Shown here one piece after another: positions 1-60,403 of a stretch of 60,403 nt of DNA. Made by a program: the position numbers and the translations under genes. Location: contig JAOZLL010000004.1 in NCBI GenBank assembly GCA_029934835.1, positions 1-60,403 on the forward strand, given 5' to 3'. The notes below the pieces were generated by a model. The model saw only the letters and a list, made by a program, of their open reading frames with translations. It searched no databases and was not told the DNA's origin. This DNA comes from Flavobacteriaceae bacterium. Lineage in GTDB: Bacteria; Bacteroidota; Bacteroidia; Flavobacteriales; Flavobacteriaceae. How positions within the stretch are numbered: the first letter of the stretch is position 1; each line of letters starts with the position of its first letter.

Positions 1-54
1 GCCTATTGCCTATTGCCTATTGCCTATTGCCTATTGCCTATTGCCTATTGCCTA
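1..54. repeat. Heptanucleotide tandem array (gcctatt)n
   Basis: Seven perfect head-to-tail copies of gcctatt and a partial eighth run from the first base of the window, so the true array may be longer. The array overlaps the 3' end of the minus-strand SprT-like gene. Its complement AATAGGC encodes the last residues and provides the TAG stop. Every frame through three AATAGGC units meets a TAG, so the array works as an all-frame stop. Confidence 0.95.
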
Positions 55-652
55 TCTTTTTCACATCCGCATTTTGATGAATTAAATATTTTTTTTTGTT
101 TTTTTTATCCATACATTCATATCGTGTACGTCTTTTTTCACCTAAGATAAAGGTTTTATTTCGTAAAATAAATTTATTTCCTGTCTCTAATTCAAATAAG
201 CTAACATTGTCTGATGGAGTATCATATTTTTTTAAGGCTATGGATAATTGCACATCAGAACCCGTAGCTGCTTTTGGATTTTTAAGGTATTGCGCTAAAT
301 AGGGAAGTGTATCATTGGGGAAAATATCATTATTTAAAAAAGGAAGCATTAAATATTTGAATTCATTTTTCCACTCGGCACCATGTGGTTTCACCCTTTT
401 ATACTTTTTATGTGTCAACCAATGCGCTATTTCATGAACTAAAGTCAATAAAAAACTATATTTATTCAGATTATGATTCACGCTAATTTGTGCTTCTCCA
501 TTTCTTAAAACCCTAAAATCGCCTTGTTTGGTAAGTCGTTCTCGAGTTATTTTTATGTGAATAGGATGTTTATCCAATAAATTGAATAAGCTAGTATGAG
601 CTGCCTCTGGAATATGCTCTTTTAATATTTGCCGGTATTTATCTTTATTCAT
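38..652 (-). CDS. SprT-like domain metalloprotein
   Basis: A 204-residue protein with the zinc-binding HExxH motif (HEIAHWLTH, about residues 72-80). It is followed by the KPHGAEWKNEF segment typical of SprT-like proteins, which supplies the distal His/Glu region. SprT-like proteins are predicted zinc metallopeptidases of unclear bacterial role. The ATG at 652 lies directly behind a heptamer array (654-688), and the final residues (IGNRQ) are encoded by a second heptamer array at 1-54. The next gene upstream on the same strand is the SDR oxidoreductase, 38 bp away, so the two may share a transcript. Family call is firm; substrate is unknown. Confidence 0.85.
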   Translation of the reverse strand: MNKDKYRQILKEHIPEAAHTSLFNLLDKHPIHIKITRERLTKQGDFRVLRNGEAQISVNHNLNKYSFLLTLVHEIAHWLTHKKYKRVKPHGAEWKNEFKYLMLPFLNNDIFPNDTLPYLAQYLKNPKAATGSDVQLSIALKKYDTPSDNVSLFELETGNKFILRNKTFILGEKRRTRYECMDKKNKKKYLIHQNADVKKIGNRQ

Positions 653-653
653 T

Positions 654-688
654 TTTGACTTTCAACTTTCAACTTTCAACTTTGAACT
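654..688. repeat. Heptanucleotide tandem array (ttcaact)n
   Basis: Five units of period 7 (three perfect ttcaact, flanked by tttgact and ttgaact). They lie between the stop of the SDR gene (691) and the ATG of the SprT-like gene (652). On the transcribed strand this reads AGTTGAA repeated right up to the start codon, so copy number would change the spacing or structure of the translation start region. Confidence 0.9.
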
Positions 689-690
689 CA

Positions 691-1365
691 TTAAGGTGTA
701 GAACTAGCAACAGGTAAAATTTTTCCGTTAAAGTATTTATTTCCAAATAGTGCAAAATCTGCAATATAAGACGCCATATCGTTTGCTGAAGTTGGAGCTT
801 TGTAACCAGGAAAAGCTTCGTCTAACATTTCAGTTTGTACAGCACCAAGAGCCAAAGCGTTAAAAGCGATACCTTCATCTTTGTACTCTTCGGCTAATAA
901 TTCGGTTAGCGTAATCACAGCACCTTTAGAAGAGCTGTAGGCTGAAAGACCAGCAAATTTTGAGCTCCCTTGAATACCGCCCATACTGCTGATATTTAGC
1001 ACATGACTTCCTTTTTTTAAATAAGGCAACATGATTCTGGTCAATTCTGCAACGGCAAAAACATTTACTTGATACACATCAAAGAAATCTTGTATAGTAG
1101 TTTCTTTAAATGGTTTGTTAACTAGTTTTCCTGCATTATGGATAATAATATCAACTTTTTTCCAATTATTTTCAACATACGCCAAAGCTTTTTTTAGATA
1201 ATTAGCTTGTGTTAAATCAAGCGCTAATGCTTTGACATTTTTTATTTTTTGAACAGGCTTAACATTCCTTGAGATGGCAAGAATATTATGTTTGGTAGAT
1301 AGAATTTTAACTAATTCTAATCCTATTCCTCGACTGACACCCGTAATGATTATGTTTTTTCGCAT
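691..1365 (-). CDS. SDR family NAD(P)-dependent oxidoreductase
   Basis: A 224-residue short-chain dehydrogenase. The N-terminal Rossmann motif TGVSRGIG binds the dinucleotide, NAG (about residue 97) follows, and the catalytic Ser and YSSSK are in the segment near residues 127-147. Length is normal for classical SDRs. SDRs reduce or oxidise alcohols and carbonyls; nothing here fixes the substrate. The ATG at 1365 is the only reasonable start because it directly precedes the glycine-rich strand. The SprT-like gene follows 38 bp downstream. Confidence 0.9.
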   Translation of the reverse strand: MRKNIIITGVSRGIGLELVKILSTKHNILAISRNVKPVQKIKNVKALALDLTQANYLKKALAYVENNWKKVDIIIHNAGKLVNKPFKETTIQDFFDVYQVNVFAVAELTRIMLPYLKKGSHVLNISSMGGIQGSSKFAGLSAYSSSKGAVITLTELLAEEYKDEGIAFNALALGAVQTEMLDEAFPGYKAPTSANDMASYIADFALFGNKYFNGKILPVASSTP

Positions 1366-1424
1366 ATCACAAAAATAAAGTTTTCTTTGTGACTTTACGA
1401 CTTTGCAAGAGAAATTATTCCTTT

Positions 1425-2951
1425 TTAATCAAATATAATATGTACATAAGCTCCAATATCTGCTGGATTAGATCGGGTAACTCCAAGAATATCAATGGGA
1501 ACTTGTGTCGTACCATTTAATGAAGCTTGTCCATTTCCATCAGATTCTTCTCCAATAATTAGTTCGTTTTGATAGGTGTCTTTAAAATTTGGATCTCCAT
1601 TTAGTATGTTATTTACATAATAATTGGTATCTGTAAAATCATATAAAGGATTGTCAACATAACTATTTTGAATATCATCAAATTGTATCAAGTTATGAGT
1701 GAATTGATAGTTAAAAGTGGCGCCATCTATTTTTTCTAGATTTAATTCAATATTATTTCTACCAGCAATAATACAATTGGTGAAATTCGCTGCTACTAAA
1801 TCTACAGCTACTAAGGTCGTTTCGTCAAGGGCGTAGAAATTATTTACCAATACCGTTGGGTAACTTCGAAGTCCATTCCAGTAGTTAGCAAATGTGCAAT
1901 GTGTAAAATCATAAACACCACCTTGTGTGATGGCTAAAGATGAAAAACCCGCATTGTTCATGACTAAGTTTTCTCCTAGGATGTTTGTTTGCCGTGTTAA
2001 TATTCCAAATTGTGCTGCATTGTAAATCTGGGAGTTTTTCAGTTCTAAAACAGGTTGAATATTATCTGTATATCCATCAACGAGTAAACCTACGCTACTG
2101 TTCTTAATTGTTAAATAATTTATTAGATTATCCACACTTCCATTACGTAACCAGACCAAACCCCATTGACCAGGTACATCAGCATATTCGGGTTCTAGAC
2201 GATCACCTTCAAAAACGACTTCTGTGTCGAGTTGTCCTTCAATATTTAAGTCTCCTTGAATGTGTAAGCTAGAATTCTCATTGACTATCAATCCAGAGTT
2301 AGCATGAAAATGAACCTTAGTTCCAGCTTCTATTGTTAGTGTTTTTGCGTTGTTATTAGTATCTCCAACCATCATATAACCATAAATAACATAAGGTTTT
2401 TCGTTGGAAAAGGTTAGTTCACTATCTAATAAATACCGACCAGGAATCTCAGTTACTTCACCGTTAATCTCTAGGGTTTCTATGACTCCGTTTTCTCTAT
2501 TCGGATATAAAAAATGAGCATCTTGTACAAGTGTAACTAGTTTGACATCTTGTTGGTTTGCTCCTTCATCAAAAAGTAATTCATCCACATAAAGTGGGTC
2601 TACTACATCTGCGTAATCAATGGTGGTTTCTATAAAAACATAAATGCTATCTTTAGCTAGAATATCAATATTTTCAAAGTATTTCCCAGGGATTCCATCT
2701 ACATTTAAACGGTAACCCGAATCATCACCACGACCCAATTTAATTGTTGGAATAGTGATGGCGTTATCACTACGGTTATAAACTTTTAAACGATAGGTAC
2801 TTGAACTCGTGGTCGTAAAAACAGTATCTAAATAAACCGTGTCTTTTGAAAATTCGAGTTGTCCATCACTGAGATTGGTGCTAAAATCTTTTCTACATGA
2901 GGAGATAAGGATTAATCCGATAAAAAATAGTAAAGTTATGAGTTGTTTCAT
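1425..2951 (-). CDS. Surface lipoprotein with right-handed beta-helix-like body
   Basis: About 508 residues from ATG 2951. An upstream in-frame ATG at 2969 would add six residues before a good lipoprotein signal peptide, so 2951 is preferred. The signal ends in a lipobox (LISSC), and the acylated Cys is followed by RKDF. The body is rich in short beta-strand repeats with many Asn/Gly/Thr residues and phrases such as TIEAGTKVHFHANSGLIV, which resemble parallel beta-helix or right-handed beta-helix proteins. It is probably anchored on the outer membrane; ligand or enzymatic function is not visible. It stands alone, transcribed away from the peptidase gene at 3.1 kb. Confidence 0.8.
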   Translation of the reverse strand: MKQLITLLFFIGLILISSCRKDFSTNLSDGQLEFSKDTVYLDTVFTTTSSSTYRLKVYNRSDNAITIPTIKLGRGDDSGYRLNVDGIPGKYFENIDILAKDSIYVFIETTIDYADVVDPLYVDELLFDEGANQQDVKLVTLVQDAHFLYPNRENGVIETLEINGEVTEIPGRYLLDSELTFSNEKPYVIYGYMMVGDTNNNAKTLTIEAGTKVHFHANSGLIVNENSSLHIQGDLNIEGQLDTEVVFEGDRLEPEYADVPGQWGLVWLRNGSVDNLINYLTIKNSSVGLLVDGYTDNIQPVLELKNSQIYNAAQFGILTRQTNILGENLVMNNAGFSSLAITQGGVYDFTHCTFANYWNGLRSYPTVLVNNFYALDETTLVAVDLVAANFTNCIIAGRNNIELNLEKIDGATFNYQFTHNLIQFDDIQNSYVDNPLYDFTDTNYYVNNILNGDPNFKDTYQNELIIGEESDGNGQASLNGTTQVPIDILGVTRSNPADIGAYVHIIFD

Positions 2952-3117
2952 GTAGATTTCTTTGTTCAAATAACGCTTATTTAATTGAATTGTTGCTAAG
3001 CTACAAAATCAATTTAAGCAAAATTATATAATATTTAAGAATTAGCATTTCATTAAGAGCAGATTATTGTGAAAAAGGCAAGAAAATCGTATTATTGTAA
3101 TGAAATTAATACTTATT

Positions 3118-5310
3118 ATGATGCGCTATTTTACACTTTTATTGATTACTTATTTATTCGTTGGATGTTCTACACAACAAACTGTCGTTGCACAAGATTC
3201 AAACACTTTAAAAAACATAACACTTGAGGATATTTGGCAAGATGGAACCTTTCGAACAGAAAGAATGAATGCTCTAAATTCTATGAAAGGAGATTTTTAT
3301 ACTTTATTAGATTTTAATCGTGAAACTCGTAGTACGGCAGTGGTTAAGTATAGTTATCAAACTTTAGAAAAAGTCAGCACTATTGTCGATAGTAAAAATC
3401 TAGCTGATTTGGCTTATTTTGAATCCTATGCCTTTAATGCAGATGAAACGAAGTTATTGTTAAGTGCTGAATCAGAACCCATTTATCGTCACTCAGAAAA
3501 TGCGTTGTTTTATGTATATGATTTAAAAACCAAAAAACTACAAAAGGTTGCTGATGAAAAAATTCAACAGGTTACTTTTTCACCAGACAGTAATAAGATT
3601 GCTTATGTATTTAAAAATAATATTTATATTTTCAATTTAAAGGAAAACAGATTAGATCAAATTACTTTTGATGGGAAAATAAATCATATTATCAATGGAA
3701 TCACTGATTGGGTTTATGAAGAAGAATTTGGTTTTGTACGAGCTTTTCAATGGAATGCTGATGGTACCAGTTTAGCATTCTTACGTTTTGATGAATCAGA
3801 AGTCCCTGAATTTACCATGATGCGTTATGGTGATGATTTATATCCGTATCCACATACGTTTAAATACCCCAAAGCAGGAGAAAAAAATTCTGATGTTAGT
3901 TTGTATTTGTATCCTATGGGAGCAAAATCAGCTACAAAAATTGAATTGGGTGACTACGAATATATCCCAAGATTAAAATGGACAAAAGATGCCAATTTAC
4001 TTGCTGTACAAACGACAAATAGAAGGCAAAATAGTTTAAAATTACATCTTGTTGATAATCGAACTCAAAGAGCAAAACTTGTATTTGATGAAAAATCAGA
4101 TACTTATGTTAATGTTCGAGATGTGTTAACTTTTTTAGATGATAATAGTTTTATATGGAGTAGTGAAAGAGATGGTTTTGATCATTTATACCATTATCAA
4201 GTTGATGGAAAATTGATAAATCAGATTACAAAAGGCAATTGGGATGTTATCAAGTTTTATGGAGCAGATGAAAAAAACAAGCAACTATTTTATCAATCGG
4301 TTGAAGACGGAAGTATCAATAAAACGGTCTATTCCATCAGTTTTAATGGAAAAAACAAAAAGAGATTAAGCCCAGATCATGGCATGAATAGAGCTTCGTT
4401 TAGTAAAAATAGAAAATATTTTATCAATAATTTTTCGGATGTAAGTACGCCTTCAATCTATACCTTACACACATCAGATGGAAAACTTTTAAAGAAGGTG
4501 AAAGACAACAAAGATGTGCAGCAAAAGCTTGCAGCATACAAGGTAAGTCAAAAAGAGTTTTCTACGATAACAACCAAAGATGGCACTTTTAATATGTGGA
4601 TGATAAAACCACTAGATTTTGATCAGAATATAAAATATCCTGTTTTGATGTATCAATATTCAGGGCCAGGCGTACAGACGGTACAAAATTCATGGAATGG
4701 CTATGACGATTATTGGTATTATATGTTAGCAGCTAAAGGTTATATCGTCGTGAGTGTAGATGGACGAGGTACTGGAGGAAAAGGAGCTGCATTTACCAAA
4801 GTAACCTACAAAGAACTTGGGAAATATGAAACTATAGATCAAATAGAAGCAGCAATAGAATTAGGAAATCGAGCTTACATTGATGCAGACAGAATCGGAA
4901 TTTGGGGATGGTCTTATGGTGGATTTACGAGTTCGAATGCCTTATTAAAAGGAGGTGATGTTTTTAAAATGGCAATTGCAGTTGCGCCCGTTACCAATTG
5001 GCGTCTTTATGACACGGTTTATACCGAACGCTATATGCAAACACCACAAGAAAATCCTAAAGGATATGACCAAAACTCACCCTTGTTTTTTGCGGATCAA
5101 TTAAAAGGGAAGTATCTATTAGTACACGGTTCAGGAGATGACAACGTACATGTTCAAAATTCCATGCAAATGATTAATGCGCTGATAACAGCCGATGTTC
5201 CATTTGATAGTGAACTCTATCCTGACAGAACACACGGAATTTATCGAGGTAAAAACACTCGTTTACACTTATATAAAAAAATGACTGATTTCATTTTGAA
5301 AAATTTATAA
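3118..5310 (+). CDS. Dipeptidyl peptidase IV (S9B family) lipoprotein
   Basis: About 730 residues. The protein has a lipoprotein signal (LFVGC), then a beta-propeller with the DPP IV Glu motif DWVYEEEFGF that binds the free N-terminus of substrates, then an alpha/beta-hydrolase domain. The catalytic Ser is in GWSYGG, the Asp in GSGDDNVH and the His in DRTHGI. DPP IV removes Xaa-Pro dipeptides from peptides, here probably in the periplasm or at the outer membrane. In-frame ATGs at 3100, 3118 and 3121 compete; a TATTATTG promoter-like box just before 3100 favours the later ones. Three POT transporters follow, suggesting release and uptake of dipeptides. Confidence 0.93.
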   Translation: MMRYFTLLLITYLFVGCSTQQTVVAQDSNTLKNITLEDIWQDGTFRTERMNALNSMKGDFYTLLDFNRETRSTAVVKYSYQTLEKVSTIVDSKNLADLAYFESYAFNADETKLLLSAESEPIYRHSENALFYVYDLKTKKLQKVADEKIQQVTFSPDSNKIAYVFKNNIYIFNLKENRLDQITFDGKINHIINGITDWVYEEEFGFVRAFQWNADGTSLAFLRFDESEVPEFTMMRYGDDLYPYPHTFKYPKAGEKNSDVSLYLYPMGAKSATKIELGDYEYIPRLKWTKDANLLAVQTTNRRQNSLKLHLVDNRTQRAKLVFDEKSDTYVNVRDVLTFLDDNSFIWSSERDGFDHLYHYQVDGKLINQITKGNWDVIKFYGADEKNKQLFYQSVEDGSINKTVYSISFNGKNKKRLSPDHGMNRASFSKNRKYFINNFSDVSTPSIYTLHTSDGKLLKKVKDNKDVQQKLAAYKVSQKEFSTITTKDGTFNMWMIKPLDFDQNIKYPVLMYQYSGPGVQTVQNSWNGYDDYWYYMLAAKGYIVVSVDGRGTGGKGAAFTKVTYKELGKYETIDQIEAAIELGNRAYIDADRIGIWGWSYGGFTSSNALLKGGDVFKMAIAVAPVTNWRLYDTVYTERYMQTPQENPKGYDQNSPLFFADQLKGKYLLVHGSGDDNVHVQNSMQMINALITADVPFDSELYPDRTHGIYRGKNTRLHLYKKMTDFILKNL

Positions 5311-5324
5311 CGTGGATAATTGTA

Positions 5325-5408
5325 TTAGATGCGGTTTTTTAATTTTTCAACTAAATAGTCTTGGGTCTTTTTATATAACTTATCAAGACTTTCTAATAAC
5401 TTTTTCAT
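5325..5408 (-). CDS. Possible 27-aa charged peptide
   Basis: A short ORF (ATG at 5408, TAA at 5325) in the gap between the DPP IV gene and the first transporter, antisense to both. It encodes an amphipathic, Lys/Leu/Glu-rich peptide beginning MKKLLESLDKLYKK. No promoter or ribosome-binding signal stands out. The composition looks more protein-like than random AT-rich sequence, but the length is too small to be certain. Confidence 0.25.
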   Translation of the reverse strand: MKKLLESLDKLYKKTQDYLVEKLKNRI

Positions 5409-5488
5409 CGAATCAAGTGTAATTATCTAACCTTTCCAAAAATTTACTTACTTTTATCCGATTTAATTTTTAACTAAGACAAAAAATT

Positions 5489-6973
5489 ATGAGTAACAAA
5501 CAAGCACACCCAAAAGCACTTTATACACTATTTGCCACTGAAATGTGGGAACGGTTCAGTTATTACGGAATGCGTGCCTTACTAACGCTTTATCTTACTG
5601 CTGAGTTAGCAAATGGAGGTTTTGGGTTGAATAGACAAGAATCCTTAACGCTTTACGCCATTTTCACAGGATTAGTATACTTAACTCCTATACTTGGAGG
5701 TTGGGTTGCTGATAAATTTCTTGGAAAACGGAAAACAGTTTATATAGGAGGTTTGGTAATGGCAGTAGGTCAGTTTTTATTAGCTGCAAGTGCATTTATG
5801 GCACATTCGTTAGATCCTGTAACACGTTTATTTGTATTTAATTTTGGATTAGGAGTTCTTATTATTGGTAATGGATTTTTTAAACCAAATATTTCTACCA
5901 TAGTTGGAGATTTTTATGATGATAATGACCCAAGAAAAGATTCGGCCTTTAATATATTCTATATGGGTATTAATTTAGGAGCAATCTTAGGACCTTTTAT
6001 TGCTGGAGCATTAGGAGAAAATGTTTCTTGGGGTTGGGGTTATTTATCTGCAGGTATAGGTATGATTTTAGGTGTTTTATGGATGAAAGCAAGAGAAGCT
6101 ACATTAGAGGACAAAGGATTGCCACCAAATACTCCAGAAGGTAAATTAGTTTTAGATAGAAAAGATTGGTGTGACATAATTGTTTATGCCGTCGCTTTAG
6201 TAGTTGCTACTTTAGCAATCGTTTTTGTTTGGGGATTATTACCTGATAATGTTGCTGATATTATAACCTATGTAGGTTTTGCAGTAGGATTTTTAGGATT
6301 GATGTATATAATTTTTCAAGGAACCAATGGTGCTGAAGAATGGACTCGAATGATTGTTATTTTAATTTTAGCTTTTTTTAATATTGCCTTTTGGGCAGGA
6401 TTTGAACAAGCAGGTGGTACGATGAATCTTTTCGCGAAAGAAAATACAGACAGATTGATTTTTGGATGGGATATGCCCGCAACTTGGTTCCAAAATATTA
6501 ACCCAATTGCAATTCTAATTTTTGCACCTATTTTCTCAATCCTATGGTTAAAATTAGATGCGATGAAATTTAACCCAAGAACACCGATAAAATTTGCAAT
6601 AGGATTATTCTTAGGAGCAGTTGCTTTCTGGATAATGACACAAGCAAGTCATGCTGCAGATGGAGGAAACTTAGTTTCACCTTGGTGGTTAGTAGTAGTT
6701 TATGTCGTGTTAACTTTAGGAGAACTAATGTTATCACCAATTGGTCTTTCTATGATTACTAAGCTAGCACCAAAAAAATTGGTATCTGTAGTTATGGGAT
6801 TATGGATGGCAAGTTTTGCAGCCGGTAATTACCTAGCAGGTATGATGGAGAGCATCCTACATAAATACGACTTTGAGTTATATCCATTTATTATGTGGAT
6901 GATGATCGGCTCAGGTGTGTCACTATTAGTGTTGTCGCCAATGCTTAATAAATTTATGAAAGGAATTCACTAA
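5489..6973 (+). CDS. POT family (PTR2/DtpT-like) peptide MFS transporter
   Basis: A 494-residue membrane protein with about 12-14 hydrophobic segments. The proton-coupled oligopeptide transporter signature EMWERFSYYGMRALL (E..ERF..Y) is in helix 1, and the FFxPNIS-type helix 4 region (GFFKPNISTIVGDFY) follows. POT transporters import di- and tripeptides with protons. It is the first of three consecutive POT genes after a DPP IV gene. A strong hairpin terminator follows at 7006-7037, so it may be partly an independent transcription unit. Confidence 0.92.
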   Translation: MSNKQAHPKALYTLFATEMWERFSYYGMRALLTLYLTAELANGGFGLNRQESLTLYAIFTGLVYLTPILGGWVADKFLGKRKTVYIGGLVMAVGQFLLAASAFMAHSLDPVTRLFVFNFGLGVLIIGNGFFKPNISTIVGDFYDDNDPRKDSAFNIFYMGINLGAILGPFIAGALGENVSWGWGYLSAGIGMILGVLWMKAREATLEDKGLPPNTPEGKLVLDRKDWCDIIVYAVALVVATLAIVFVWGLLPDNVADIITYVGFAVGFLGLMYIIFQGTNGAEEWTRMIVILILAFFNIAFWAGFEQAGGTMNLFAKENTDRLIFGWDMPATWFQNINPIAILIFAPIFSILWLKLDAMKFNPRTPIKFAIGLFLGAVAFWIMTQASHAADGGNLVSPWWLVVVYVVLTLGELMLSPIGLSMITKLAPKKLVSVVMGLWMASFAAGNYLAGMMESILHKYDFELYPFIMWMMIGSGVSLLVLSPMLNKFMKGIH

Positions 6974-7005
6974 GATTTAATGAACAAACAAAATAAATAA
7001 CCAAT

Positions 7006-7037
7006 ATAAACCCTGTTAAGAACTTAGCAGGGTTTAT
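7006..7037 (+). terminator. Rho-independent terminator-like hairpin
   Basis: A perfect 10-bp stem (ATAAACCCTG paired with CAGGGTTTAT), extended by TTAAG/CTTA toward the loop, lies in the 83-bp gap between the first and second POT genes. No long T-run follows the stem, so termination may be partial or the hairpin may stabilise the mRNA end. Confidence 0.6.
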
Positions 7038-7056
7038 CTATTAAAACAATTATCTT

Positions 7057-8538
7057 ATGAGTACAGAAAATAAAGAATTAGGATTTATTGGATTACTAAG
7101 ATCTTTCCCTAAACCATTTTGGTTGGCAAGTGCTATGGAGTTATTCGAGCGTTGGGCTTGGTATGGTCTATTTGCTGTATTAGCTTTATATCTTACAGGA
7201 TCTACGGATGAAGGCGCCTTGGGTTTTACACATGTAGAACGTGGAGAAATTATGTCGTATGTGACTGCAATTCTCTATTTCTTACCTATTATTACTGGAG
7301 CTATTTCAGATAAGATCGGTTATAAATTATCCTTGATAATTGCCTATTTACTGTTAGGAGTAGGTTACTATTTTATGGGAGAAGTAACCTCTTATAGTGC
7401 TGTATTTCTCATGTTCCTTGTAGTGGCTTTAGGTGCAGCCATGTTTAAACCAGTTGCCTCAGCTATTGTAACAAAATCTACAGATAAATCAAACTCGTCC
7501 TTTGGGTTTGGGGTGTTTTATATGATGGTCAATATCGGTGGGTTCTTCGGTCCATTGTTTTCAGCGAAATTACGTGATGAGTACGGTTGGAAAATAGTTT
7601 TTTTAATGGCTACAAGTGCAATTATTGTTAATTTAATTATTGTAATCTTTTTCTTTAAAGAACCACATAGAGAAAAAAACACAGATTCTTTAGGTAAAAC
7701 CATCACTACTTCGTTAAAACATATTTGGGAAGCATTGTCTGATATGAAATTAACCTTCTTATTATTAATAATGGTCGGTTTTTGGTTGATGTTCAACCAA
7801 CTGTTTTATACGTTACCTGTTTTTATTGAGGAGTGGATTAATACAACACCTTTTTACGAGGCTTTTCATAAAATATTGCCTCCAATTGCCGATTTCTTGA
7901 AAAATAAAGACGGTAGTATCAATCCAGAAATGATTGTAAATCTCGATGCTTTCTTTATTATTATCTTCCAGATGACTATCTCTATGATTATCTTAAAATG
8001 GAGACCTATTAGTGCTATGATGACTGGTATTATTATCGCTATGATTGGTATAGGTGTTTCATTCTATACTAACAATAGTTTATATACTGTTTTAGGTATT
8101 TTAATTTTTGCCATTGGTGAAATGACTTCCAATCCTAAATTTTCTGATTATATAGCTAAAATCTCTCCTAAAGGAAAAGAAGCCTTATATATGGGAACCT
8201 ACTTTTTACCTATTGCCTTAGCAAATCTTTTAACGAAATGGATTACAGGTGATTTATATGAAAATATGTCTGATAAAGTAGTAATAATCAGACAAGAATT
8301 AGCCAACAGGAGTATGGAATTACCCGAGATAACAACTGAGTTTACGAAAAATGATTTTTATAATGCTGCTGCTGAAAAGCTACAAATGTCACAAGAGCAA
8401 ATGACAACTTTTATGTGGGATAACTATCATCCCGGTAATATTTGGTACGTCATTGCAGGTATTGGAATGATTACAGTTGTAGGCTTATTGATTTATAATG
8501 TGGTAATAGCCAATAAAATTAAAAAACAAAACGCTTAA
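7057..8538 (+). CDS. POT/MFS family peptide transporter (divergent)
   Basis: A 493-residue membrane protein related to its neighbours but more divergent. Helix 1 reads MELFERWAWYGLFAVLALYL, keeping the ERF-like ERW and the YG of the POT signature, and helix 4 has AAMFKPVASAIV. An extra polar segment of about 40 residues, with a helical stretch around MELPEITTEFTKNDFYNAAAE, precedes the last helix. Import of peptides by proton symport is inferred from family membership. A terminator hairpin follows at 8557-8586. Confidence 0.87.
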   Translation: MSTENKELGFIGLLRSFPKPFWLASAMELFERWAWYGLFAVLALYLTGSTDEGALGFTHVERGEIMSYVTAILYFLPIITGAISDKIGYKLSLIIAYLLLGVGYYFMGEVTSYSAVFLMFLVVALGAAMFKPVASAIVTKSTDKSNSSFGFGVFYMMVNIGGFFGPLFSAKLRDEYGWKIVFLMATSAIIVNLIIVIFFFKEPHREKNTDSLGKTITTSLKHIWEALSDMKLTFLLLIMVGFWLMFNQLFYTLPVFIEEWINTTPFYEAFHKILPPIADFLKNKDGSINPEMIVNLDAFFIIIFQMTISMIILKWRPISAMMTGIIIAMIGIGVSFYTNNSLYTVLGILIFAIGEMTSNPKFSDYIAKISPKGKEALYMGTYFLPIALANLLTKWITGDLYENMSDKVVIIRQELANRSMELPEITTEFTKNDFYNAAAEKLQMSQEQMTTFMWDNYHPGNIWYVIAGIGMITVVGLLIYNVVIANKIKKQNA

Positions 8539-8556
8539 TTTTTTAATTGATTTCCT

Positions 8557-8586
8557 AAAATGCTTCTAAACTCGCAGAAGCGTTTT
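8557..8586 (+). terminator. Rho-independent terminator
   Basis: Stem AAAATGCTTCT/AGAAGCGTTTT with an 8-nt loop and a run of six T, just after the second POT gene. A TACTTTGC promoter-like -7 box (8590-8597) begins at the end of the T-run and probably drives the third POT gene. Confidence 0.8.
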
Positions 8587-8624
8587 TTGTACTTTGCAAA
8601 CTTTATAACTTTTAACTCATATAA

Positions 8625-10472
8625 ATGTCAGATTACGCAAACGAAAATAGTCAACAACAAATATTAGGACACCCAATAGGCTTATTTGTCTTATTCTTTA
8701 CAGAAATGTGGGAACGATTCTCCTATTATGGAATGCGTGCCTTGTTAATCTTATTTTTGATTGCAAAAGTTGATGATAAAGGTTGGGGTTGGGAAAAAGG
8801 CGAAGCTTATTACCTTTATGGTTGGTATGTAATGCTCGTGTATTTATTACCTTTACTCGGTGGTTGGTTGGCAGATAATAAATGGGGACACGTAAAAACG
8901 GTAATTGTAGGAGCTTCTATTATAACTTTAGGACATGCCTCAATGGCAATTTCTGATTTACAAATAGGAATGGATTTCAAATTTGTATTTTATATAGGAT
9001 TGTTTCTAATCGTTTTAGGAACAGGTTTGTTTAAACCCAATATGTCTTCTATTGTAGGAAAATTGTATCCAGAAGGAAGTGATAAAAAAGATGGAGGTTA
9101 TACCATTTTCTATATGGGAGTGAATTCTGGAGCTTTTATTGGAACGCTGTTAGTAGGATGGATTGGTGAAACTTTTAGCTGGACGTATGGTTTTGGATTA
9201 GCAGGTATTTTTATGTTCTTCGGACTTTTACAATTCTATTTTGCTCGTAATGTTTTTGGAAAAGAGGCAACTGAAGTTAGAAAAAATTCAACAATAGAAA
9301 TGTCAGAAGAAGACAAAGCCAAAAATGTTCCTTTCACTCAAAAAGATATGAGGTTGATTGGTTTTGGAGGTTTCTTTGCAGTAACATGGATTGTTGATGG
9401 TGTGTTTTCTGCTATTACTAGGGGAACACATTTCCTAACTGAAAATTTATTTTCTATAGGTAGTATGTCTATAGATTTGTCTCAAATATTTTTCACACTG
9501 TCTTTGCTAATCTTTATAATAGTAGGCTTATCTAGGTTAAATAGATTTGAAATTGTAGAGAGAGATCGTTTAAAAGTAATTTTTATCATAGCATTTTTTG
9601 TAATTTTTTTCTGGGCAAGTTTTGAACAAGCTGGAACTACTCTAAATGTTTTTGCGAAAGATTTTACGAATAGAATGCTTGAAGGAAATTGGAGTATAAT
9701 TTACAAGATTATTGATACAATCTTATCATTTACACCAATGATTATACTCACAGGATTTATCTATAAACTATTTAAAGCTATTTGGAAGACAAATCCGCTA
9801 ACTATTATTTTTACATCTATTAGTTTTATAATAATTTGGTATTTAGTAATCATAAGAGTTTTAAATAAATTACTAGGAATTACTACAGCAAACTTTTCAG
9901 AAGTATTAGGAAGTTTTGCAGATACAAGTATTGGTCAAATGTTTACTGGTTCGGTACTAGTTGATACTTCTTGGTTTCAAATATTAAATCCATTCTTTAT
10001 TGTGATGTTGGCACCTTTGTATTCTATACTTTGGAAAAAAGTTACTTTATCAGCTGCTCAAAAATTCTTCATTGGTTTAACTTTATTAGCCTTGGGATTT
10101 GGTGCTTTGGCATTAGGCGCAAGTAGTATTCCGAATGGAGCAGAAACGGCTTCAATCAGTATGATGTGGTTAATACTAGCCTATTTATTACATACGATGG
10201 GCGAATTATCAATATCGCCAGTTGGATTATCTTACGTGAGTAAATTGGCTCCTGCAAGAATGTTGGCTTTCCTATTTGGTATTTGGTATGTATTTACTGG
10301 AATGGCAGGAAAAATATCCTCTATTTTTGCGCAATATTCTGAGTCAATTCAAGAAACCGATGGATGGTCATCTTTCTTTTTGATATTTACCATTATACCT
10401 TTTATAGCTGGTTTGGGTATTCTCGCTCTCAATAAACCTATAAAACGAATGATGCACGGTATTGATAAGTAA
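8625..10472 (+). CDS. POT family (PTR2/DtpT-like) peptide MFS transporter, long form
   Basis: A 615-residue POT transporter with the helix 1 signature EMWERFSYYGMRALLILFL and the helix 4 region GLFKPNMSSIVGKLYPEG. It is about 120 residues longer than the first POT protein. The extra length is in the middle, in a polar linker (residues about 215-235) and additional hydrophobic segments around 360-430. It has its own TAnnTTTG-like promoter at 8590. Three adjacent paralogues probably differ in peptide preference; this is inferred from the context. Confidence 0.92.
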   Translation: MSDYANENSQQQILGHPIGLFVLFFTEMWERFSYYGMRALLILFLIAKVDDKGWGWEKGEAYYLYGWYVMLVYLLPLLGGWLADNKWGHVKTVIVGASIITLGHASMAISDLQIGMDFKFVFYIGLFLIVLGTGLFKPNMSSIVGKLYPEGSDKKDGGYTIFYMGVNSGAFIGTLLVGWIGETFSWTYGFGLAGIFMFFGLLQFYFARNVFGKEATEVRKNSTIEMSEEDKAKNVPFTQKDMRLIGFGGFFAVTWIVDGVFSAITRGTHFLTENLFSIGSMSIDLSQIFFTLSLLIFIIVGLSRLNRFEIVERDRLKVIFIIAFFVIFFWASFEQAGTTLNVFAKDFTNRMLEGNWSIIYKIIDTILSFTPMIILTGFIYKLFKAIWKTNPLTIIFTSISFIIIWYLVIIRVLNKLLGITTANFSEVLGSFADTSIGQMFTGSVLVDTSWFQILNPFFIVMLAPLYSILWKKVTLSAAQKFFIGLTLLALGFGALALGASSIPNGAETASISMMWLILAYLLHTMGELSISPVGLSYVSKLAPARMLAFLFGIWYVFTGMAGKISSIFAQYSESIQETDGWSSFFLIFTIIPFIAGLGILALNKPIKRMMHGIDK

Positions 10473-10515
10473 TCTTTAGGCACTTCTTATAGAAAATTTA
10501 TAGTTGATCTAATTA

Positions 10516-10544
10516 ATAAGACAGCAATTAGACAAAGGTCTTAT
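10516..10544 (+). terminator. Weak hairpin after the POT gene
   Basis: A 7-bp stem ATAAGAC/GTCTTAT with a 15-nt loop lies 44 bp past the stop of the third POT gene. It lacks a T-run, so it is a weak terminator candidate. Nothing else is evident in the 10473-10669 gap apart from a TTAAATTCG promoter-like box near 10645. Confidence 0.3.
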
Positions 10545-10669
10545 CTTATATTGAGTTGATTATCAATAAGGGATAAGCCTGATGTCTATCATAAATATTT
10601 CTTTACAGAAGTCATAATCATATTCCTCTAAATTCATTAAATTCGCATAAATATTAAAATCATAAAATT

Positions 10670-11845
10670 ATGTCAGAAGTTGTAATAGTATCCATGGTGC
10701 GTACTCCAATTGGTAGTTTCTTAGGTGGTTTATCAAGTGTTAGTGCCCCGAAATTAGGAGCAGTAGCTATAAAGGCAGCTTTAGAAAAAATAAATTTAAA
10801 ACCAGAATTAGTTGATGAAGTTTTGATGGGTAATGTTTTACAAGCTAACCTTGGTCAAGCTCCAGCAAGACAAGCTGCTATCTTTGCAGGAATTCCTGAT
10901 ACAGTTCCTTGTACTACAGTAAATAAAGTTTGTGCATCTGGATTAAAAGCGATGATGCAAGCAGCACAAGCTATAAAATGTGGTGATGCTTCTGTAATTG
11001 TTGCTGGTGGAATGGAAAATATGTCAAGTGTGCCCCATTATCTTAATGCAAGAAAAAGCACCAAATTAGGTGATGTTAAAATGATAGATGGATTGGTAAA
11101 AGATGGATTAACCGATGTCTACGCAAATGCTCACATGGGAACATTCGCTGATTTGTGTGCTGATGAATATAAAATATCAAGGGAACGTCAAGATGCATTT
11201 GCCATAGAATCTTATAATCGTTCTGCAAAAGCTTGGTCTGAAGGTAAATTTGACAATGAAGTAGTCCCAGTAGAAGTCCCTCAACGAAGAGGAGAGCCTA
11301 TTATAATTGATACAGACGAAGAGTTTACTAATGTGAAAATGGAAAAAATTCCAACATTACGACCTGTGTTTACAAAGGATGGAACAGTTACAGCAGCAAA
11401 TGCTTCAACCATAAATGATGGTGCAGCTGCTGTAGTAATGATGAGTTTAGAAAAAGCAAATGAATTAGGCATTAAGCCTTTAGCCAAAATAACAGGCTAT
11501 GCTGATGCTGCGCAAGATCCTAAATGGTTTACGACCTCTCCTGCAAAAGCAATTCCAAAAGCATTAGATAAAGCAGGAATTAACATGGATGATGTAGCAT
11601 ATTTTGAATTAAATGAAGCCTTTTCAGTAGTAGGTTTAGTAAATATGGATTTGATGAAACTAGATCCTACTAAAGTTAATGTCAATGGTGGAGCGGTTTC
11701 ATTAGGACATCCTTTAGGCACGAGTGGAACTCGTATTATGATTACACTTTATAATGTACTAGAACAAAACAATGCTAAGATAGGTGCCGCAGGTATCTGT
11801 AATGGTGGTGGTGGTGCTGGTGCGATGGTTATAGAAAGATTGTAA
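10670..11845 (+). CDS. Acetyl-CoA C-acyltransferase (thiolase)
   Basis: A 391-residue degradative/acetoacetyl-type thiolase. The nucleophilic Cys is in NKVCASGLKA (about residue 88), the His in GHPLGTSG (about 348) and the second Cys in CNGGGGAGA (about 378), with NEAF between them. Thiolases condense or cleave acyl-CoA with CoA. The biosynthetic (AtoB) and beta-oxidation types cannot be separated here; the absence of a neighbouring FadB-like gene leans toward acetyl-CoA acetyltransferase. The NlpC/P60 gene follows after 17 bp and may be co-transcribed. Confidence 0.94.
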   Translation: MSEVVIVSMVRTPIGSFLGGLSSVSAPKLGAVAIKAALEKINLKPELVDEVLMGNVLQANLGQAPARQAAIFAGIPDTVPCTTVNKVCASGLKAMMQAAQAIKCGDASVIVAGGMENMSSVPHYLNARKSTKLGDVKMIDGLVKDGLTDVYANAHMGTFADLCADEYKISRERQDAFAIESYNRSAKAWSEGKFDNEVVPVEVPQRRGEPIIIDTDEEFTNVKMEKIPTLRPVFTKDGTVTAANASTINDGAAAVVMMSLEKANELGIKPLAKITGYADAAQDPKWFTTSPAKAIPKALDKAGINMDDVAYFELNEAFSVVGLVNMDLMKLDPTKVNVNGGAVSLGHPLGTSGTRIMITLYNVLEQNNAKIGAAGICNGGGGAGAMVIERL

Positions 11846-11862
11846 TTCTATTTAATCTCCGA

Positions 11863-12762
11863 ATGAAAAATATTAATCTTTTACGTAGTGTTTTTTACCT
11901 GTTTTTAGTGTTAGTATTAACTGGTTCTTGTAAGACTATACAAAATAAAAATATGACAGATACTAAATCATCCGTTGAAACACAACATGATATAACATAT
12001 GCTATGTCTTTTTTGAATATTGTACCCTTACGTGCTGAACCTGCTCATCGGAGTGAAATGATTTCTCAAGTACTTTTTGGGGAATATATGAAAGTATTAA
12101 GGACGAAGGATGAATGGAGTTACATTCAATTAGAACAAGATGGTTATAAAGGATGGATAGAAACAATACAAATCCTTCCTACTTCACAAAAAAACTATGA
12201 GAAAATTGTAAAAAGTACTAAAGTAAAAGTTTTAGATGAATTGGTTTCTGTTCAAATTAATGAGGTAAATGTTCTGATGGCAAAAGGATCTAACCTTCCG
12301 TTCTATTCAGATGGTTTCTTTGTTTTTGATGACCAAAAAATCCCTTTTTTAGGAGATGTAATTAATGGAAAGAAAAAGAGAACTGCTCTTGTTGAAACTG
12401 CAAAGTCTTATTTGAACACACCTTATTTATGGGGTGGAAAAACACTATTAGGTCTAGATTGTTCAGGTTTTTCACAAATAGTATATCATATTAATGGTTA
12501 CACTATTCAACGTGATGCATCTTTACAAGCCAAAGAAGGAGAGTTAGTTGCCTTTTTATCTCAAGCACTTGCAGGAGATTTAGCTTTTTTTGAAAGTAGT
12601 GAGGGACGAATTACTCATGTTGGGATTATTCTAGAAAATGAAAAAATAATTCATGCCGCACAAGGAAAAGTCAGAATTGATAGCTTAGATCAAGAAGGTA
12701 TTTACAATAATGATCTTAAAAAATACACACATCATCTAAGGATGATAAAAAGATATTTTTAG
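11863..12762 (+). CDS. NlpC/P60 family lipoprotein with SH3 domain
   Basis: A 299-residue protein with a lipoprotein signal (LVLTGSC), an SH3-like domain (about 50-120), and an NlpC/P60 cysteine peptidase domain. The catalytic Cys is in GLDCSGFSQ, the His in THVGIIL and the third polar residue in HAAQG. Such enzymes cut gamma-D-Glu-diaminopimelate bonds in cell-wall peptides and act in the periplasm. It starts 17 bp behind the thiolase gene. All three catalytic positions are present. Confidence 0.92.
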   Translation: MKNINLLRSVFYLFLVLVLTGSCKTIQNKNMTDTKSSVETQHDITYAMSFLNIVPLRAEPAHRSEMISQVLFGEYMKVLRTKDEWSYIQLEQDGYKGWIETIQILPTSQKNYEKIVKSTKVKVLDELVSVQINEVNVLMAKGSNLPFYSDGFFVFDDQKIPFLGDVINGKKKRTALVETAKSYLNTPYLWGGKTLLGLDCSGFSQIVYHINGYTIQRDASLQAKEGELVAFLSQALAGDLAFFESSEGRITHVGIILENEKIIHAAQGKVRIDSLDQEGIYNNDLKKYTHHLRMIKRYF

Positions 12763-12777
12763 AAAAGAAAATAATTA

Positions 12778-13212
12778 CTAAAACTGATTAACTTGTTTAA
12801 TTGCTTTGGTGAAAGCTTCTAAATCATTATTATTCATAATCAAATGAATGGCTTCATCAGTAAGCTTTTCAGCATTATCAACAGGAAATCCTAGACCTAT
12901 AGCGATCTGCTGTACTAATTTAGCTTCGTTAAGTTTAACCTCATTATCCGAAAAAATCATTCGAGTTAAATTAAATAATTGCTCTATACGATCATTATAA
13001 TCTAATGGTGGATCAATAGGGTATTTTTCTGGGTATTCAAGAATTTTTGTAAACTCAGTATCACTGATATCTAAATTTATTGCCATCTTTTCAAGATATT
13101 TTAACTCTCGTTTATCCATAGCTCCATCTGCAAAAGCAATTTTCACTAAAGCAGCAAAATAGGTTTTTGCTTTTTTGTGTTCTCCACTGGTAAAAAGATC
13201 TAATAATGACAT
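12778..13212 (-). CDS. TerB-like (tellurite resistance TerB family) protein
   Basis: A 144-residue soluble all-helical protein. The N-terminal half (YFAALVKIAFADGAMDKREL) shows the acidic TerB/DjlA-type metal-binding helix signature. The family occurs alone in many Bacteroidetes without the rest of the ter operon, as here, so a role in tellurite resistance is not implied. It converges with the NlpC/P60 gene, leaving only 15 bp between stops. Confidence 0.82.
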   Translation of the reverse strand: MSLLDLFTSGEHKKAKTYFAALVKIAFADGAMDKRELKYLEKMAINLDISDTEFTKILEYPEKYPIDPPLDYNDRIEQLFNLTRMIFSDNEVKLNEAKLVQQIAIGLGFPVDNAEKLTDEAIHLIMNNNDLEAFTKAIKQVNQF

Positions 13213-13327
13213 AGGATTAAATTCGTTTTTAGTTTCCTACAAAATTAAACAATTTAATGTTTTATAAAAAGTAGATTGGACTTATTTCAGTAATTTTGCA
13301 CAAATTAGTTTAATAAGCTTTAAAATT

Positions 13328-13774
13328 ATGATTAGAATCACCAAACAATTCTTTTTTGAAACAGGTCACGCACTTTATGGCTATGATGGTAAATGTCGTA
13401 ATGTGCATGGACATAGTTATAAACTAGCAGTTACTGTTATCGGTAAACCAATTGATGATAAAAACCATGTAAAATTGGGAATGGTCATTGATTTTGGTGA
13501 TTTAAAAGCAATTGTAAAAAGAGAAATTGTTGATAAATTTGATCACGCTACGGTTTTTAATAAAAATACACCTCATGTTGAATTGGCAAAAGAATTAGAA
13601 AAAAGAGATCATAGTGTGTTGTTAGTAGATTATCAACCGACTAGCGAAATGATGCTCATCGATTTTGCAGCGATTATTGCTAAAAATTTACCTTCAGAGA
13701 TTAAACTGCACTCACTAAAACTGCAAGAGACAGGTACTTCGCACGCAGAATGGTATGCGTCAGATAATCAATAG
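13328..13774 (+). CDS. queD: 6-carboxytetrahydropterin synthase (QueD-type)
   Basis: A 148-residue 6-pyruvoyl-tetrahydropterin synthase/QueD family protein. Zinc-ligand histidines lie in ETGHAL and NVHGHSY, the catalytic Cys in DGKCRNVHG, the His of the second half in KFDHATVF, and the substrate-binding Glu in LQETGTSHAEW. QueD converts dihydroneopterin triphosphate into 6-carboxytetrahydropterin for queuosine synthesis. No queE or queC lies beside it. A TAATTTTG promoter box is at 13291-13298. Confidence 0.9.
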   Translation: MIRITKQFFFETGHALYGYDGKCRNVHGHSYKLAVTVIGKPIDDKNHVKLGMVIDFGDLKAIVKREIVDKFDHATVFNKNTPHVELAKELEKRDHSVLLVDYQPTSEMMLIDFAAIIAKNLPSEIKLHSLKLQETGTSHAEWYASDNQ

Positions 13775-13872
13775 TACTTTTCATAGAATTAGAGTTTTTT
13801 AAAGTAACCTTTATCACATGAGGTGTCGCTTAAATAATTAGCCTTTTGATATGCTATAATCCTAAATATGTT

Positions 13873-13900
13873 TACTTTTGTTGTTTAGAATCATTCTAAA
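13873..13900 (+). promoter_or_regulatory. TAnnTTTG promoter with overlapping 17-bp palindromic operator
   Basis: A Bacteroidetes -7 box TACTTTTG (13873-13880) is followed at once by TTTAGAATCATTCTAAA (13884-13900), a perfect 8-1-8 inverted repeat that would cover the transcription start of the apbC/mrp gene. The same palindrome, differing only at the central base, lies in the promoter at 38844-38860. The 7-1-7 core TTAGAAT-N-ATTCTAA has the form of Fur/PerR/Zur family operators; the regulator is inferred, not seen. Confidence 0.75.
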
Positions 13901-13926
13901 TCAATTGAATAAAAATTTATCTAAAA

Positions 13927-15045
13927 ATGAATAAACAAGATATACTTAAGGTATTAGAAACAATAACTGCCCCAGGAGAAGGAAAAAGTTTAGTGGAAAG
14001 CAATTCTGTCAAAAATGTTCAGATTGTTGAGAATAGAGTTTTGGTTGAAGTTAATATTGGGAATCCAACATTACAAGCTAAAAAAAGAGTAGAGGTAGAT
14101 GTCGCTAAAGCAATAAAGGCAGTGTATTCTGATGTTGAGGTACAAGTGCAAGTTGTTGGCGCTATTGCCACTCAATCCGTTAAGATTGAACCAGAAAAGC
14201 CTTTGCCAAATGTTAAAAATATTATAGCAATTGCATCAGGAAAAGGTGGTGTAGGGAAATCAACTATTACCGCCAATATTGCAGTAACTTTATCTAAAAT
14301 GGGCTTTAGTGTTGGTGTTTTAGATGCCGATGTGTATGGGCCTTCTATGCCTATTATGTTTGATGTAGAAAATGAACGACCAAGTTCAACTATGGTTAAT
14401 GGTACAGCTAAAATTAAGCCAGTTGAAAACTATGGTGTTAAAATGTTATCTATCGGATTTTTTGTAGATCCAAATGATGCCGTTATTTGGCGTGGTGCGA
14501 TGGCGAATAAAGCATTAAATCAATTGTTATTTGATGCAGATTGGGGAGAATTAGATTTCTTATTAGTTGACCTACCTCCAGGAACAGGTGACATTCATTT
14601 AACAATAGTACAAGCAGTTCCATTAACTGGAGCAGTAGTGGTCAGTACACCACAACCAATAGCCTTAGCAGATGCTAAAAAAGGTGTTGCGATGTTTGCA
14701 CAAGAAAATATTAATGTACCTGTGTTTGGTATCGTTGAAAATATGAGTTATTTCACACCTGAAGAGCTACCAGATAATAAATATTATATATTCGGAAAAG
14801 ATGGTGCTAAAAACTTAGCTAAAGATATCAATACAGAATTTTTAGGTGAAATACCATTGGTGCAAAGTATTAGAGAGGCTGGTGATGTGGGTCGTCCTGT
14901 AGCTTTACAAGAAAACACTCCTTTAGAAGAAGCCTTTACTGAAATAACTAAAAAAATGTTGACAGAATTGGTAAAACGTAATAAAGATCTTCCTCCAACA
15001 GAAGTGGTTCGTATTACTAATACAAGTGGTTGTGCAGCCAATTAA
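13927..15045 (+). CDS. apbC: Mrp/NBP35 family Fe-S cluster carrier ATPase
   Basis: A 372-residue protein with an N-terminal MIP18/DUF59 domain (about 1-80) and a ParA-like P-loop ATPase (ASGKGGVGKST, about 101-111). The switch sequences VLDADVYGPS and VDLPPGTGD are present. ApbC/Mrp proteins carry Fe-S clusters to apoproteins. The C-terminal Cys pair usual in some members is reduced to a single terminal Cys (SGCAAN). It forms an operon with the NfuA-type gene 11 bp downstream, and its promoter carries a Fur-family-style palindrome, consistent with iron or oxidative control. Confidence 0.93.
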   Translation: MNKQDILKVLETITAPGEGKSLVESNSVKNVQIVENRVLVEVNIGNPTLQAKKRVEVDVAKAIKAVYSDVEVQVQVVGAIATQSVKIEPEKPLPNVKNIIAIASGKGGVGKSTITANIAVTLSKMGFSVGVLDADVYGPSMPIMFDVENERPSSTMVNGTAKIKPVENYGVKMLSIGFFVDPNDAVIWRGAMANKALNQLLFDADWGELDFLLVDLPPGTGDIHLTIVQAVPLTGAVVVSTPQPIALADAKKGVAMFAQENINVPVFGIVENMSYFTPEELPDNKYYIFGKDGAKNLAKDINTEFLGEIPLVQSIREAGDVGRPVALQENTPLEEAFTEITKKMLTELVKRNKDLPPTEVVRITNTSGCAAN

Positions 15046-15056
15046 TAGGAAAACAA

Positions 15057-15275
15057 ATGTCAACAAAAAATAAAGTTGAAGAAGCTTTAAATGAAATTCG
15101 TCCCTATTTGCAAAATGATGGAGGTGATATTGTGTTACTATCAATTGATAATGGTATAGCAAAAGTTCAATTTTTAGGCTATTGTTCAACTTGTTCTAAA
15201 AGTTTTATGACATTAAATGCTGTTGCAGCTGTGATTAAAAAACATGCACCAGAAATTAAGGAAGTAATAGAATAA
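15057..15275 (+). CDS. NifU C-terminal domain (Nfu-type) Fe-S scaffold
   Basis: A 72-residue protein consisting only of the Nfu domain, with the cluster-binding CxxC in GYCSTCSKS and the PYLQNDGGDI entry motif. The ATG at 15057 is preferred over an in-frame upstream start that overlaps the preceding gene and lacks family similarity. Nfu domains hold and transfer [4Fe-4S] clusters. Placement 11 bp behind apbC makes a small Fe-S carrier operon. Confidence 0.92.
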   Translation: MSTKNKVEEALNEIRPYLQNDGGDIVLLSIDNGIAKVQFLGYCSTCSKSFMTLNAVAAVIKKHAPEIKEVIE

Positions 15276-15344
15276 TCTTATTAAAATTAAATATAAAAAA
15301 ATCCAAAGTAGAGAACAAAAAATAGTTTTTTGCTTTGGATTTTT

Positions 15345-15860
15345 TTATTTTATGATTTTATGAATTCCAGTAAGATGTGCTTCTACGGCACCATTTCCAT
15401 ATTTACTGTAAGGAGCATCACTATATTTTATATGGTTTTTCTTAAGTATTGATTCTATATTTTTCCTAAGAATTCCTTCTCCAACACCAACAATAAAAGT
15501 GATCATCTCAGTACGATTTCTTATAGCTTTGTTTAAATGCATCTTAAATTTTCGAAGCTGTCCTTCAAGAATTCTGTGTTTTATCGTTGTAGCTTGATTA
15601 TGGTGTAAATCAATTACAATAGCACTTTTTATTTTTTTCTTATTCGTTGGCTTTTTCTTTTTAATAGGATGTTTGCTAATCGTAGTAAGATCTTTAGCAA
15701 GAATACTATTATATCTTACTAGTTCAGAATTGCTGTATTCTATTTCAAATCCATTTTCATCTTGTATCAATACTGATTTTTCGGTTATTGCAACGACGAC
15801 TCCTTTGATATTCTCATCAAGAACTGAAACAGAATCTCCTATTTTAAATAGTCTTTGCAT
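15345..15860 (-). CDS. Smr domain protein with N-terminal SH3-like domain
   Basis: About 171 residues from ATG 15860. A longer start at 15902 exists, but a TACTTTTAC promoter-like box lies between the two and the family-like text begins at KIGDSVSVLD. N-terminal beta-rich domain (about 5-50), then a basic linker, then an Smr domain with IDLHHNQA (LDLH motif) and GVGEGILR. Smr domains nick or bind nucleic acids; stand-alone Smr proteins act in RNA or ribosome quality control. Bacteroidetes homologues are often longer, so this looks a compact form. Confidence 0.8.
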   Translation of the reverse strand: MQRLFKIGDSVSVLDENIKGVVVAITEKSVLIQDENGFEIEYSNSELVRYNSILAKDLTTISKHPIKKKKPTNKKKIKSAIVIDLHHNQATTIKHRILEGQLRKFKMHLNKAIRNRTEMITFIVGVGEGILRKNIESILKKNHIKYSDAPYSKYGNGAVEAHLTGIHKIIK

Positions 15861-15970
15861 AGTTTGTAAAAGTAAAGAATTTAATACATTTTCAGTATTC
15901 ACATAAGAACCTTGGTGTTCTTTGTGATAATCTTATGTGACCTTTGCGTGAAATATTTACCTTTGCTATA

Positions 15971-16375
15971 ATGAATACCGAATATCTCATAAAAGAACTC
16001 AATTTCAAATTCACTCGAAGTAGTGGAGCAGGAGGACAGCATGTCAATAAAGTTTCCACGAAAGTAGTCTTGCGTTTTGATGTGTTTAATTCAACGTCTT
16101 TATCAGAGGAAGAGATTGAAATACTATCAATTAAATTAGAGAATAAAATTTCAAAAGAAGGAATACTTTCTTTAACATCTGATGCTACTAGAAGCCAATT
16201 AAAGAATAAGGAACAAGTTACAAAACGTTTTATAGAACTTATTCAAAGAGTACTAACTCCATCTAAAAAACGCAAACCCACCAAACGACCAAAATCAGCC
16301 AACTTAAAACGCCTTCAAAAGAAAAAGAATCGAGCTCAAACCAAAACCAATCGGCAGAAGCCTAAGTTTGAATAA
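15971..16375 (+). CDS. arfB: Alternative ribosome-rescue factor B (RF-1 domain)
   Basis: A 134-residue protein with the peptidyl-tRNA hydrolase GGQ motif in SSGAGGQHVNKVSTK and a long Lys/Arg-rich C-terminal tail (KKRKPTKRPKSANLKR) that enters the empty mRNA channel. These are the hallmarks of ArfB/YaeJ. It rescues stalled ribosomes without a stop codon. The ATG at 15971 follows a TACCTTTG box closely; the upstream in-frame start at 15944 lies before that promoter and is rejected. Confidence 0.92.
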   Translation: MNTEYLIKELNFKFTRSSGAGGQHVNKVSTKVVLRFDVFNSTSLSEEEIEILSIKLENKISKEGILSLTSDATRSQLKNKEQVTKRFIELIQRVLTPSKKRKPTKRPKSANLKRLQKKKNRAQTKTNRQKPKFE

Positions 16376-16415
16376 AGATATTTTTTTTCATCCAACGTTA
16401 TTGTTTTTTTGCACC

Positions 16416-16449
16416 TTTGTGCCTTTGTGGTAAAAAAGACTTATCTTTG
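16416..16449 (+). promoter_or_regulatory. Promoter of the riboswitch transcript
   Basis: A TATCTTTG -7 box (16442-16449) with TTTG elements 14 and 22 bp upstream fits the Bacteroidetes promoter pattern and lies just before the TPP aptamer. Confidence 0.55.
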
Positions 16450-16457
16450 CAGTCTCT

Positions 16458-16561
16458 AAAAAAGGGGTGTTCGCCAAAAGCGATCTGAGATTAAACCCAT
16501 TGAACCTGAACAGATAATGCTGTAAAGGAATTTTTCAATCCTAATCCACACACCTTTTTTT
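16458..16561 (+). ncRNA. TPP (THI-box) riboswitch
   Basis: Conserved THI elements occur in order: GGGGTG (16464-16469), CTGAGA (16485-16490), ACCC (16495-16498), GAACCTGA (16502-16509), CAGATAATGCTG (16511-16522) and AAGGAA (about 16525-16530). Flanking AAAAAAGG (16458-16465) can pair with CCTTTTTT (16553-16560), which would involve the conserved GG and so could alternate with the ligand-bound form. It precedes a TonB-dependent receptor gene, so the receptor should be expressed when thiamine pyrophosphate is low. Confidence 0.95.
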
Positions 16562-16608
16562 ATCTATGTTTAATCGATACTACTATAGTATCCAAAATTT
16601 AAGTAAGG

Positions 16609-18723
16609 ATGAAAAAAGTAATTTTTTTATTAATAAGTATTTTAGCCGTTAATGCTTTCTCACAAACAGAAAAAGACAGTATTAATCAATTAAAAGAAGT
16701 CATTATTCAAGCCACACGTGCTCAAAAAAATGATCCTTTTACCAAAACGGATATTTCAAAATCCGAAATTGAAAAACGTAACTTAGGACAGGATATTCCT
16801 GTTTTATTAAATTTTTTGCCAAATGTTGTGACTACTTCTGATGCCGGTGCTGGTGTAGGATATACAGGAATTCGAATACGTGGTAGTGATGCAACTCGTG
16901 TGAATGTAACGATAAATGGAATTCCTCTAAATGACAGTGAATCTCAAGCTACCTATTGGGTAAACCTACCTGATTTTGCTAGTTCTACACAAAGTATGCA
17001 GCTGCAACGTGGCGTAGGAACATCAACAAATGGTGCCGGAGCTTTTGGAGCAAGTTTAAATTTAGCAACTAACGGAATTACCGAAAAAGCAGATATTCAA
17101 ATTCATAATTCGTTTGGTTCTTTTAATACACACAAACACAATTTACAGTTTCATTCAGGAACTTTAGGAGAACATTTTACGTTTTCAGGGCGTTTATCAA
17201 CTATTCAATCTGATGGCTATATTGATAGAGCTTCATCCGATTTAAAATCATTTTTCTTGTCAGGAACCTATCAAAACAATAAAACCATGCTAAAAGCCAT
17301 GGCGTTTGGTGGACACGAAATTACCTATCAATCTTGGTACGGAGTTGACGAAGCTACTTTTAATGAAAATCCAACATTTAATTATGCTGGAGCTATTTAT
17401 GATGACGCATGGAATGTGGTTGATTATTACGACAATCAAGTGGATGATTATACACAAACTCATTATCAATTACACCTCAATCATAGTTTTAATGCCAATT
17501 TAAATGCAACAATGGCATTACATTATACCAAAGGATTTGGTTTTTATGAAAGCTATAAACAAGATCAAGATTTTTCTGATTATGGCATGAATTCTTTAGA
17601 TGTAGACGGTACGATAATTAATAGTACTGATTTAATCAGACAAAAATGGTTGGATAATGATTTTTATGGGATGACGTATTCACTTAGATATTCCAGCTTA
17701 GATAAATTTAAATTAATAATCGGTGGTGCTTTAAATCAGTATGATGGAGATCATTTTGGTGAAGTAATTTGGGCAAGATATGCATCTGATACTGAAAAAA
17801 ATCATCGTTATTACGAAAACAATGGACTCAAAACAGATTTCAATACGTTTGTAAAAGTAAATTACAAAATATCAGATAAATGGCAACTTTTTGCCGATAT
17901 GCAAATGCGAAATGTATTCTACAAAACAACTGATTTTTTAGTAGATGACATCGATACAAATTGGCTATTTTTTAATCCAAAGATGGGAATTACTTATACT
18001 ATAAACGATAAGAATAACTTGTACGCATCTTATGCTAGAGGAAATAAAGAACCTATTCGTGATGATTTTGAATATGCAACAGAAACACCAAAAGCTGAAA
18101 AATTAGATGATTTCGAATTAGGATGGCGTTACAATTCAGATAAAGTAAAACTACAAACCAATGCTTATTTTATGAAATATAAAGATCAGTTGGTTTTAAC
18201 TGGAGCCTTATCTGATGTTGGTGATTTTATTCGTGCAAATTCGGGTGAAAGTTATCGCTTAGGTCTTGAAGTTGAAGCGAATCTATCTCTAGTTAAAGGT
18301 TTGCATTGGCAACCTAATATATCGGTTAGTAGAAATGAGAACATTGATTATTACATTGAAGATACGGATACCTATAGTAATACAACAATTTCTTATTCTC
18401 CTGATTTTATTGCAGGTAGTAATTTGGTTTATATGCCTGTAGATAATTTACAAATAGCTTTATTATCAAAATATGTTAGTTCTCAATTTATGAGTAATAT
18501 AGAGTTAGAATCTTCAGTTTTAGATTCTTATTTCACGACAGATTTGCATTTACAATGGCAAAAAGATAATTTGTTTGGAGTTAAACAAGTTACCTTTACA
18601 GGAATGTTAAATAATATATTCAATAAAAAATATGCTTCAAATGGCTACATGTGGGGAACAACTCCTTATTATTTTCCTCAAGCAGGAACTAACTTTTTAT
18701 TGGGTGTGAATTTAGCTTTTTAA
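16609..18723 (+). CDS. TonB-dependent receptor, TPP-riboswitch controlled
   Basis: A 704-residue outer-membrane receptor with a signal peptide (ending NAFSQT), a TonB-box-like start (LKEVIIQATRAQK), a plug domain with GIRIRGSDATRVNVTINGIP, and a 22-strand barrel ending NFLLGVNLAF with the terminal aromatic residue. It lacks the N-terminal CarboxypepD_reg domain of SusC proteins. Control by a TPP riboswitch points to uptake of thiamine or a thiamine precursor; such receptors are known in Bacteroidetes. Substrate is inferred from the regulation only. Confidence 0.92.
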   Translation: MKKVIFLLISILAVNAFSQTEKDSINQLKEVIIQATRAQKNDPFTKTDISKSEIEKRNLGQDIPVLLNFLPNVVTTSDAGAGVGYTGIRIRGSDATRVNVTINGIPLNDSESQATYWVNLPDFASSTQSMQLQRGVGTSTNGAGAFGASLNLATNGITEKADIQIHNSFGSFNTHKHNLQFHSGTLGEHFTFSGRLSTIQSDGYIDRASSDLKSFFLSGTYQNNKTMLKAMAFGGHEITYQSWYGVDEATFNENPTFNYAGAIYDDAWNVVDYYDNQVDDYTQTHYQLHLNHSFNANLNATMALHYTKGFGFYESYKQDQDFSDYGMNSLDVDGTIINSTDLIRQKWLDNDFYGMTYSLRYSSLDKFKLIIGGALNQYDGDHFGEVIWARYASDTEKNHRYYENNGLKTDFNTFVKVNYKISDKWQLFADMQMRNVFYKTTDFLVDDIDTNWLFFNPKMGITYTINDKNNLYASYARGNKEPIRDDFEYATETPKAEKLDDFELGWRYNSDKVKLQTNAYFMKYKDQLVLTGALSDVGDFIRANSGESYRLGLEVEANLSLVKGLHWQPNISVSRNENIDYYIEDTDTYSNTTISYSPDFIAGSNLVYMPVDNLQIALLSKYVSSQFMSNIELESSVLDSYFTTDLHLQWQKDNLFGVKQVTFTGMLNNIFNKKYASNGYMWGTTPYYFPQAGTNFLLGVNLAF

Positions 18724-18727
18724 CTTA

Positions 18728-18820
18728 TGTCATTTCGAGCGAAGTGCAACGAAGTCGAGAAATCTATAAAAAATACAACATAAATAATATACAGATCTCT
18801 CCACTCTGGTCGAGATGACA
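18728..18820. repeat. REP-like imperfect inverted repeat
   Basis: Left arm TGTCATTTCGAGCGAAGTG with GAAGTCGAGAAATCT pairs imperfectly with the right arm AGATCTCTCC...TCGAGATGACA across an AT-rich centre. This TGTCATTTCGAGCGAAG type of element is a familiar dispersed intergenic palindrome in Flavobacteriia. It lies directly after the TonB-dependent receptor. Confidence 0.8.
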
Positions 18821-18846
18821 GCATTTCAATTGTTATGACAGAAGAC

Positions 18847-18880
18847 AAAAAATCCTACATATCTATTGTAGGATTTTTTT
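18847..18880 (+). terminator. Rho-independent terminator
   Basis: Stem AAAAAATCCTACA/TGTAGGATTTTTT with a 7-nt loop ends in a T-run, placed between the receptor and the xanthine dehydrogenase operon. Confidence 0.88.
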
Positions 18881-18923
18881 ATTCCTTAAATTTACGCTCA
18901 GTAAAAATAAATAACATCAAATA

Positions 18924-20327
18924 ATGATAGAATTTATTCTAAACAACAAAATAATAAAAACCGAAGTCAAATCTGGGATGACTTTACTTTATTTTATTCG
19001 TGAAAATCAAGGTTTAAAAGGTACTAAGTCAGGCTGTAAAGAAGGTGATTGCGGTGCTTGTACCGTTCTTTCGGGAACTTTACAAAAGGATAATTCAGTT
19101 GATTATAAAAGTATTACTTCGTGTTTAACACCGATGGCAAATGTACACGGAAAACACATAGTTACTGTCGAAGGTGTTAATCTTAAGAACGAATTAAACC
19201 TTGCACAACAAGCTATCAAAGACAATTTTGCAACACAATGTGGATTTTGCACACCAGGTTTTGTTAATTCCTTATCAGGATTGGCATTAAAACATACACA
19301 TCCTACAAAAGCTGATGGAATTAACGCACTCAGTGGAAATATCTGTCGCTGTACAGGTTATAAATCTATTGAAAAAGCAGCAGACGAAGTAACAAGCAAA
19401 TTACAAGAAAAAGATCATAATAACGAGTTAGAATGGTTGGTGGAAAATAAATTTATTCCTAATTATTTCAAAGAAATACCATTGAAACTCAAGGCTTTAA
19501 AATCCGATAAAAATAATTCAGAAGGCGTTTTAGTTTCAGGTGGAACCGACTTATATGTGCGTCATGCAGATGCTTTGTTAGATCAAGATATTCAACAGGC
19601 AATAAATTTTGTTTCCAATAATATTGAATTTTCTGACACAAAATGTACCATTGGTGTTGGAGCAAGTGTTACCGATTTAATGGAAAATAAACAACTCAAC
19701 AGCTATTATCCAAATCTAAAATCAGATTTAAAATTACTATCCTCTGAACAAATCAGAAATATGGCAAGTTTAGGTGGTAATTTTGTAAATGCCTCACCAA
19801 TTGGTGATATGGCAATATTCTTTTTGGCTTTAAATGCGAAGTTAATGGTTCAAAATTCCATAGCCGAAACAAGAGAAATTGCCCTAAAAGATTTCTTTTT
19901 AGATTATAAAAAAATTGACTTAAAAGACAATGAGTTTATCCAAAGTATAACATTCAATTTACCAGATAAATCAACTTATTTCAATTTTGAAAAAGTCAGT
20001 AAACGAACCCATTTAGATATTGCGACTGTCAATGCCGCCATAAGTATTAATGTACAAGGTAATATCGTTGTAAATGCTTATATCTCTGTTGGAGGCGTAG
20101 CAGCTATTCCAAGATATTTATCCAAAACAGCAAGTTATTTGATGGGAAAAGAATTGAAAAAAGAATATATTTTAGAAGCACAAGAAGTTCTGCAATCTGA
20201 GATTTCACCAATCAGTGATGTCAGAGGAACAGACCAGTACAAAAGATTGTTAGCGAGACAATTATTTTTTGCCCATTTCATTAAATTGTATCCCAATCTA
20301 TTCCAACTTAAAGATTTTGTAGCATGA
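18924..20327 (+). CDS. xdhA: Xanthine dehydrogenase small subunit (2Fe-2S and FAD domains)
   Basis: A 467-residue protein with a ferredoxin-type [2Fe-2S] domain (GCKEGDCGACTV, about 37-48), a second [2Fe-2S] helical domain (QCGFCTPG and NICRCTGY), and an FAD-binding domain with VSGGTDLYV and the IRNMASLGGNFVNASPIGD loop. It passes electrons from the molybdenum subunit to NAD+. It overlaps the large subunit by ATGA, so the two are translationally coupled. A terminator lies just upstream, so the operon starts here. No xdhC is beside it. Confidence 0.93.
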   Translation: MIEFILNNKIIKTEVKSGMTLLYFIRENQGLKGTKSGCKEGDCGACTVLSGTLQKDNSVDYKSITSCLTPMANVHGKHIVTVEGVNLKNELNLAQQAIKDNFATQCGFCTPGFVNSLSGLALKHTHPTKADGINALSGNICRCTGYKSIEKAADEVTSKLQEKDHNNELEWLVENKFIPNYFKEIPLKLKALKSDKNNSEGVLVSGGTDLYVRHADALLDQDIQQAINFVSNNIEFSDTKCTIGVGASVTDLMENKQLNSYYPNLKSDLKLLSSEQIRNMASLGGNFVNASPIGDMAIFFLALNAKLMVQNSIAETREIALKDFFLDYKKIDLKDNEFIQSITFNLPDKSTYFNFEKVSKRTHLDIATVNAAISINVQGNIVVNAYISVGGVAAIPRYLSKTASYLMGKELKKEYILEAQEVLQSEISPISDVRGTDQYKRLLARQLFFAHFIKLYPNLFQLKDFVA

Positions 20328-22597
20328 GCAGTATGACCAACAAAGATTCGTACGGACATGTACGTGGTGAATCACTTTTCGTGGATGATATTAATGTAAA
20401 AGAAGGAACATTACACGCATTGGTTTTTGATTCACCTTCAGCACATGGAAAAATTAAAAGTATCGATTATTCTGAAGCAGAAAAATTGGATGGTGTAGAA
20501 AGAATATTCACTTATGCAGCTATTCCTGGCGAAAACCAGATTGGTGGTATTATTCCTGATGAACCTTTATTTGCAGAGCAAGAGGTGCATTTTATGGGTC
20601 AACCTATTGCTTTAATTGTTGCCAAAACATTGGCTATTGCTAAAAAGGCAAAAAAAATAATTAAGATAGAAATTGATGAATCACCTGTAGTCACAACAGC
20701 AAAAGAAGCTTTTAATAAAGGTTTATTTATCAATGCTCCCAGAAAATTTGAATTGGATGTTGTCGAAAAAGGTTTCCAAGAAAGTGAGTACGTTTTTGAA
20801 GGAGAAACCTTCACTAACGGACAAGAACATTTATATTTAGAAACGCAAGCGTCGTATGCTTTCCCTTTAGAGGATGGAAATATTAAGATTATTTCATCTA
20901 CACAAGGACCTACTTCTGTACAATCAATCGCAGCTAAGGTCTTGAATTTGCCGATGCACAGAATCGAAGTTGAAGTTATTCGTTTAGGAGGAGCTTTTGG
21001 TGGAAAAGAGGATCAAGCTACACCTTGGGCAGTGATGACAGCCTTGGCCGTATATCATTTAAAAAAAGGGGTTAAATTGATTTTAGAACGTCATGATGAT
21101 ATGCGAATGACAGGAAAACGTCATCCATATGAATCAACCTTTAAAATTGGTTTAAATAAAGACTTGAAAATCCTAGCGTACGAAGTAGATTATTATCAAA
21201 ATTCGGGAGCTGCTTGTGATTTATCGCCAGCTATTGCAGAGCGAACTTTGTTTCATGCCACCAATAGCTATTTTGTAAAAAATGCAAAACTCACTGTACA
21301 TTCCTGTAAAACAAATTTGCCACCAAACACAGCTTTTAGAGGTTTTGGCGGACCACAAGGTATGTTTGTAATTGAGTCTGCTATTGTAAAAGCAGCAAAA
21401 GAACTAAATATTCCTGTTCGTAAAATTCAAGAAGCTAACTTGTTACAAGAAAATGACGAATTTCCGTATGGGCAAATTGCCAAACAAGTAGAAATAGGAA
21501 AAACTTGGAATGAAGTAAAATCTCAATTTGATATATCTAAAAAAGAGAAAGAAATACAAGAATTTAATACTAAAAATCATTCGGTAAAAAAAGGATTATC
21601 CTTAATGCCGATTACCTTCGGGATTTCGTTTACTAATACACCGATGAATCACGCCAGAGCTTTGGTGCATATTTACCAAGATGGAAGCGTAGGAATAAGT
21701 ACAGGAGCAGTAGAAATGGGGCAAAGTGTCAACACTAAAATGCTTCAAATTGCGGCAATGTCATTCGGATTAACACCAGATAAAGTTAAAATAGAAACTA
21801 CCAATACTACGAGAATTGCCAACATGTCTCCTACTGCAGCAAGTGCAACAGCAGATTTAAATGGAAAAGCATTACTAAATGCCTGTGACAATCTTAAAGA
21901 AAGAATGTCAGAAGTTATAGCAGAGAAATTAGCTGTAAATAAATTGGATAAAATCTCCTATCAAGATAATTTCATTTTTGTCAATGGAACTAAATCTAAA
22001 TTGAGTTGGGAGGAATTAATTTTGACAACTTTCCTTAAAAGAATTAGTCTTTCAGAACATGCACATTATGCAACACCTGAAATTCATTTTGATAAAACTA
22101 AAGAAAAAGGACATCCGTTTGCTTATCATGTCTATGGAACGGCTTTAACCACTGTAACAGTCGATTGTATCAGAGGAACATATGAGTTTGATGCTGTACA
22201 AATTGTCCACGATTTTGGAAAATCCATGAATAAAGGTATTGATATGGGACAAGTAGAAGGTGCATTGGTGCAAGGTATGGGTTGGATGACGATGGAGGAA
22301 ATATCTTATGACGAAAAAGGTAGGTTATTGTCGAATTCATTATCAGGATATAAAGTTCCCGATATATTTTCAGTACCCAAAGAGATTAATGTAATACCAC
22401 TTGAAACAGATGGAAATGAGATGGCAATATTAAAGTCAAAAGCAGTCGGAGAACCACCATTGATGTATGGAATCGGTGCTTATTTTGCAATTCAAAATGC
22501 AATGCTAGCTTTTAATCCGAGTTACAAAATTAAATTTGATGCACCCATGACACCTGAAAAAGTTTTGATGGGATTGTATGAAAATGATCTAAAATAA
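20324..22597 (+). CDS. xdhB: Xanthine dehydrogenase molybdopterin-binding subunit
   Basis: A 757-residue protein with the aldehyde oxidase/xanthine dehydrogenase a/b hammerhead at the N-terminus and the molybdopterin domain after it. Residues known to orient purines are present: Glu in GQEHLYLETQ, Arg in AFRGFGGPQG, and the catalytic Glu in KAVGEPPLMYG. It oxidises hypoxanthine and xanthine to urate. Those residues favour a true purine enzyme over other family members such as CO or hydroxybenzoyl-CoA enzymes. It ends 19 bp before the convergent response regulator gene. Confidence 0.93.
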   Translation: MSSMTNKDSYGHVRGESLFVDDINVKEGTLHALVFDSPSAHGKIKSIDYSEAEKLDGVERIFTYAAIPGENQIGGIIPDEPLFAEQEVHFMGQPIALIVAKTLAIAKKAKKIIKIEIDESPVVTTAKEAFNKGLFINAPRKFELDVVEKGFQESEYVFEGETFTNGQEHLYLETQASYAFPLEDGNIKIISSTQGPTSVQSIAAKVLNLPMHRIEVEVIRLGGAFGGKEDQATPWAVMTALAVYHLKKGVKLILERHDDMRMTGKRHPYESTFKIGLNKDLKILAYEVDYYQNSGAACDLSPAIAERTLFHATNSYFVKNAKLTVHSCKTNLPPNTAFRGFGGPQGMFVIESAIVKAAKELNIPVRKIQEANLLQENDEFPYGQIAKQVEIGKTWNEVKSQFDISKKEKEIQEFNTKNHSVKKGLSLMPITFGISFTNTPMNHARALVHIYQDGSVGISTGAVEMGQSVNTKMLQIAAMSFGLTPDKVKIETTNTTRIANMSPTAASATADLNGKALLNACDNLKERMSEVIAEKLAVNKLDKISYQDNFIFVNGTKSKLSWEELILTTFLKRISLSEHAHYATPEIHFDKTKEKGHPFAYHVYGTALTTVTVDCIRGTYEFDAVQIVHDFGKSMNKGIDMGQVEGALVQGMGWMTMEEISYDEKGRLLSNSLSGYKVPDIFSVPKEINVIPLETDGNEMAILKSKAVGEPPLMYGIGAYFAIQNAMLAFNPSYKIKFDAPMTPEKVLMGLYENDLK

Positions 22598-22616
22598 TTA
22601 TTAGGCAAGATGTATT

Positions 22617-23657
22617 TTATCTGATTTTTTTAAGTTTTTCTAGATCGATAATATTTATATAAGTTCTATTAGTTTCTACTAATCCATCTTCCCTGAAATC
22701 TGCTAAGGTTCTAATTAAAGTTTCTTTTGCAATGCCCGTTAAGCTTGCTAAATCAGTGCGAGATATAAGAATTTTGTTTAAAGGATTATCTTCTATAACC
22801 ATCAGAAGTATTTTGGCAACACGAGAACGAACAGAACTATATGCCATTTGTAACATCTTATTTTTTATTGAATCTATGTTGTCAGAAATCATCTTTAGAA
22901 GGTCTAAAGCAATATGAGGATTAGAATTAAGAATTTCTCTTACTTCTATTTTATCAATTTTTATAAGCTTTAACTCTTCAAGTGCTTCTGCATTTTCTTT
23001 ATAGGGAAAATCTCCCATAGATGAAGTATAGCCAATAAATTGTCTTTTTTTATATAGGCCAGTAATTAACTCTTTACCACTTTCTGTATTCCTGAAGGTC
23101 TTAACGGTTCCTGATTTTACTAGGAAAACATGATTACTTTTATTTCCTGCGCAGTATAAAGTATCTCCTTTCTCATAGGATGAAATTGGTCTATTACACA
23201 TTGATTCAATTAATTTTTCAAGGTTTTTGAACTTCAAAAGAGATTTATTATTAGGAATAGTGTGGTTTGGTAGAGGATTGTTTAAAGTTCTTTTTTTAAG
23301 CCTGATCTCAATTGCACCTAAGAGTTCAGATTCTGCAAAAGGTTTGGTTAGATAATCATCTGCGCCAAGCTCCATAGCTTTTCTTCTATCTATATGATTA
23401 GTTTTTGCTGTTAAGAATATAAATGGGATTTTTTCACAATTAGTATCTTTAGACAAGATTTTATAAACAGCATAGCCATCTAATTTTGGCATCATAATAT
23501 CACAAACAATCAGATCAGGCAAGTGTTCTTGAGCTTTTTCAACTCCTATTTTACCATTTGATGCTGTGATAACGTCATAGTTGGCAAACTGAAGGATTTC
23601 TGCAGTATTTTCACGGACAATTTTATCATCCTCAATTAATAATAATTGTTTTTTCAT
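22617..23657 (-). CDS. Response regulator with REC, cNMP-binding and Crp-type HTH domains
   Basis: A 346-residue fusion. REC domain (about 1-120) has the acidic pair LIEDDK, the phospho-acceptor Asp in CDIMMPKLDGY, Thr in FLTAKT and Lys in LTKPFA. A cyclic-nucleotide-type beta-roll follows (about 140-255), then a Crp/Fnr winged helix with GIAKETLIRTLADF as recognition helix. It should bind DNA in answer to phosphorylation and perhaps a second ligand. It overlaps the upstream 102-aa ORF by ATGA and is divergent from the curlin gene. No histidine kinase is adjacent. Confidence 0.9.
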   Translation of the reverse strand: MKKQLLLIEDDKIVRENTAEILQFANYDVITASNGKIGVEKAQEHLPDLIVCDIMMPKLDGYAVYKILSKDTNCEKIPFIFLTAKTNHIDRRKAMELGADDYLTKPFAESELLGAIEIRLKKRTLNNPLPNHTIPNNKSLLKFKNLEKLIESMCNRPISSYEKGDTLYCAGNKSNHVFLVKSGTVKTFRNTESGKELITGLYKKRQFIGYTSSMGDFPYKENAEALEELKLIKIDKIEVREILNSNPHIALDLLKMISDNIDSIKNKMLQMAYSSVRSRVAKILLMVIEDNPLNKILISRTDLASLTGIAKETLIRTLADFREDGLVETNRTYINIIDLEKLKKIR

Positions 23658-23962
23658 AATTTAGTAGTGGTATTCATTACCAATAAGCTATTTGATAATA
23701 AGATTTGTGATATTTCTTTTTTTACTGATCTATTTGTTTTTGTCATAAAAGTTAAAGGGGAAAACACTTTATATTTAAAAATATTTTCAAAGAATTTTAG
23801 CAAGACAAATCCTATGTCTCTTTGAGATAGATTATAATAAGATAACCTGAGACACCTTGTAATAACATTAGTTATTATCATTTTTTTTGCAAGACCTTTA
23901 AAAGAAATTGATTCTTTTAAAGACTTGTCAAAAATAATTTTATTCGTACTTATTATTTCCAT
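23654..23962 (-). CDS. Hypothetical 102-aa protein coupled to the response regulator
   Basis: Not a family I recognise. The ORF starts with ATG at 23962 and its TGA stop overlaps the response regulator start as ATGA, which is strong positional evidence for a real, translationally coupled gene. The protein is basic and helical, with no signal peptide or Cys-rich motif (segments such as ISFKGLAKKMIITNVITR and RDIGFVLLKFFENIF). It could be a small partner of the regulator or a remnant of a sensor. Confidence 0.5.
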   Translation of the reverse strand: MEIISTNKIIFDKSLKESISFKGLAKKMIITNVITRCLRLSYYNLSQRDIGFVLLKFFENIFKYKVFSPLTFMTKTNRSVKKEISQILLSNSLLVMNTTTKL

Positions 23963-24038
23963 TGAAGCTAATCCGTTAGTAAAAAATTAGTTCTTTAGGG
24001 AGACTACAAATCTAATAAAAAAACACAAAAGTAACAAA

Positions 24039-24084
24039 TGTTACATATAATAATGATATAACATATTGATATATAGTACTATAT
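24039..24084. promoter_or_regulatory. Two dyad-symmetric sites between regulator and curlin gene
   Basis: The first dyad is TGTTACATAT-n-ATATAACA (about 24039-24063). The second is the perfect 14-bp palindrome ATATAGTACTATAT (24071-24084) inside a longer near-palindrome. Both lie in the 235-bp divergent region and could be operators. A link to the divergent regulator is inferred from position only. Confidence 0.45.
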
Positions 24085-24197
24085 CGTGATTTTGTAACTG
24101 ATTAGGACAACAATCACAAATTGACTTGACGTTGGTCATTGTAGTATTTTTTAAGGTGTAGGATATTTGCCCCATTATTAATCTAAATTATTTTAAA

Positions 24198-25283
24198 ATG
24201 AAAAAATTAAGTTTATTCGCACTATTATTTAGTGTAACAAGTTTTGTGTTTGGACAGTTCAACACAAGTTCAGTATCTTCAGATGGTGTTGGAAATTCTG
24301 CCACTGTTGGACAAACAGGTTTGTCAAATGATTCTGAAATCATTCAAGATGGTCAAATGCATGTTTTGGGAGGTGTAGGAAATTCAGCTACAGTAAACCA
24401 ATTCGGTTCCTTCAATGAGGCAAGTATTGGGTCATTTGGTAATGGTAATTCTGCTGATATTTTTCAAGATGGTTGGGGAAATATGGCATCTCAAACACAA
24501 GGTGTTGGTTGGGCTGAAGATAATGTTGCTTCTGCTGAGCAGTATGGAGTTTTTAATTCATCTACACAATCGCAGTATTATGATAACAATACAGCAGAAG
24601 TATATCAAGTAGGTTTGTGGAATTCTGCTACTCAGTATCAAAGTACCATGAGTAATGGAGCTATGGGTAGTTATGCTTCTGCAATTCAGGTTGGTGAAGG
24701 AAATATTTCTGATCAAAGTCAATTTGGACAAATGAATGCTGCTTATGTAACTCAAGGTGAGTTTTATAATACAGCAACTCAAGTTCAAACAGGGAATTCA
24801 AATTCAGCTACTATTTGGCAAAATGATTTGTCTTTAGGTGGTTATAACGTTGCTTCTCAAAGTCAAGTAGGTGATGATAATGTTGCTATAATTGATCAAG
24901 GTTTATTTTATGCTTATGGAAATTTAGCATCCCAATCTCAAATTGGAAATGAAAACCATGCTTTTGCAATTCAAAAAGGTGCATTTAATGAATCATACCA
25001 ATATCAAGAAGGTGATTTGAATATTTCAGAAACTTCTCAAGATGGTTTAGGGAATGGAAGTGGTACAGCTCAGTTTGGTGTTGAAAATGAGGCTTATACT
25101 AGTCAGATTGGTATCGGTAATGGTAGTGGAGTACTTCAAATTGGTGCTTCAAATTTTTCAGATACAATGCAAATGGGTGATAGTAATTTAAGTGCTACAT
25201 TACAATTTGGAATTGGACATAGTAATACAACTTCACAAACAGGTGCAGGTAACACTGCTCTTGTAGTTCAAGTTGGACCTTAA
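24198..25283 (+). CDS. Curlin-repeat amyloid protein (CsgA/CsgB-like)
   Basis: A 361-residue secreted protein with a signal peptide (ending FVFGQ) and about 28 degenerate half-repeats of roughly 11 residues, with Asn, Ala/Ser, Gln and Gly at fixed spacing (for example GNSATVNQFGSFNEA). This matches curlin repeats, which stack into a beta-solenoid amyloid fibre. The repeat number is far larger than the five 22-residue repeats of E. coli CsgA. A CsgH-like gene follows, but csgE, csgF and csgG are not in the window, so the secretion pore must be elsewhere. Confidence 0.9.
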   Translation: MKKLSLFALLFSVTSFVFGQFNTSSVSSDGVGNSATVGQTGLSNDSEIIQDGQMHVLGGVGNSATVNQFGSFNEASIGSFGNGNSADIFQDGWGNMASQTQGVGWAEDNVASAEQYGVFNSSTQSQYYDNNTAEVYQVGLWNSATQYQSTMSNGAMGSYASAIQVGEGNISDQSQFGQMNAAYVTQGEFYNTATQVQTGNSNSATIWQNDLSLGGYNVASQSQVGDDNVAIIDQGLFYAYGNLASQSQIGNENHAFAIQKGAFNESYQYQEGDLNISETSQDGLGNGSGTAQFGVENEAYTSQIGIGNGSGVLQIGASNFSDTMQMGDSNLSATLQFGIGHSNTTSQTGAGNTALVVQVGP

Positions 25284-25298
25284 TATTTAGAATTAATT

Positions 25299-25332
25299 GA
25301 AGGGAAAGTCGACTAAAATTAGATTTTCCTTT
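25299..25332 (+). terminator. Weak terminator-like hairpin after the curlin gene
   Basis: GAAGGGAAAG pairs imperfectly with ATTTTCCTTT and is followed by CTTTT, 15 bp past the curlin stop. It could reduce transcription into the downstream csgH-like gene, which would give the usual excess of fibre subunit over chaperone. Confidence 0.4.
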
Positions 25333-25493
25333 CTTTTATATAGTATCGGAAATCAATACGCTAAAAAACTACATCTTATTTTATCTCTGATAATAAATCT
25401 ATAATTTTAAATATAGATTTTCTAGAATTCATATTATGCTATTAGTAACAAGATAACATCTTAACATTAGAATTCTTTTAATACAAATTTATC

Positions 25494-25967
25494 ATGAAAA
25501 AAATTTATACTAGTATACAATTCCTGTCATTATTATTATTTATATTCCTAAATTCTTTTGCGCAAAATAGTGAGAAGGTAGAAGCAAAAATTAATATTAT
25601 AAGAACTACAACGAGTATTAGTATTTATGCCATTGCTGAAAACTATTCAACTTTAGCAAAGGATAATTTGATTTTTGAAATTAGTTCAGAAAAAAAATCA
25701 ACAAATGGAAATCTTTCCAGTAGTAAACAAATTGCTAGCTTTTCTATTTTACCTAGTGAGACTAAAGTCTTATCTAAATTAAGATTTAAAACTGAAAAAG
25801 AGAGTAATATTACAATCAATCTCTATATTAAGGACGGAACAAATGTTTTAGATAAAGAATCATATATTATTTCAGGATCTGATATTTTATCAAGGAGAGA
25901 TCTCTTACGTGACAAACGAATAAAAAAGCCCATTATCGAAATTGCTAATAATTCTATTTCAAAATAA
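25494..25967 (+). CDS. CsgH-like curli chaperone candidate
   Basis: A 157-residue secreted protein with a signal peptide (ending NSFAQ). The body is beta-rich and holds the stretch KSTNGNLSSSKQIASFSILP followed by ETKVLSKL, which resembles the strand pattern (sGxss..Q...f.l...E...LS) of CsgH-like proteins that hold curlin monomers in the periplasm. Its position directly after a curlin gene supports this. The assignment is by eye and by context, so another small adhesin-associated protein is possible. Confidence 0.6.
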   Translation: MKKIYTSIQFLSLLLFIFLNSFAQNSEKVEAKINIIRTTTSISIYAIAENYSTLAKDNLIFEISSEKKSTNGNLSSSKQIASFSILPSETKVLSKLRFKTEKESNITINLYIKDGTNVLDKESYIISGSDILSRRDLLRDKRIKKPIIEIANNSISK

Positions 25968-26321
25968 CAACTGTGTTTTTACATATATGTTAGTGATCTT
26001 TGAATGGATTATAGAAAGAGAGATATCCTAATCATCCTATTTTGTCCCATTTTAAAACTCAATATAAGTTGAGTTTGCCTTTTCTAAATATACTTAATTA
26101 AGACTATAAACCTCAAATATAATTTTCTAACTTCAAGAAATTTAGCTTATAATAGTAGATTGCTTGTGATAATGGATAGATTATCTTATGTATTTATCAC
26201 ATAGAAAAAGCAATATATAATTACTTGAAAAAATACTTTGTTAACTTGTTATCTATCAGAAATTCACTAATTTCGCAAAAAATATAACGAAAACAATATA
26301 AAAAATAATTTATTTGAAGTT
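25968..26321. other. Intergenic region before hppA with small hairpins
   Basis: No gene seen. An 8-bp hairpin AAACTCAA/TTGAGTTT (26055-26076) may end the curlin/csgH unit, although its T-run is poor. GTGATAA/TTATCAC (about 26166-26202) can form a longer-looped stem. TAATTTCGC just before 26280 is the probable promoter box of hppA. Confidence 0.4.
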
Positions 26322-28739
26322 ATGGAGAACATTCTATTTATTTTACCTGTATTAGCCATTATTGGATTTATTTTTATGTTCATTAAATCTGCATGGGTTA
26401 CCAAGCAGGAAGAAGGAACAGAAAAAATGACAGTTATTGCTAAAAATATTGCAGAAGGTGCAATGGCATTTTTAAAAGCAGAATACAAAGTTTTAGCAAT
26501 TTTTGTAGTTGCTGTAGCCGTACTTTTAGTTTTTAAAGGTAATAGCGAGGCTAACTCTACTTGGTTGGTGGCGGTTTCATTTGTTGTAGGAGCATTAATG
26601 TCAGCTTTAGCTGGATTTATTGGTATGCGAGTTGCGACTAAAGCAAACGTTCGTACAACCAATGCAGCAAGAACATCATTAAATAAAGCATTAGAAGTTG
26701 CCTTTTCAGGTGGAGCTGTAATGGGATTAGGAGTGGTATCTTTAGGAGTTTTTGGACTTAGTGTATTATTCTTAGTCTACAGTAATATATATGATATTAG
26801 TAGTGCAGATGGTTTAACGAAAGTATTAAATATCTTATCTGGATTTTCTTTAGGAGCATCATCTATAGCATTATTTGCTCGTGTTGGTGGTGGTATTTAT
26901 ACCAAAGCTGCTGATGTAGGAGCTGACCTTGTAGGAAAAGTAGAAGCTGGTATTCCAGAAGATCATCCGTTAAATCCTGCTACTATTGCAGATAATGTGG
27001 GTGATAATGTTGGTGATGTAGCTGGTATGGGAGCCGATTTATTTGAATCATTTGTAGGATCAATTATCGCCTCGATGGTTTTAGGAGCAGCTTATTTTAG
27101 TATTCCTGCTTTTTCAGAATATAAATTAGGAGCAGTAATGTTACCTTTAGCTTTAGCTGCTGTTGGTATTATTGTTTCAATTATAGGAACCTTCTTTGTA
27201 AAAACAAAAGAAGGAGGAAACCCTCAAACTGCATTAAATATCGGAGAATTCTTATCAGCTGGTATTATGATTGTGGTTTCTTATTTCCTAATTCAACAAT
27301 TCTTACCAGAAGCATGGTCTTTAAATGGAAAAGACTTTACGTCTATGGGTGTATTTATTGCAACCATTGTAGGTCTAATTGCTGGTTTAGGTGTAGGAAA
27401 AATTACAGAATATTATACAGGAACAGGAACAAAGCCAGTTACTAGTATTGTAGAACAATCTGCAACAGGTGCAGCAACTAATATTATTGCTGGTTTAGGC
27501 GTAGGAATGATGAGTACGGCTATTCCAATTTTATTAATTGCCACAGCGATAATTTTATCTTTCCACTTTGCAGGTTTATATGGTATTGCTATTGCAGCAG
27601 TAGGAATGTTAGCTAACACAGGTATTCAATTAGCAGTTGATGCTTATGGTCCAATATCTGATAATGCAGGTGGTATTGCAGAAATGGCTGAATTACCAAA
27701 AGAAGTTAGGGAACGTACTGATAAATTAGATGCCGTAGGAAATACAACTGCAGCAATCGGTAAAGGTTTTGCTATTGCCTCTGCAGCATTGACTGCTTTA
27801 GCTTTATTTTCTGCCTTTATGTTACAAGCTGGTATTGAAACTATAGATATTTCTAAGTCTTATGTTATGGCTGGATTATTTGTTGGTGGAATGTTACCAT
27901 TTGTGTTCTCAGCACTTTCTATGAAAGCTGTTGGTAAAGCAGCAATGGCAATGATTCAAGAAGTTCGTCGTCAGTTTAATGATATTCCAGAATTGAGAAA
28001 TGCATTAGATGTGATGAATAAATATGACTCTGATATGTCTAAAGCATCAGCTGAAGACAGAGCGATTTTTGATTTAGCAGATGGAAAAGCAGAATACCAA
28101 AAATGTGTAGCTATTTCAACAGAAGCTTCTATTAGAGAAATGGTATTACCAGGAGTATTAGCAATTGCGAGTCCTGTGGTAGTTGGTTTCTTAGGAGGTG
28201 CTGAAATGTTAGGTGGTTTGTTAGCAGGTGTAACCGTTACAGGTGTACTTATGGCAATTTTCCAATCTAATGCTGGTGGAGCATGGGATAATGCAAAGAA
28301 AATGGTAGAAGATGGTGTAATAATTGATGGTGTAGAGTATGGAAAAGGATCAGAAGTTCATAAAGCAGCTGTTGTAGGTGATACCGTAGGTGATCCATTT
28401 AAAGATACTTCGGGACCATCATTAAATATTTTATTAAAATTAATGTCTGTTGTAGCTTTAGTGATTGCGCCAAGTATAGCTATTGATTCTCAAACAACTA
28501 CGGTACAAGACACCAATGATGTAGTTAAAGAGATAGTTGTTAAACAGGAATTAGTTGCAAACACCAAAGAAATTCAAGTTCAAAAAGAAGTTAAGGTACA
28601 AGAGATAGAAGGTGAAATGCATGTAAAAATAAAAACTTCTACTATTAGTGAAGACGGAACTAAAGAAGTTGTTGTCGAAGAATTAAAAGGTGATAAGGCT
28701 AAAAAGTTTATTGCTGAACATGAAGCAAAGAAAGAATAA
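26322..28739 (+). CDS. hppA: Membrane-bound ion-translocating pyrophosphatase
   Basis: An 805-residue protein with about 16 membrane segments. It has the pyrophosphate-binding motifs [20 protein letters not shown] and [28 protein letters not shown], and [12 protein letters not shown]-like [26 protein letters not shown] has the Ala typical of potassium-dependent enzymes. It couples hydrolysis of pyrophosphate to export of H+ or Na+; which ion is not decided here. After the last helix it carries an unusual charged tail of about 85 residues ([16 protein letters not shown] and so on). A strong terminator follows. Confidence 0.95.
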
Positions 28740-28767
28740 GTTTTAGTTAACTTTTCATAAAAAACAC

Positions 28768-28797
28768 AAACGCTTCCTTTTTGGAGGCGTTTTTTTT
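28768..28797 (+). terminator. Rho-independent terminator of hppA
   Basis: Stem AAACGCTTCC/GGAGGCGTTT with a five-T loop is followed by a run of T. Confidence 0.9.
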
Positions 28798-29183
28798 GTT
28801 ATAAATTCTTAACTCGTGAATAATATGGGCTAAGTATTTATAGTCCATGTAAAAAAAATTGGAGATTTAAGAATTCTTGTTAAGAAAATCTAAAACAAGA
28901 ATAGACGTAGATAACAGATATTGAAGAGGAATTTTATCAACGAAAATATATGTGCAGTTTCTTTAAAAGACATTGACATATATATGTTGTTGTAACTTAA
29001 GTTTGTATTTTACAAAAATAATATAATTCAAGTGAAGCTCATAACTTTTAATAAATGCTCCTTATTTTTCTTACATGACCCAAATCTATTTTAAGAAACT
29101 TTGTCAAAGTTTTAAAACTTTGACAAAGTTGAAAAGTTGAATTTCATTCATTTTTTGTATTTTGGGATTTGAAATTTAAATCT
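28798..29183. other. Intergenic region with a 34-bp palindrome
   Basis: No gene seen. The main structure is the palindrome at 29097-29130, listed separately. TATTTTGG (29157-29164) is the probable -7 box of the DUF2797 gene. Confidence 0.5.
29097..29130. repeat. Perfect 34-bp palindrome
   Basis: AACTTTGTCAAAGTTTT is followed by its exact reverse complement with no spacer. The half-site itself contains the inner repeat CTTTGtCAAAG, so smaller hairpins are possible too. It lies 54 bp before the DUF2797 start and could be a dispersed repeat, a terminator or a regulator site. Confidence 0.9.
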
Positions 29184-29975
29184 ATGACCTACAAATCTGT
29201 TCTCCATAAAATGCAAACCGAACATACCGATCCCATTCAATATTATCTAGATATGGGTTCAGATGTTATCAATGTAAATCAATTAATTGATAAAGAAATA
29301 GAAATAAATTTTGAACACTATCAATGTAAGGGATGTGGAAAAGACAAGAAATTATTTCGTCAAGGCTACTGCTATGATTGTTTTTATGCCTTACCTCAAG
29401 CTGGCGATTGGATTATGCGACCTGAACTAAGTAAAGCACATTTAGGCATTGTCGATCGTGATTTGGAGTATGAAAAACAAGTGCAATTAAAACCACATGT
29501 AGTTTATCTAGCGAATTCGAGTAATGTAAAAGTAGGTGTAACCCGTAAAAGCCAGATTCCAACCCGTTGGATAGATCAAGGTGCACACGAAGCTATAGAA
29601 ATTCTTGAAGTTCCCAATCGCTATTTAGCTGGTATTGCTGAGGTAGCTTTAAAAGAGTTTGTGGCTGATAAAACCAATTGGAGAAAAATGTTAACCAATT
29701 CGGTTGAGGATGAGAACTTAGTAGAATGGCGTGATAAGTTAGCTAAACATTTACCCGATGAGGTTAAAGAATATTTTATACCAAACAACAGTGAAATAGC
29801 TATACATTTTCCTGTTATACAATATCCAATAAAAGTTAAGAGTTTGAATTTAGAAAAAACACCAAATTACAAGGGAAAACTAAAAGGGATTAAAGGGCAA
29901 TATCTACTCTTTGAGGATAATACTGTTTTTAATGTGCGCAATCATGAAGGATTTGTCGTAAAATTATCAATTTGA
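29184..29975 (+). CDS. DUF2797 domain protein
   Basis: A 263-residue protein with a zinc-ribbon-like segment (CKGCGKDK plus YCYDCFY, four Cys) and the conserved VKVGVTRKSQIPTRWIDQGA region of DUF2797. The ATG at 29184 is used; a TTG fifteen bases upstream is a poorer start. Function is unknown; the four Cys and basic segments suggest nucleic-acid binding. Its last 34 bp overlap the convergent PlsC gene. Confidence 0.88.
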   Translation: MTYKSVLHKMQTEHTDPIQYYLDMGSDVINVNQLIDKEIEINFEHYQCKGCGKDKKLFRQGYCYDCFYALPQAGDWIMRPELSKAHLGIVDRDLEYEKQVQLKPHVVYLANSSNVKVGVTRKSQIPTRWIDQGAHEAIEILEVPNRYLAGIAEVALKEFVADKTNWRKMLTNSVEDENLVEWRDKLAKHLPDEVKEYFIPNNSEIAIHFPVIQYPIKVKSLNLEKTPNYKGKLKGIKGQYLLFEDNTVFNVRNHEGFVVKLSI

Positions 29976-31021
29976 GTGGAGTTTTTGTAAAGATGAAGTA
30001 GTAGAATACTTCCAATAAAATACGCAATAGCCCATTTATAATTAAAGAAATAACCCACTATAAAGCTTTGAAGTAAATAATATATTGGAATTAAGCCCAA
30101 GCTCAATCCAAACCGAATTGTTGGCACTAAAACCTTATCTTTAATATTTGATTTTACATTATTCCATAGAACAATTGGAAGCAATGTGTTAATTGTAAAT
30201 AATCCATGTAGAATAAGGTTTAAAACAGGATGTCTCTTTTGAGTTTTAGTTGATTCTTTAACGTCCCAATTACTTGTTTTGTCAAGTAATTTGTTTGCTT
30301 CATAAGGATCTAGGAAATCAATACCTTTATCAATTAAGCTTTGCTCTATTTCATCATGATTGGCTAAGTCCTCAATATGTGTTGTTAATTCTTTTAATTC
30401 ATCATTGACTCTATCTCTAAATTTCTCAATCGCCACATTTTCGTCTTTAGGCTCATAATAATCACGTGCAGAGAAAGGTTTTCCATAATAAACGGCTATA
30501 CAACTTGCCTTTGCTTGAACGTTAGAGTAATTGAGACCTACTGGTACAATTAAAACATCTTTATCAGGGTATTTGTCAAAATAGCCAAAAGTGATTCGGG
30601 CAAAACCTTTGGTTAAATTACGAATCCTACGAGGTGCGCCATGATTTCCTTCGGGAAACATTAACACAGTTCCATCCATCTGAAATTCTCGGTGACACGC
30701 ATCAAAAATTTCTTGATTTTTGGCAATAGTGTTTTTCCCATCTCTAATTCGATAGATAGGTATCATATTAATACTCCGTAATAGATAGTCTACAATTGGA
30801 TTTTTAAAGGCACTTGCACGTGTTAAAAAAAGATGTATTCTTGAATTTGTTGTCGCAATCATAATAGGATCTAGTAATCCATTACGATGGTTTCCTATAA
30901 ACAATACAGCCCCTTTCTTAGGAATGTTTTCTTTTCCTATTACTGTTGTTTTTTTAAAGTAAGAGCGCAAGCCTAACTTCACGTAAAACCGCACTATTCT
31001 ATACCAATAATATTTTTTCAA
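29942..31021 (-). CDS. 1-acylglycerol-3-phosphate O-acyltransferase (PlsC-type) membrane protein
   Basis: A 359-residue protein with the acyltransferase motif NHRNGLLDP (HxxxxD) at about 43-51 and FPEGNHG at about 123, then two C-terminal hydrophobic segments. PlsC enzymes acylate lysophosphatidic acid or related lipids at the inner membrane. The start is a TTG (31021) that overlaps the preceding gene's stop as TTGA, suggesting translational coupling; no ATG occurs before the active site. The 3' end overlaps the DUF2797 gene on the other strand. Confidence 0.88.
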   Translation of the reverse strand: MKKYYWYRIVRFYVKLGLRSYFKKTTVIGKENIPKKGAVLFIGNHRNGLLDPIMIATTNSRIHLFLTRASAFKNPIVDYLLRSINMIPIYRIRDGKNTIAKNQEIFDACHREFQMDGTVLMFPEGNHGAPRRIRNLTKGFARITFGYFDKYPDKDVLIVPVGLNYSNVQAKASCIAVYYGKPFSARDYYEPKDENVAIEKFRDRVNDELKELTTHIEDLANHDEIEQSLIDKGIDFLDPYEANKLLDKTSNWDVKESTKTQKRHPVLNLILHGLFTINTLLPIVLWNNVKSNIKDKVLVPTIRFGLSLGLIPIYYLLQSFIVGYFFNYKWAIAYFIGSILLLHLYKNSTQIDNFTTNPS

Positions 31022-31983
31022 ATCTTGTTTTTATTTTTATTAAAAATAGAATAAAATCCTTCTTTTAATGTGTGTTCTTCATTTCTTACTAGACTTTTTC
31101 TACCCCAATACCAAGCTAAAACCAATCCTGAAAAAATATCCCATACGCCCCAAAATGCCGCTAACAAGGTCATCCCACCTAATCCTTCAAAGAAGCCAAA
31201 AATAAGTAATAATCCCAAACCAGAATTTTGAATTCCGGTTTCTATTGCTAAGGTTTTTTTATCGTGTAGTTTTAGTTTAAACAAATTAGCTGTTTGAAAT
31301 CCTAGTATATAGGCTAAAATATTATGGGCTATTACTAAAAACAGGACATGATGTACGTGTTTGGTGAAAATATCCCAATTATTATGAAAAGCAATCCCAA
31401 GTAAAAGTATAAAGAATAAAAACGAAAGAGGTTTTAATATTTTACTAATTTTTGTAGCCCAAAAAGGAGTATAGTAACGTACTAACATTCCTGCAATTAA
31501 AGGAACACCTAGAATCATGCTAACCAGTTTAAATAAAGCAAATGGATCTAAATGAACTTCTTTTAGTAGTCTGTTTGTTGGCGCATACATACTACCCCAA
31601 AACTCAAAATTAAAAGGAGTCATAAACACGGATAATAATGTTGCAAAAGCGGTTAAACTTACTGATAGTGCAGGATTAGCTTTTGCTAATTTACTCATGT
31701 AATTAGAGACATTTCCACCAGGACAAGCTCCTACTAAAATTAAACCCAAGGCGACACTTGGTGGTGGTTTGACAATAATAACGATGAGAAAAGTCAAGGC
31801 TGGCATTAAGATAAACTGTGATAAAATACCAACTAAAACAATTTTAGGTTGCGTCAACAATCTTTTAAAGTCGCCAGTAGAAATATCTAATGCAACTCCA
31901 AACATAATTATTGCTAAAACTACATTTAGTGTAAATAGTTCGTCAGGATTGAAATTGATTTTTATTTGATCTAGTTCGTTCAA
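31018..31983 (-). CDS. Bile acid:sodium symporter (BASS/SBF) family protein
   Basis: A 321-residue membrane protein with about ten hydrophobic segments. It has the ACPGGNVSNYMSKLAKAN helix break and ETGIQNSGLGLLLI, both characteristic of BASS transporters. These move organic anions with sodium. The apparent start is TTG at 31983; the next Met (about residue 27) lies inside the first membrane helix, so TTG is more likely. It is coupled to the PlsC gene by a TTGA overlap. Confidence 0.88.
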   Translation of the reverse strand: MNELDQIKINFNPDELFTLNVVLAIIMFGVALDISTGDFKRLLTQPKIVLVGILSQFILMPALTFLIVIIVKPPPSVALGLILVGACPGGNVSNYMSKLAKANPALSVSLTAFATLLSVFMTPFNFEFWGSMYAPTNRLLKEVHLDPFALFKLVSMILGVPLIAGMLVRYYTPFWATKISKILKPLSFLFFILLLGIAFHNNWDIFTKHVHHVLFLVIAHNILAYILGFQTANLFKLKLHDKKTLAIETGIQNSGLGLLLIFGFFEGLGGMTLLAAFWGVWDIFSGLVLAWYWGRKSLVRNEEHTLKEGFYSIFNKNKNKI

Positions 31984-31998
31984 GGTTTATTGGTTTAA

Positions 31999-32685
31999 TT
32001 AATTTGTAAAAGCAAATTGGATGATGTTAGCACCCATTTGTAATGCTTTTAGTCTTACCTCTGGAGGATCGTTATGAACAGCTTGTGATTCCCAACCATC
32101 ACTTAAATCACTCTCATAATCATAAAAACAAACTAATTTTCCTTTGTAAAATAAGCCGAATCCTTGTGCAGATTTGCCATCATGCTCGTGTATCTTAGGA
32201 ACACCTTGTTCAAAATGATAGGTTTGGTGATATATTGGGTGATTATAAGGTACTTCCATGAATTCTAGTTCAGGAAAAATATTTTTAAATGCTGCTCGTA
32301 TATATTTATCCATTCCATAATTATCAGATATATGAATAAAACCGCCAGAAGTTAGGTAGTTCTGTAGATTTTCTATTTCATCATCATTAAATAATATATT
32401 CCCATGTCCGGTAATAAATAAGATAGGAAAGGTGAATATATCAATAGAATTTGGTTTTACTGAAGTGGACGTTTCTTTAATTTTAGTGTTAATATTTTTG
32501 TTGCAAAAGGAAATTAAATTAGGAACTGCGGTAGGATTGGCATACCAATCACCACCACCATTATATTCTAGTGTCGCTATTTGTTGAGAAAATAGAGAAA
32601 ATGAGTTTAGAATCAATATAGAAAAAATATAATATAATTTATGTTTCGTAATCAATATTGAATTAAGATTAGAGGTTATTTTCAT
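31999..32685 (-). CDS. DUF4159 domain protein, secreted
   Basis: About 228 residues from ATG 32685, which puts a signal peptide (ILNSFSLFSQ) near the N-terminus; a longer frame from 32712 starts inside a repeat and is rejected. Conserved features are the YNGGGDWY start, FLFITGHG-like ILFITGHGNI and GGFIHISDNYG, which fit the DUF4159 alpha/beta fold with a glutamine-amidotransferase-like core. Function is unknown. It ends 16 bp before the TTG of the SBF gene and may lead that operon. Confidence 0.85.
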   Translation of the reverse strand: MKITSNLNSILITKHKLYYIFSILILNSFSLFSQQIATLEYNGGGDWYANPTAVPNLISFCNKNINTKIKETSTSVKPNSIDIFTFPILFITGHGNILFNDDEIENLQNYLTSGGFIHISDNYGMDKYIRAAFKNIFPELEFMEVPYNHPIYHQTYHFEQGVPKIHEHDGKSAQGFGLFYKGKLVCFYDYESDLSDGWESQAVHNDPPEVRLKALQMGANIIQFAFTN

Positions 32686-32696
32686 ATATTGTTTTT

Positions 32697-32736
32697 TACC
32701 ACAGGGACACAATGATTTTCACAAGGTTCACAAAGA
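32697..32736. repeat. Dispersed ACCACARGG/CACAAAG repeat, copy 1
   Basis: The + strand reads ACCACAGGGACAC followed by TTTTCACAAGGTTCACAAAG. It is the inverted counterpart of the copy at 33139-33183; together they bracket the GxxExxY gene. Related words occur at 15905-15955, 16411-16431 and 50563-50603. Confidence 0.75.
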
Positions 32737-32744
32737 AAAACATT

Positions 32745-33125
32745 TTATAATTTGCCGTTTATTACTCTTTTAATACCGTTTTTAATAAGCGATACATTAA
32801 AATTAATTAGCATACCTAATTTACAGTTTGATAATTTTAAATAGGTTAAAATTTGTGCAAGATGCACATCATTTAAAGACTCTACTGATTTTATTTCAAT
32901 AATAAATTTATTTTCAATAATAAGGTCAATTCTATATCCAATATCCATTTTCACCTCTTCATATATCAGAGGTAAAGCTTTCTGTTTTTCAACTTTTAAA
33001 CCGCTTTTTTTGATTTCATAATACAAACATTCTTCATAGGCACTTTCTAAAAGACCAGGTCCAAGTTCTTTATGGACTTTAAGTGCTGCATTAAAAACTA
33101 ATGTTGCTATCTCGTTTTCTGTCAT
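32745..33125 (-). CDS. GxxExxY protein
   Basis: A 126-residue protein with the name-giving GLLESAYEECLYYEI motif and the PD-(D/E)XK-like core DIGYRIDLIIENKFIIEIKS, where D, E and K are in place. The ATG at 33125 is used; an in-frame extension to 33194 runs through the flanking repeat. GxxExxY proteins resemble small nucleases and are usually found alone in intergenic, repeat-associated positions. Here the gene sits exactly between two inverted copies of a CACAAAGG-type repeat. Confidence 0.92.
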   Translation of the reverse strand: MTENEIATLVFNAALKVHKELGPGLLESAYEECLYYEIKKSGLKVEKQKALPLIYEEVKMDIGYRIDLIIENKFIIEIKSVESLNDVHLAQILTYLKLSNCKLGMLINFNVSLIKNGIKRVINGKL

Positions 33126-33138
33126 TTTTATGATGTTT

Positions 33139-33183
33139 GCATTTTTAGTGTCCTTTGTGAAATCCTTAGTGAGCCTTGTGGTT
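33139..33183. repeat. Dispersed ACCACARGG/CACAAAG repeat, copy 2 (inverted)
   Basis: On the minus strand this reads AACCACAAGGCTCACTAAGG then ATTTCACAAAGGACACTAAA. It matches 32697-32736 in opposite orientation and lies just upstream of the GxxExxY start. Confidence 0.75.
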
Positions 33184-33211
33184 ATTATAGTCAAATTTTG
33201 AAAACAGGAAC

Positions 33212-33919
33212 TTACTCATTAATTAGTCTTACTGTATGTGTAGCAACAATGCCAGCTGTTTCTGTCCTAAGACGTGTTGCTCCCAAAGATACGGGAATAA
33301 AATCATTTTGCAAGGCAAGCTGAATTTCATCAGGTGAAAAGTCGCCTTCAGGACCTATTAAAATAGTAACATCTGAATTTGCTTGAACAAGTAATTTCAA
33401 ATTATTTTTACTCGTTTTTTCACAGTGAGCAATAAACTTTTGCCCTTTAACATCTTGGTTTATAAAGTCTTTAAAAGTTATGGCTTCATGTAATATGGGA
33501 AGCTGGTATTGCAAGGATTGCTTCATGGCAGTAATCAGCACTTTTTGTAAGCGTTCTGTTTTAAGAACTTTTCTTTCGGAATGTTTACAAATAATAGGTT
33601 GGATTTCATCAATGCTAATTTCTGTAGCTTTTTCAAGAAACCATTCAAACCGGTCATTACTTTTGGTGGGTGCAATGGCTATTTTTATTTTGTAGTTTCG
33701 AGAATATTTTTCTTTTTTAATCTCAGTAATAAGTACTTGACATTTTTTGTCATTGGCACTACTAATTTCACCTCTAAAAGAATAGTTTTTACCATTGGTG
33801 ATGTGTATAATATCACCTTCTTTTTTTCGTAAAACTTTTATAATATGCCTACTCTCTAATTTATCAAAAGTAAACGTTGTACTTGTTTTATGTAGTTCTG
33901 CAATGTAAAATAGTTGCAT
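33212..33919 (-). CDS. rsmE: 16S rRNA (uracil(1498)-N3)-methyltransferase
   Basis: A 235-residue SPOUT-class methyltransferase with the N-terminal PUA-like domain (about 1-70) and the knotted C-terminal domain holding LIGPEGDFSPDEI and SLGATRLRTETAGI. It methylates U1498 in 16S rRNA using SAM. Length and motifs match RsmE. The ATG at 33919 begins MQLFYIAEL, as is usual for Bacteroidetes members. Confidence 0.95.
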   Translation of the reverse strand: MQLFYIAELHKTSTTFTFDKLESRHIIKVLRKKEGDIIHITNGKNYSFRGEISSANDKKCQVLITEIKKEKYSRNYKIKIAIAPTKSNDRFEWFLEKATEISIDEIQPIICKHSERKVLKTERLQKVLITAMKQSLQYQLPILHEAITFKDFINQDVKGQKFIAHCEKTSKNNLKLLVQANSDVTILIGPEGDFSPDEIQLALQNDFIPVSLGATRLRTETAGIVATHTVRLINE

Positions 33920-33969
33920 ATTAAATTATTATCTGTTATTAAAGAAAAACCAACATATTATACCAAGAA

Positions 33970-35022
33970 TTATTTGCGGTCTCTTCTACTACCTCTATTG
34001 CTTCTTTTTTCACGTTTTTCGCTACTTTTACTACTACTTCTTTTCTTACGACTTTTTTTAATCTTAGGTGGTTTAGAACGTCTGCTTTTCTTTTTAAATA
34101 TGCGACTAAAAAAGTTACCTTTAGCTTGAGCTTTTCCACTACCTTCAGCTCTTTTTCCTTTTTTGTAGATGAATTTGTCTTTGTGATTATCTATTCGCCA
34201 TGAAAGTCCTAATCCACCATAGAGATTGAGGTAGTCAAACTGAAATTCTGAATGAACAAAAACACCAATTTGTAAATCTTTTGTTGGTAAATAAGCAAAA
34301 CCGCCACCATATTCAAATTCTTTTGTGTAGCGTGTAAACATTCCTTGTGTCTCGCCAAAAATAGAGAAACGATCTGTAATAGAGTAGGAGAGTGTTGAAA
34401 CGTATCCAATAGTTCGTTGCTCACTTAAAGTTAAATAATCACCAACAATATTATTAACCCAGATAAGATATTCTGAAAAATCATTTTGTAATAAAATAAC
34501 AGCTTTAGGGCTTAGTGATGGTGCTTTGTATTCCTTACCTAAAAAATTGGTATTTAATCCTGCATATAAACCTACAGAAGGTATTAAGCGTCTTTTGTCA
34601 AAAGCATACTTTTTTTTCCAACTTCTAATTTCATCAGCCGGATTTTTATATTTGGGCATATAAAATAAGTATTTCGCTCCAACAGTAAACTGACTTATTC
34701 CGCTAGTTGGATAGGTTGTGCCAAGAACTATATTGTCTAATACTTCATCTTTTTGATATTTGAAATTAGCATTTACTTCAAATCTTTCCCAAATCAAGCC
34801 ACTTCGTAAAAATAAATCAATTCCCATTGATTTTTGTCTTGTAAAAAGATTGGGACGATCATTATAATTATAAAAGAAACCACTTTCTATTTGATAAACT
34901 TTTGTCCCAACTCCATAAGGACTTTCAGATAAACCAGGACGTTTGGAGTTTATCACTTCGGTATATTGTGAGTAGGTTGAAAGACTAAAGAAAGTGACAA
35001 AGAATAAGATGAAATACTTCAT
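33970..35022 (-). CDS. Outer-membrane transporter-like protein with basic C-terminal tail
   Basis: A 350-residue protein with a signal peptide (ending LSTYSQ) and a beta-barrel of about 260 residues of the phenol-degradation MetA-pathway/putative transporter type (RPGLSESPYGVG, YPTSGISQFTVGAKYLF). The last 65 or so residues are an extreme Lys/Arg/Ser tail (KKSRRSKPPKIKKSRKKRSS). A basic disordered tail on a barrel is unusual and may bind peptidoglycan, polysaccharide or nucleic acid. The cargo is unknown. Confidence 0.8.
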   Translation of the reverse strand: MKYFILFFVTFFSLSTYSQYTEVINSKRPGLSESPYGVGTKVYQIESGFFYNYNDRPNLFTRQKSMGIDLFLRSGLIWERFEVNANFKYQKDEVLDNIVLGTTYPTSGISQFTVGAKYLFYMPKYKNPADEIRSWKKKYAFDKRRLIPSVGLYAGLNTNFLGKEYKAPSLSPKAVILLQNDFSEYLIWVNNIVGDYLTLSEQRTIGYVSTLSYSITDRFSIFGETQGMFTRYTKEFEYGGGFAYLPTKDLQIGVFVHSEFQFDYLNLYGGLGLSWRIDNHKDKFIYKKGKRAEGSGKAQAKGNFFSRIFKKKSRRSKPPKIKKSRKKRSSSKSSEKREKRSNRGSRRDRK

Positions 35023-35090
35023 GGCGATTATATCTTTATATAATATAAATAACGAATATAGTACTTTTTAGTGTTTCAAAAACACTTTAT

Positions 35091-35531
35091 TTAAACTAAA
35101 TCAGGTCTTCGAATTAAACCACCAAGGTGAGCAGTATAGGCAAAAATCAAAATATTTATCAAGATAATAAAGAATATGATCCAAGGAATAGATTTATGTG
35201 GTTTTTCCTCTTGTGCATAATTGGTAATTGCCATAATACCTAAAACACCGCTTAAGATACTTATTGTAAATCCAAATCGTCCCCATAAAGCATGGTTCTC
35301 AACAAGCTCTTTAGAATAATTAGCTGTTTGTTCTTTTACCCAATCTGCAGTAGCAGGGCCTGTAAAATAGGCAATACTAGCTAGAATTGCTAATAATAAA
35401 CTACCCCAATAAAAACTCTTATAGTCTGTTGTATTTTTAGATCGAATGGCTTTCCAACCCATAATTAATACTAACGGACTTCCCAACACAGGAAGGTGAA
35501 CTATAATGATATGTAAAAGAGCTGTATTCAG
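35091..35531 (-). CDS. DUF2231-like small membrane protein with non-ATG start
   Basis: The canonical-start version begins at GTG 35489, but in-frame sequence continues upstream as NTALLHIIIVHLPVL, a HxxxxH-plus-proline segment much like the start of DUF2231 proteins. The likely start is therefore CTG at 35531 or ATT at 35534, both abutting the TAA of the preceding gene. The protein has four hydrophobic segments over about 146 residues. Translational coupling with the upstream 307-aa gene would explain the weak start. Function unknown. Confidence 0.7.
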   Translation of the reverse strand: MNTALLHIIIVHLPVLGSPLVLIMGWKAIRSKNTTDYKSFYWGSLLLAILASIAYFTGPATADWVKEQTANYSKELVENHALWGRFGFTISILSGVLGIMAITNYAQEEKPHKSIPWIIFFIILINILIFAYTAHLGGLIRRPDLV

Positions 35532-35533
35532 AA

Positions 35534-36457
35534 TTATTCAGCGCCTGTTTTAATTGCTTCGGTTGGGTCAATACCCTGATCCACTTTATCATAATCTAAA
35601 GTAGAACCGCCCATACTATGTGGAATTAGGTAAACAACAGTCATTACCATAGCAGCTATTAAAACAACTATGCGGCTAATTTTTTCTTTCTTTTTAGGTT
35701 TAAAACCAATAACAGCAAGTGCAATAACCCAAGCCAACCACATAATCAACATTTTATTATCGGTAAAATCTCCACCGTAAGGGAAACCAGTCCAATATTC
35801 TCCAAAGGCATATTTTTGAACAATTGGTCCAAGAACCATTCCTCCTATGGACATTCCAATAAAGGAAACAATTACCCATTTTCGCATTGTTGGTACATCA
35901 AATAAAGCACTAATTGCAGCACGCATTCCAAAGAGTATAGCAAAAAACATCAAGAAAATATGTGGAACAAGTACGTTGCTTGGTACAGAATTTTTATATC
36001 TTAATAGAACATTATCTTGACCTTCTTCAGGAATTCTAAAGGATTCCCCATTTATACTTCCTGTTAAAAAGTATTCCATTTTTCCTGCAGCTGCTTGCAC
36101 AGGCAGATTAGCACCAAAAGCCTCATCGCTTTTTCGTTTTAGACTAGGAAATAAATCTACAAGAAAACCTACTTCTGGTTCAAGAATAACTCTTGAAAAA
36201 GGGATAACAGTCAACGAATCTTGAGTTTGATATCTTTTGTAATGTAAATTGGCTGAAAAATCTGATGATTCAACTTTAGGAAGAGTAACAATTGCTTCAG
36301 CTGTTGTTTCGTGTGTGCGAATCAATTTGTATTTATACTCTAGATTATTTGTAGTAAGAGATCCTTTGAATGGGTAAGTTGGGCCTGTTGCTCTTTGATA
36401 TAAAACCGCAGCTACCGTAATAATAATGGCAAGTAACCATAGTGAAAATTGCTTCAT
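35534..36457 (-). CDS. Conserved membrane protein of unknown function
   Basis: A 307-residue protein with one N-terminal membrane segment, a beta-rich periplasmic domain (about 25-150, opening GPTYPFKGSLTTNNLEYKYK) and four further membrane segments from about 165. I know similar architecture only as hypothetical Bacteroidetes proteins. It is the first gene of a two-gene operon with the DUF2231-like protein. The pairing suggests a membrane complex, perhaps in respiration or heme/metal handling, but nothing in the sequence proves it. Confidence 0.75.
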   Translation of the reverse strand: MKQFSLWLLAIIITVAAVLYQRATGPTYPFKGSLTTNNLEYKYKLIRTHETTAEAIVTLPKVESSDFSANLHYKRYQTQDSLTVIPFSRVILEPEVGFLVDLFPSLKRKSDEAFGANLPVQAAAGKMEYFLTGSINGESFRIPEEGQDNVLLRYKNSVPSNVLVPHIFLMFFAILFGMRAAISALFDVPTMRKWVIVSFIGMSIGGMVLGPIVQKYAFGEYWTGFPYGGDFTDNKMLIMWLAWVIALAVIGFKPKKKEKISRIVVLIAAMVMTVVYLIPHSMGGSTLDYDKVDQGIDPTEAIKTGAE

Positions 36458-36607
36458 TTTTTATCTAATTAGTTGTAAATGAAATCCTATAACAGGAAAA
36501 CGGACAAATATACAGGATTTTTTAAAAATTAAATAACGCTGAAAATCCTATTTGTAACTTATATTACATTTGTAAAACCTCAAGTTTTCAAAGCTGAATA
36601 ATATTCT

Positions 36608-36615
36608 TACTTTTG
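36608..36615 (+). promoter_or_regulatory. Promoter -7 box of the osmC gene
   Basis: TACTTTTG fits TAnnTTTG, 20 bp upstream of the ATG at 36636. Confidence 0.5.
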
Positions 36616-36635
36616 TCACCATAAAAACAAAAATA

Positions 36636-37061
36636 ATGGCAAGTAACGAAGTACAAATAAATTGGTTAGACAAATTAGGTTTTGAAGGTGATATGAACGG
36701 ACATAAAATCACTATTGATGCAGAAGCAAAAGTTGGAGGTGAAGATCGTGGTCCACGTCCAAAACCTTTTATGTTATTATCTCTAGCGGGTTGCACAGCA
36801 ATGGATGTAGCCTCAATTCTTGAAAAGATGCGTGTAAAGATGGATGATTTTAAGGTTAAAGTTAGTGGAGAATTAACCGAAGAGCATCCAAAACAATATA
36901 TGTCAATGCATGTGACTTATGAATTTTGGGGGAATGATTTACCCATGAAAAAATTAGAAAAAGCTATAAATCTTTCTGAAGATCGCTATTGCGGTGTAAG
37001 CGCAGTGTATAAAAAGGTAATGCCTGTTACTTCAGAAATTATTATTCACGAAGGGAATTAA
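36636..37061 (+). CDS. OsmC family protein
   Basis: A 141-residue OsmC/Ohr fold protein with the first Cys in LSLAGCTAMDVAS and the second in EDRYCGVSAVY, the pair that reduces organic peroxides in the family. The upstream DRGPRPKPFMLL segment is also typical. It is a cytoplasmic thiol peroxidase candidate; the YhfA-like subgroup is possible. It is transcribed alone and ends at a bidirectional terminator. Confidence 0.9.
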   Translation: MASNEVQINWLDKLGFEGDMNGHKITIDAEAKVGGEDRGPRPKPFMLLSLAGCTAMDVASILEKMRVKMDDFKVKVSGELTEEHPKQYMSMHVTYEFWGNDLPMKKLEKAINLSEDRYCGVSAVYKKVMPVTSEIIIHEGN

Positions 37062-37078
37062 GAATTCAGAATTAAATA

Positions 37079-37113
37079 AAAAAGTTTAGTCTAAATTTTA
37101 GACTAAACTTTTT
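37079..37113. terminator. Bidirectional terminator
   Basis: A nearly perfect stem AAAAAGTTTAGTCTAAA/TTTAGACTAAACTTTTT between the convergent osmC and NifX-like genes, with A- and T-runs serving both strands. The stop codon of the minus-strand gene (37098-37100) lies inside the stem. Confidence 0.9.
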
Positions 37114-37538
37114 AAGTAATTAGATATGATTTCCGTGATGTCATCAACCTTTACCAATTGATAAGGGATGTTTCCATTTTGTAAATCCTTTTTCATATAT
37201 TTTCCTATTGCTCTAACAAAAAGTATATCGACACCTTTTAACTGAGTTATAATCTCATCATGTGTGTGTTCTCCATGCTCATGATTATGATCGTGATTAT
37301 CATGGTGATGGTGATGTTCACCGTGACTATTTCCATGGCCGTGACCATGTCCACCACCATGTTCTTGTCTATGATTTCCTTCATTTCTATCATGATCATC
37401 ATGATGTGTATGAGTGTTTTTTTGATAGTCTGTAGATTGGATTTCTCCATTCTCAATAGTATAAATGGCAAATTCTGCTGCTCTACCAGTACGTTTTGCA
37501 ATATTTTTTCTATCGTTTGTTGCTATGGCTATTTTCAT
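37098..37538 (-). CDS. NifX/NifB-type dinitrogenase cofactor-family protein with His-rich insert
   Basis: A 146-residue protein starting MKIAIATNDRKNIAKRTGRA, the fold that in NifX and NafY binds iron-molybdenum cofactor precursors. The C-terminal half of the fold (VDILFVRAIGKYMKKDL) is intact. Between them lies an insert of about 55 residues packed with His, Asp, Asn and Gly. No nitrogenase genes are nearby, so a metal store or chaperone role (Ni, Zn, Cu or Fe) is more likely than nitrogen fixation. It is next to an SQR-like gene on the same strand. Confidence 0.82.
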   Translation of the reverse strand: MKIAIATNDRKNIAKRTGRAAEFAIYTIENGEIQSTDYQKNTHTHHDDHDRNEGNHRQEHGGGHGHGHGNSHGEHHHHHDNHDHNHEHGEHTHDEIITQLKGVDILFVRAIGKYMKKDLQNGNIPYQLVKVDDITEIISNYLKSLV

Positions 37539-37575
37539 TGTTTTAGTTTTTTTACTTCTTTTATTTAAACTTTAG

Positions 37576-37603
37576 TCTTGCTTCTTGACTCTTGACTCTT
37601 AAG
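37576..37603. repeat. Heptanucleotide tandem array (tcttgac)n
   Basis: Four units of period 7 (tcttgct, two perfect tcttgac, tcttaag) in the gap between the SQR-like and NifX-like genes, with degenerate units further on to about 37625. Confidence 0.75.
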
Positions 37604-37644
37604 TTTTGATTCTTGAGTCTATAAGTCTAATATTTTTTTATAAA

Positions 37645-38811
37645 TTACATTCCTGGAATACGGAACATGCGTTTCATTTTAGTTTGTTTGTAATACCAAC
37701 CCCATCCTTTTTTAAGCCAGTGTCCTATGATTGGTAAAGGAATCATAATTTCTTTTTTGGAAGTTCTTACTACAAAAGCTGCGGCATCACCACTATCCAT
37801 TACACAAACAATGTGTAATTTTTCCCAATAACTTTTACGTTTTCCTTTATGTTTTATTTTGTTGTTGAAATTATAGGTACTTACATCTGCCATGACTTCG
37901 GCAACATGTCCTTGTTTTGCAGCCCAAGGATGATCGATAATGGCAGCGCCATCACCAATGGCATACACATTTTTAGAACCTTCTACACGGCAGAGTTCAT
38001 TTATTTCAATGAATCCAGCTTCGTTTAAAGGTAAAGAAGTATCCTTGATAAGATCTAAACCTTCACCACCAGATATAAATAAGGTTAAATCAGATTTAAG
38101 TTGGCTATCATCAGCAAAAATAATGGCATCATCTTTAAATTCTTTAATTTTTTTACCAAAATGAGTTTCTGCGTGGTAATGTTCAAAATATTTATCCATT
38201 TTGCTGTATGCACGTTTTCCCATTCGTTTGCCAGGTTCATCCATTGGTGCAAAAAAAGTAAGGGTAAATTTATCACGTAAACCTTTTTCTTTTAAGAATA
38301 AACTAATGTTAAAGAGTAATTCAAAAGCAGGTCCGCCACGTACGGCTGTTGCAGTAGGATCTTTCGGATTTCCACCAAAACCTACTGTGATGTGTCCACT
38401 TCCTTTTGCAACAAGATTTTCTAATTGCTCTTTAATAATAATCGATTCGTTAGGTTTTCCACAGATTGAGTGCGTATGTTCCGCACCTTTCATCTGCATT
38501 TTTCCCATACCTAAGCCAATAAATAAGTAGTCAAAGTCATGTGTATTTTTATCTGTACTAATCTTTTGATTGTCTATATCAATTTTAGTAATTGTTTCAA
38601 TCAATAAATTAAATCCATGCTTTTTTTGCATGTCATGAAGACTCAGCTGGGTATCTTTAAAGCTGCGTTTACCTACAGGAATCCATATTGAAACAGGATA
38701 GATAAACATATAATCTCTTTCTGAGATTAAGGTAACTTCATAGCCATATTTACGGAGCTTAATAGCAGCTTCAAGTCCTGCAAAACCACCACCAAGTACT
38801 AATATTTTCAT
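37645..38811 (-). CDS. Sulfide:quinone reductase-like flavoprotein
   Basis: About 388 residues from ATG 38811, directly before the FAD motif ILVLGGGFAGLEAA; an upstream ATG at 38838 is rejected. Redox Cys candidates fit the SQR pattern: one in HSICGKP and one in HIVCVMDSGDAAAF. A second FAD contact is NVYAIGDGAA. The C-terminus (IGHWLKKGWGWYYKQTKMKRMF) looks like the amphipathic membrane anchor of SQR. It would oxidise sulfide and pass electrons to quinones; type II NADH dehydrogenase is the alternative. Its promoter holds the 17-bp palindrome also found before apbC. Confidence 0.85.
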   Translation of the reverse strand: MKILVLGGGFAGLEAAIKLRKYGYEVTLISERDYMFIYPVSIWIPVGKRSFKDTQLSLHDMQKKHGFNLLIETITKIDIDNQKISTDKNTHDFDYLFIGLGMGKMQMKGAEHTHSICGKPNESIIIKEQLENLVAKGSGHITVGFGGNPKDPTATAVRGGPAFELLFNISLFLKEKGLRDKFTLTFFAPMDEPGKRMGKRAYSKMDKYFEHYHAETHFGKKIKEFKDDAIIFADDSQLKSDLTLFISGGEGLDLIKDTSLPLNEAGFIEINELCRVEGSKNVYAIGDGAAIIDHPWAAKQGHVAEVMADVSTYNFNNKIKHKGKRKSYWEKLHIVCVMDSGDAAAFVVRTSKKEIMIPLPIIGHWLKKGWGWYYKQTKMKRMFRIPGM

Positions 38812-38835
38812 CGTTTGAATCTTTTGATTAGAGTG

Positions 38836-38861
38836 CAAATTTATTTAGAATTATTCTAAAT
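38836..38861 (-). promoter_or_regulatory. SQR-like gene promoter with 17-bp palindromic operator
   Basis: On the minus strand TAAATTTG (38843 down to 38836) is the -7 box, and directly upstream is TTTAGAATAATTCTAAA (38860-38844), extended to a 19-bp palindrome by one more base pair. The operator sits between the -7 box and the -33 position, an arrangement expected for repression. It matches the apbC site at 13884-13900 in all but the central base. Confidence 0.75.
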
Positions 38862-38987
38862 ACCTGTTACAATTGTTGCAGGGATAGGTAGGTTTATACT
38901 TGTTAGTTGTTACTATTGTATCATTTTAACGTCTTATTGACGTAAAGAAATACGACATTTTGTATTTTTGTATTTTAAAAAGATTTT

Positions 38988-39254
38988 ATGCACGAAGCTT
39001 CATTTACTGGATTGGTTAAAACTTTAGCCATTTTTTTTATAATCTATTATAGTTTAAAGATAATAGGTCGCTATGTGTTACCCTTATTTGTAAAACGAAC
39101 TATGAGTAAAATGGAAGACCGATTTAGGGCACAACAGGAAGCCCAACAACCACAGGGTAAAGTTGGGGAAACTACTATTGATAAAACACCACAAACTAAA
39201 AGAAAGACATCTCATTCAGATGATGATTATATCGATTTTGAGGAGGTCGATTAA
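38988..39254 (+). CDS. DUF4834 family small membrane protein
   Basis: An 88-residue protein with one N-terminal membrane helix (about 10-34), then the basic RYVLPLFVKRTMSKMEDRF segment and an acidic C-terminus ending DDDYIDFEEVD. This matches the DUF4834 family of Bacteroidetes. Function is unknown. A TATTTTTG promoter-like box lies just upstream. Confidence 0.85.
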   Translation: MHEASFTGLVKTLAIFFIIYYSLKIIGRYVLPLFVKRTMSKMEDRFRAQQEAQQPQGKVGETTIDKTPQTKRKTSHSDDDYIDFEEVD

Positions 39255-39303
39255 TCCGTTATCAAAAAAATCAAAAAACATTCGGAATTTTAAATATTGG
39301 TTG

Positions 39304-39311
39304 TATATTTG
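39304..39311 (+). promoter_or_regulatory. Promoter -7 box of tRNA-Ser
   Basis: TATATTTG, 26 bp before the first base of the tRNA. Confidence 0.5.
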
Positions 39312-39337
39312 CCAACCTTAAATGAAAGACACATACT

Positions 39338-39422
39338 GGAGAAATGGCAGAGTGGTCGAATGCACTAGTCTTGAAAACTAGCGAGGGTCACACCTCCGGG
39401 GGTTCGAATCCCTCTTTCTCCG
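39338..39422 (+). tRNA. tRNA-Ser (UGA)
   Basis: An 85-nt class II tRNA. The acceptor stem GGAGAAA pairs with TTTCTCC and G73 is the discriminator. The anticodon stem-loop CTAGTCTTGAAAACTAG reads TGA, the variable arm is long (GCGAGGGTCACACCTCC), and the T arm holds GGTTCGAATC. CCA is not encoded. It is followed by a strong terminator. Confidence 0.97.
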
Positions 39423-39427
39423 CGAGT

Positions 39428-39454
39428 AAACCCGCAGCTAGAAGCTGTGGGTTT
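39428..39454 (+). terminator. Terminator of tRNA-Ser
   Basis: Stem AAACCCGCAGC/GCTGTGGGTTT (one G-U) with a 5-nt loop runs into seven T. Confidence 0.9.
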
Positions 39455-39471
39455 TTTTATTTCTAACACGT

Positions 39472-39585
39472 CAAAAGCTTTGCTTTTGTAAGGCTAAGAA
39501 ATCAAAAAACCCATAACTACGCTAAAGCGTGGTGGGTTTACTTGTATTGGATTGCCTTTTAGGGATCAACGAAGTTAATCCCTAA
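39472..39585. repeat. Three further hairpins downstream of tRNA-Ser
   Basis: In order: CAAAAGC-ttt-GCTTTTG (39472-39488); AAACCC...ACTACGC-taaa-GCGTGGT...GGGTTT (39507-39539), which copies the outer stem of the tRNA terminator; and TTAGGGAT...ATCCCTAA with an inner AAC/GTT (39559-39585). No ORF is present. They may be tandem terminators, a small RNA or a mobile repeat. Confidence 0.7.
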
Positions 39586-39666
39586 ACTCATTTATAAAAA
39601 ATATTCCATTGATTTCATAAACACTAATTTCATTATCTTAGCCCCAATATCAATTTAAAATACTTT

Positions 39667-40410
39667 ATGGAAATACTAGGAATAGACATAGGAGGCTCAG
39701 GAATAAAAGGAGCTTTAGTAGATGTACAAACTGGAGAATATACCAGTGAACGACATCGAATACCAACTCCAAATCCTGCTACACCTGAAGCTGTAGCCGA
39801 AGTGATTAAAGAATTGGTTACTCATTTTAACTGGAAAGGAAAAGTAGGTTGTGGTTTTCCAACACCTTTACATAAAGGGAAATGTCTTTCGGGTGGCAAT
39901 TTGGACAAGGCTTGGAAAGGTGTTCAGGTAGATGAATTGTTTCAGAATAAAACAGGAAATACCTATTCAATTGTCAATGATGCTGATGCTGCCGGTTTGG
40001 CGGAGATTAATTTTGGAGCAGGAAAAGATGTTAAAGGTACTGTGGTTATGATAACTTTAGGAACAGGTATTGGCTCGGCTGTTTTTTTAGATGGTAGATT
40101 GTTGCCCAATACAGAGTTTGGTCATGTTTTGTATAAAAATGGAGAAATATTTGAAAAATATGCCTCAGATGGAGTACGTAAAAAGGAGAAATTAAGTCGA
40201 AGCCAGTGGGGAAAACGTTTGCATAAGTATTTTTCTCATATCCAATTGCTCTTATCACCTGACCTTTTTATTATTGGTGGTGGTGCGAGTAAAAAGTTGG
40301 ATAAATTTAAAGATCAGATAAAGATTGATACGCTGCTAGTTGCTGCCAAATTAGAAAACGAAGCTGGAATTGTAGGAGCTGCAGCAGCGGCAAAAGATTT
40401 GATTATGTAA
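39667..40410 (+). CDS. ROK-family polyphosphate glucokinase
   Basis: A 247-residue sugar kinase of the ROK fold. It has the ATP/phosphate motif [12 protein letters not shown] at the start, NDADAAG (catalytic Asp) and [16 protein letters not shown]. The short length and the lack of a zinc-finger CxCGxxGC motif fit polyphosphate/ATP glucokinases rather than classic ROK repressors or kinases. It makes glucose 6-phosphate. It has its own terminator and stands between the tRNA hairpins and the minus-strand block. Confidence 0.88.
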
Positions 40411-40416
40411 CAAAAA

Positions 40417-40440
40417 AAAACCGCCGATTAGGGCGGTTTT
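40417..40440 (+). terminator. Rho-independent terminator
   Basis: AAAACCGCC/GGCGGTTTT with a 6-nt loop, between the convergent glucokinase and secreted-protein genes; the A- and T-runs let it serve both strands. Confidence 0.88.
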
Positions 40441-40461
40441 TATATGAATATATCAAAGGAT

Positions 40462-41049
40462 TTACTTAGCTTTCTTGATAATATAACTAGCAATATTTTT
40501 TGCTAATTTTGCATAACATTCTGAAATTCTATATCCTGAATCGAAGTCCATGCCACCAAATGAGGCACCTTGAACATCTTTATAGGTTCCTTTTAGTAAT
40601 ACTTTCCCAGATGCTCTTTCCAGAACGGTAACTTCTACGTTAATTTCTGCATTGTGTCTTACAATTCCAACATTATATCCTGGATATAATTTTGTCGTAT
40701 GAATTTTCATTATGTGTTTTGCATCATTATTTTTATTGACTTGTGGTGTGCCCCTTTTATTAAATGATTCAATAAATTTTGGTTCAAAACGTTCTTCTCT
40801 ATCCGCAAACCAACTTTTTCTGAACTTTTCTCCAGATCCTTTTTCTTTCTCCTCTCTTAAGGCTACTTTTTCTTCTAAATAGGCTTCTTCAGATTTAGCT
40901 TTTGGAATTTGTAAATTAGAATAATCAAATTCTAAATTGAATGTTGTGATTCCTTTTAGGTTTTTAATGTTTCCATCACTTACTTTCATTTTTTGTCCAT
41001 ACGAAAGTGTTGCTACTAATAGTGCGAATACTAAAATTGTTTTTTTCAT
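40462..41049 (-). CDS. Secreted protein of unknown function
   Basis: A 195-residue protein with a signal peptide (ending LSYGQ). It has a charged middle section (EEAYLEEKVALREEKEKG) and a C-terminal beta-rich part containing VEVTVLERASGKVLLKGTYKDV, followed by a helix. I do not recognise a named family; the overall plan recalls Bacteroidetes proteins that resemble DUF4136-type lipoproteins but without the Cys. It lies 45 bp downstream of the pigment cluster's last gene and may be read through from it. Confidence 0.65.
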   Translation of the reverse strand: MKKTILVFALLVATLSYGQKMKVSDGNIKNLKGITTFNLEFDYSNLQIPKAKSEEAYLEEKVALREEKEKGSGEKFRKSWFADREERFEPKFIESFNKRGTPQVNKNNDAKHIMKIHTTKLYPGYNVGIVRHNAEINVEVTVLERASGKVLLKGTYKDVQGASFGGMDFDSGYRISECYAKLAKNIASYIIKKAK

Positions 41050-41094
41050 TTTGAATGAGTTAAAGGTTTATATGAATTTAATATTTGAACAAAT

Positions 41095-42219
41095 TTACTG
41101 ATTAAAGGCATTTTCAAGAAGAATTTCTTTATTATTAATGGGTTGTGCGTACATTTTTAATACTTTGTGATAAATATCTTCATTTTCTGTTACCGCAAGA
41201 TATTCTTCAAACTTTTCAATATCTTTTTGATTGTAATGTTTGGTATGTTTTTTAGCATCATATAACAAATCGTATGCCATAAAATTAGTTTTATTCAATT
41301 TATAGTTTTTAATAATCAAGCGATCAATTTCTTTAGCAATTGCAATGACATCTTTTTTACGATTATTAGCAAAATCTATTTTATTAACATCTAATTTTTG
41401 AAAAATTAAGGTAACATTACCTTTATAATTATTGATACCACTTGTGATACTGTGTATGTTTTCAAATTTTTCCTTTTGATAACTACCATATTTTTCAAGA
41501 CTACTTAACTCATTGGCTTTTTCAAAAGCACAAGGTTCGTATTCATAAGAGATACAAGAAACAACTATGTTTAACTCTTCAACGTCTTTTTTTATATCAT
41601 AACCAGTACCACTTAAAAGGAGCATTTTTATTAGACCAGGCGCTGTTTTATCATCGCCGTTTTTTGTTCTACCGTTTCCTTGTGCTATCCAAGCAGATAC
41701 TTTTTTTTGTGTAATAGCATGTCGTAAATATTTAGAAAGGTTTATTGAATTTCTAAGAATTTTTGATTTTTCTCCTGTACGAAAAACCGTAAACATATTG
41801 TTGAGTTTAGCAACGGCTTTCATGGTTTCGTTTACCATAAGATTATCACCCAAGGATATTTCTGTAAAGGGTTTCCCAATATCCCATAAATGATTTTGAA
41901 GCAAGGCAGAATCTAAAAAGATGTCTCTATGGTTAGAAATAAACAAACTGTTGGTACTATCAACACTATCTAAACCACTAATTTCAAAAGAATTCATAGT
42001 GTCTTTGATACTGTTTTTAATAATCATTTCAATGAATTGAACTTGAAAATCACCACAAGTAGTACAAGCTTGTAATTTAGAAACAATTTCTGCTTTTGTC
42101 CATTTAGGATACATAAACTGTACGCCTTTTATAAACTCATCGTTGGTTTCTAACCCAACCAAGGCTTCTTTAACTTGTTCTTGTGAATAAGGTGCTATCA
42201 GTTTTAATTCTTCGTTCAT
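41095..42219 (-). CDS. Acyltransferase (PlsC-like) of the pigment cluster
   Basis: A 374-residue protein with an HxxxxD acyltransferase motif in SNHRDIFLDS (about residue 95) and a later FRTGEK/WIAQGNGRTKNG segment in place of the usual FPEGxR. There is no obvious membrane helix. Flexirubin-type clusters encode such acyltransferases to join the aryl-polyene acid to dialkylresorcinol or to a lipid. It is the last gene of the minus-strand operon, 23 bp after the ligase-like gene. Confidence 0.82.
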   Translation of the reverse strand: MNEELKLIAPYSQEQVKEALVGLETNDEFIKGVQFMYPKWTKAEIVSKLQACTTCGDFQVQFIEMIIKNSIKDTMNSFEISGLDSVDSTNSLFISNHRDIFLDSALLQNHLWDIGKPFTEISLGDNLMVNETMKAVAKLNNMFTVFRTGEKSKILRNSINLSKYLRHAITQKKVSAWIAQGNGRTKNGDDKTAPGLIKMLLLSGTGYDIKKDVEELNIVVSCISYEYEPCAFEKANELSSLEKYGSYQKEKFENIHSITSGINNYKGNVTLIFQKLDVNKIDFANNRKKDVIAIAKEIDRLIIKNYKLNKTNFMAYDLLYDAKKHTKHYNQKDIEKFEEYLAVTENEDIYHKVLKMYAQPINNKEILLENAFNQ

Positions 42220-42242
42220 ATTTTTTGTTTTAGGCTTTACGC

Positions 42243-43541
42243 TTAAACGTTGGCTTTTCTTTTATCAATAAACAACATGGGTTTTCTACTCAACTTTGGA
42301 AATTTTAGTGCATTTATTTCATCAAAACTGACAAATTTAATATCAGGTGAAACTCTTATTTTAGCTCTAAAATGATCTTTTAATTGATTTACAAATTCTT
42401 TTGATTGTTCTTTAACTGCTATTTTGATGGTGATGTTATCTGTTCCAATTTCATTATTATTAATTTCAATAACATAGCTTTTTATCTCAGGGAAATCACC
42501 GAGTAAATCATACATTGCTGGTGGATAAATGGTAGTTCCTTTGTATTTAATCATTTGTTCTTTTCGACCGACAACAGGTCCTAAACGCAGTGTGTTCCTT
42601 CCACATTTACAGGCTTCATGATGTGCTTGAACCACATCACCCGTTTTAAAACGAAGTAGTGGCATGGCTTCCACACCAAGTGTTGTGATCACCAATTCGC
42701 CCGTTTCACCATTTTTAACAGGTTGGTTGTTTTCATCAAGTATTTCTACAATAATTAACTCAGGATGATGATGTCCACCTTGTTGGTATTCACATTCAGC
42801 AAATGCGGTTCCCATTTCTGTTGATGCATAGGTAGAGAACAAGTTAATATACCACTTGTCTTTTATCTTTTTTGATAATTTATTTAAAGAAAAATCTTGA
42901 GTTTTTAAAGATTCTCCAATACAAATTGCTCCTTTAATGCTTGATTTATTTACATCAATATCATTTCTCTCTGCATATTCTATTAATTTTAATAAAAATG
43001 ATGGAACAGCAATTATGTATGTTGGTTTAAATTTAAGAATAGAATCCCATTGTAATTCAGGAATTCCGGCACCAACTCTTATAATTCCGGCACTTAATTT
43101 TCGGGCTCCCAAAAAGTACGCTAGACCTGCCATAAAACGTCTGTCAATGGTGGTCATGAGTTGTATGGTGTCATCAGGTGTTACATTTGAACAGGCAAAT
43201 GATATGGCTTCGTTATAGGCTAATCTATCTAAGTCTTTGTCAGTTAATCCAAAGAAAACAGGTGTTCCCGTAGTTCCTGAGGTTGTTACATAGTCAATGA
43301 TTTTTGAGCGATCTACACTGATAAAATCATCATTGTGTTTTTGTAAATCATTTTTTGTCGTAACTGGAATTTTGGTGAGATCCTCAAGTGTTTTTATATC
43401 TTGATATTGGATGTTCTTTTCTTGAAATCTATTTTGATAGAAGGGAGAATTTTTGGCAACATAAGCCATTAGTTCTCGTAGCTTTTCTTCTTGAAATAGT
43501 TTTATTTCACCTGTTGATTTTAGTTCAATTTCAGGAATCAT
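42243..43541 (-). CDS. AMP-dependent ligase (phenylacetate-CoA ligase-like)
   Basis: A 432-residue adenylate-forming enzyme with the ATP motif TSGTTGTPVFFG (about 89-100), STEMGTAF, and a C-terminal domain with CKCGRNTLRLGPVVGRKEQM. It resembles PaaK family ligases; the aromatic acid in flexirubin biosynthesis (a 4-hydroxycinnamate-type starter) is the likely substrate, by context. Its start overlaps the stop of the C45 gene by 4 bases. Confidence 0.88.
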   Translation of the reverse strand: MIPEIELKSTGEIKLFQEEKLRELMAYVAKNSPFYQNRFQEKNIQYQDIKTLEDLTKIPVTTKNDLQKHNDDFISVDRSKIIDYVTTSGTTGTPVFFGLTDKDLDRLAYNEAISFACSNVTPDDTIQLMTTIDRRFMAGLAYFLGARKLSAGIIRVGAGIPELQWDSILKFKPTYIIAVPSFLLKLIEYAERNDIDVNKSSIKGAICIGESLKTQDFSLNKLSKKIKDKWYINLFSTYASTEMGTAFAECEYQQGGHHHPELIIVEILDENNQPVKNGETGELVITTLGVEAMPLLRFKTGDVVQAHHEACKCGRNTLRLGPVVGRKEQMIKYKGTTIYPPAMYDLLGDFPEIKSYVIEINNNEIGTDNITIKIAVKEQSKEFVNQLKDHFRAKIRVSPDIKFVSFDEINALKFPKLSRKPMLFIDKRKANV

Positions 43542-45199
43542 AATTTCCGTTTCGTTTTTTTAATATATTTTTCAATACTGAGTTTGTCAGGAACTGTAGT
43601 AATTTCTAGTAAAAGTGCTTGTTCAAACTCTTTTAAAGCAACTTTATACTGTTTGTTTTGATAAAGATATTTTCCTGTTATAAAATAAACCTTCCAAAGG
43701 TACGGATTTAATGATTTGTAGTGGTCTAATTCACTAATTGATATGCTTGTTTCGTCTGTAATCGCTTTTTCAATTTTGCGTTCAAGGATTCTATATTTCT
43801 CATAATCTTTGAATTTAGGTGAATATATAAAGGAATCTTTTTCAATGAGATTTTCATTAAGAGATAAAGATTGAGTTTTTTTTGAAGTATTGGCAAAAAC
43901 ACTATCCAACTGAAAATTGACAAATGCACCCAATTGATAGGGATTGGCCGAAATCCAGATTATTTTTTTGCTCGGTTGAAAGACAACACCGTGATGTGCC
44001 AAGAGTTGATTTAAAGCTTTTTCATTACCATATCCAATTTTTTTATCTTGTAAACCTTCTTTATTACGCAAAATACTAACAGCAATTTCTGGGGTGATTT
44101 TTTCAGATTCATTTAGTAATTCACTCATTCTATCATACCTATATTTCGAATGACTTTCAACAATATGAGTACTGTTTTTCTTATCGTTTTTATAGGCATC
44201 ACTTTGAAAATGATTAGAACAAATTAGTTTAGACGTATTGGCTACCTTATAGACTCCAAAATTGTTGGGTGCTGTTTCTATCAGTACTGCTTTATTGTCA
44301 ATGGCACTTCCAACCATGATAGATTCAGATACAAAAACCTCTTTTTTCTTTGCAATTTCTATTGCTTCATCAATAGTTGAGGCATATTGTAGAATTTCTC
44401 TTGTCAATAAAGAAATCGGAGTTTTGGCAGCAAAAGGAATATCAGATTTTCCTGCGTTAATTGTGATGGTTAAACCTTTCTCGTTCATTCCTGACATGGT
44501 CCCAATCATTCCTGCCCAAGAAATGGACACGTACTTATACCCATTTTCTGGTTGAATAAAATAGATTATTTTCTCTTTTGAAAAGGCATCACCTGCATAA
44601 AAATCAAAGTTTCTAGCGAGTAATAAATTTCCATCAGGTGTATTGTCGCCCCAAACAGCAAAGGAGGAACAACCTACTAACGCTAAATCTTGTAGTGCAT
44701 GTCCAATATCGTGGGCTCCATGTAACAAAAGGCTTCTGTTGTATTTGTCTACAATATAATCGTACTTATCATTGGCATATTTTGATAAACCAAATATTTC
44801 GGATTTGTATTCATTGTTTATGTGCAAATACATCTTACGATTGTATATGCCTAAAACTTTCCGAAGCAAATATTGTTTGAATTTTGAGGGTACGAGTTGT
44901 TCTACTTTATCAAAAAAGATCTCTTCTTGTTTTTTTAATAAAGATTCTGATAAAGAACCTATGGAATTCCCTAATTCATACGGATTTCCTTTTGCTACAA
45001 GTTCCCATTGTCCATATTGGTTTTTGCGTAATGAGTTATCTCCTTTAAAAAACAAGGAATCGTTAAGTTTAATTTTTTTATCTGTTGATAGTATATAACC
45101 ATCTAAATTAGGCCTATCTCTCAAGGATTTATTGACACCGCAAGAGGTGAAAAATAAAGCGAATATTAATGAGAATATATAGAATTGTAATCTATTCAT
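43538..45199 (-). CDS. C45-type Ntn-hydrolase/acyltransferase lipoprotein
   Basis: About 553 residues from ATG 45199 (16 codons shorter than the open frame), which gives a lipoprotein signal ending FFTSC. A C45/acyl-CoA:6-APA acyltransferase-like domain follows, with the N-terminal nucleophile at Cys177 in LVGCSSFAVWGDNTPDG and LLARNFDFY just after; cleavage before Cys is expected. The last 70 residues look like a TPR. It might hydrolyse or transfer acyl groups on the pigment or its lipid carrier. The start overlaps the preceding oxidoreductase stop (ATGAATAG). Confidence 0.85.
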   Translation of the reverse strand: MNRLQFYIFSLIFALFFTSCGVNKSLRDRPNLDGYILSTDKKIKLNDSLFFKGDNSLRKNQYGQWELVAKGNPYELGNSIGSLSESLLKKQEEIFFDKVEQLVPSKFKQYLLRKVLGIYNRKMYLHINNEYKSEIFGLSKYANDKYDYIVDKYNRSLLLHGAHDIGHALQDLALVGCSSFAVWGDNTPDGNLLLARNFDFYAGDAFSKEKIIYFIQPENGYKYVSISWAGMIGTMSGMNEKGLTITINAGKSDIPFAAKTPISLLTREILQYASTIDEAIEIAKKKEVFVSESIMVGSAIDNKAVLIETAPNNFGVYKVANTSKLICSNHFQSDAYKNDKKNSTHIVESHSKYRYDRMSELLNESEKITPEIAVSILRNKEGLQDKKIGYGNEKALNQLLAHHGVVFQPSKKIIWISANPYQLGAFVNFQLDSVFANTSKKTQSLSLNENLIEKDSFIYSPKFKDYEKYRILERKIEKAITDETSISISELDHYKSLNPYLWKVYFITGKYLYQNKQYKVALKEFEQALLLEITTVPDKLSIEKYIKKTKRKL

Positions 45200-46712
45200 C
45201 AGCAAGTGACTTTTTAATAGAAGCGAGCAGATTTTCTTTACCGACAATTTGAGAACAAGTTAAAACAGCACTAATAGTCACACCAAGAATCCCGTGCATA
45301 TTAAGACTTTGCCCCGTAAAAAATAGGTTCTTAAGTTTGGTGTTTGGAGATAAAAATGATTTCATAGGGTTGTCTGCATCTTTGACATAGCCATACATAG
45401 AACCTTCATTACTACCAATATAATCACGGTTAGTCAGTGGAGTAGAGGTATGAATTGAAAGAATATTCTCTTTGATTCCTGGCATCACTTTTTCAATTTC
45501 ATCAATAAAAATTGCTGCTTTTTTCTCTTTAAAGTTTTTATAGGCTTCTCCTCTGTTTTCCTCTTCAACCAAAGTATTAAAGGTGTTTTCCCACTGTTTT
45601 ACATCATTAAATTTCATGTAGGTTATTGCGGTTAAACTATCGGTATATTCCAATTGGTTTTTTTTAACACTCATACTAATTAGAAAAGATTCTGGCCAAG
45701 ATTCCTGTGAGTAATCTTGTGCAGTCCAAACTTGTTTTGAATTTTTATAGTAATAGTAATTATAATTTAAATATTTAACGGTATTGGGCTTGAAAGTCAG
45801 GTAAACATTAAAACCACCAATTATACTATCAATACGTTCAACTCTATTTCTATAGGATTTTCTTAAGCCTTTTCCATCTAACATTTTTATAGTTAGTTTG
45901 GGTTCAATGTTTGAGATAAAAATATCAGCAAAAACTTCAGTACCATCTTTAGTACTAACCGATACTAGTTTTTCATTTTCAAAACCAAATGCTACTACTT
46001 CTTTGTAACGGTAAGCTTCTCCTCCAAATTCTTTTAGTTTTTTTACTAATAATTTAGCAATTTGACCGCCACCATTTATAAATCGCCATGAACTTTGTAT
46101 ATAAGAATTAATAGAAAGAGCATGAACATATAATGGTGTATTTTTTTCACCAGCGTATAAAGTATTTGATCCTGCTAAAACAGCTTTGAGCTTCTCATTT
46201 TCTGTAATTGAATCTAAATAATCTACTATTTTTTCAGCTAGAATTTCTTGGTCATATAATTCACCAATTTTTAAATTATATAATGGAAAACTATTGGATA
46301 CATCTTGAATTTTTTGACAATAAGCATTTATTGCTTTAGATTCATCAGGAAACTGTTTTATAAGTGATTTAGCAAAATTATCATAACCTTGTGCGTGGTA
46401 GTATTGTTTTTCATCATCTCCAAAAGTGATGATGTCAAATTTTTCCTCATCCATTTTATGGAGTTTTAAATCATCCATAATACCTAAATAGGTAAAATAT
46501 AGGTTCAGATTTTCTCCTTCGGCTAAACCACCAACATAATGAACGCCAGTATCAAAAATCTGTTTGTCTCTGACGAAAGTTTGCAAGTTCCCGCCAAATT
46601 GGTTATTTTTTTCTAACACACAAACTTTGTAGCCTTCACGTGCCAAAATGTTTGCAGAAACTAATCCACCTAATCCACTTCCGATTATCACTACATCATA
46701 TTTTTTTTTCAC
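45192..46712 (-). CDS. FAD-dependent oxidoreductase, CrtI/retinol reductase-like
   Basis: A 506-residue flavoprotein with the dinucleotide-binding motif IIGSGLGGLVSANILA at the N-terminus and the GQSLNMHGILG-type C-terminal FAD segment of phytoene desaturase/retinol saturase families. In a pigment cluster it may saturate or desaturate polyene bonds or oxidise the ring. It starts directly at the end of the MMPL gene, with no gap, so it lies in the same operon. Confidence 0.87.
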   Translation of the reverse strand: MKKKYDVVIIGSGLGGLVSANILAREGYKVCVLEKNNQFGGNLQTFVRDKQIFDTGVHYVGGLAEGENLNLYFTYLGIMDDLKLHKMDEEKFDIITFGDDEKQYYHAQGYDNFAKSLIKQFPDESKAINAYCQKIQDVSNSFPLYNLKIGELYDQEILAEKIVDYLDSITENEKLKAVLAGSNTLYAGEKNTPLYVHALSINSYIQSSWRFINGGGQIAKLLVKKLKEFGGEAYRYKEVVAFGFENEKLVSVSTKDGTEVFADIFISNIEPKLTIKMLDGKGLRKSYRNRVERIDSIIGGFNVYLTFKPNTVKYLNYNYYYYKNSKQVWTAQDYSQESWPESFLISMSVKKNQLEYTDSLTAITYMKFNDVKQWENTFNTLVEEENRGEAYKNFKEKKAAIFIDEIEKVMPGIKENILSIHTSTPLTNRDYIGSNEGSMYGYVKDADNPMKSFLSPNTKLKNLFFTGQSLNMHGILGVTISAVLTCSQIVGKENLLASIKKSLADE

Positions 46713-49700
46713 TTAGCTTTGTTTTAATACGATTATATTTTCATTTTTGAAATGCAATTTGTATCCGAGTTTTAGGCTATTTTCTACAGGATAAATTTCT
46801 TTGACTAGTACAATAGTTTCAAAATTAGTAAAATTTATCAAATCGATATATTCGTTGTAATTTTTAGCTGAAATGAGTAGTGTATTAAACTGTTTTTTTT
46901 CTATATCATTAGCGGATAATGAATCGATATAAGTAACTTTTCTAGATCGTGTTGTAAAACAATTTTTAGCAACTTCCCGTTTTTCTTCATTTGGGATAAA
47001 GGATGTTACTTTACGTTCTATTGATTTTGATATTAATAAAATATCAATTTGCCCATAATTGTCAGCAAGATGTAAAATACTGGATTTCATATCAATATGA
47101 TTGTTTAAATCAAGATATACAGCTTTATTTATGGCGAAATCATTTTTAATAAAGTGGTAAATGTCCTTATTTTTATAGTGATAATTGGATACTAAGGCTT
47201 TTTTGAAATAATCGGCTGTTTCTATTTCGGTGCGAAATTTTAATAGCTCCAATTTATAAAAATCACTTATTTTTCTTGTTCGTTGTTTTGTGGTTAGATG
47301 ATCGTCGGTATAAGGTATTCTTTTCCCAATTTTTGAAATAAGGCTTCCATCATGAATAATGAAATCATTTTTGGGCATTACTTCGGCATTTCCATGAAAA
47401 TATACAGGTAGGATATCTAATTTTAATTGTTCTTGTAAAAAGAAAGCACCTTTGTGAAATCGTCCTACTTTATTGTTGAAAGAACGTTTTCCTTCTGGAA
47501 AAACCATTAGAGAATAGCCTTGTTTTATTTTCTCTTTTAAATGATTGGTGCTATCATCAACACCATTTGAAACGGGATAAAATCCAGCAACTTTAGCTAA
47601 AACCCCAAATATTGGAGATTTATAAACCCAATCATTGACCAAGTAAATGAGTTTATAAGTAATTAAGCCAAAAGTTAAGGTATCTAAAGAGGAAGAATGA
47701 TTGGCAATAATTATAGCCGGTTTACTAAAATCCTCGTTATGTTCGTTTATGACTTCTTTTTTTACAAAAGGATTGGCATATAAAGTAGCTGTAACTAATT
47801 TTGCCATTGTCTTATGAAGCCATCTAAATTTTATCTTTTTAGAAATAGGAATCAATGGCATTATTACAATACTAATAACTGATAATAGCATACCTCCTAA
47901 TCCATAGAAAGCTAACAGAAAAAAGGAATGGATTGTTGTTCGTAGTTTTAATGGTGCAAAACCTTTGTCGGCTCTTTTTACTACAAAATATCGGAATAAA
48001 AGTGGTTGGATAGTAAAGGAAACCAATACGGTTATTAAGATTCCAATTAGACTCACTGAAGCAATAGATTTTAAAGCAGGATGTTTGGCAAAAATCAAAA
48101 CGCCAACTCCTAAAATAGTTGTAATTACAGATAGGATTATGGATACTTTATAGGTGGAAATTTCCTTTGTTCCATTGGTGTAATCCTTTACCAAAGCATT
48201 GGTGATAAAGATACTGTAATCAACACCTAAACCAAAGATAAAGGTTGAGATAATAACATTAAATATGGTAAATTGAATACTAAATAATCCCATCATACCT
48301 AAGGTTAAAAACCATGTAAGTGCAATAGGTGCCGCCGTTAAAAGAGTGAGTTCAATATCTCTAAAGAATAGTAAGAGTATTAAAAAAACAGCGATAAATG
48401 AGTAATTAATTAAGGAGGAGAAATTATCTTTTAAACCACTAATAAAGGTTTCGCTTATTGCTTTTCTATCAATTAGTAAGGCATTGGGCATTTCTTTTAC
48501 CAATTGGCTTAGTTTTTCCTTTTGACTCATCTTAATTTTAACTAAAGATACAGCCGATTTTAAGTCAGGTTTATCACCGATATATTCATCCGTTAAAAGT
48601 GATTTTACAGTTGCGTAGTCATCTAGTCCAATAGTCCCAAAGTCATTATTTATGAGCTTATAAAATTCATTATACGTATTTGGTTTAAATCCGATTTTTA
48701 GACCACTTTCAATAAGTTGATCTTTGGTATTTTGTTTGCGTGATTCATCCCAAAAAGAATTCCATTTTGCTAACTTTTGTTGTTGTGCTTTTTGAGATAA
48801 AACCAAAGAACCGATGGAACTGTATTGAATGATTTCATCATTAGATTGTAGTTTGTTAAGTAATTGCGTAATCTTAGTATTCGTTTCTAAAACTTCTTCC
48901 AAATTATCACCATGAGCAACAATATAAACTGATTTTGATGAAATATTTAAAATAGAATCTAAATGATGTTCTGCCAATAGAGTAGCATCAGTTTGGTAGT
49001 TCATCTTATTCAAATCATTATTGAAAGTGACTTTGTTAAAAAAGAATAAACTTAAAATAAAGAGTAGCAGTGTTCCGTAGATGAAAAATTTACTTTTATC
49101 GTATCTAACAGAGGCTATTCGTTCGATAATATTTGTTGAACTCTTTGTAGTAATCGGTTTTGGTTTATAAAAAACAGGGATAATAATCAAGGCAAAAACC
49201 GATGCCGCAATTACACTAATCGCTGCAAAGATTCCTAAATCTTGTAGTGCTTGTGATTTTAATAAGAGTAAGCATAAAAAAGCAACAGCAGTGGTGATAC
49301 TACTCATTAAAATGGGCTTACTAATGTCTTTATACAATTGTTTGGCATCAGGATTTTTTCTGAAATGCGTTAATATATGTAGGGAATAATCTAAGGTAAT
49401 ACCCAACAAAACAGAACCGATTCCTAAGGAGATTGCCGAGATGCGTTCTCGAATAAAATACAAGGAAACGATTGCTATTAAAGCACCAATAACAGTAGGA
49501 ATAAAGAGTAAGAATGGAATATTGATTTTCTTATAGAAAAACATGAGAATCAACAATAAAATAGACATAGCAATAGAAACCGTGTACTTAATATCATTTT
49601 TTATTTGAGTTGCATTGGCAACTGCTATGACGGTTCCACCATATATTTCACTTGTAATATTTTTTTGATATTTATTATTTAGTTCCTCTGAGATTTGATA

Positions 49701-50393
49701 CAACTTATTTGAAAAATCTGTATTGGTATCTGTCTCACTTGAGGGATATTTGGGTTTGATAAACAAGAGTAGATTTTTCCTATTTTTTGTTGTTATAAAA
49801 CCATTAAAAATATCAAAATTATCATTTATTTTTAAGGCTTCTAGTTTTTTTAGAGCGATAAATGAGAGACCAAATGGATCTTTTCGAATACTTTTTTTTG
49901 CAATCCAACCGCTGGGTGAAATAAGGGTTTTGTAGTTGTTTTTTACAGTTTCAGCAATACTGTCGTTTTGCAGTTTATTCGCAATTAATTCATAATCTTT
50001 TTCATCTAAAAAATAAGGCAGATTGTTGTAGACAAAATCCATGGTAGAAAGCATATCATCATTGGACACTTCACCTTGAATACTTGTAATATAATCTACA
50101 CAATGCAATTGAATACTGTCAATTATTTCATCGGCATATTGCGTAATTAAATTAGGATTATCAACTGTTTTTGATGCAATGTTTATGATAATCTTATCTG
50201 AGAAGTCAACAGAATTTAAAACTTTGTTGAGTGTTTTAGTCTCTTCAGATTGTGGAACTAATTTAGAAACATCTTCTTCAAATTTTAGTTTTGTAGCAAA
50301 GTACAACAAACTCATTAGTACTACCAAAACAGCTAAGACCAGTTGTACTTTATGATCCTTGAAATAGGTGTATATTTTGTAAAATAGGTTCAT
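46713..50393 (-). CDS. MMPL-family exporter fused to an acyltransferase and a C-terminal methyltransferase-like domain
   Basis: A 1226-residue protein. Residues 1 to about 830 are an RND/MMPL transporter with two sets of membrane helices separated by large periplasmic loops and DYS motifs (GITLDYSLH, GLGVDYSIF). Around 890-1060 is a PlsC-like acyltransferase with NHSSSLDT and VFPEGKRS. The last 150 residues resemble a degenerate SAM-methyltransferase fold (ILHLADNYGQIDILL) without a clear glycine motif. It probably exports or modifies the pigment lipid at the inner membrane. Confidence 0.87.
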   Translation of the reverse strand: MNLFYKIYTYFKDHKVQLVLAVLVVLMSLLYFATKLKFEEDVSKLVPQSEETKTLNKVLNSVDFSDKIIINIASKTVDNPNLITQYADEIIDSIQLHCVDYITSIQGEVSNDDMLSTMDFVYNNLPYFLDEKDYELIANKLQNDSIAETVKNNYKTLISPSGWIAKKSIRKDPFGLSFIALKKLEALKINDNFDIFNGFITTKNRKNLLLFIKPKYPSSETDTNTDFSNKLYQISEELNNKYQKNITSEIYGGTVIAVANATQIKNDIKYTVSIAMSILLLILMFFYKKINIPFLLFIPTVIGALIAIVSLYFIRERISAISLGIGSVLLGITLDYSLHILTHFRKNPDAKQLYKDISKPILMSSITTAVAFLCLLLLKSQALQDLGIFAAISVIAASVFALIIIPVFYKPKPITTKSSTNIIERIASVRYDKSKFFIYGTLLLFILSLFFFNKVTFNNDLNKMNYQTDATLLAEHHLDSILNISSKSVYIVAHGDNLEEVLETNTKITQLLNKLQSNDEIIQYSSIGSLVLSQKAQQQKLAKWNSFWDESRKQNTKDQLIESGLKIGFKPNTYNEFYKLINNDFGTIGLDDYATVKSLLTDEYIGDKPDLKSAVSLVKIKMSQKEKLSQLVKEMPNALLIDRKAISETFISGLKDNFSSLINYSFIAVFLILLLFFRDIELTLLTAAPIALTWFLTLGMMGLFSIQFTIFNVIISTFIFGLGVDYSIFITNALVKDYTNGTKEISTYKVSIILSVITTILGVGVLIFAKHPALKSIASVSLIGILITVLVSFTIQPLLFRYFVVKRADKGFAPLKLRTTIHSFFLLAFYGLGGMLLSVISIVIMPLIPISKKIKFRWLHKTMAKLVTATLYANPFVKKEVINEHNEDFSKPAIIIANHSSSLDTLTFGLITYKLIYLVNDWVYKSPIFGVLAKVAGFYPVSNGVDDSTNHLKEKIKQGYSLMVFPEGKRSFNNKVGRFHKGAFFLQEQLKLDILPVYFHGNAEVMPKNDFIIHDGSLISKIGKRIPYTDDHLTTKQRTRKISDFYKLELLKFRTEIETADYFKKALVSNYHYKNKDIYHFIKNDFAINKAVYLDLNNHIDMKSSILHLADNYGQIDILLISKSIERKVTSFIPNEEKREVAKNCFTTRSRKVTYIDSLSANDIEKKQFNTLLISAKNYNEYIDLINFTNFETIVLVKEIYPVENSLKLGYKLHFKNENIIVLKQS

Positions 50394-50484
50394 TTAGTGT
50401 GTCATACTTAAACTCTCAAAGTTGCCATCGTTTATTCCAATTGAAACTTTGAGAGTTGGGTTGTATAAAGTTTCCTGATGTTTG

Positions 50485-50557
50485 TAATTAAATTTTTCTC
50501 TTACTTAATTTTATCAATACAAATCCTATGCTTCCGAGTATTACTGCGGTTCTCAAT
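50485..50557 (-). pseudogene. Duplicated 3'-end remnant of the GT2-DUF2062 gene
   Basis: Translated on the minus strand this segment reads RTAVILGSIGFVLIKLSK, close to the real C-terminus of the upstream gene (LTATLIGSIGFVVLKVFN). The DNA aligns over about 73 bases with 50613-50684. A dispersed repeat lies between the two copies, so the gene end was duplicated or replaced here. Confidence 0.7.
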
Positions 50558-50562
50558 AATTT

Positions 50563-50603
50563 TTACCACTAGGTACACAAAGTATTTCACTAGGTTCACT
50601 AAG
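50563..50603. repeat. Dispersed ACCAC..CACAAAG repeat, copy at 50.6 kb
   Basis: ACCACTAGGTACACAAAG then TATTTCACTAGGTTCACTAAG, related to the repeats at 32697-32736 and 33139-33183. It lies between the remnant 3' end and the actual 3' end of the GT2-DUF2062 gene. Confidence 0.6.
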
Positions 50604-50615
50604 TTTTCTTTATAA

Positions 50616-51797
50616 TTAAACTTTTTTATTAAAGACTTTTAATACTACAAATCCAATACTTCCTATAAGTGTAGCGGTTAGTATTGCTAAAGCAAAACTA
50701 CCGACTAAATACTCTTTTATGTGTGTAAGTGATTTAAGATTTTCAGTTAAATTTTCTGTATTAAAATTAGATTCTGTTCCTAAGATAAAATCACCAATTT
50801 TGATACTTCCATAAACAATAAATGGAATCATGGGTGGAATACTAATATTCGAAAAAGCAAAAGCGATTACCTTATTTAGATTTAATGCAACAGCTAACGA
50901 AATAATAATCAAGGTATGAAATCCCCAAAAAGGAGTTAGCCCAACAAAGAGTCCAAAAGCTATTGATAAGGCTTTTTTGGTTGGTGAGTCACCACTGTGA
51001 AGTATATCTTCTACAAAAAATCGTTTAAAGCCTTTTTGATTGAATTTTCTAAGAAAATTCCTAGGATGAATGTATAAAATAGCTACTAAAACCAACCAAG
51101 TATTCAATACACTAATACGTGCAAAATCTTTTATTGGTCTAAAGTGTGATACCCTTTCATCAGGATCATACAATACTTTTATGGGAATATTTCTTACATT
51201 CACGCCGCGCCATGCAGCTTTAACTATAACTTCAATTTCAAATTCAAATTTTGTAGTGTAAAAGCTAGTATTTTCTATTACTTTTAAGGGATATAATCGA
51301 TAACCAGACTGAGTATCAGTTAAGCTAATACCTGTTTCAGCCCAAAACCAAAAGTTTGAAAATTTATTCCCAAAACTACTTTTTTTAGGAACAGAATCGT
51401 GAGTCATGTTTCTAGAACCAATTAGAAGTATATTTTTATCTTTTTCTAATTCGTCAATAAAAATTGGAATTTCATCGGGATAATGCTGTCCGTCAGAATC
51501 TATGGTAATGGCAAATTCATAACCTTCTCCTAATGCTTTTTTAAATCCTGCACGTAAACCAGCTCCTTTTCCTTTGTTTTTTTTAAAGTGAATTTGAGAT
51601 AGTTGAGAATATTTTTTTAATATTTCGGGAGTAGTATCCGTACAGCCATCATTGATAATAATAATGTTATTGGTGTAGGCTAGTACACCATCAATAACTC
51701 GTTCTATAGTTTTTGCATTATTATAAGTAGGAATTAACACACAGCATTTTAGTGCTGAAATTTTTGTAGAAATTCCATCTAAAGGTTGAATACTCAC
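50616..51797 (-). CDS. GT2 glycosyltransferase fused to DUF2062
   Basis: A 393-residue protein. The N-terminal GT2 domain (about 14-225) has VLIPTYNNAKTIERVIDG, IINDGCTD, and TIDSDGQHYPDEI with the DxD-like metal site. The C-terminal DUF2062 domain (about 255-390) has membrane segments and AFGLFVGLTPFWGFHT. This architecture is known in flexirubin/aryl-polyene clusters, where a role in anchoring or glycosylating the product is supposed. A near-copy of its last codons lies just downstream. Confidence 0.88.
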   Translation of the reverse strand: MSIQPLDGISTKISALKCCVLIPTYNNAKTIERVIDGVLAYTNNIIIINDGCTDTTPEILKKYSQLSQIHFKKNKGKGAGLRAGFKKALGEGYEFAITIDSDGQHYPDEIPIFIDELEKDKNILLIGSRNMTHDSVPKKSSFGNKFSNFWFWAETGISLTDTQSGYRLYPLKVIENTSFYTTKFEFEIEVIVKAAWRGVNVRNIPIKVLYDPDERVSHFRPIKDFARISVLNTWLVLVAILYIHPRNFLRKFNQKGFKRFFVEDILHSGDSPTKKALSIAFGLFVGLTPFWGFHTLIIISLAVALNLNKVIAFAFSNISIPPMIPFIVYGSIKIGDFILGTESNFNTENLTENLKSLTHIKEYLVGSFALAILTATLIGSIGFVVLKVFNKKV

Positions 51798-51808
51798 GTC
51801 TGCCTAGT

Positions 51809-52303
51809 TTAAGGCTGTGAAATTACGTTTTTTTCTGCTGTCGTAAAAAATTTAGATTGTAAAATATAATCCTTGATGTGTTGTTTAAGTACCTTAGATT
51901 TTGTTTTTTGAAAGTTTGATAGGATAAAAGCTTTATCGGTTTCTATAGCTGTATTATATTTTAAAAACTTAGGAATATTCTGTTGTAAAGTCATCCTAAT
52001 AAACCGAATTTCAATAGTATTGGGTTCTTTGTCTAGGGCATATTCTATTAAGGAGACACCTTTTACAAGTCTTTCTTTTTTGTCTTTTGCTCCTTTTATA
52101 TACTTAGATGTTAATACTGTTACTGCACCTTTATAAGCAACTAGACTTGCGTTATCCTTTTTTGTAATAGGTGTTAATTCATCGTATAATAAAAAGGCTT
52201 TAGTCTTAGATGATACAGCATCTCTGTAGGCTATACGAACAGAAGCCACATCTAATTTTAGCAGTGTAAAACCAATAGTGATATAAAGTAGAAATGCTTT
52301 CAA
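51809..52303 (-). CDS. Conserved protein of unknown function in the pigment cluster
   Basis: A 164-residue, mostly helical protein with a hydrophobic N-terminus (MKAFLLYITIGFTLLK) that may be a signal or anchor. It has a long Lys-rich helical body and the segment LIEYALDKEPNTIEIRFIRM, reminiscent of a TPR helix pair. I do not recognise a family. It is packed 11 bp from the GT2-DUF2062 gene and 3 bp from the dehydratase gene, so it belongs to the operon. Confidence 0.75.
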   Translation of the reverse strand: MKAFLLYITIGFTLLKLDVASVRIAYRDAVSSKTKAFLLYDELTPITKKDNASLVAYKGAVTVLTSKYIKGAKDKKERLVKGVSLIEYALDKEPNTIEIRFIRMTLQQNIPKFLKYNTAIETDKAFILSNFQKTKSKVLKQHIKDYILQSKFFTTAEKNVISQP

Positions 52304-52306
52304 ATT

Positions 52307-52675
52307 TTAGAGAATTTTGTAATGTGCTGAAAGTTTTAAAGCAATAGTATCTTCAAATTTACTGATATTTTTAACTTTAATACCGTCTTCATCTTCACTT
52401 ATAACTATGTTTAGATTTAGTTCAGCATTTATTTCTGGATTAATCAATGCCGTAAACTTCACATTAGAGCATTTATCCATAAATAGTTTTTTTCCAGTTG
52501 TTTCTTCTGTGAGGTCTTTAATGATTTGTATCATACAAACACCTGGCATCACAGGATTCTCAGGGAAATGTCCCTTAAAAATTTCGTGGTCTTTGTTTAC
52601 TTTTATTTCAAAAGAATGTGAGTTGTTTTCTTCTGTTTTACGTTCTGTTACGGTATAAAAATTTTCTAAAACCAT
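52307..52675 (-). CDS. 3-hydroxyacyl-ACP dehydratase (hotdog fold)
   Basis: A 122-residue hotdog protein with HEIFKGHFPENPVMPGVCMIQ, in which the catalytic His and GHFP..P..PGV match FabZ/ApeI-type dehydratases. It should dehydrate the beta-hydroxy intermediates during polyene extension. The short size fits the single-domain form. It overlaps the first barrel gene by one base and is operonic with its neighbours. Confidence 0.87.
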   Translation of the reverse strand: MVLENFYTVTERKTEENNSHSFEIKVNKDHEIFKGHFPENPVMPGVCMIQIIKDLTEETTGKKLFMDKCSNVKFTALINPEINAELNLNIVISEDEDGIKVKNISKFEDTIALKLSAHYKIL

Positions 52676-53271
52676 TAGTTGAAATTATAGGCTATTCCTA
52701 CTTGAATAACTTGAGTTAAATTTACATTATTAGTGTTTGAATCATAAAAATAATATTCTTGAATTGCATCAACAAACCCAGTTTTGTATCTAGCTTCAAT
52801 CATAAAATTTTCCATGACTTTATAACTGAGTCCAATTTTTGCACCAATCTCTACTGGAGTGAAAATATTTGTTGAATAAGACAAAAATATAATGTTTTCA
52901 TCAATCTTAATATTCTTATTTACACGAATATCAAAATAAGGACCGATTATCAACGATAATTTCTTTTTAAATTTGAATTTATTGATAACCGAAATAGACA
53001 GATAATCATTGGTTATGTTGTTAGGTCTTACTTCAGGAACAGACCTTAGATGGCTTCCTTGATTTGTAAAAATAATCTCTGGTTGTAGTGTGTATTTTTT
53101 AGTAAAAGGAATGGAAGTATATACGCCTATGTAGAATCCATATTTCTCATAACTATCCATTTTTGTATAGTCAGCTATATTTAAACCAGTTCTTATTCCA
53201 AAATTCACTTGTGAAAAGGAATAATTTGAAATAAGAGCCAGTATTAATAGGAATAGAATTCTTTTTGTCAT
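52675..53271 (-). CDS. Outer-membrane beta-barrel (porin family) protein 1
   Basis: A 198-residue protein with a signal peptide (ending YSFSQ) and an OmpA-like eight-stranded barrel pattern (VNFGIRTGLNIADYT, YTLQPEIIFTNQG, FMIEARYKTGFVDAI). It ends in an aromatic-rich strand (IQVGIAYNFN). It directly follows a second, related barrel gene, so the two arose by tandem duplication. Its cargo or partner is unknown. Confidence 0.85.
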   Translation of the reverse strand: MTKRILFLLILALISNYSFSQVNFGIRTGLNIADYTKMDSYEKYGFYIGVYTSIPFTKKYTLQPEIIFTNQGSHLRSVPEVRPNNITNDYLSISVINKFKFKKKLSLIIGPYFDIRVNKNIKIDENIIFLSYSTNIFTPVEIGAKIGLSYKVMENFMIEARYKTGFVDAIQEYYFYDSNTNNVNLTQVIQVGIAYNFN

Positions 53272-53889
53272 CTATTTAAAATCGAAAGTATAGGTAAGTC
53301 CAAATTGGAATACACCATTAAGATTTCTTGTCTCAAAATCATTGTTAGAATCATCATAGTCATAGCCCTCATAACCATATATATCCTCAAAGTCTAAAAT
53401 ATCAATAATACCTTGTTTGTATCTTGCTTCAATACTTAGATTTGAGGTTAGGTTAACTTCCAAACCACCTACAAAAGCAAAGTCAAGATGAGGAAAAACA
53501 TCCCAATCATTGTAGATGTCAAAGTTTTCATAAACACGTATATCTATGGAAGGGCCAAAAAGAAGGTTTACTTTTTTGGCTACATTAAACTTGTTTATAA
53601 TCCCTATTGAAAAATAATCTAGCTTAATATCATTAGATGTCCCTTCTAAGGCATTGGGTTCATCATTTAATTTAGCGCCTTGTTTAGAATAAAGTAATTC
53701 AGGTTGCAAGGTGTATTTTTCACTAGTTTTAATATTTAATACTAGTCCACCATAAAAGCTAGTTTTAGCACTAGTTTTGAGTTCTGAGATGTTGGCAATA
53801 TTAGCACCTGCTTTCATTCCAAGTCGTACTTGACCTTGGGCTATAACGGTTACTAATACAAGTGTTAGTGTTAAGAGTGTTTTTTTCAT
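53272..53889 (-). CDS. Outer-membrane beta-barrel (porin family) protein 2
   Basis: A 205-residue paralogue of the following gene, with a signal peptide (ending VIAQGQ), VRLGMKAGANIANIS, YTLQPELLYSKQGA and LSIEARYKQGIIDIL; it ends FGLTYTFDFK. An acidic loop (EDIYGYEGYDYDDSNND) near residue 175 is special to this copy. The two barrels abut (53271/53272) inside the pigment operon. Confidence 0.85.
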   Translation of the reverse strand: MKKTLLTLTLVLVTVIAQGQVRLGMKAGANIANISELKTSAKTSFYGGLVLNIKTSEKYTLQPELLYSKQGAKLNDEPNALEGTSNDIKLDYFSIGIINKFNVAKKVNLLFGPSIDIRVYENFDIYNDWDVFPHLDFAFVGGLEVNLTSNLSIEARYKQGIIDILDFEDIYGYEGYDYDDSNNDFETRNLNGVFQFGLTYTFDFK

Positions 53890-53914
53890 TTTAGGTATTT
53901 TTAATGTTAAATTA

Positions 53915-54532
53915 TTAATTGTTTATATAAATTAAATCAATGTTCATATTAAAATTTTGATGTGTCATACGGATGTTTTTAGCAATATTTTTTTCAATTT
54001 CACTAAAAGTAATACATAGCTTTTCTTTATTTTTTGAAGTCATTACAATTTTTTTCAGCAATGAGTTTTCATTAGAAATAAAATAGTAATTATACTTTTT
54101 ATTTAGTTTTGATTGGTATAGCGTTTCATCATCTATTAGATACATTGTTTCAATAAGGTTGCTTTCAGATACTAACAAATGAAAATCTTTTTTTAGTGCA
54201 TTTAAGATGATTTTTTTGTTGATTTTATCAAGGATATAGTTGACTTTAAATTCATTATCTATAAACTCAAAATCAAATATTTTATTTCCAAATTCGGTTG
54301 TAAAGACCACACGATGTTGGTTGTCTTTTATTTTTTTAACGATTAAAATACCGCCAAACTTATTGTCATTAATAGTAATTTTGGCTTTATAAATATAGTC
54401 AATTGCTGTATTAGCAAAATAGGGGTTTATAACAAATTCCTTTTCAGACTTTTGTTCTAATAGTCCTTTTGTAGTTTGTAAACTACAAGAACTAAACAAA
54501 AATAATGCTATGCTAGTGATTAAATATCGCAT
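53915..54532 (-). CDS. Lipoprotein of unknown function paired with LolA-like gene
   Basis: A 205-residue lipoprotein with lipobox FLFSSC and a beta-rich body reminiscent of LolB-like or DUF3261-type lipoproteins found next to LolA homologues in aryl-polyene clusters. It overlaps the LolA-like gene by 20 bp. It may receive a lipid-linked product at the outer membrane; this is inferred from the pairing. Confidence 0.75.
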   Translation of the reverse strand: MRYLITSIALFLFSSCSLQTTKGLLEQKSEKEFVINPYFANTAIDYIYKAKITINDNKFGGILIVKKIKDNQHRVVFTTEFGNKIFDFEFIDNEFKVNYILDKINKKIILNALKKDFHLLVSESNLIETMYLIDDETLYQSKLNKKYNYYFISNENSLLKKIVMTSKNKEKLCITFSEIEKNIAKNIRMTHQNFNMNIDLIYINN

Positions 54533-55142
54533 CAGAGACAGGACTATTTAATTTTTGTTCGATGAATTTAATCAGTGTATAATCTTCAGAGCTTTCTACC
54601 ATTTTTACACTAAGAACATCAAAAGTGATTTTGTCAAAAGTAATTTCAAAAGAATTGATAAAGGATTTTAAATCTTTGTGTATCGGATCAAATTTTACAA
54701 TATAATTACTCTTTTTAAAATAGCTAATTTTGAATTGAGATTCATCAAACATATCACCTTTTACACTTTTAATAATCAAAGAGTTTAGTTGCTTAAAAGA
54801 TTTGTTAGAACTTAAATCAATTTGACTTTTATCGCCATTATCATTTATGAGTAATTGGTCATTTTTAAAAATTACACTGTATTTAAATGGGGTTTTATAT
54901 TCCCATTTTATGGTGTTTGGAGCTTTAAAAATAAGTTTACCATCTGATATAATATCTTTTGATAAAAAATCAAGGTGTTTGTATTGTTTAAAACTACTGA
55001 CAATAGTTTCTGTTGTATTTGATTTTTGAATAACAGTCTCTTTTACTACTAGTGCTTCTTTTTGTGAAAGTGTTTGTTGCGCTGTACCGAGGAAAATGAC
55101 ACCCAATAGCATACCAAAAGTTAGTATAAGTTTGTTACGCAT
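54513..55142 (-). CDS. LolA-like outer-membrane lipoprotein carrier protein
   Basis: About 209 residues from ATG 55142 (nine codons inside the open frame), which starts a clean signal peptide ending FLGTAQ. The body has the LolA half-barrel features FLSKDIISDGKLIFKAPNTIKWEY. LolA carries lipoproteins across the periplasm; cluster-specific homologues are thought to carry the polyene lipid. It overlaps the polysaccharide deacetylase gene by 8 bases. Confidence 0.85.
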   Translation of the reverse strand: MRNKLILTFGMLLGVIFLGTAQQTLSQKEALVVKETVIQKSNTTETIVSSFKQYKHLDFLSKDIISDGKLIFKAPNTIKWEYKTPFKYSVIFKNDQLLINDNGDKSQIDLSSNKSFKQLNSLIIKSVKGDMFDESQFKISYFKKSNYIVKFDPIHKDLKSFINSFEITFDKITFDVLSVKMVESSEDYTLIKFIEQKLNSPVSDAIFNH

Positions 55143-55911
55143 AAGCCTTGATTTTAAATAGTTTATCAATGGTTAAAGTTTTCATGTTTTTCTCCTCAAG
55201 AAGTGGCAATAACTGTACCAAAACTTTAAGTGTTAATTCGCTCGTATCATGCAAAAGTATAACTTCTCCTTTGTTTAGGTTGTTTTTAATTTTCCGAAAG
55301 ACTTTTTGTGGATCTTTTGCTTTAGTGTCTAACGAACGAATACTCCATCCGATACTTTGTATATTTAGTATTTTTACAGCTTTAGCAATATTAGGATTGG
55401 TTACTCCAAAAGGAGGGCGAAAGAGTTTTAATTCCAAACCCGTTAATTCTTTTACCAGTTGGTTCGTTTTTTTCAAATCAACAAGAATATTTTTAGTGGA
55501 TAAAAATCCGTTGTTATTGCCGTGTTCATACGAATGATTACCAATAACATGCCCTTCAGCAAGTATTCGTTTTAGTATTTCAGGATTCTTTTTAATGTAT
55601 TTTCCTATTAAAAAGAAAGTAGCTTTAGCCTTGTGTTTTTTAAGTAAATTGAGCACTTTTGGGGTAAACTCAGCATTTGGCCCATCATCAAAAGTTAAGG
55701 TGATTACATTTTCTTTACTAGTTGTATTTTTATGTTTTGATGGTAAAAAGTAATTCCATCTTATATGAAATGAACCTACGCCTGTAAGTATTAACCAGAA
55801 AGTTACTAAGCCAACAATCCACCAAACAGAACTATCGTTTTGAATCTTTAGGTAGATTAAAACAGCTAGTACTAAAATTGAAATTATATTTATGTTTTTG
55901 AAGTTTAGCAT
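55135..55911 (-). CDS. Polysaccharide deacetylase family protein
   Basis: About 258 residues from ATG 55911. Two N-terminal membrane segments are followed by a NodB/CE4 domain with TLTFDDGPN (metal Asp pair), HVIGNHSYEHG (His pair) and RPPFG, plus the late ILLHD motif. All catalytic motifs are present. CE4 enzymes deacetylate sugars; polysaccharide deacetylases occur in flexirubin clusters with unclear role. Upstream of it the operon is cut off by the inserted accessory block. Confidence 0.88.
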   Translation of the reverse strand: MLNFKNINIISILVLAVLIYLKIQNDSSVWWIVGLVTFWLILTGVGSFHIRWNYFLPSKHKNTTSKENVITLTFDDGPNAEFTPKVLNLLKKHKAKATFFLIGKYIKKNPEILKRILAEGHVIGNHSYEHGNNNGFLSTKNILVDLKKTNQLVKELTGLELKLFRPPFGVTNPNIAKAVKILNIQSIGWSIRSLDTKAKDPQKVFRKIKNNLNKGEVILLHDTSELTLKVLVQLLPLLEEKNMKTLTIDKLFKIKAYA

Positions 55912-56454
55912 GAACGCAAACAATTGTTTGTGACCTCAAAAATAGGTTAAAAACTAGAATATATGGTAGTGTTGATTTAAATAAAAGAGTTTTGAGGGGT
56001 GTTTGTGTGAGCTTACAGATTTTGCGAGAGTTTTTAAAAAGTTTTGACAGATTAGTGCATCTATTCAGCAGTTCTAATCTATAGGAATTATTTAACCAAC
56101 CTCCTAACAGGTGAAAAAAACCCTGTTAGGATAACGTTAAAAACCAAAACTTTTCTGAGAGTTATTTTAGTATTGCAAACCTTTCCTGAAATAGTTTGTA
56201 TTTTTTTTACTCTTATGTGCCCACTAAGCACAGCTTATCGGTAGCGGGAATAAGCTCTTACACTTATTTTAAAGAACGTTTATTTGGTAAAAATAATGAT
56301 TTATAAAACATAAAAACCACTCCATAATGAAAGTAGATTTTGTATTATGTTACCACACGATACAATCCTGCGGTAGCGGGGATTTTTTTACTTGTCATCC
56401 ACTTAAAATCTATTTGACTACATGTAAAAAATTTGGGTTTTGTGGCCTGGGGAT
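55912..56454. other. Intergenic: hairpin and cassette-flank repeats
   Basis: No gene is supported. The hairpin CCTAACAGG/CCTGTTAGG with an A-rich loop (56104-56131) is terminator-like. The rest holds a tail motif (56210-56250) and one full core-plus-tail flank (56266-56383), described separately. Confidence 0.6.
56266..56383. repeat. Cassette 3'-flank repeat, copy 1
   Basis: Core ATTTTAAAGAACGTTTATTT through AATGAAAGT (56266-56334), then a tail ending GCGGTAGCGGGGA. On the minus strand the core contains a hairpin, CTACTTTCATTATGGAGTGG followed by T-run, a likely terminator for the toxin-antitoxin genes 72 bp upstream. An isolated tail copy lies at 56210-56250. Copy 2 is at 57443-57572. Confidence 0.8.
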
Positions 56455-56763
56455 TTATTTCTTTACTCTTCCTCTTATAATTTTAGGATTTCTTTTTGTA
56501 AATAGAACTCCAAAGATTATAATTCTTTTTCCTTTTTCATCTATTGAGTAGAAAATTGCATAAGGAAAACGACTTACTAAAGACTGTCGTAAATCTTTAA
56601 ATTTTATTTGATAATGCTTAGGATAATCACCAATGTAATCTATCTCTTTATTAACTTCTGCTTTAAATTCCTCTCCTAATCCTTCTCTTTGTTCATTATA
56701 CCATTTTTTGGCTTTTCGTAAATCAGAATGTGCATCGGGCAATAATTTAACGTAATAAATCAT
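56455..56763 (-). CDS. RelE/ParE family toxin
   Basis: A 102-residue toxin from ATG 56763; a longer frame to 56790 overlaps the antitoxin more and is rejected. It has the ParE-type start YYVKLLPDAHSDLRKAKKWYNEQ, then FKAEVNKEIDYI, FPYAIFYSID and a basic end. Members poison gyrase or cleave mRNA. It overlaps the antitoxin stop by one base (TAATG), typical of a type II operon with the antitoxin first. Confidence 0.88.
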   Translation of the reverse strand: MIYYVKLLPDAHSDLRKAKKWYNEQREGLGEEFKAEVNKEIDYIGDYPKHYQIKFKDLRQSLVSRFPYAIFYSIDEKGKRIIIFGVLFTKRNPKIIRGRVKK

Positions 56764-56981
56764 TACCAGTTGTCTTTTACGTCTTCCCAATCTAATAAAT
56801 CATCTGGATTATTATGATAGGATTCTATTCGTTCTTGTAAAATTTCTTGATGAATTTCAGATACTTCTTGATTGTCTGATTTCTCTTGTTTTAAAACAGA
56901 TTCAAGTTTCTCTAAAGTCCTTTCACCCACATTTACAAGGTTTTCTATAAAACTATATTTTCTTGCTTCTAAGTCCGTCAT
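56763..56981 (-). CDS. Antitoxin of the RelE/ParE module
   Basis: About 72 residues from ATG 56981. Acidic and helical, with a C-terminal part EILQERIESYHNNPDDLLDWEDV resembling the addiction-module antidote family whose tail wraps the toxin. The in-frame upstream ATG at 57023 is less likely. The position before the toxin supports the call. Confidence 0.82.
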   Translation of the reverse strand: MTDLEARKYSFIENLVNVGERTLEKLESVLKQEKSDNQEVSEIHQEILQERIESYHNNPDDLLDWEDVKDNW

Positions 56982-57023
56982 TATTGTGTTTCTATTATAG
57001 CAAATGTACAATTTTTGTTCCAT

Positions 57024-57442
57024 TTAACTGAGTGGGTGATATAAATTCACCATTTCATACTGGCTATCTGAATTTTTTAATGCTGCTGTTCTCTTAATTT
57101 TTTTTTATAAGCTATAAAACTTAATGCTATTATATGAAAAACCAAAGCTTTAATGTTTGTTTGAATCACTCTGTCTAATTTTTACTAAAATGATTGATTA
57201 AACTAATCACTGATTTTACAGTTTTCACGTTGGTGGAAAAATTATATTAGCATTTTCTATTTACAAAATTCTTTAAAACAAAAAAATAGAGCTTAACAAA
57301 AAAAGTTTTTTACTATTAATTGTTTAAGCCCTTTATTTACTAGAAAGTTCCAAGCCTGTCCTGAGCGAAGTCGAAGGGTTGGAACCCTTTTGTCATGGTT
57401 TTGCTTAGTGAGTCATGTCCGAAAGGATATAGCCCAATACAT
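57024..57442. other. Intergenic with a palindromic element
   Basis: No gene is supported. The only structured part is the REP-like element at 57344-57390. The sequence TATCCTTTCGG (minus strand, near 57420-57430) recalls the RHS codons for YPFG and may be a scrap of an RHS gene, but it is too short to claim. Confidence 0.4.
57344..57390. repeat. REP-like palindrome (CCTGTCCTGAGCGAAG type)
   Basis: GTTCCAA (57347-57353) pairs with TTGGAAC (57379-57385). The centre holds CCTGTCCTGAGCGAAGTCG, a word common in dispersed repeats of Flavobacteriia. Confidence 0.75.
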
Positions 57443-57572
57443 ATTTTAAAGAACGTTTATTTTGTAAATATAATGATTTATGAAATATAAAAAACCACTC
57501 CCAATAATGAAAGTGGCTTATACTTCTCTTACTCTTATGTGCCACTAGCTACACAAGCTAGCGGTAGCGGAG
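57443..57572. repeat. Cassette 3'-flank repeat, copy 2
   Basis: The core (57443-57515) matches copy 1 closely. Its minus strand contains CCACTTTCATTATTGGGAGTGG followed by TTTTTT, a clear terminator. The tail holds CTAGC/GCTAG and ends GCGGTAGCGGAGA four bases from the immunity gene's stop. Confidence 0.85.
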
Positions 57573-57575
57573 AAT

Positions 57576-57800
57576 TTATATAATTATATAGTTTTCAAAT
57601 TTTCCTATTAGATATAGTATTAGTAAAAGAATAGGTAATAAAATCATTGCTAAATAGCCAAAAAAAACATCGACTTGGGTGTAATATGGGGCTTTTATAA
57701 AATCTCTAAAACTTTTTTTAATAGAAAAAAGACCATAGCCGAATATAATTATTAGAAAAACAATTATTAATATTAAGTAAATACTTTTTATCTCAATCAT
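57576..57800 (-). CDS. Small two-helix membrane protein, candidate RHS immunity protein
   Basis: A 74-residue protein with two membrane helices (about 6-27 and 47-70) and a short polar loop. It lies 32 bp behind the RHS tip gene on the same strand, where the immunity gene is expected in RHS toxin cassettes. A membrane-bound immunity protein would fit a membrane-acting toxin. No family was recognised, so the role rests on position. Confidence 0.65.
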   Translation of the reverse strand: MIEIKSIYLILIIVFLIIIFGYGLFSIKKSFRDFIKAPYYTQVDVFFGYLAMILLPILLLILYLIGKFENYIII

Positions 57801-57832
57801 TTGATAGATTATTTACAAGTAAAAAACACTTT

Positions 57833-58813
57833 TTAAGTTTTTGATTTATCAATCTTTTCAACTGGTTTAGGTTTGTTAGCATCAGGTATATTTATATTGT
57901 GTTCCCTCAACTTTTTTAATAACATTTTTGAAAACATTTCTAACACTCGTCTATTTGCCTTCTGTCCTGAATATTCCTTATAATCAGCCTGTTTTTTGTC
58001 CCACTGAGTAAAGAGTTTACCAACACCCCATTTTGTAGCAAGACCAATTCCTGCTTCGATACCACTTCCATTATCTCCATTCATGAATTCAATAGTCATT
58101 GTTTCAAAATCGAATCCTTTTTTTAATATATTAATTATACCTAATGCAGGAACCGTCACAGGAGATGCTGCGCCACCTGTCCCAGCTGTTAAAGTAACCA
58201 ATCCGTTACTTGCATTTCCTAATGCTTTGGAAGTTTTCTTAGTTAATTCTGTACTAATTTTATGATCTCCAACTCCTGCATCTGTTTTATCAAAACCGTA
58301 AGCCATATCTCCATGAACATTTGCAATATATAATGTTCCTTTATCGTTACCATTCCATTGATTAGTTTTTAGATTCAGTCGTGAACTATTGTTTGAGGGA
58401 TCTTTTAAGTAACTATAATATCCCACAAACCTATCTTCTGATTCAGGATTTAAGACAATGTCAGTCCAAAAACCTCTTTGTCTTGCTTTCCATTCTGTAT
58501 AAGTATAGTGACTTTTCTTTAATACAACCTCATAAATCTTATCTTGAAAGAAACTTGTAATTACAATTTGCTCTTCCAGTCCTTCTCTTTCAACAGAGTT
58601 GATAACTTTATTACCACTAAACGAATAAGGTGTATAATGCGGATATTCTTTAGTAAGCGGATCCACAGCAAAAAACCTACCCACTCTAGGGTCATGCATC
58701 CTAAACTTATAGTTTATAGAGTTTCCTTCGCCTTTTATTTCATCATCTTTTTCTTGACCTTGGAAGCCATAACGGTATTTATCACTGGATTCATGGCGGT
58801 TTGGCATGAGCAT
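57833..58813 (-). CDS. Orphan RHS core and C-terminal toxin tip (5'-truncated)
   Basis: 326 residues from ATG 58813. The RHS-associated core is clear: YRYGFQGQEKDDEIKGEGN, FRMHDPRVGRFFAVDPL and PYSFSGNKVINSVE. RHS similarity (SSFDYYPFGM) continues upstream in frame to about 58843 and then stops abruptly, so the large YD-repeat part of the gene is missing. The C-terminal 245 residues are a variable tip, with a Gly/Ala-rich hydrophobic segment (LVTLTAGTGGAASPVTVPAL) near 205-225 and a basic helical end. It is likely a silent or displaced tip cassette. Confidence 0.85.
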   Translation of the reverse strand: MLMPNRHESSDKYRYGFQGQEKDDEIKGEGNSINYKFRMHDPRVGRFFAVDPLTKEYPHYTPYSFSGNKVINSVEREGLEEQIVITSFFQDKIYEVVLKKSHYTYTEWKARQRGFWTDIVLNPESEDRFVGYYSYLKDPSNNSSRLNLKTNQWNGNDKGTLYIANVHGDMAYGFDKTDAGVGDHKISTELTKKTSKALGNASNGLVTLTAGTGGAASPVTVPALGIINILKKGFDFETMTIEFMNGDNGSGIEAGIGLATKWGVGKLFTQWDKKQADYKEYSGQKANRRVLEMFSKMLLKKLREHNINIPDANKPKPVEKIDKSKT

Positions 58814-58843
58814 ACCGAAAGGATAGTAATCAAATGAGCTTCT

Positions 58844-59143
58844 ACATTGTATAAATAAAAGAACATAAGCTGTAATAAATTGTATAGAAATTACATGATA
58901 TGGTCATTTTTACACATTTAAACACTCGTTAAAAGTACATTTTTTATTATAAATATTATGTAATTTAAAAGAAATAGTTACCTAAATGTTTTTTATTATA
59001 ATTCAAAGTTAGAAATCTTATGTGCGTTTTTTTTTTTAATAAATTAAGACCAATTTAGTAAAGTTAGGTTTTGTGTGGCTAGAATAGAACTTTGAAAATA
59101 TATAGATATATTAAACAATTAATTAGTTGTATTCATTTCAATT
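58844..59143. other. Gene-free AT-rich boundary of the RHS insertion
   Basis: RHS-type coding sequence ends at about 58843 and the chain-length-factor gene ends at 59144. Between them I see no ORF, repeat or tRNA; a ten-base T-run near 59030 is the only feature. This is the likely junction between the inserted block and the pigment operon. Confidence 0.5.
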
Positions 59144-60205
59144 CTATAGGGCACGCACCAAAGTAAAACTATGATCTTGACCTCTATATTGGTTATATAA
59201 TAAAATATATTTTATAGATGAAGTATTAAGATTATTCAATTTAAGAACCTCAGGAATTTCTTGTTTCTTAAGAATCTGACTCGCTACATAAAGTCCAAAA
59301 GCAGATGCTGTATTGTATTCACCAGAAAGATGTTTATAGTAAACTTGTGGTGTGTTTTTAAAAATGGAATTTTGTAGATTTTGGTAGATGCCATCATACT
59401 CTACATCACCATTATTTCCTAGAATAACAGTATCTATATCTGAAATACTAAGTTTATTAGCAGCTAAAAATTGATCTATTTTTGATTCAATTTCATGTTG
59501 TTCTAAAACATCATAAATTTCAACATCTAATAGTTTTGCATACGAATTAGCCGTTTTTTTGTCCTCTAAGACAAAAAATTGAGCGCCTTCGCTAAAGATT
59601 GTTCCTTTAGTTTTAGAATCTAGTAATCCGTTTTCAAGAATTTCTTCTTCCTTAATATGATGAATTAATTTATGTAAATCAGTGGTGTGATCACCAATTT
59701 CATCAATACCTCCTACTAAAATAGTTGAGGCTTCTTCATCTAATAATAGTTTTGCATCAATCAATGCTGTTTCAAACGAAGTGGCACTGTGAACATAGGT
59801 AACATTATAAGACTTGCATTGCAGGCCTAGAGCAACTTGTGCGCCAACCGTATTGTGTGTAGATTGAATAAAAGCAGTTGGTGTTAAATATTGTTCATCG
59901 TTGTCTAGTATGGTTTTTAGAAAACGTTCAGAATCTCGTAAACAGCCCATTCCAGAACCAGTTATGATAGCATCAGGATTGTCAATTTTAGCTTCTTTTA
60001 GTGCAATAGCTGATGCTACAACACCATTTTTTACACCACTTGCCATCCTACGAATCATGGCGGGTTTTATAAAAGATCTATAATCAGGTTTGATTACCGT
60101 AACGACATTTTTGGTTAAGGCTGTAGCCTTCTCTAAAAAAATTTCATTATCAGAAGTATCTTGAGCAGACACACAACCAATTCCATTGATAAAACAATCA
60201 TTCAT
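59144..60205 (-). CDS. Ketosynthase chain-length-factor-like protein
   Basis: A 353-residue thiolase-fold protein of the beta-ketoacyl synthase family. At the position of the active-site Cys it has TYVHSATSFETAL, with no Cys, so it should not condense substrates itself. QSTHNTVGAQVAL and GTIFSEGAQFFVL are conserved. Such Cys-less partners pair with an active ketosynthase to set chain length in polyene and flexirubin-type synthesis. The active partner lies immediately upstream (60297 on). Confidence 0.85.
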   Translation of the reverse strand: MNDCFINGIGCVSAQDTSDNEIFLEKATALTKNVVTVIKPDYRSFIKPAMIRRMASGVKNGVVASAIALKEAKIDNPDAIITGSGMGCLRDSERFLKTILDNDEQYLTPTAFIQSTHNTVGAQVALGLQCKSYNVTYVHSATSFETALIDAKLLLDEEASTILVGGIDEIGDHTTDLHKLIHHIKEEEILENGLLDSKTKGTIFSEGAQFFVLEDKKTANSYAKLLDVEIYDVLEQHEIESKIDQFLAANKLSISDIDTVILGNNGDVEYDGIYQNLQNSIFKNTPQVYYKHLSGEYNTASAFGLYVASQILKKQEIPEVLKLNNLNTSSIKYILLYNQYRGQDHSFTLVRAL

Positions 60206-60209
60206 ATGT

Positions 60210-60293
60210 TTAAATATTATTTTTCAGCGGTAACATATGTTGTTCGCTATTAATCATTCTGTTATGTGTCAAAATTTGATATGCTCGTTTCAT
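60210..60293 (-). CDS. Possible 27-aa ORF between the two ketosynthases
   Basis: ATG at 60293, TAA at 60210, filling the space between the ketosynthase stop (60297) and the chain-length-factor start (60205) almost exactly (3 and 4 bases). The peptide (MKRAYQILTHNRMINS...) has no known family. The tight packing is the only evidence for translation. Confidence 0.35.
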   Translation of the reverse strand: MKRAYQILTHNRMINSEQHMLPLKNNI

Positions 60294-60296
60294 AGT

Positions 60297-60403
60297 TTAG
60301 GCTTTTGAAAAAATTAGTGTGGAACAATTGCCCCCAAACCCGAATGAGTTGGATAACACATGGGCTATTTTACTCTTTTCAAAATTAGTAATAGGTGAAA
60401 GAG
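60297..60403 (-). CDS. Beta-ketoacyl synthase, C-terminal end (cut by window)
   Basis: The last 34 residues of a ketosynthase in the frame ending with TAA at 60297. They contain HVLSNSFGFGGNCSTLIF, the conserved C-terminal NSFGFGG strand of KAS I/II enzymes. This is the probable catalytic partner of the chain-length-factor-like protein. The rest of the gene lies beyond the window. Confidence 0.85.
   Translation of the reverse strand, partial: LSPITNFEKSKIAHVLSNSFGFGGNCSTLIFSKA

Follow-up and report, generated by a model that had tools for sequence, protein, structure and literature searches.

The regulator, curlin and CsgH-like genes at positions 22617–25967 of the window (the whole 60,403-nt stretch of Flavobacteriaceae DNA analyzed here, on contig C166 of a draft genome bin) appear to form an auxiliary curli module, in which the regulator-and-csgA part of the genome's main csg locus recurs as a reduced paralogue and which would be co-regulated with and exported by that locus; we put the probability of this reading at roughly two in three. 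Because the kinase and the pore have been lost while a putative regulator-binding site has been kept before the curlin gene, the curlin is probably an additional fibre subunit relying on the equipment of the main copy. The open-reading-frame list confirmed the three frames and the arrangement described in the sequence-only reading, in which a regulator diverges from a curlin gene and a CsgC/CsgH-like gene. The features are as follows.

22617–23657, minus strand: REC-cNMP-HTH_Crp response regulator; paralogue of the regulator on contig C35 (61% identity) and sister of the G006:C236 regulator (70%)
23654–23962, minus strand: 102-codon frame, remnant of a PAS histidine kinase gene; begins at the kinase start codon, core absent
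24105–24138, plus strand: tandem FNR-like operator, 59 bases before the curlin ATG, with one mismatch
24139–24169, plus strand: putative core promoter; TTGT immediately follows the operator, and a TTTG has its end 31 bases past it
24198–25283, plus strand: curlin, 361 aa; signal peptide recognized by eye, about 14 repeats
25494–25967, plus strand: candidate CsgC/CsgH-like periplasmic chaperone, 157 aa, equivalent to the CsgH part of CsgH-CsgE fusions

Relation of the window genes to the main csg locus

As had been noted earlier, no csgG, csgE or csgF adjoins the window curlin, and the genome search proposed at that time placed all three on C35, a contig of the same genome bin, with CsgE as part of a fusion. 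C35 holds the only csgG match at E 0.01 (1.2e-60) together with csgF and a CsgH-CsgE fusion, in the order kinase-regulator, then csgA-csgB-csgHE-csgF-csgG-lipoprotein; a complete curli operon, with csgG, csgE, csgF and a curlin at one locus, is thus found on C35 and not at the window. The suggested remote secretion pore is supported at the sequence level, and its use by the window curlin is plausible. The genome is a draft bin (179 contigs, 88% complete), and the common origin of C35 and C166 therefore rests on binning.

Compared with C35, the window is a partial paralogue (regulator 61% identical, curlin 57%, CsgH 40%) in which the kinase is a stub, csgB, csgF and csgG are absent, and the CsgH-CsgE fusion is reduced to its CsgH half. 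The earlier proposal of a self-contained, signal-controlled amyloid module would suit the divergent regulator and its own operator, but it does not fit a locus without kinase, pore, CsgE, CsgF or a second curlin (csgB) in a genome whose only csgG match sits on C35, and we give it almost no weight. The homology, the paralogy, the loss of the kinase, and the operator with its co-occurrence with the regulator all follow from comparison of the loci.

The 102-codon frame overlaps the regulator gene by 4 bases, just like the C35 kinase gene, and its DNA matches the leader and start of the G006:C236 kinase gene (77% over 130 bases, reaching window position 23926); the protein score was 8.0 bits, a value exceeded by 2 of 1000 shuffles. 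It was rejected as an independent gene, since it had no family match and shares its start, leader and overlap with the kinase gene. In 79 of 80 related loci the regulator has a kinase next to it, whereas the window has a stub and thus no two-component pair of neighbouring genes. As to the description "signal-controlled", the receiver is intact but the adjoining kinase is reduced to this stub, and a signal would need another kinase.

The absence of the kinase, csgB and the CsgE half counts against an auxiliary module and is also compatible with decay, in which a duplicated copy is being lost and its three remaining frames yield nothing useful. The mismatch in the window operator (GGA in place of TGA in its distal half-site) counts in the same direction, as do the faster change of the CsgH-like protein (pN 0.43) and the locus of the sister regulator G006:C236, where a CsgE-like gene and no curlin lies across the divide, so that this combination of genes is not itself conserved. 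However, all three frames, the receiver residues and the recognition helix are intact, the promoter geometry is preserved, and silent change exceeds amino-acid change in all three genes, with pN/pS of 0.19/0.67 for the regulator (versus G006:C236), 0.28/0.56 for the curlin and 0.43/0.73 for CsgH (both versus C35), a rough estimate of selection because pS is near saturation. We therefore consider decay unlikely and favour the auxiliary module. Among the loci seen, a curlin paired with a CsgH lacking CsgE occurred only at the window.

A plasmid search with the curlin-CsgH DNA gave no match. In an empty-site comparison based on the xanthine dehydrogenase flank, three relatives had that gene, and the stretches examined in them contained neither the regulator nor csg genes; these stretches likewise lacked the H+-pyrophosphatase, which comes next in the window, and the gene order differed.

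The regulator and its tandem operator

The regulator combines phospho-receiver and Crp-type modules, as first described (Response_reg 4e-28, cNMP_binding 3.2e-17, HTH_Crp_2 2e-14). Its cNMP-type fold and HTH_Crp domain, both above their cut-offs, and its TGAY-N4-RTCA dyads resemble those of CRP/FNR regulators, in which sites are of the TTGAT-N4-ATCAA type; it differs from them in the receiver domain in front, the kinase partner of its relatives, and the use of two dyads 22 bases apart. As expected of a two-component response regulator, its receiver has the acidic pair (D10-D11), the phosphoacceptor Asp (D53), and the Thr (T83) and Lys (K105). cAMP-binding CRP carries a Gly-Glu ... Arg signature in the nucleotide pocket, and the window regulator lacks this signature, with FIGYTSSMGDFPYKENAEA at that place.

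The operator is a 34-base site with the consensus TGAY-N4-RTCA-N10-TGAY-N4-RTCA. When one csgA promoter per locus was compared, the site preceded csgA in all six loci with an adjoining regulator (0–1 mismatch) and was missing from all 18 csg loci in which no regulator was observed (4–7 mismatches); none of 2,400 mononucleotide shuffles came within fewer than three mismatches. In all six promoters a TTTG ends 31 bases past the operator, and the core elements in the window are presumably of the Bacteroidota −33/−7 type. In nine regulator or csg loci that had been chosen for reasons other than their sites, the N10 spacing recurred in 16 of 17 dyad pairs no more than 40 bases apart. At the sequence level, the proposed control of the curlin gene by the regulator thus has good support, since the tandem operator is conserved and co-occurs with the regulator.

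Several loci in this comparison need qualification. At L204, csgA was not recognized and the csgB promoter took its place. L199 breaks off 0.7 kb before csgA, and its placing among the loci without the regulator is therefore provisional; the 721 bases hold no site better than five mismatches, and the regulator is found in the end region of another contig of the same genome (G151). L208 has a different kinase and a 225-aa regulator at the locus edge, and L212 and L214 each have a second operon, with five mismatches in either case. Two loci, L017 and L090 (two at the latter), carry exact sites with the regulator but without a clear tie, and also match the looser TGA-N6-TCA-N10-TGA-N6-TCA. When two mismatches were allowed in the window's own genome, an additional doubtful site appeared on contig C50.

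The recognition helix core GIAKETLIRTL is identical in the window and C35 regulators, and receiver helix alpha1 is nearly so. Regulators with the operator mostly read A(K/R)ET in this helix and those without it A(T/S/P)E(S/T); this was rejected as a rule for predicting the operator because G151 reads ANES. The shared helix core and operator type, together with the loss of the kinase at the window only, could also mean that the curlin gene is controlled by the C35 kinase-regulator pair alone, with the unphosphorylated window regulator competing for, or repressing from, the same sites. The receiver active-site residues have been kept, which would be needless in such a competitor, and we regard this arrangement as quite improbable.

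For the auxiliary module, we infer binding, activation, cross-phosphorylation, chaperoning, export and fibre formation as follows. The regulator would bind the tandem dyad directly before the curlin promoter and activate transcription from it. Because the local kinase is lost, phosphorylation would come from the PAS kinase at C35, in keeping with the near identity of alpha1, and both regulators probably act on common targets. Curlin and CsgH-type chaperone would enter the periplasm, where CsgH may hold the curlin unfolded; CsgE (within the C35 fusion), CsgG and CsgF would export and anchor it, with nucleation by the small C35 curlin or by the fibre itself. The resulting subunit, acidic and poor in lysine, would either mix into the main fibre or alternate with it.

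The curlin and the CsgH-like protein

The curlin belongs to the family Curlin (PF07012; 85.1 bits against a cut-off of 20.7, Curlin_rpt 2.9e-24, seven stretches) and stays below the NCBIfam equivalog cut-offs for CsgB (96.8 of 165) and CsgA (49.8 of 160). With the first 20 residues dropped by eye as signal, the remaining 341 residues contain 37 Gln, 21 QxG and 18 QxGxxN, with a net charge of −28 and a single Lys/Arg; of 36 Gln-to-Gln steps, 13 are of 11 residues, six of nine and eight of two. The earlier figure of 28 half-repeats (14 repeats) agrees, as an approximate number, with this length and spacing. The claim of far more repeats than enterobacterial CsgA is true against E. coli, but the number is ordinary among published curlins, for which up to 22 repeats (PMC3521004) and a range of 4 to 62 (PMC10192328) are given.

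The third protein matched the NCBIfam models for CsgC (3.1e-4) and CsgH (1.0e-3) below the curated cut-offs; for CsgH (NF041112), the window protein reached 19.1 and the C35 fusion 28.4 of the required 35. Pfam gave no family (best 0.086), and a single phmmer search against the PDB returned only importins and the like, at 0.16 or weaker. The family profile matched CsgC (2xsk) in the PDB at 7.3e-5 and also CsgE. The structure predicted from an alignment of two rows (pLDDT 67) has seven strands plus an eighth and may correspond to the seven-stranded CsgC fold; its two best fold matches were Rhodopseudomonas palustris CsgH (2n59, 1.0e-4) and E. coli CsgC (2xsk, 7.3e-4), with query TM-scores of 0.42 and 0.44, respectively. 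Unlike these two chaperones, the window protein scores under the NCBIfam cut-offs and belongs to a form that in this family is normally fused to CsgE; nor does it have a cysteine after the signal peptide, and thus it lacks the cysteine pattern that distinguishes CsgC-like from CsgH-like proteins (PMC4838910). A CsgE remnant behind the CsgH stop was considered and rejected: the profile match crosses the stop to position 168, and tblastn found nothing there in frame.

The fusion profile matched in 85 of the 397 family genomes searched (about a fifth), 20 of which, from outside the genus, were fetched. The fusion ties a putative amyloid inhibitor to a pore adaptor and thus bears on how curlin is handed over to CsgG.

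Relation to known curli systems and distribution of the regulon

The genome resembles curli systems (type VIII secretion; E. coli csgBAC/csgDEFG and the single csg operons of Bacteroidota) in its curlin repeats and its CsgG, CsgE and CsgF homologues. It differs in that the window copy lacks csgB, csgE, csgF and csgG and neighbours a REC-CRP regulator rather than CsgD, and in that CsgE, on C35 and in relatives, forms the rear part of a fusion with CsgH. Several csgA/B copies per genome have been reported, with up to six in Spirosoma (PMC3521004) and numbers of up to 30 (PMC10192328); like these, the window curlin is an additional copy away from the main operon, but it has its own regulator paralogue and a candidate chaperone without the CsgE half, and illustrates how an extra fibre subunit can become separated from the export apparatus. 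In the 2012 survey, CsgD was not found in Bacteroidetes curli systems except Spirosoma, and other regulators were supposed where csgD is not near (PMC3521004).

We think it fairly probable that the PAS-kinase/REC-CRP system and its tandem FNR-like operator regulate curli in a CsgD-like role in two or more genera of the family, with csgA recruited into an older hsp20 stress regulon, and that the window is a kinase-less branch that adds a curlin served by a CsgH separated from the CsgH-CsgE hand-off chaperone. A regulator, its operator, promoter geometry and regulon can here be named from sequence.

Within the genus, the seven genomes (G000–G006) contain 4, 0, 3, 2, 7, 5 and 12 exact sites, and the reversed site occurs in none of them; G001, the sole genome without sites, is also the sole one without a regulator match. 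The exact site was found in 7 of 199 family genomes, and eight genomes have relatives of the regulator and no exact site, which counts against the auxiliary module. At L013, CsgE-like frames lie some 9 kb away from the regulator. Among the database loci, hsp20 lies close to the regulator in 2 of 80, in one case 2.6 kb away. Outside the genus, three genomes have several sites (G031, G151 and G186), with the regulator within about 2.4 kb of them and hsp20 behind one site, and the same operator thus marks an hsp20 regulon beside the regulator in three further genera.

The second curli locus and its counterpart on C35

The regulator, curlin and CsgH candidate proposed for the window by the sequence-only reading proved to be genuine genes at the positions it gave, with a further short frame between the first two:

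22617–23657, minus: REC-cNMP-HTH_Crp response regulator
23654–23962, minus: 102-codon frame between regulator and curlin
24198–25283, plus: curlin
25494–25967, plus: CsgC/CsgH-like gene

The receiver, cNMP-type and Crp-type HTH domains of the regulator each scored above cut-off, and its receiver and helix residues are intact. The curlin contains seven curlin-repeat stretches, and the third protein gave weak CsgC and CsgH matches, below the curated cut-offs. Silent differences exceeded amino-acid differences in all three genes (pN/pS 0.19/0.67 for the regulator, 0.28/0.56 for the curlin, and 0.43/0.73 for the CsgH candidate), although these estimates are rough because silent sites are close to saturation.

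The same reading had supposed a remote secretion pore and proposed a genome search for csgG, csgE, and csgF. All were found in the genome bin (2.47 Mb, 179 contigs, 88% complete) on another contig, C35, with CsgE forming part of a fusion protein. C35 holds the sole csgG match in the bin, and curlin-repeat matches (E 0.01) occurred only there and in the window. The C35 locus, with coordinates on the fetched stretch L010, is as follows:

minus: response regulator and PAS histidine kinase
plus: csgA, 450 aa, first of the plus-strand genes
plus: small curlin, 145 aa, after csgA, below the Pfam cut-off
5626–6360, plus: CsgH-CsgE fusion, 244 aa, after the small curlin
plus: csgF, after the fusion
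6791–8146, plus: csgG, after csgF
8171–9658, plus: lipoprotein, closing the operon

The shared genes have the same order and orientation in the two loci, with identities of 61% (regulator), 57% (curlin), and 40% (CsgH domain), and the window CsgH gene ends at about the CsgH/CsgE junction of the fusion. The window curlin has a net charge of −28 with one Lys/Arg, whereas that of C35 has −12 with 22; the curlins of four relatives inspected (−24 to −39) are roughly as acidic as the former, so that the C35 curlin is the odd one. Judged from its sequence, the window contains a real, reduced, and probably working second curli locus under a two-component CRP-type regulon. The best explanation, to which we assign a probability of about two in three, is an auxiliary curli module, a reduced paralogue that would be co-regulated with the C35 locus and exported by it; this confidence was slightly lowered by locus L199 and by eight regulator-bearing genomes without an exact operator, both described below.

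In a tree of 25 regulators, with a long branch for the G003 sequence, the window regulator was sister to that on contig C236 of the congeneric genome G006 (support 100/98), and nine regulators, seven from the window's genus and two from a neighbouring genus, formed one clade (100/99). Of 80 related loci from the database, 79 have the kinase directly upstream of the regulator. The G006 copy retains it and has, across the divide, a CsgE-like protein without a CsgH half. The window DNA keeps the leader and start codon of that kinase (77% over 130 bases) and the remainder of the gene is gone, which identifies the 102-codon frame as a kinase stub. Upstream of the stub, positions 24034–24047 form a perfect palindrome, GTAACAAATGTTAC, which aligns with the dyad TGATAAAAGTCA at the G006 kinase promoter, both arms being altered alike.

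A tandem operator before csgA

Alignment of four csgA promoters revealed two conserved dyads, forming a tandem FNR-like operator (TGAY-N4-RTCA-N10-TGAY-N4-RTCA). It was present in all six loci with a divergent regulator, 59–63 bases before the csgA ATG, with one mismatch in the window and in L195 and none in the other four. The best matches within 300 bases of the first curlin in the other 18 loci had 4–7 mismatches; these include L199, which is counted as lacking a regulator and whose contig ends 0.7 kb upstream of csgA, so that the regulator may lie beyond it. When the 24 upstream regions were shuffled by mononucleotide, 2,400 times in total, no site with fewer than three mismatches arose.

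In all six promoters, TTGT immediately follows the operator, and a TTTG, which we take to be the Bacteroidota −7 element ending at about −4, ends 31 bases after it. CRP-type activators bind around −41 (class II) and −63 (class I), and with the TTTG so placed the dyads would centre near these two positions.

The CsgH-CsgE fusion and its operon

The N-terminal part of the 244-aa C35 protein is CsgH-like (1.3e−6, 28.4 of 35 bits) and its C-terminal part is CsgE (PF10627, 7.7e−13). A 24-row profile, built from 23 fusions plus the window protein, matched the solved structures of CsgE (2na4, 2.8e−9, positions 145–237) and CsgC (2xsk, 7.3e−5, positions 38–117). Matches to it, mostly near full length, occurred in 85 of 397 family genomes and 56 of 237 genera, counting G004, where the match is confined to the CsgE half; on these profile matches, the fusion seems to be the usual form in the family. 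An AlphaFold2 model of the window CsgH-like protein (two-row alignment, pLDDT 67) has seven strands with an eighth behind, and its two best PDB matches were CsgH (1.0e−4) and CsgC (7.3e−4). The protein has no cysteines and is therefore, by the published cysteine-based definition (PMC4838910), neither CsgC-like nor CsgH-like proper, although it is related to both. That paper already mentions CsgH relatives in Bacteroidetes, which means that the CsgH half is no novelty. The literature covered (titles and abstract openings, with few subscription papers) contained nothing on a Bacteroidota curli regulator or a CsgH-CsgE fusion.

CsgE-like proteins without CsgH occur in the congeneric genomes G004, G005, and G006, in which csgG was not found at 1e−10 (G005 is only 56% complete). 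The G006 protein scored 20.8 of 25 against Pfam CsgE, below cut-off, and the G004 protein had no match, so both are CsgE-like by our own profile. Secreted proteins of this kind, some in tandem, are:

L101, 6138–6650: CsgE-like, without CsgH half
L104, 18179–19501: CsgE-like, without CsgH half
L148, 3110–3637: CsgE-like, without CsgH half
L145, 2374–2892: CsgE-like, without CsgH half

Twenty fusion loci from other genera were compared. All have csgF and csgG downstream of the fusion, csgG of L199 being truncated where the contig ends. Three further components were each recognised in 19 loci: csgA (exception L204), a small csgB-type curlin (L212 has an unassigned repeat frame at that place), and the closing lipoprotein (L199 stops short of that gene). 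This lipoprotein-like protein carries a carboxypeptidase-regulatory domain (L010 8171–9658; L195–L214) and is possibly an unnamed curli accessory. L200 has two extra curlins behind the fusion, and two consecutive operons are present in both L212 and L214, with no fusion recognised in the second operon of L212. A separate observation is that CsgG of C35 is extended at its C-terminus by a segment that weakly matches an outer-membrane beta-barrel family (PF13505, 2.1e−4, below cut-off).

A divergent kinase-regulator pair accompanied two of the 20 loci, both from the neighbouring genus. Of the 80 regulator-family stretches fetched from the database, some of them short, L012 alone contained a csg operon; judged by length and content, it is the same contig as C25 of the congeneric genome G002.

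Operator sites and a putative stress-type regulon

Exact operators numbered 4, 0, 3, 2, 7, 5, and 12 in the genus genomes G000 (the window's own, its one-mismatch window site excluded) to G006, and the reversed control none in all seven. G001 had neither an operator site nor a regulator match at 1e−60; the G004 regulator is truncated by a contig end, with two operator sites adjacent. Exact operators were found in seven of 199 family genomes (G000, 4; G004, 7; G031, 21; G151, 8; G186, 4; G053, 1; G060, 1), and the reversed control once each in G081, G090, and G143. G031, G151, and G186 represent three further genera, and their kinase-regulator pairs (L227, L231, L232) lie within about 2.4 kb of operator sites. 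A regulator relative (1e−50) was present in 15 of 26 chosen genomes, and eight of these 15 had no exact site, which speaks against a simple regulator-operator rule.

In G031, G151, and G186, an HSP20 gene (Pfam) near the regulator starts 61, 68, and 61 bases after a site, respectively; in G000, G004, and G006, HSP20 genes start 61–63 bases after one (in G004 by likeness only). A universal stress protein gene lies 54 bases after a site in G031, and papain-family protease genes follow at 64 (G004) and 65 bases (G006); further genes after sites encode secreted or lipoprotein-like proteins, judged by eye. G151 has both the regulon and a csg operon, and no operator was found in the 721 bases available upstream of its csgA. 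With HSP20 and stress genes standing behind the sites, it seems that csgA was recruited into an older stress-type regulon in the lineage that includes the window's genus and the neighbouring genus. Another exact operator of the window's genome, on contig C41 (L140, 4593–4626), lies 99 bases ahead of the gene for a 127-aa protein.
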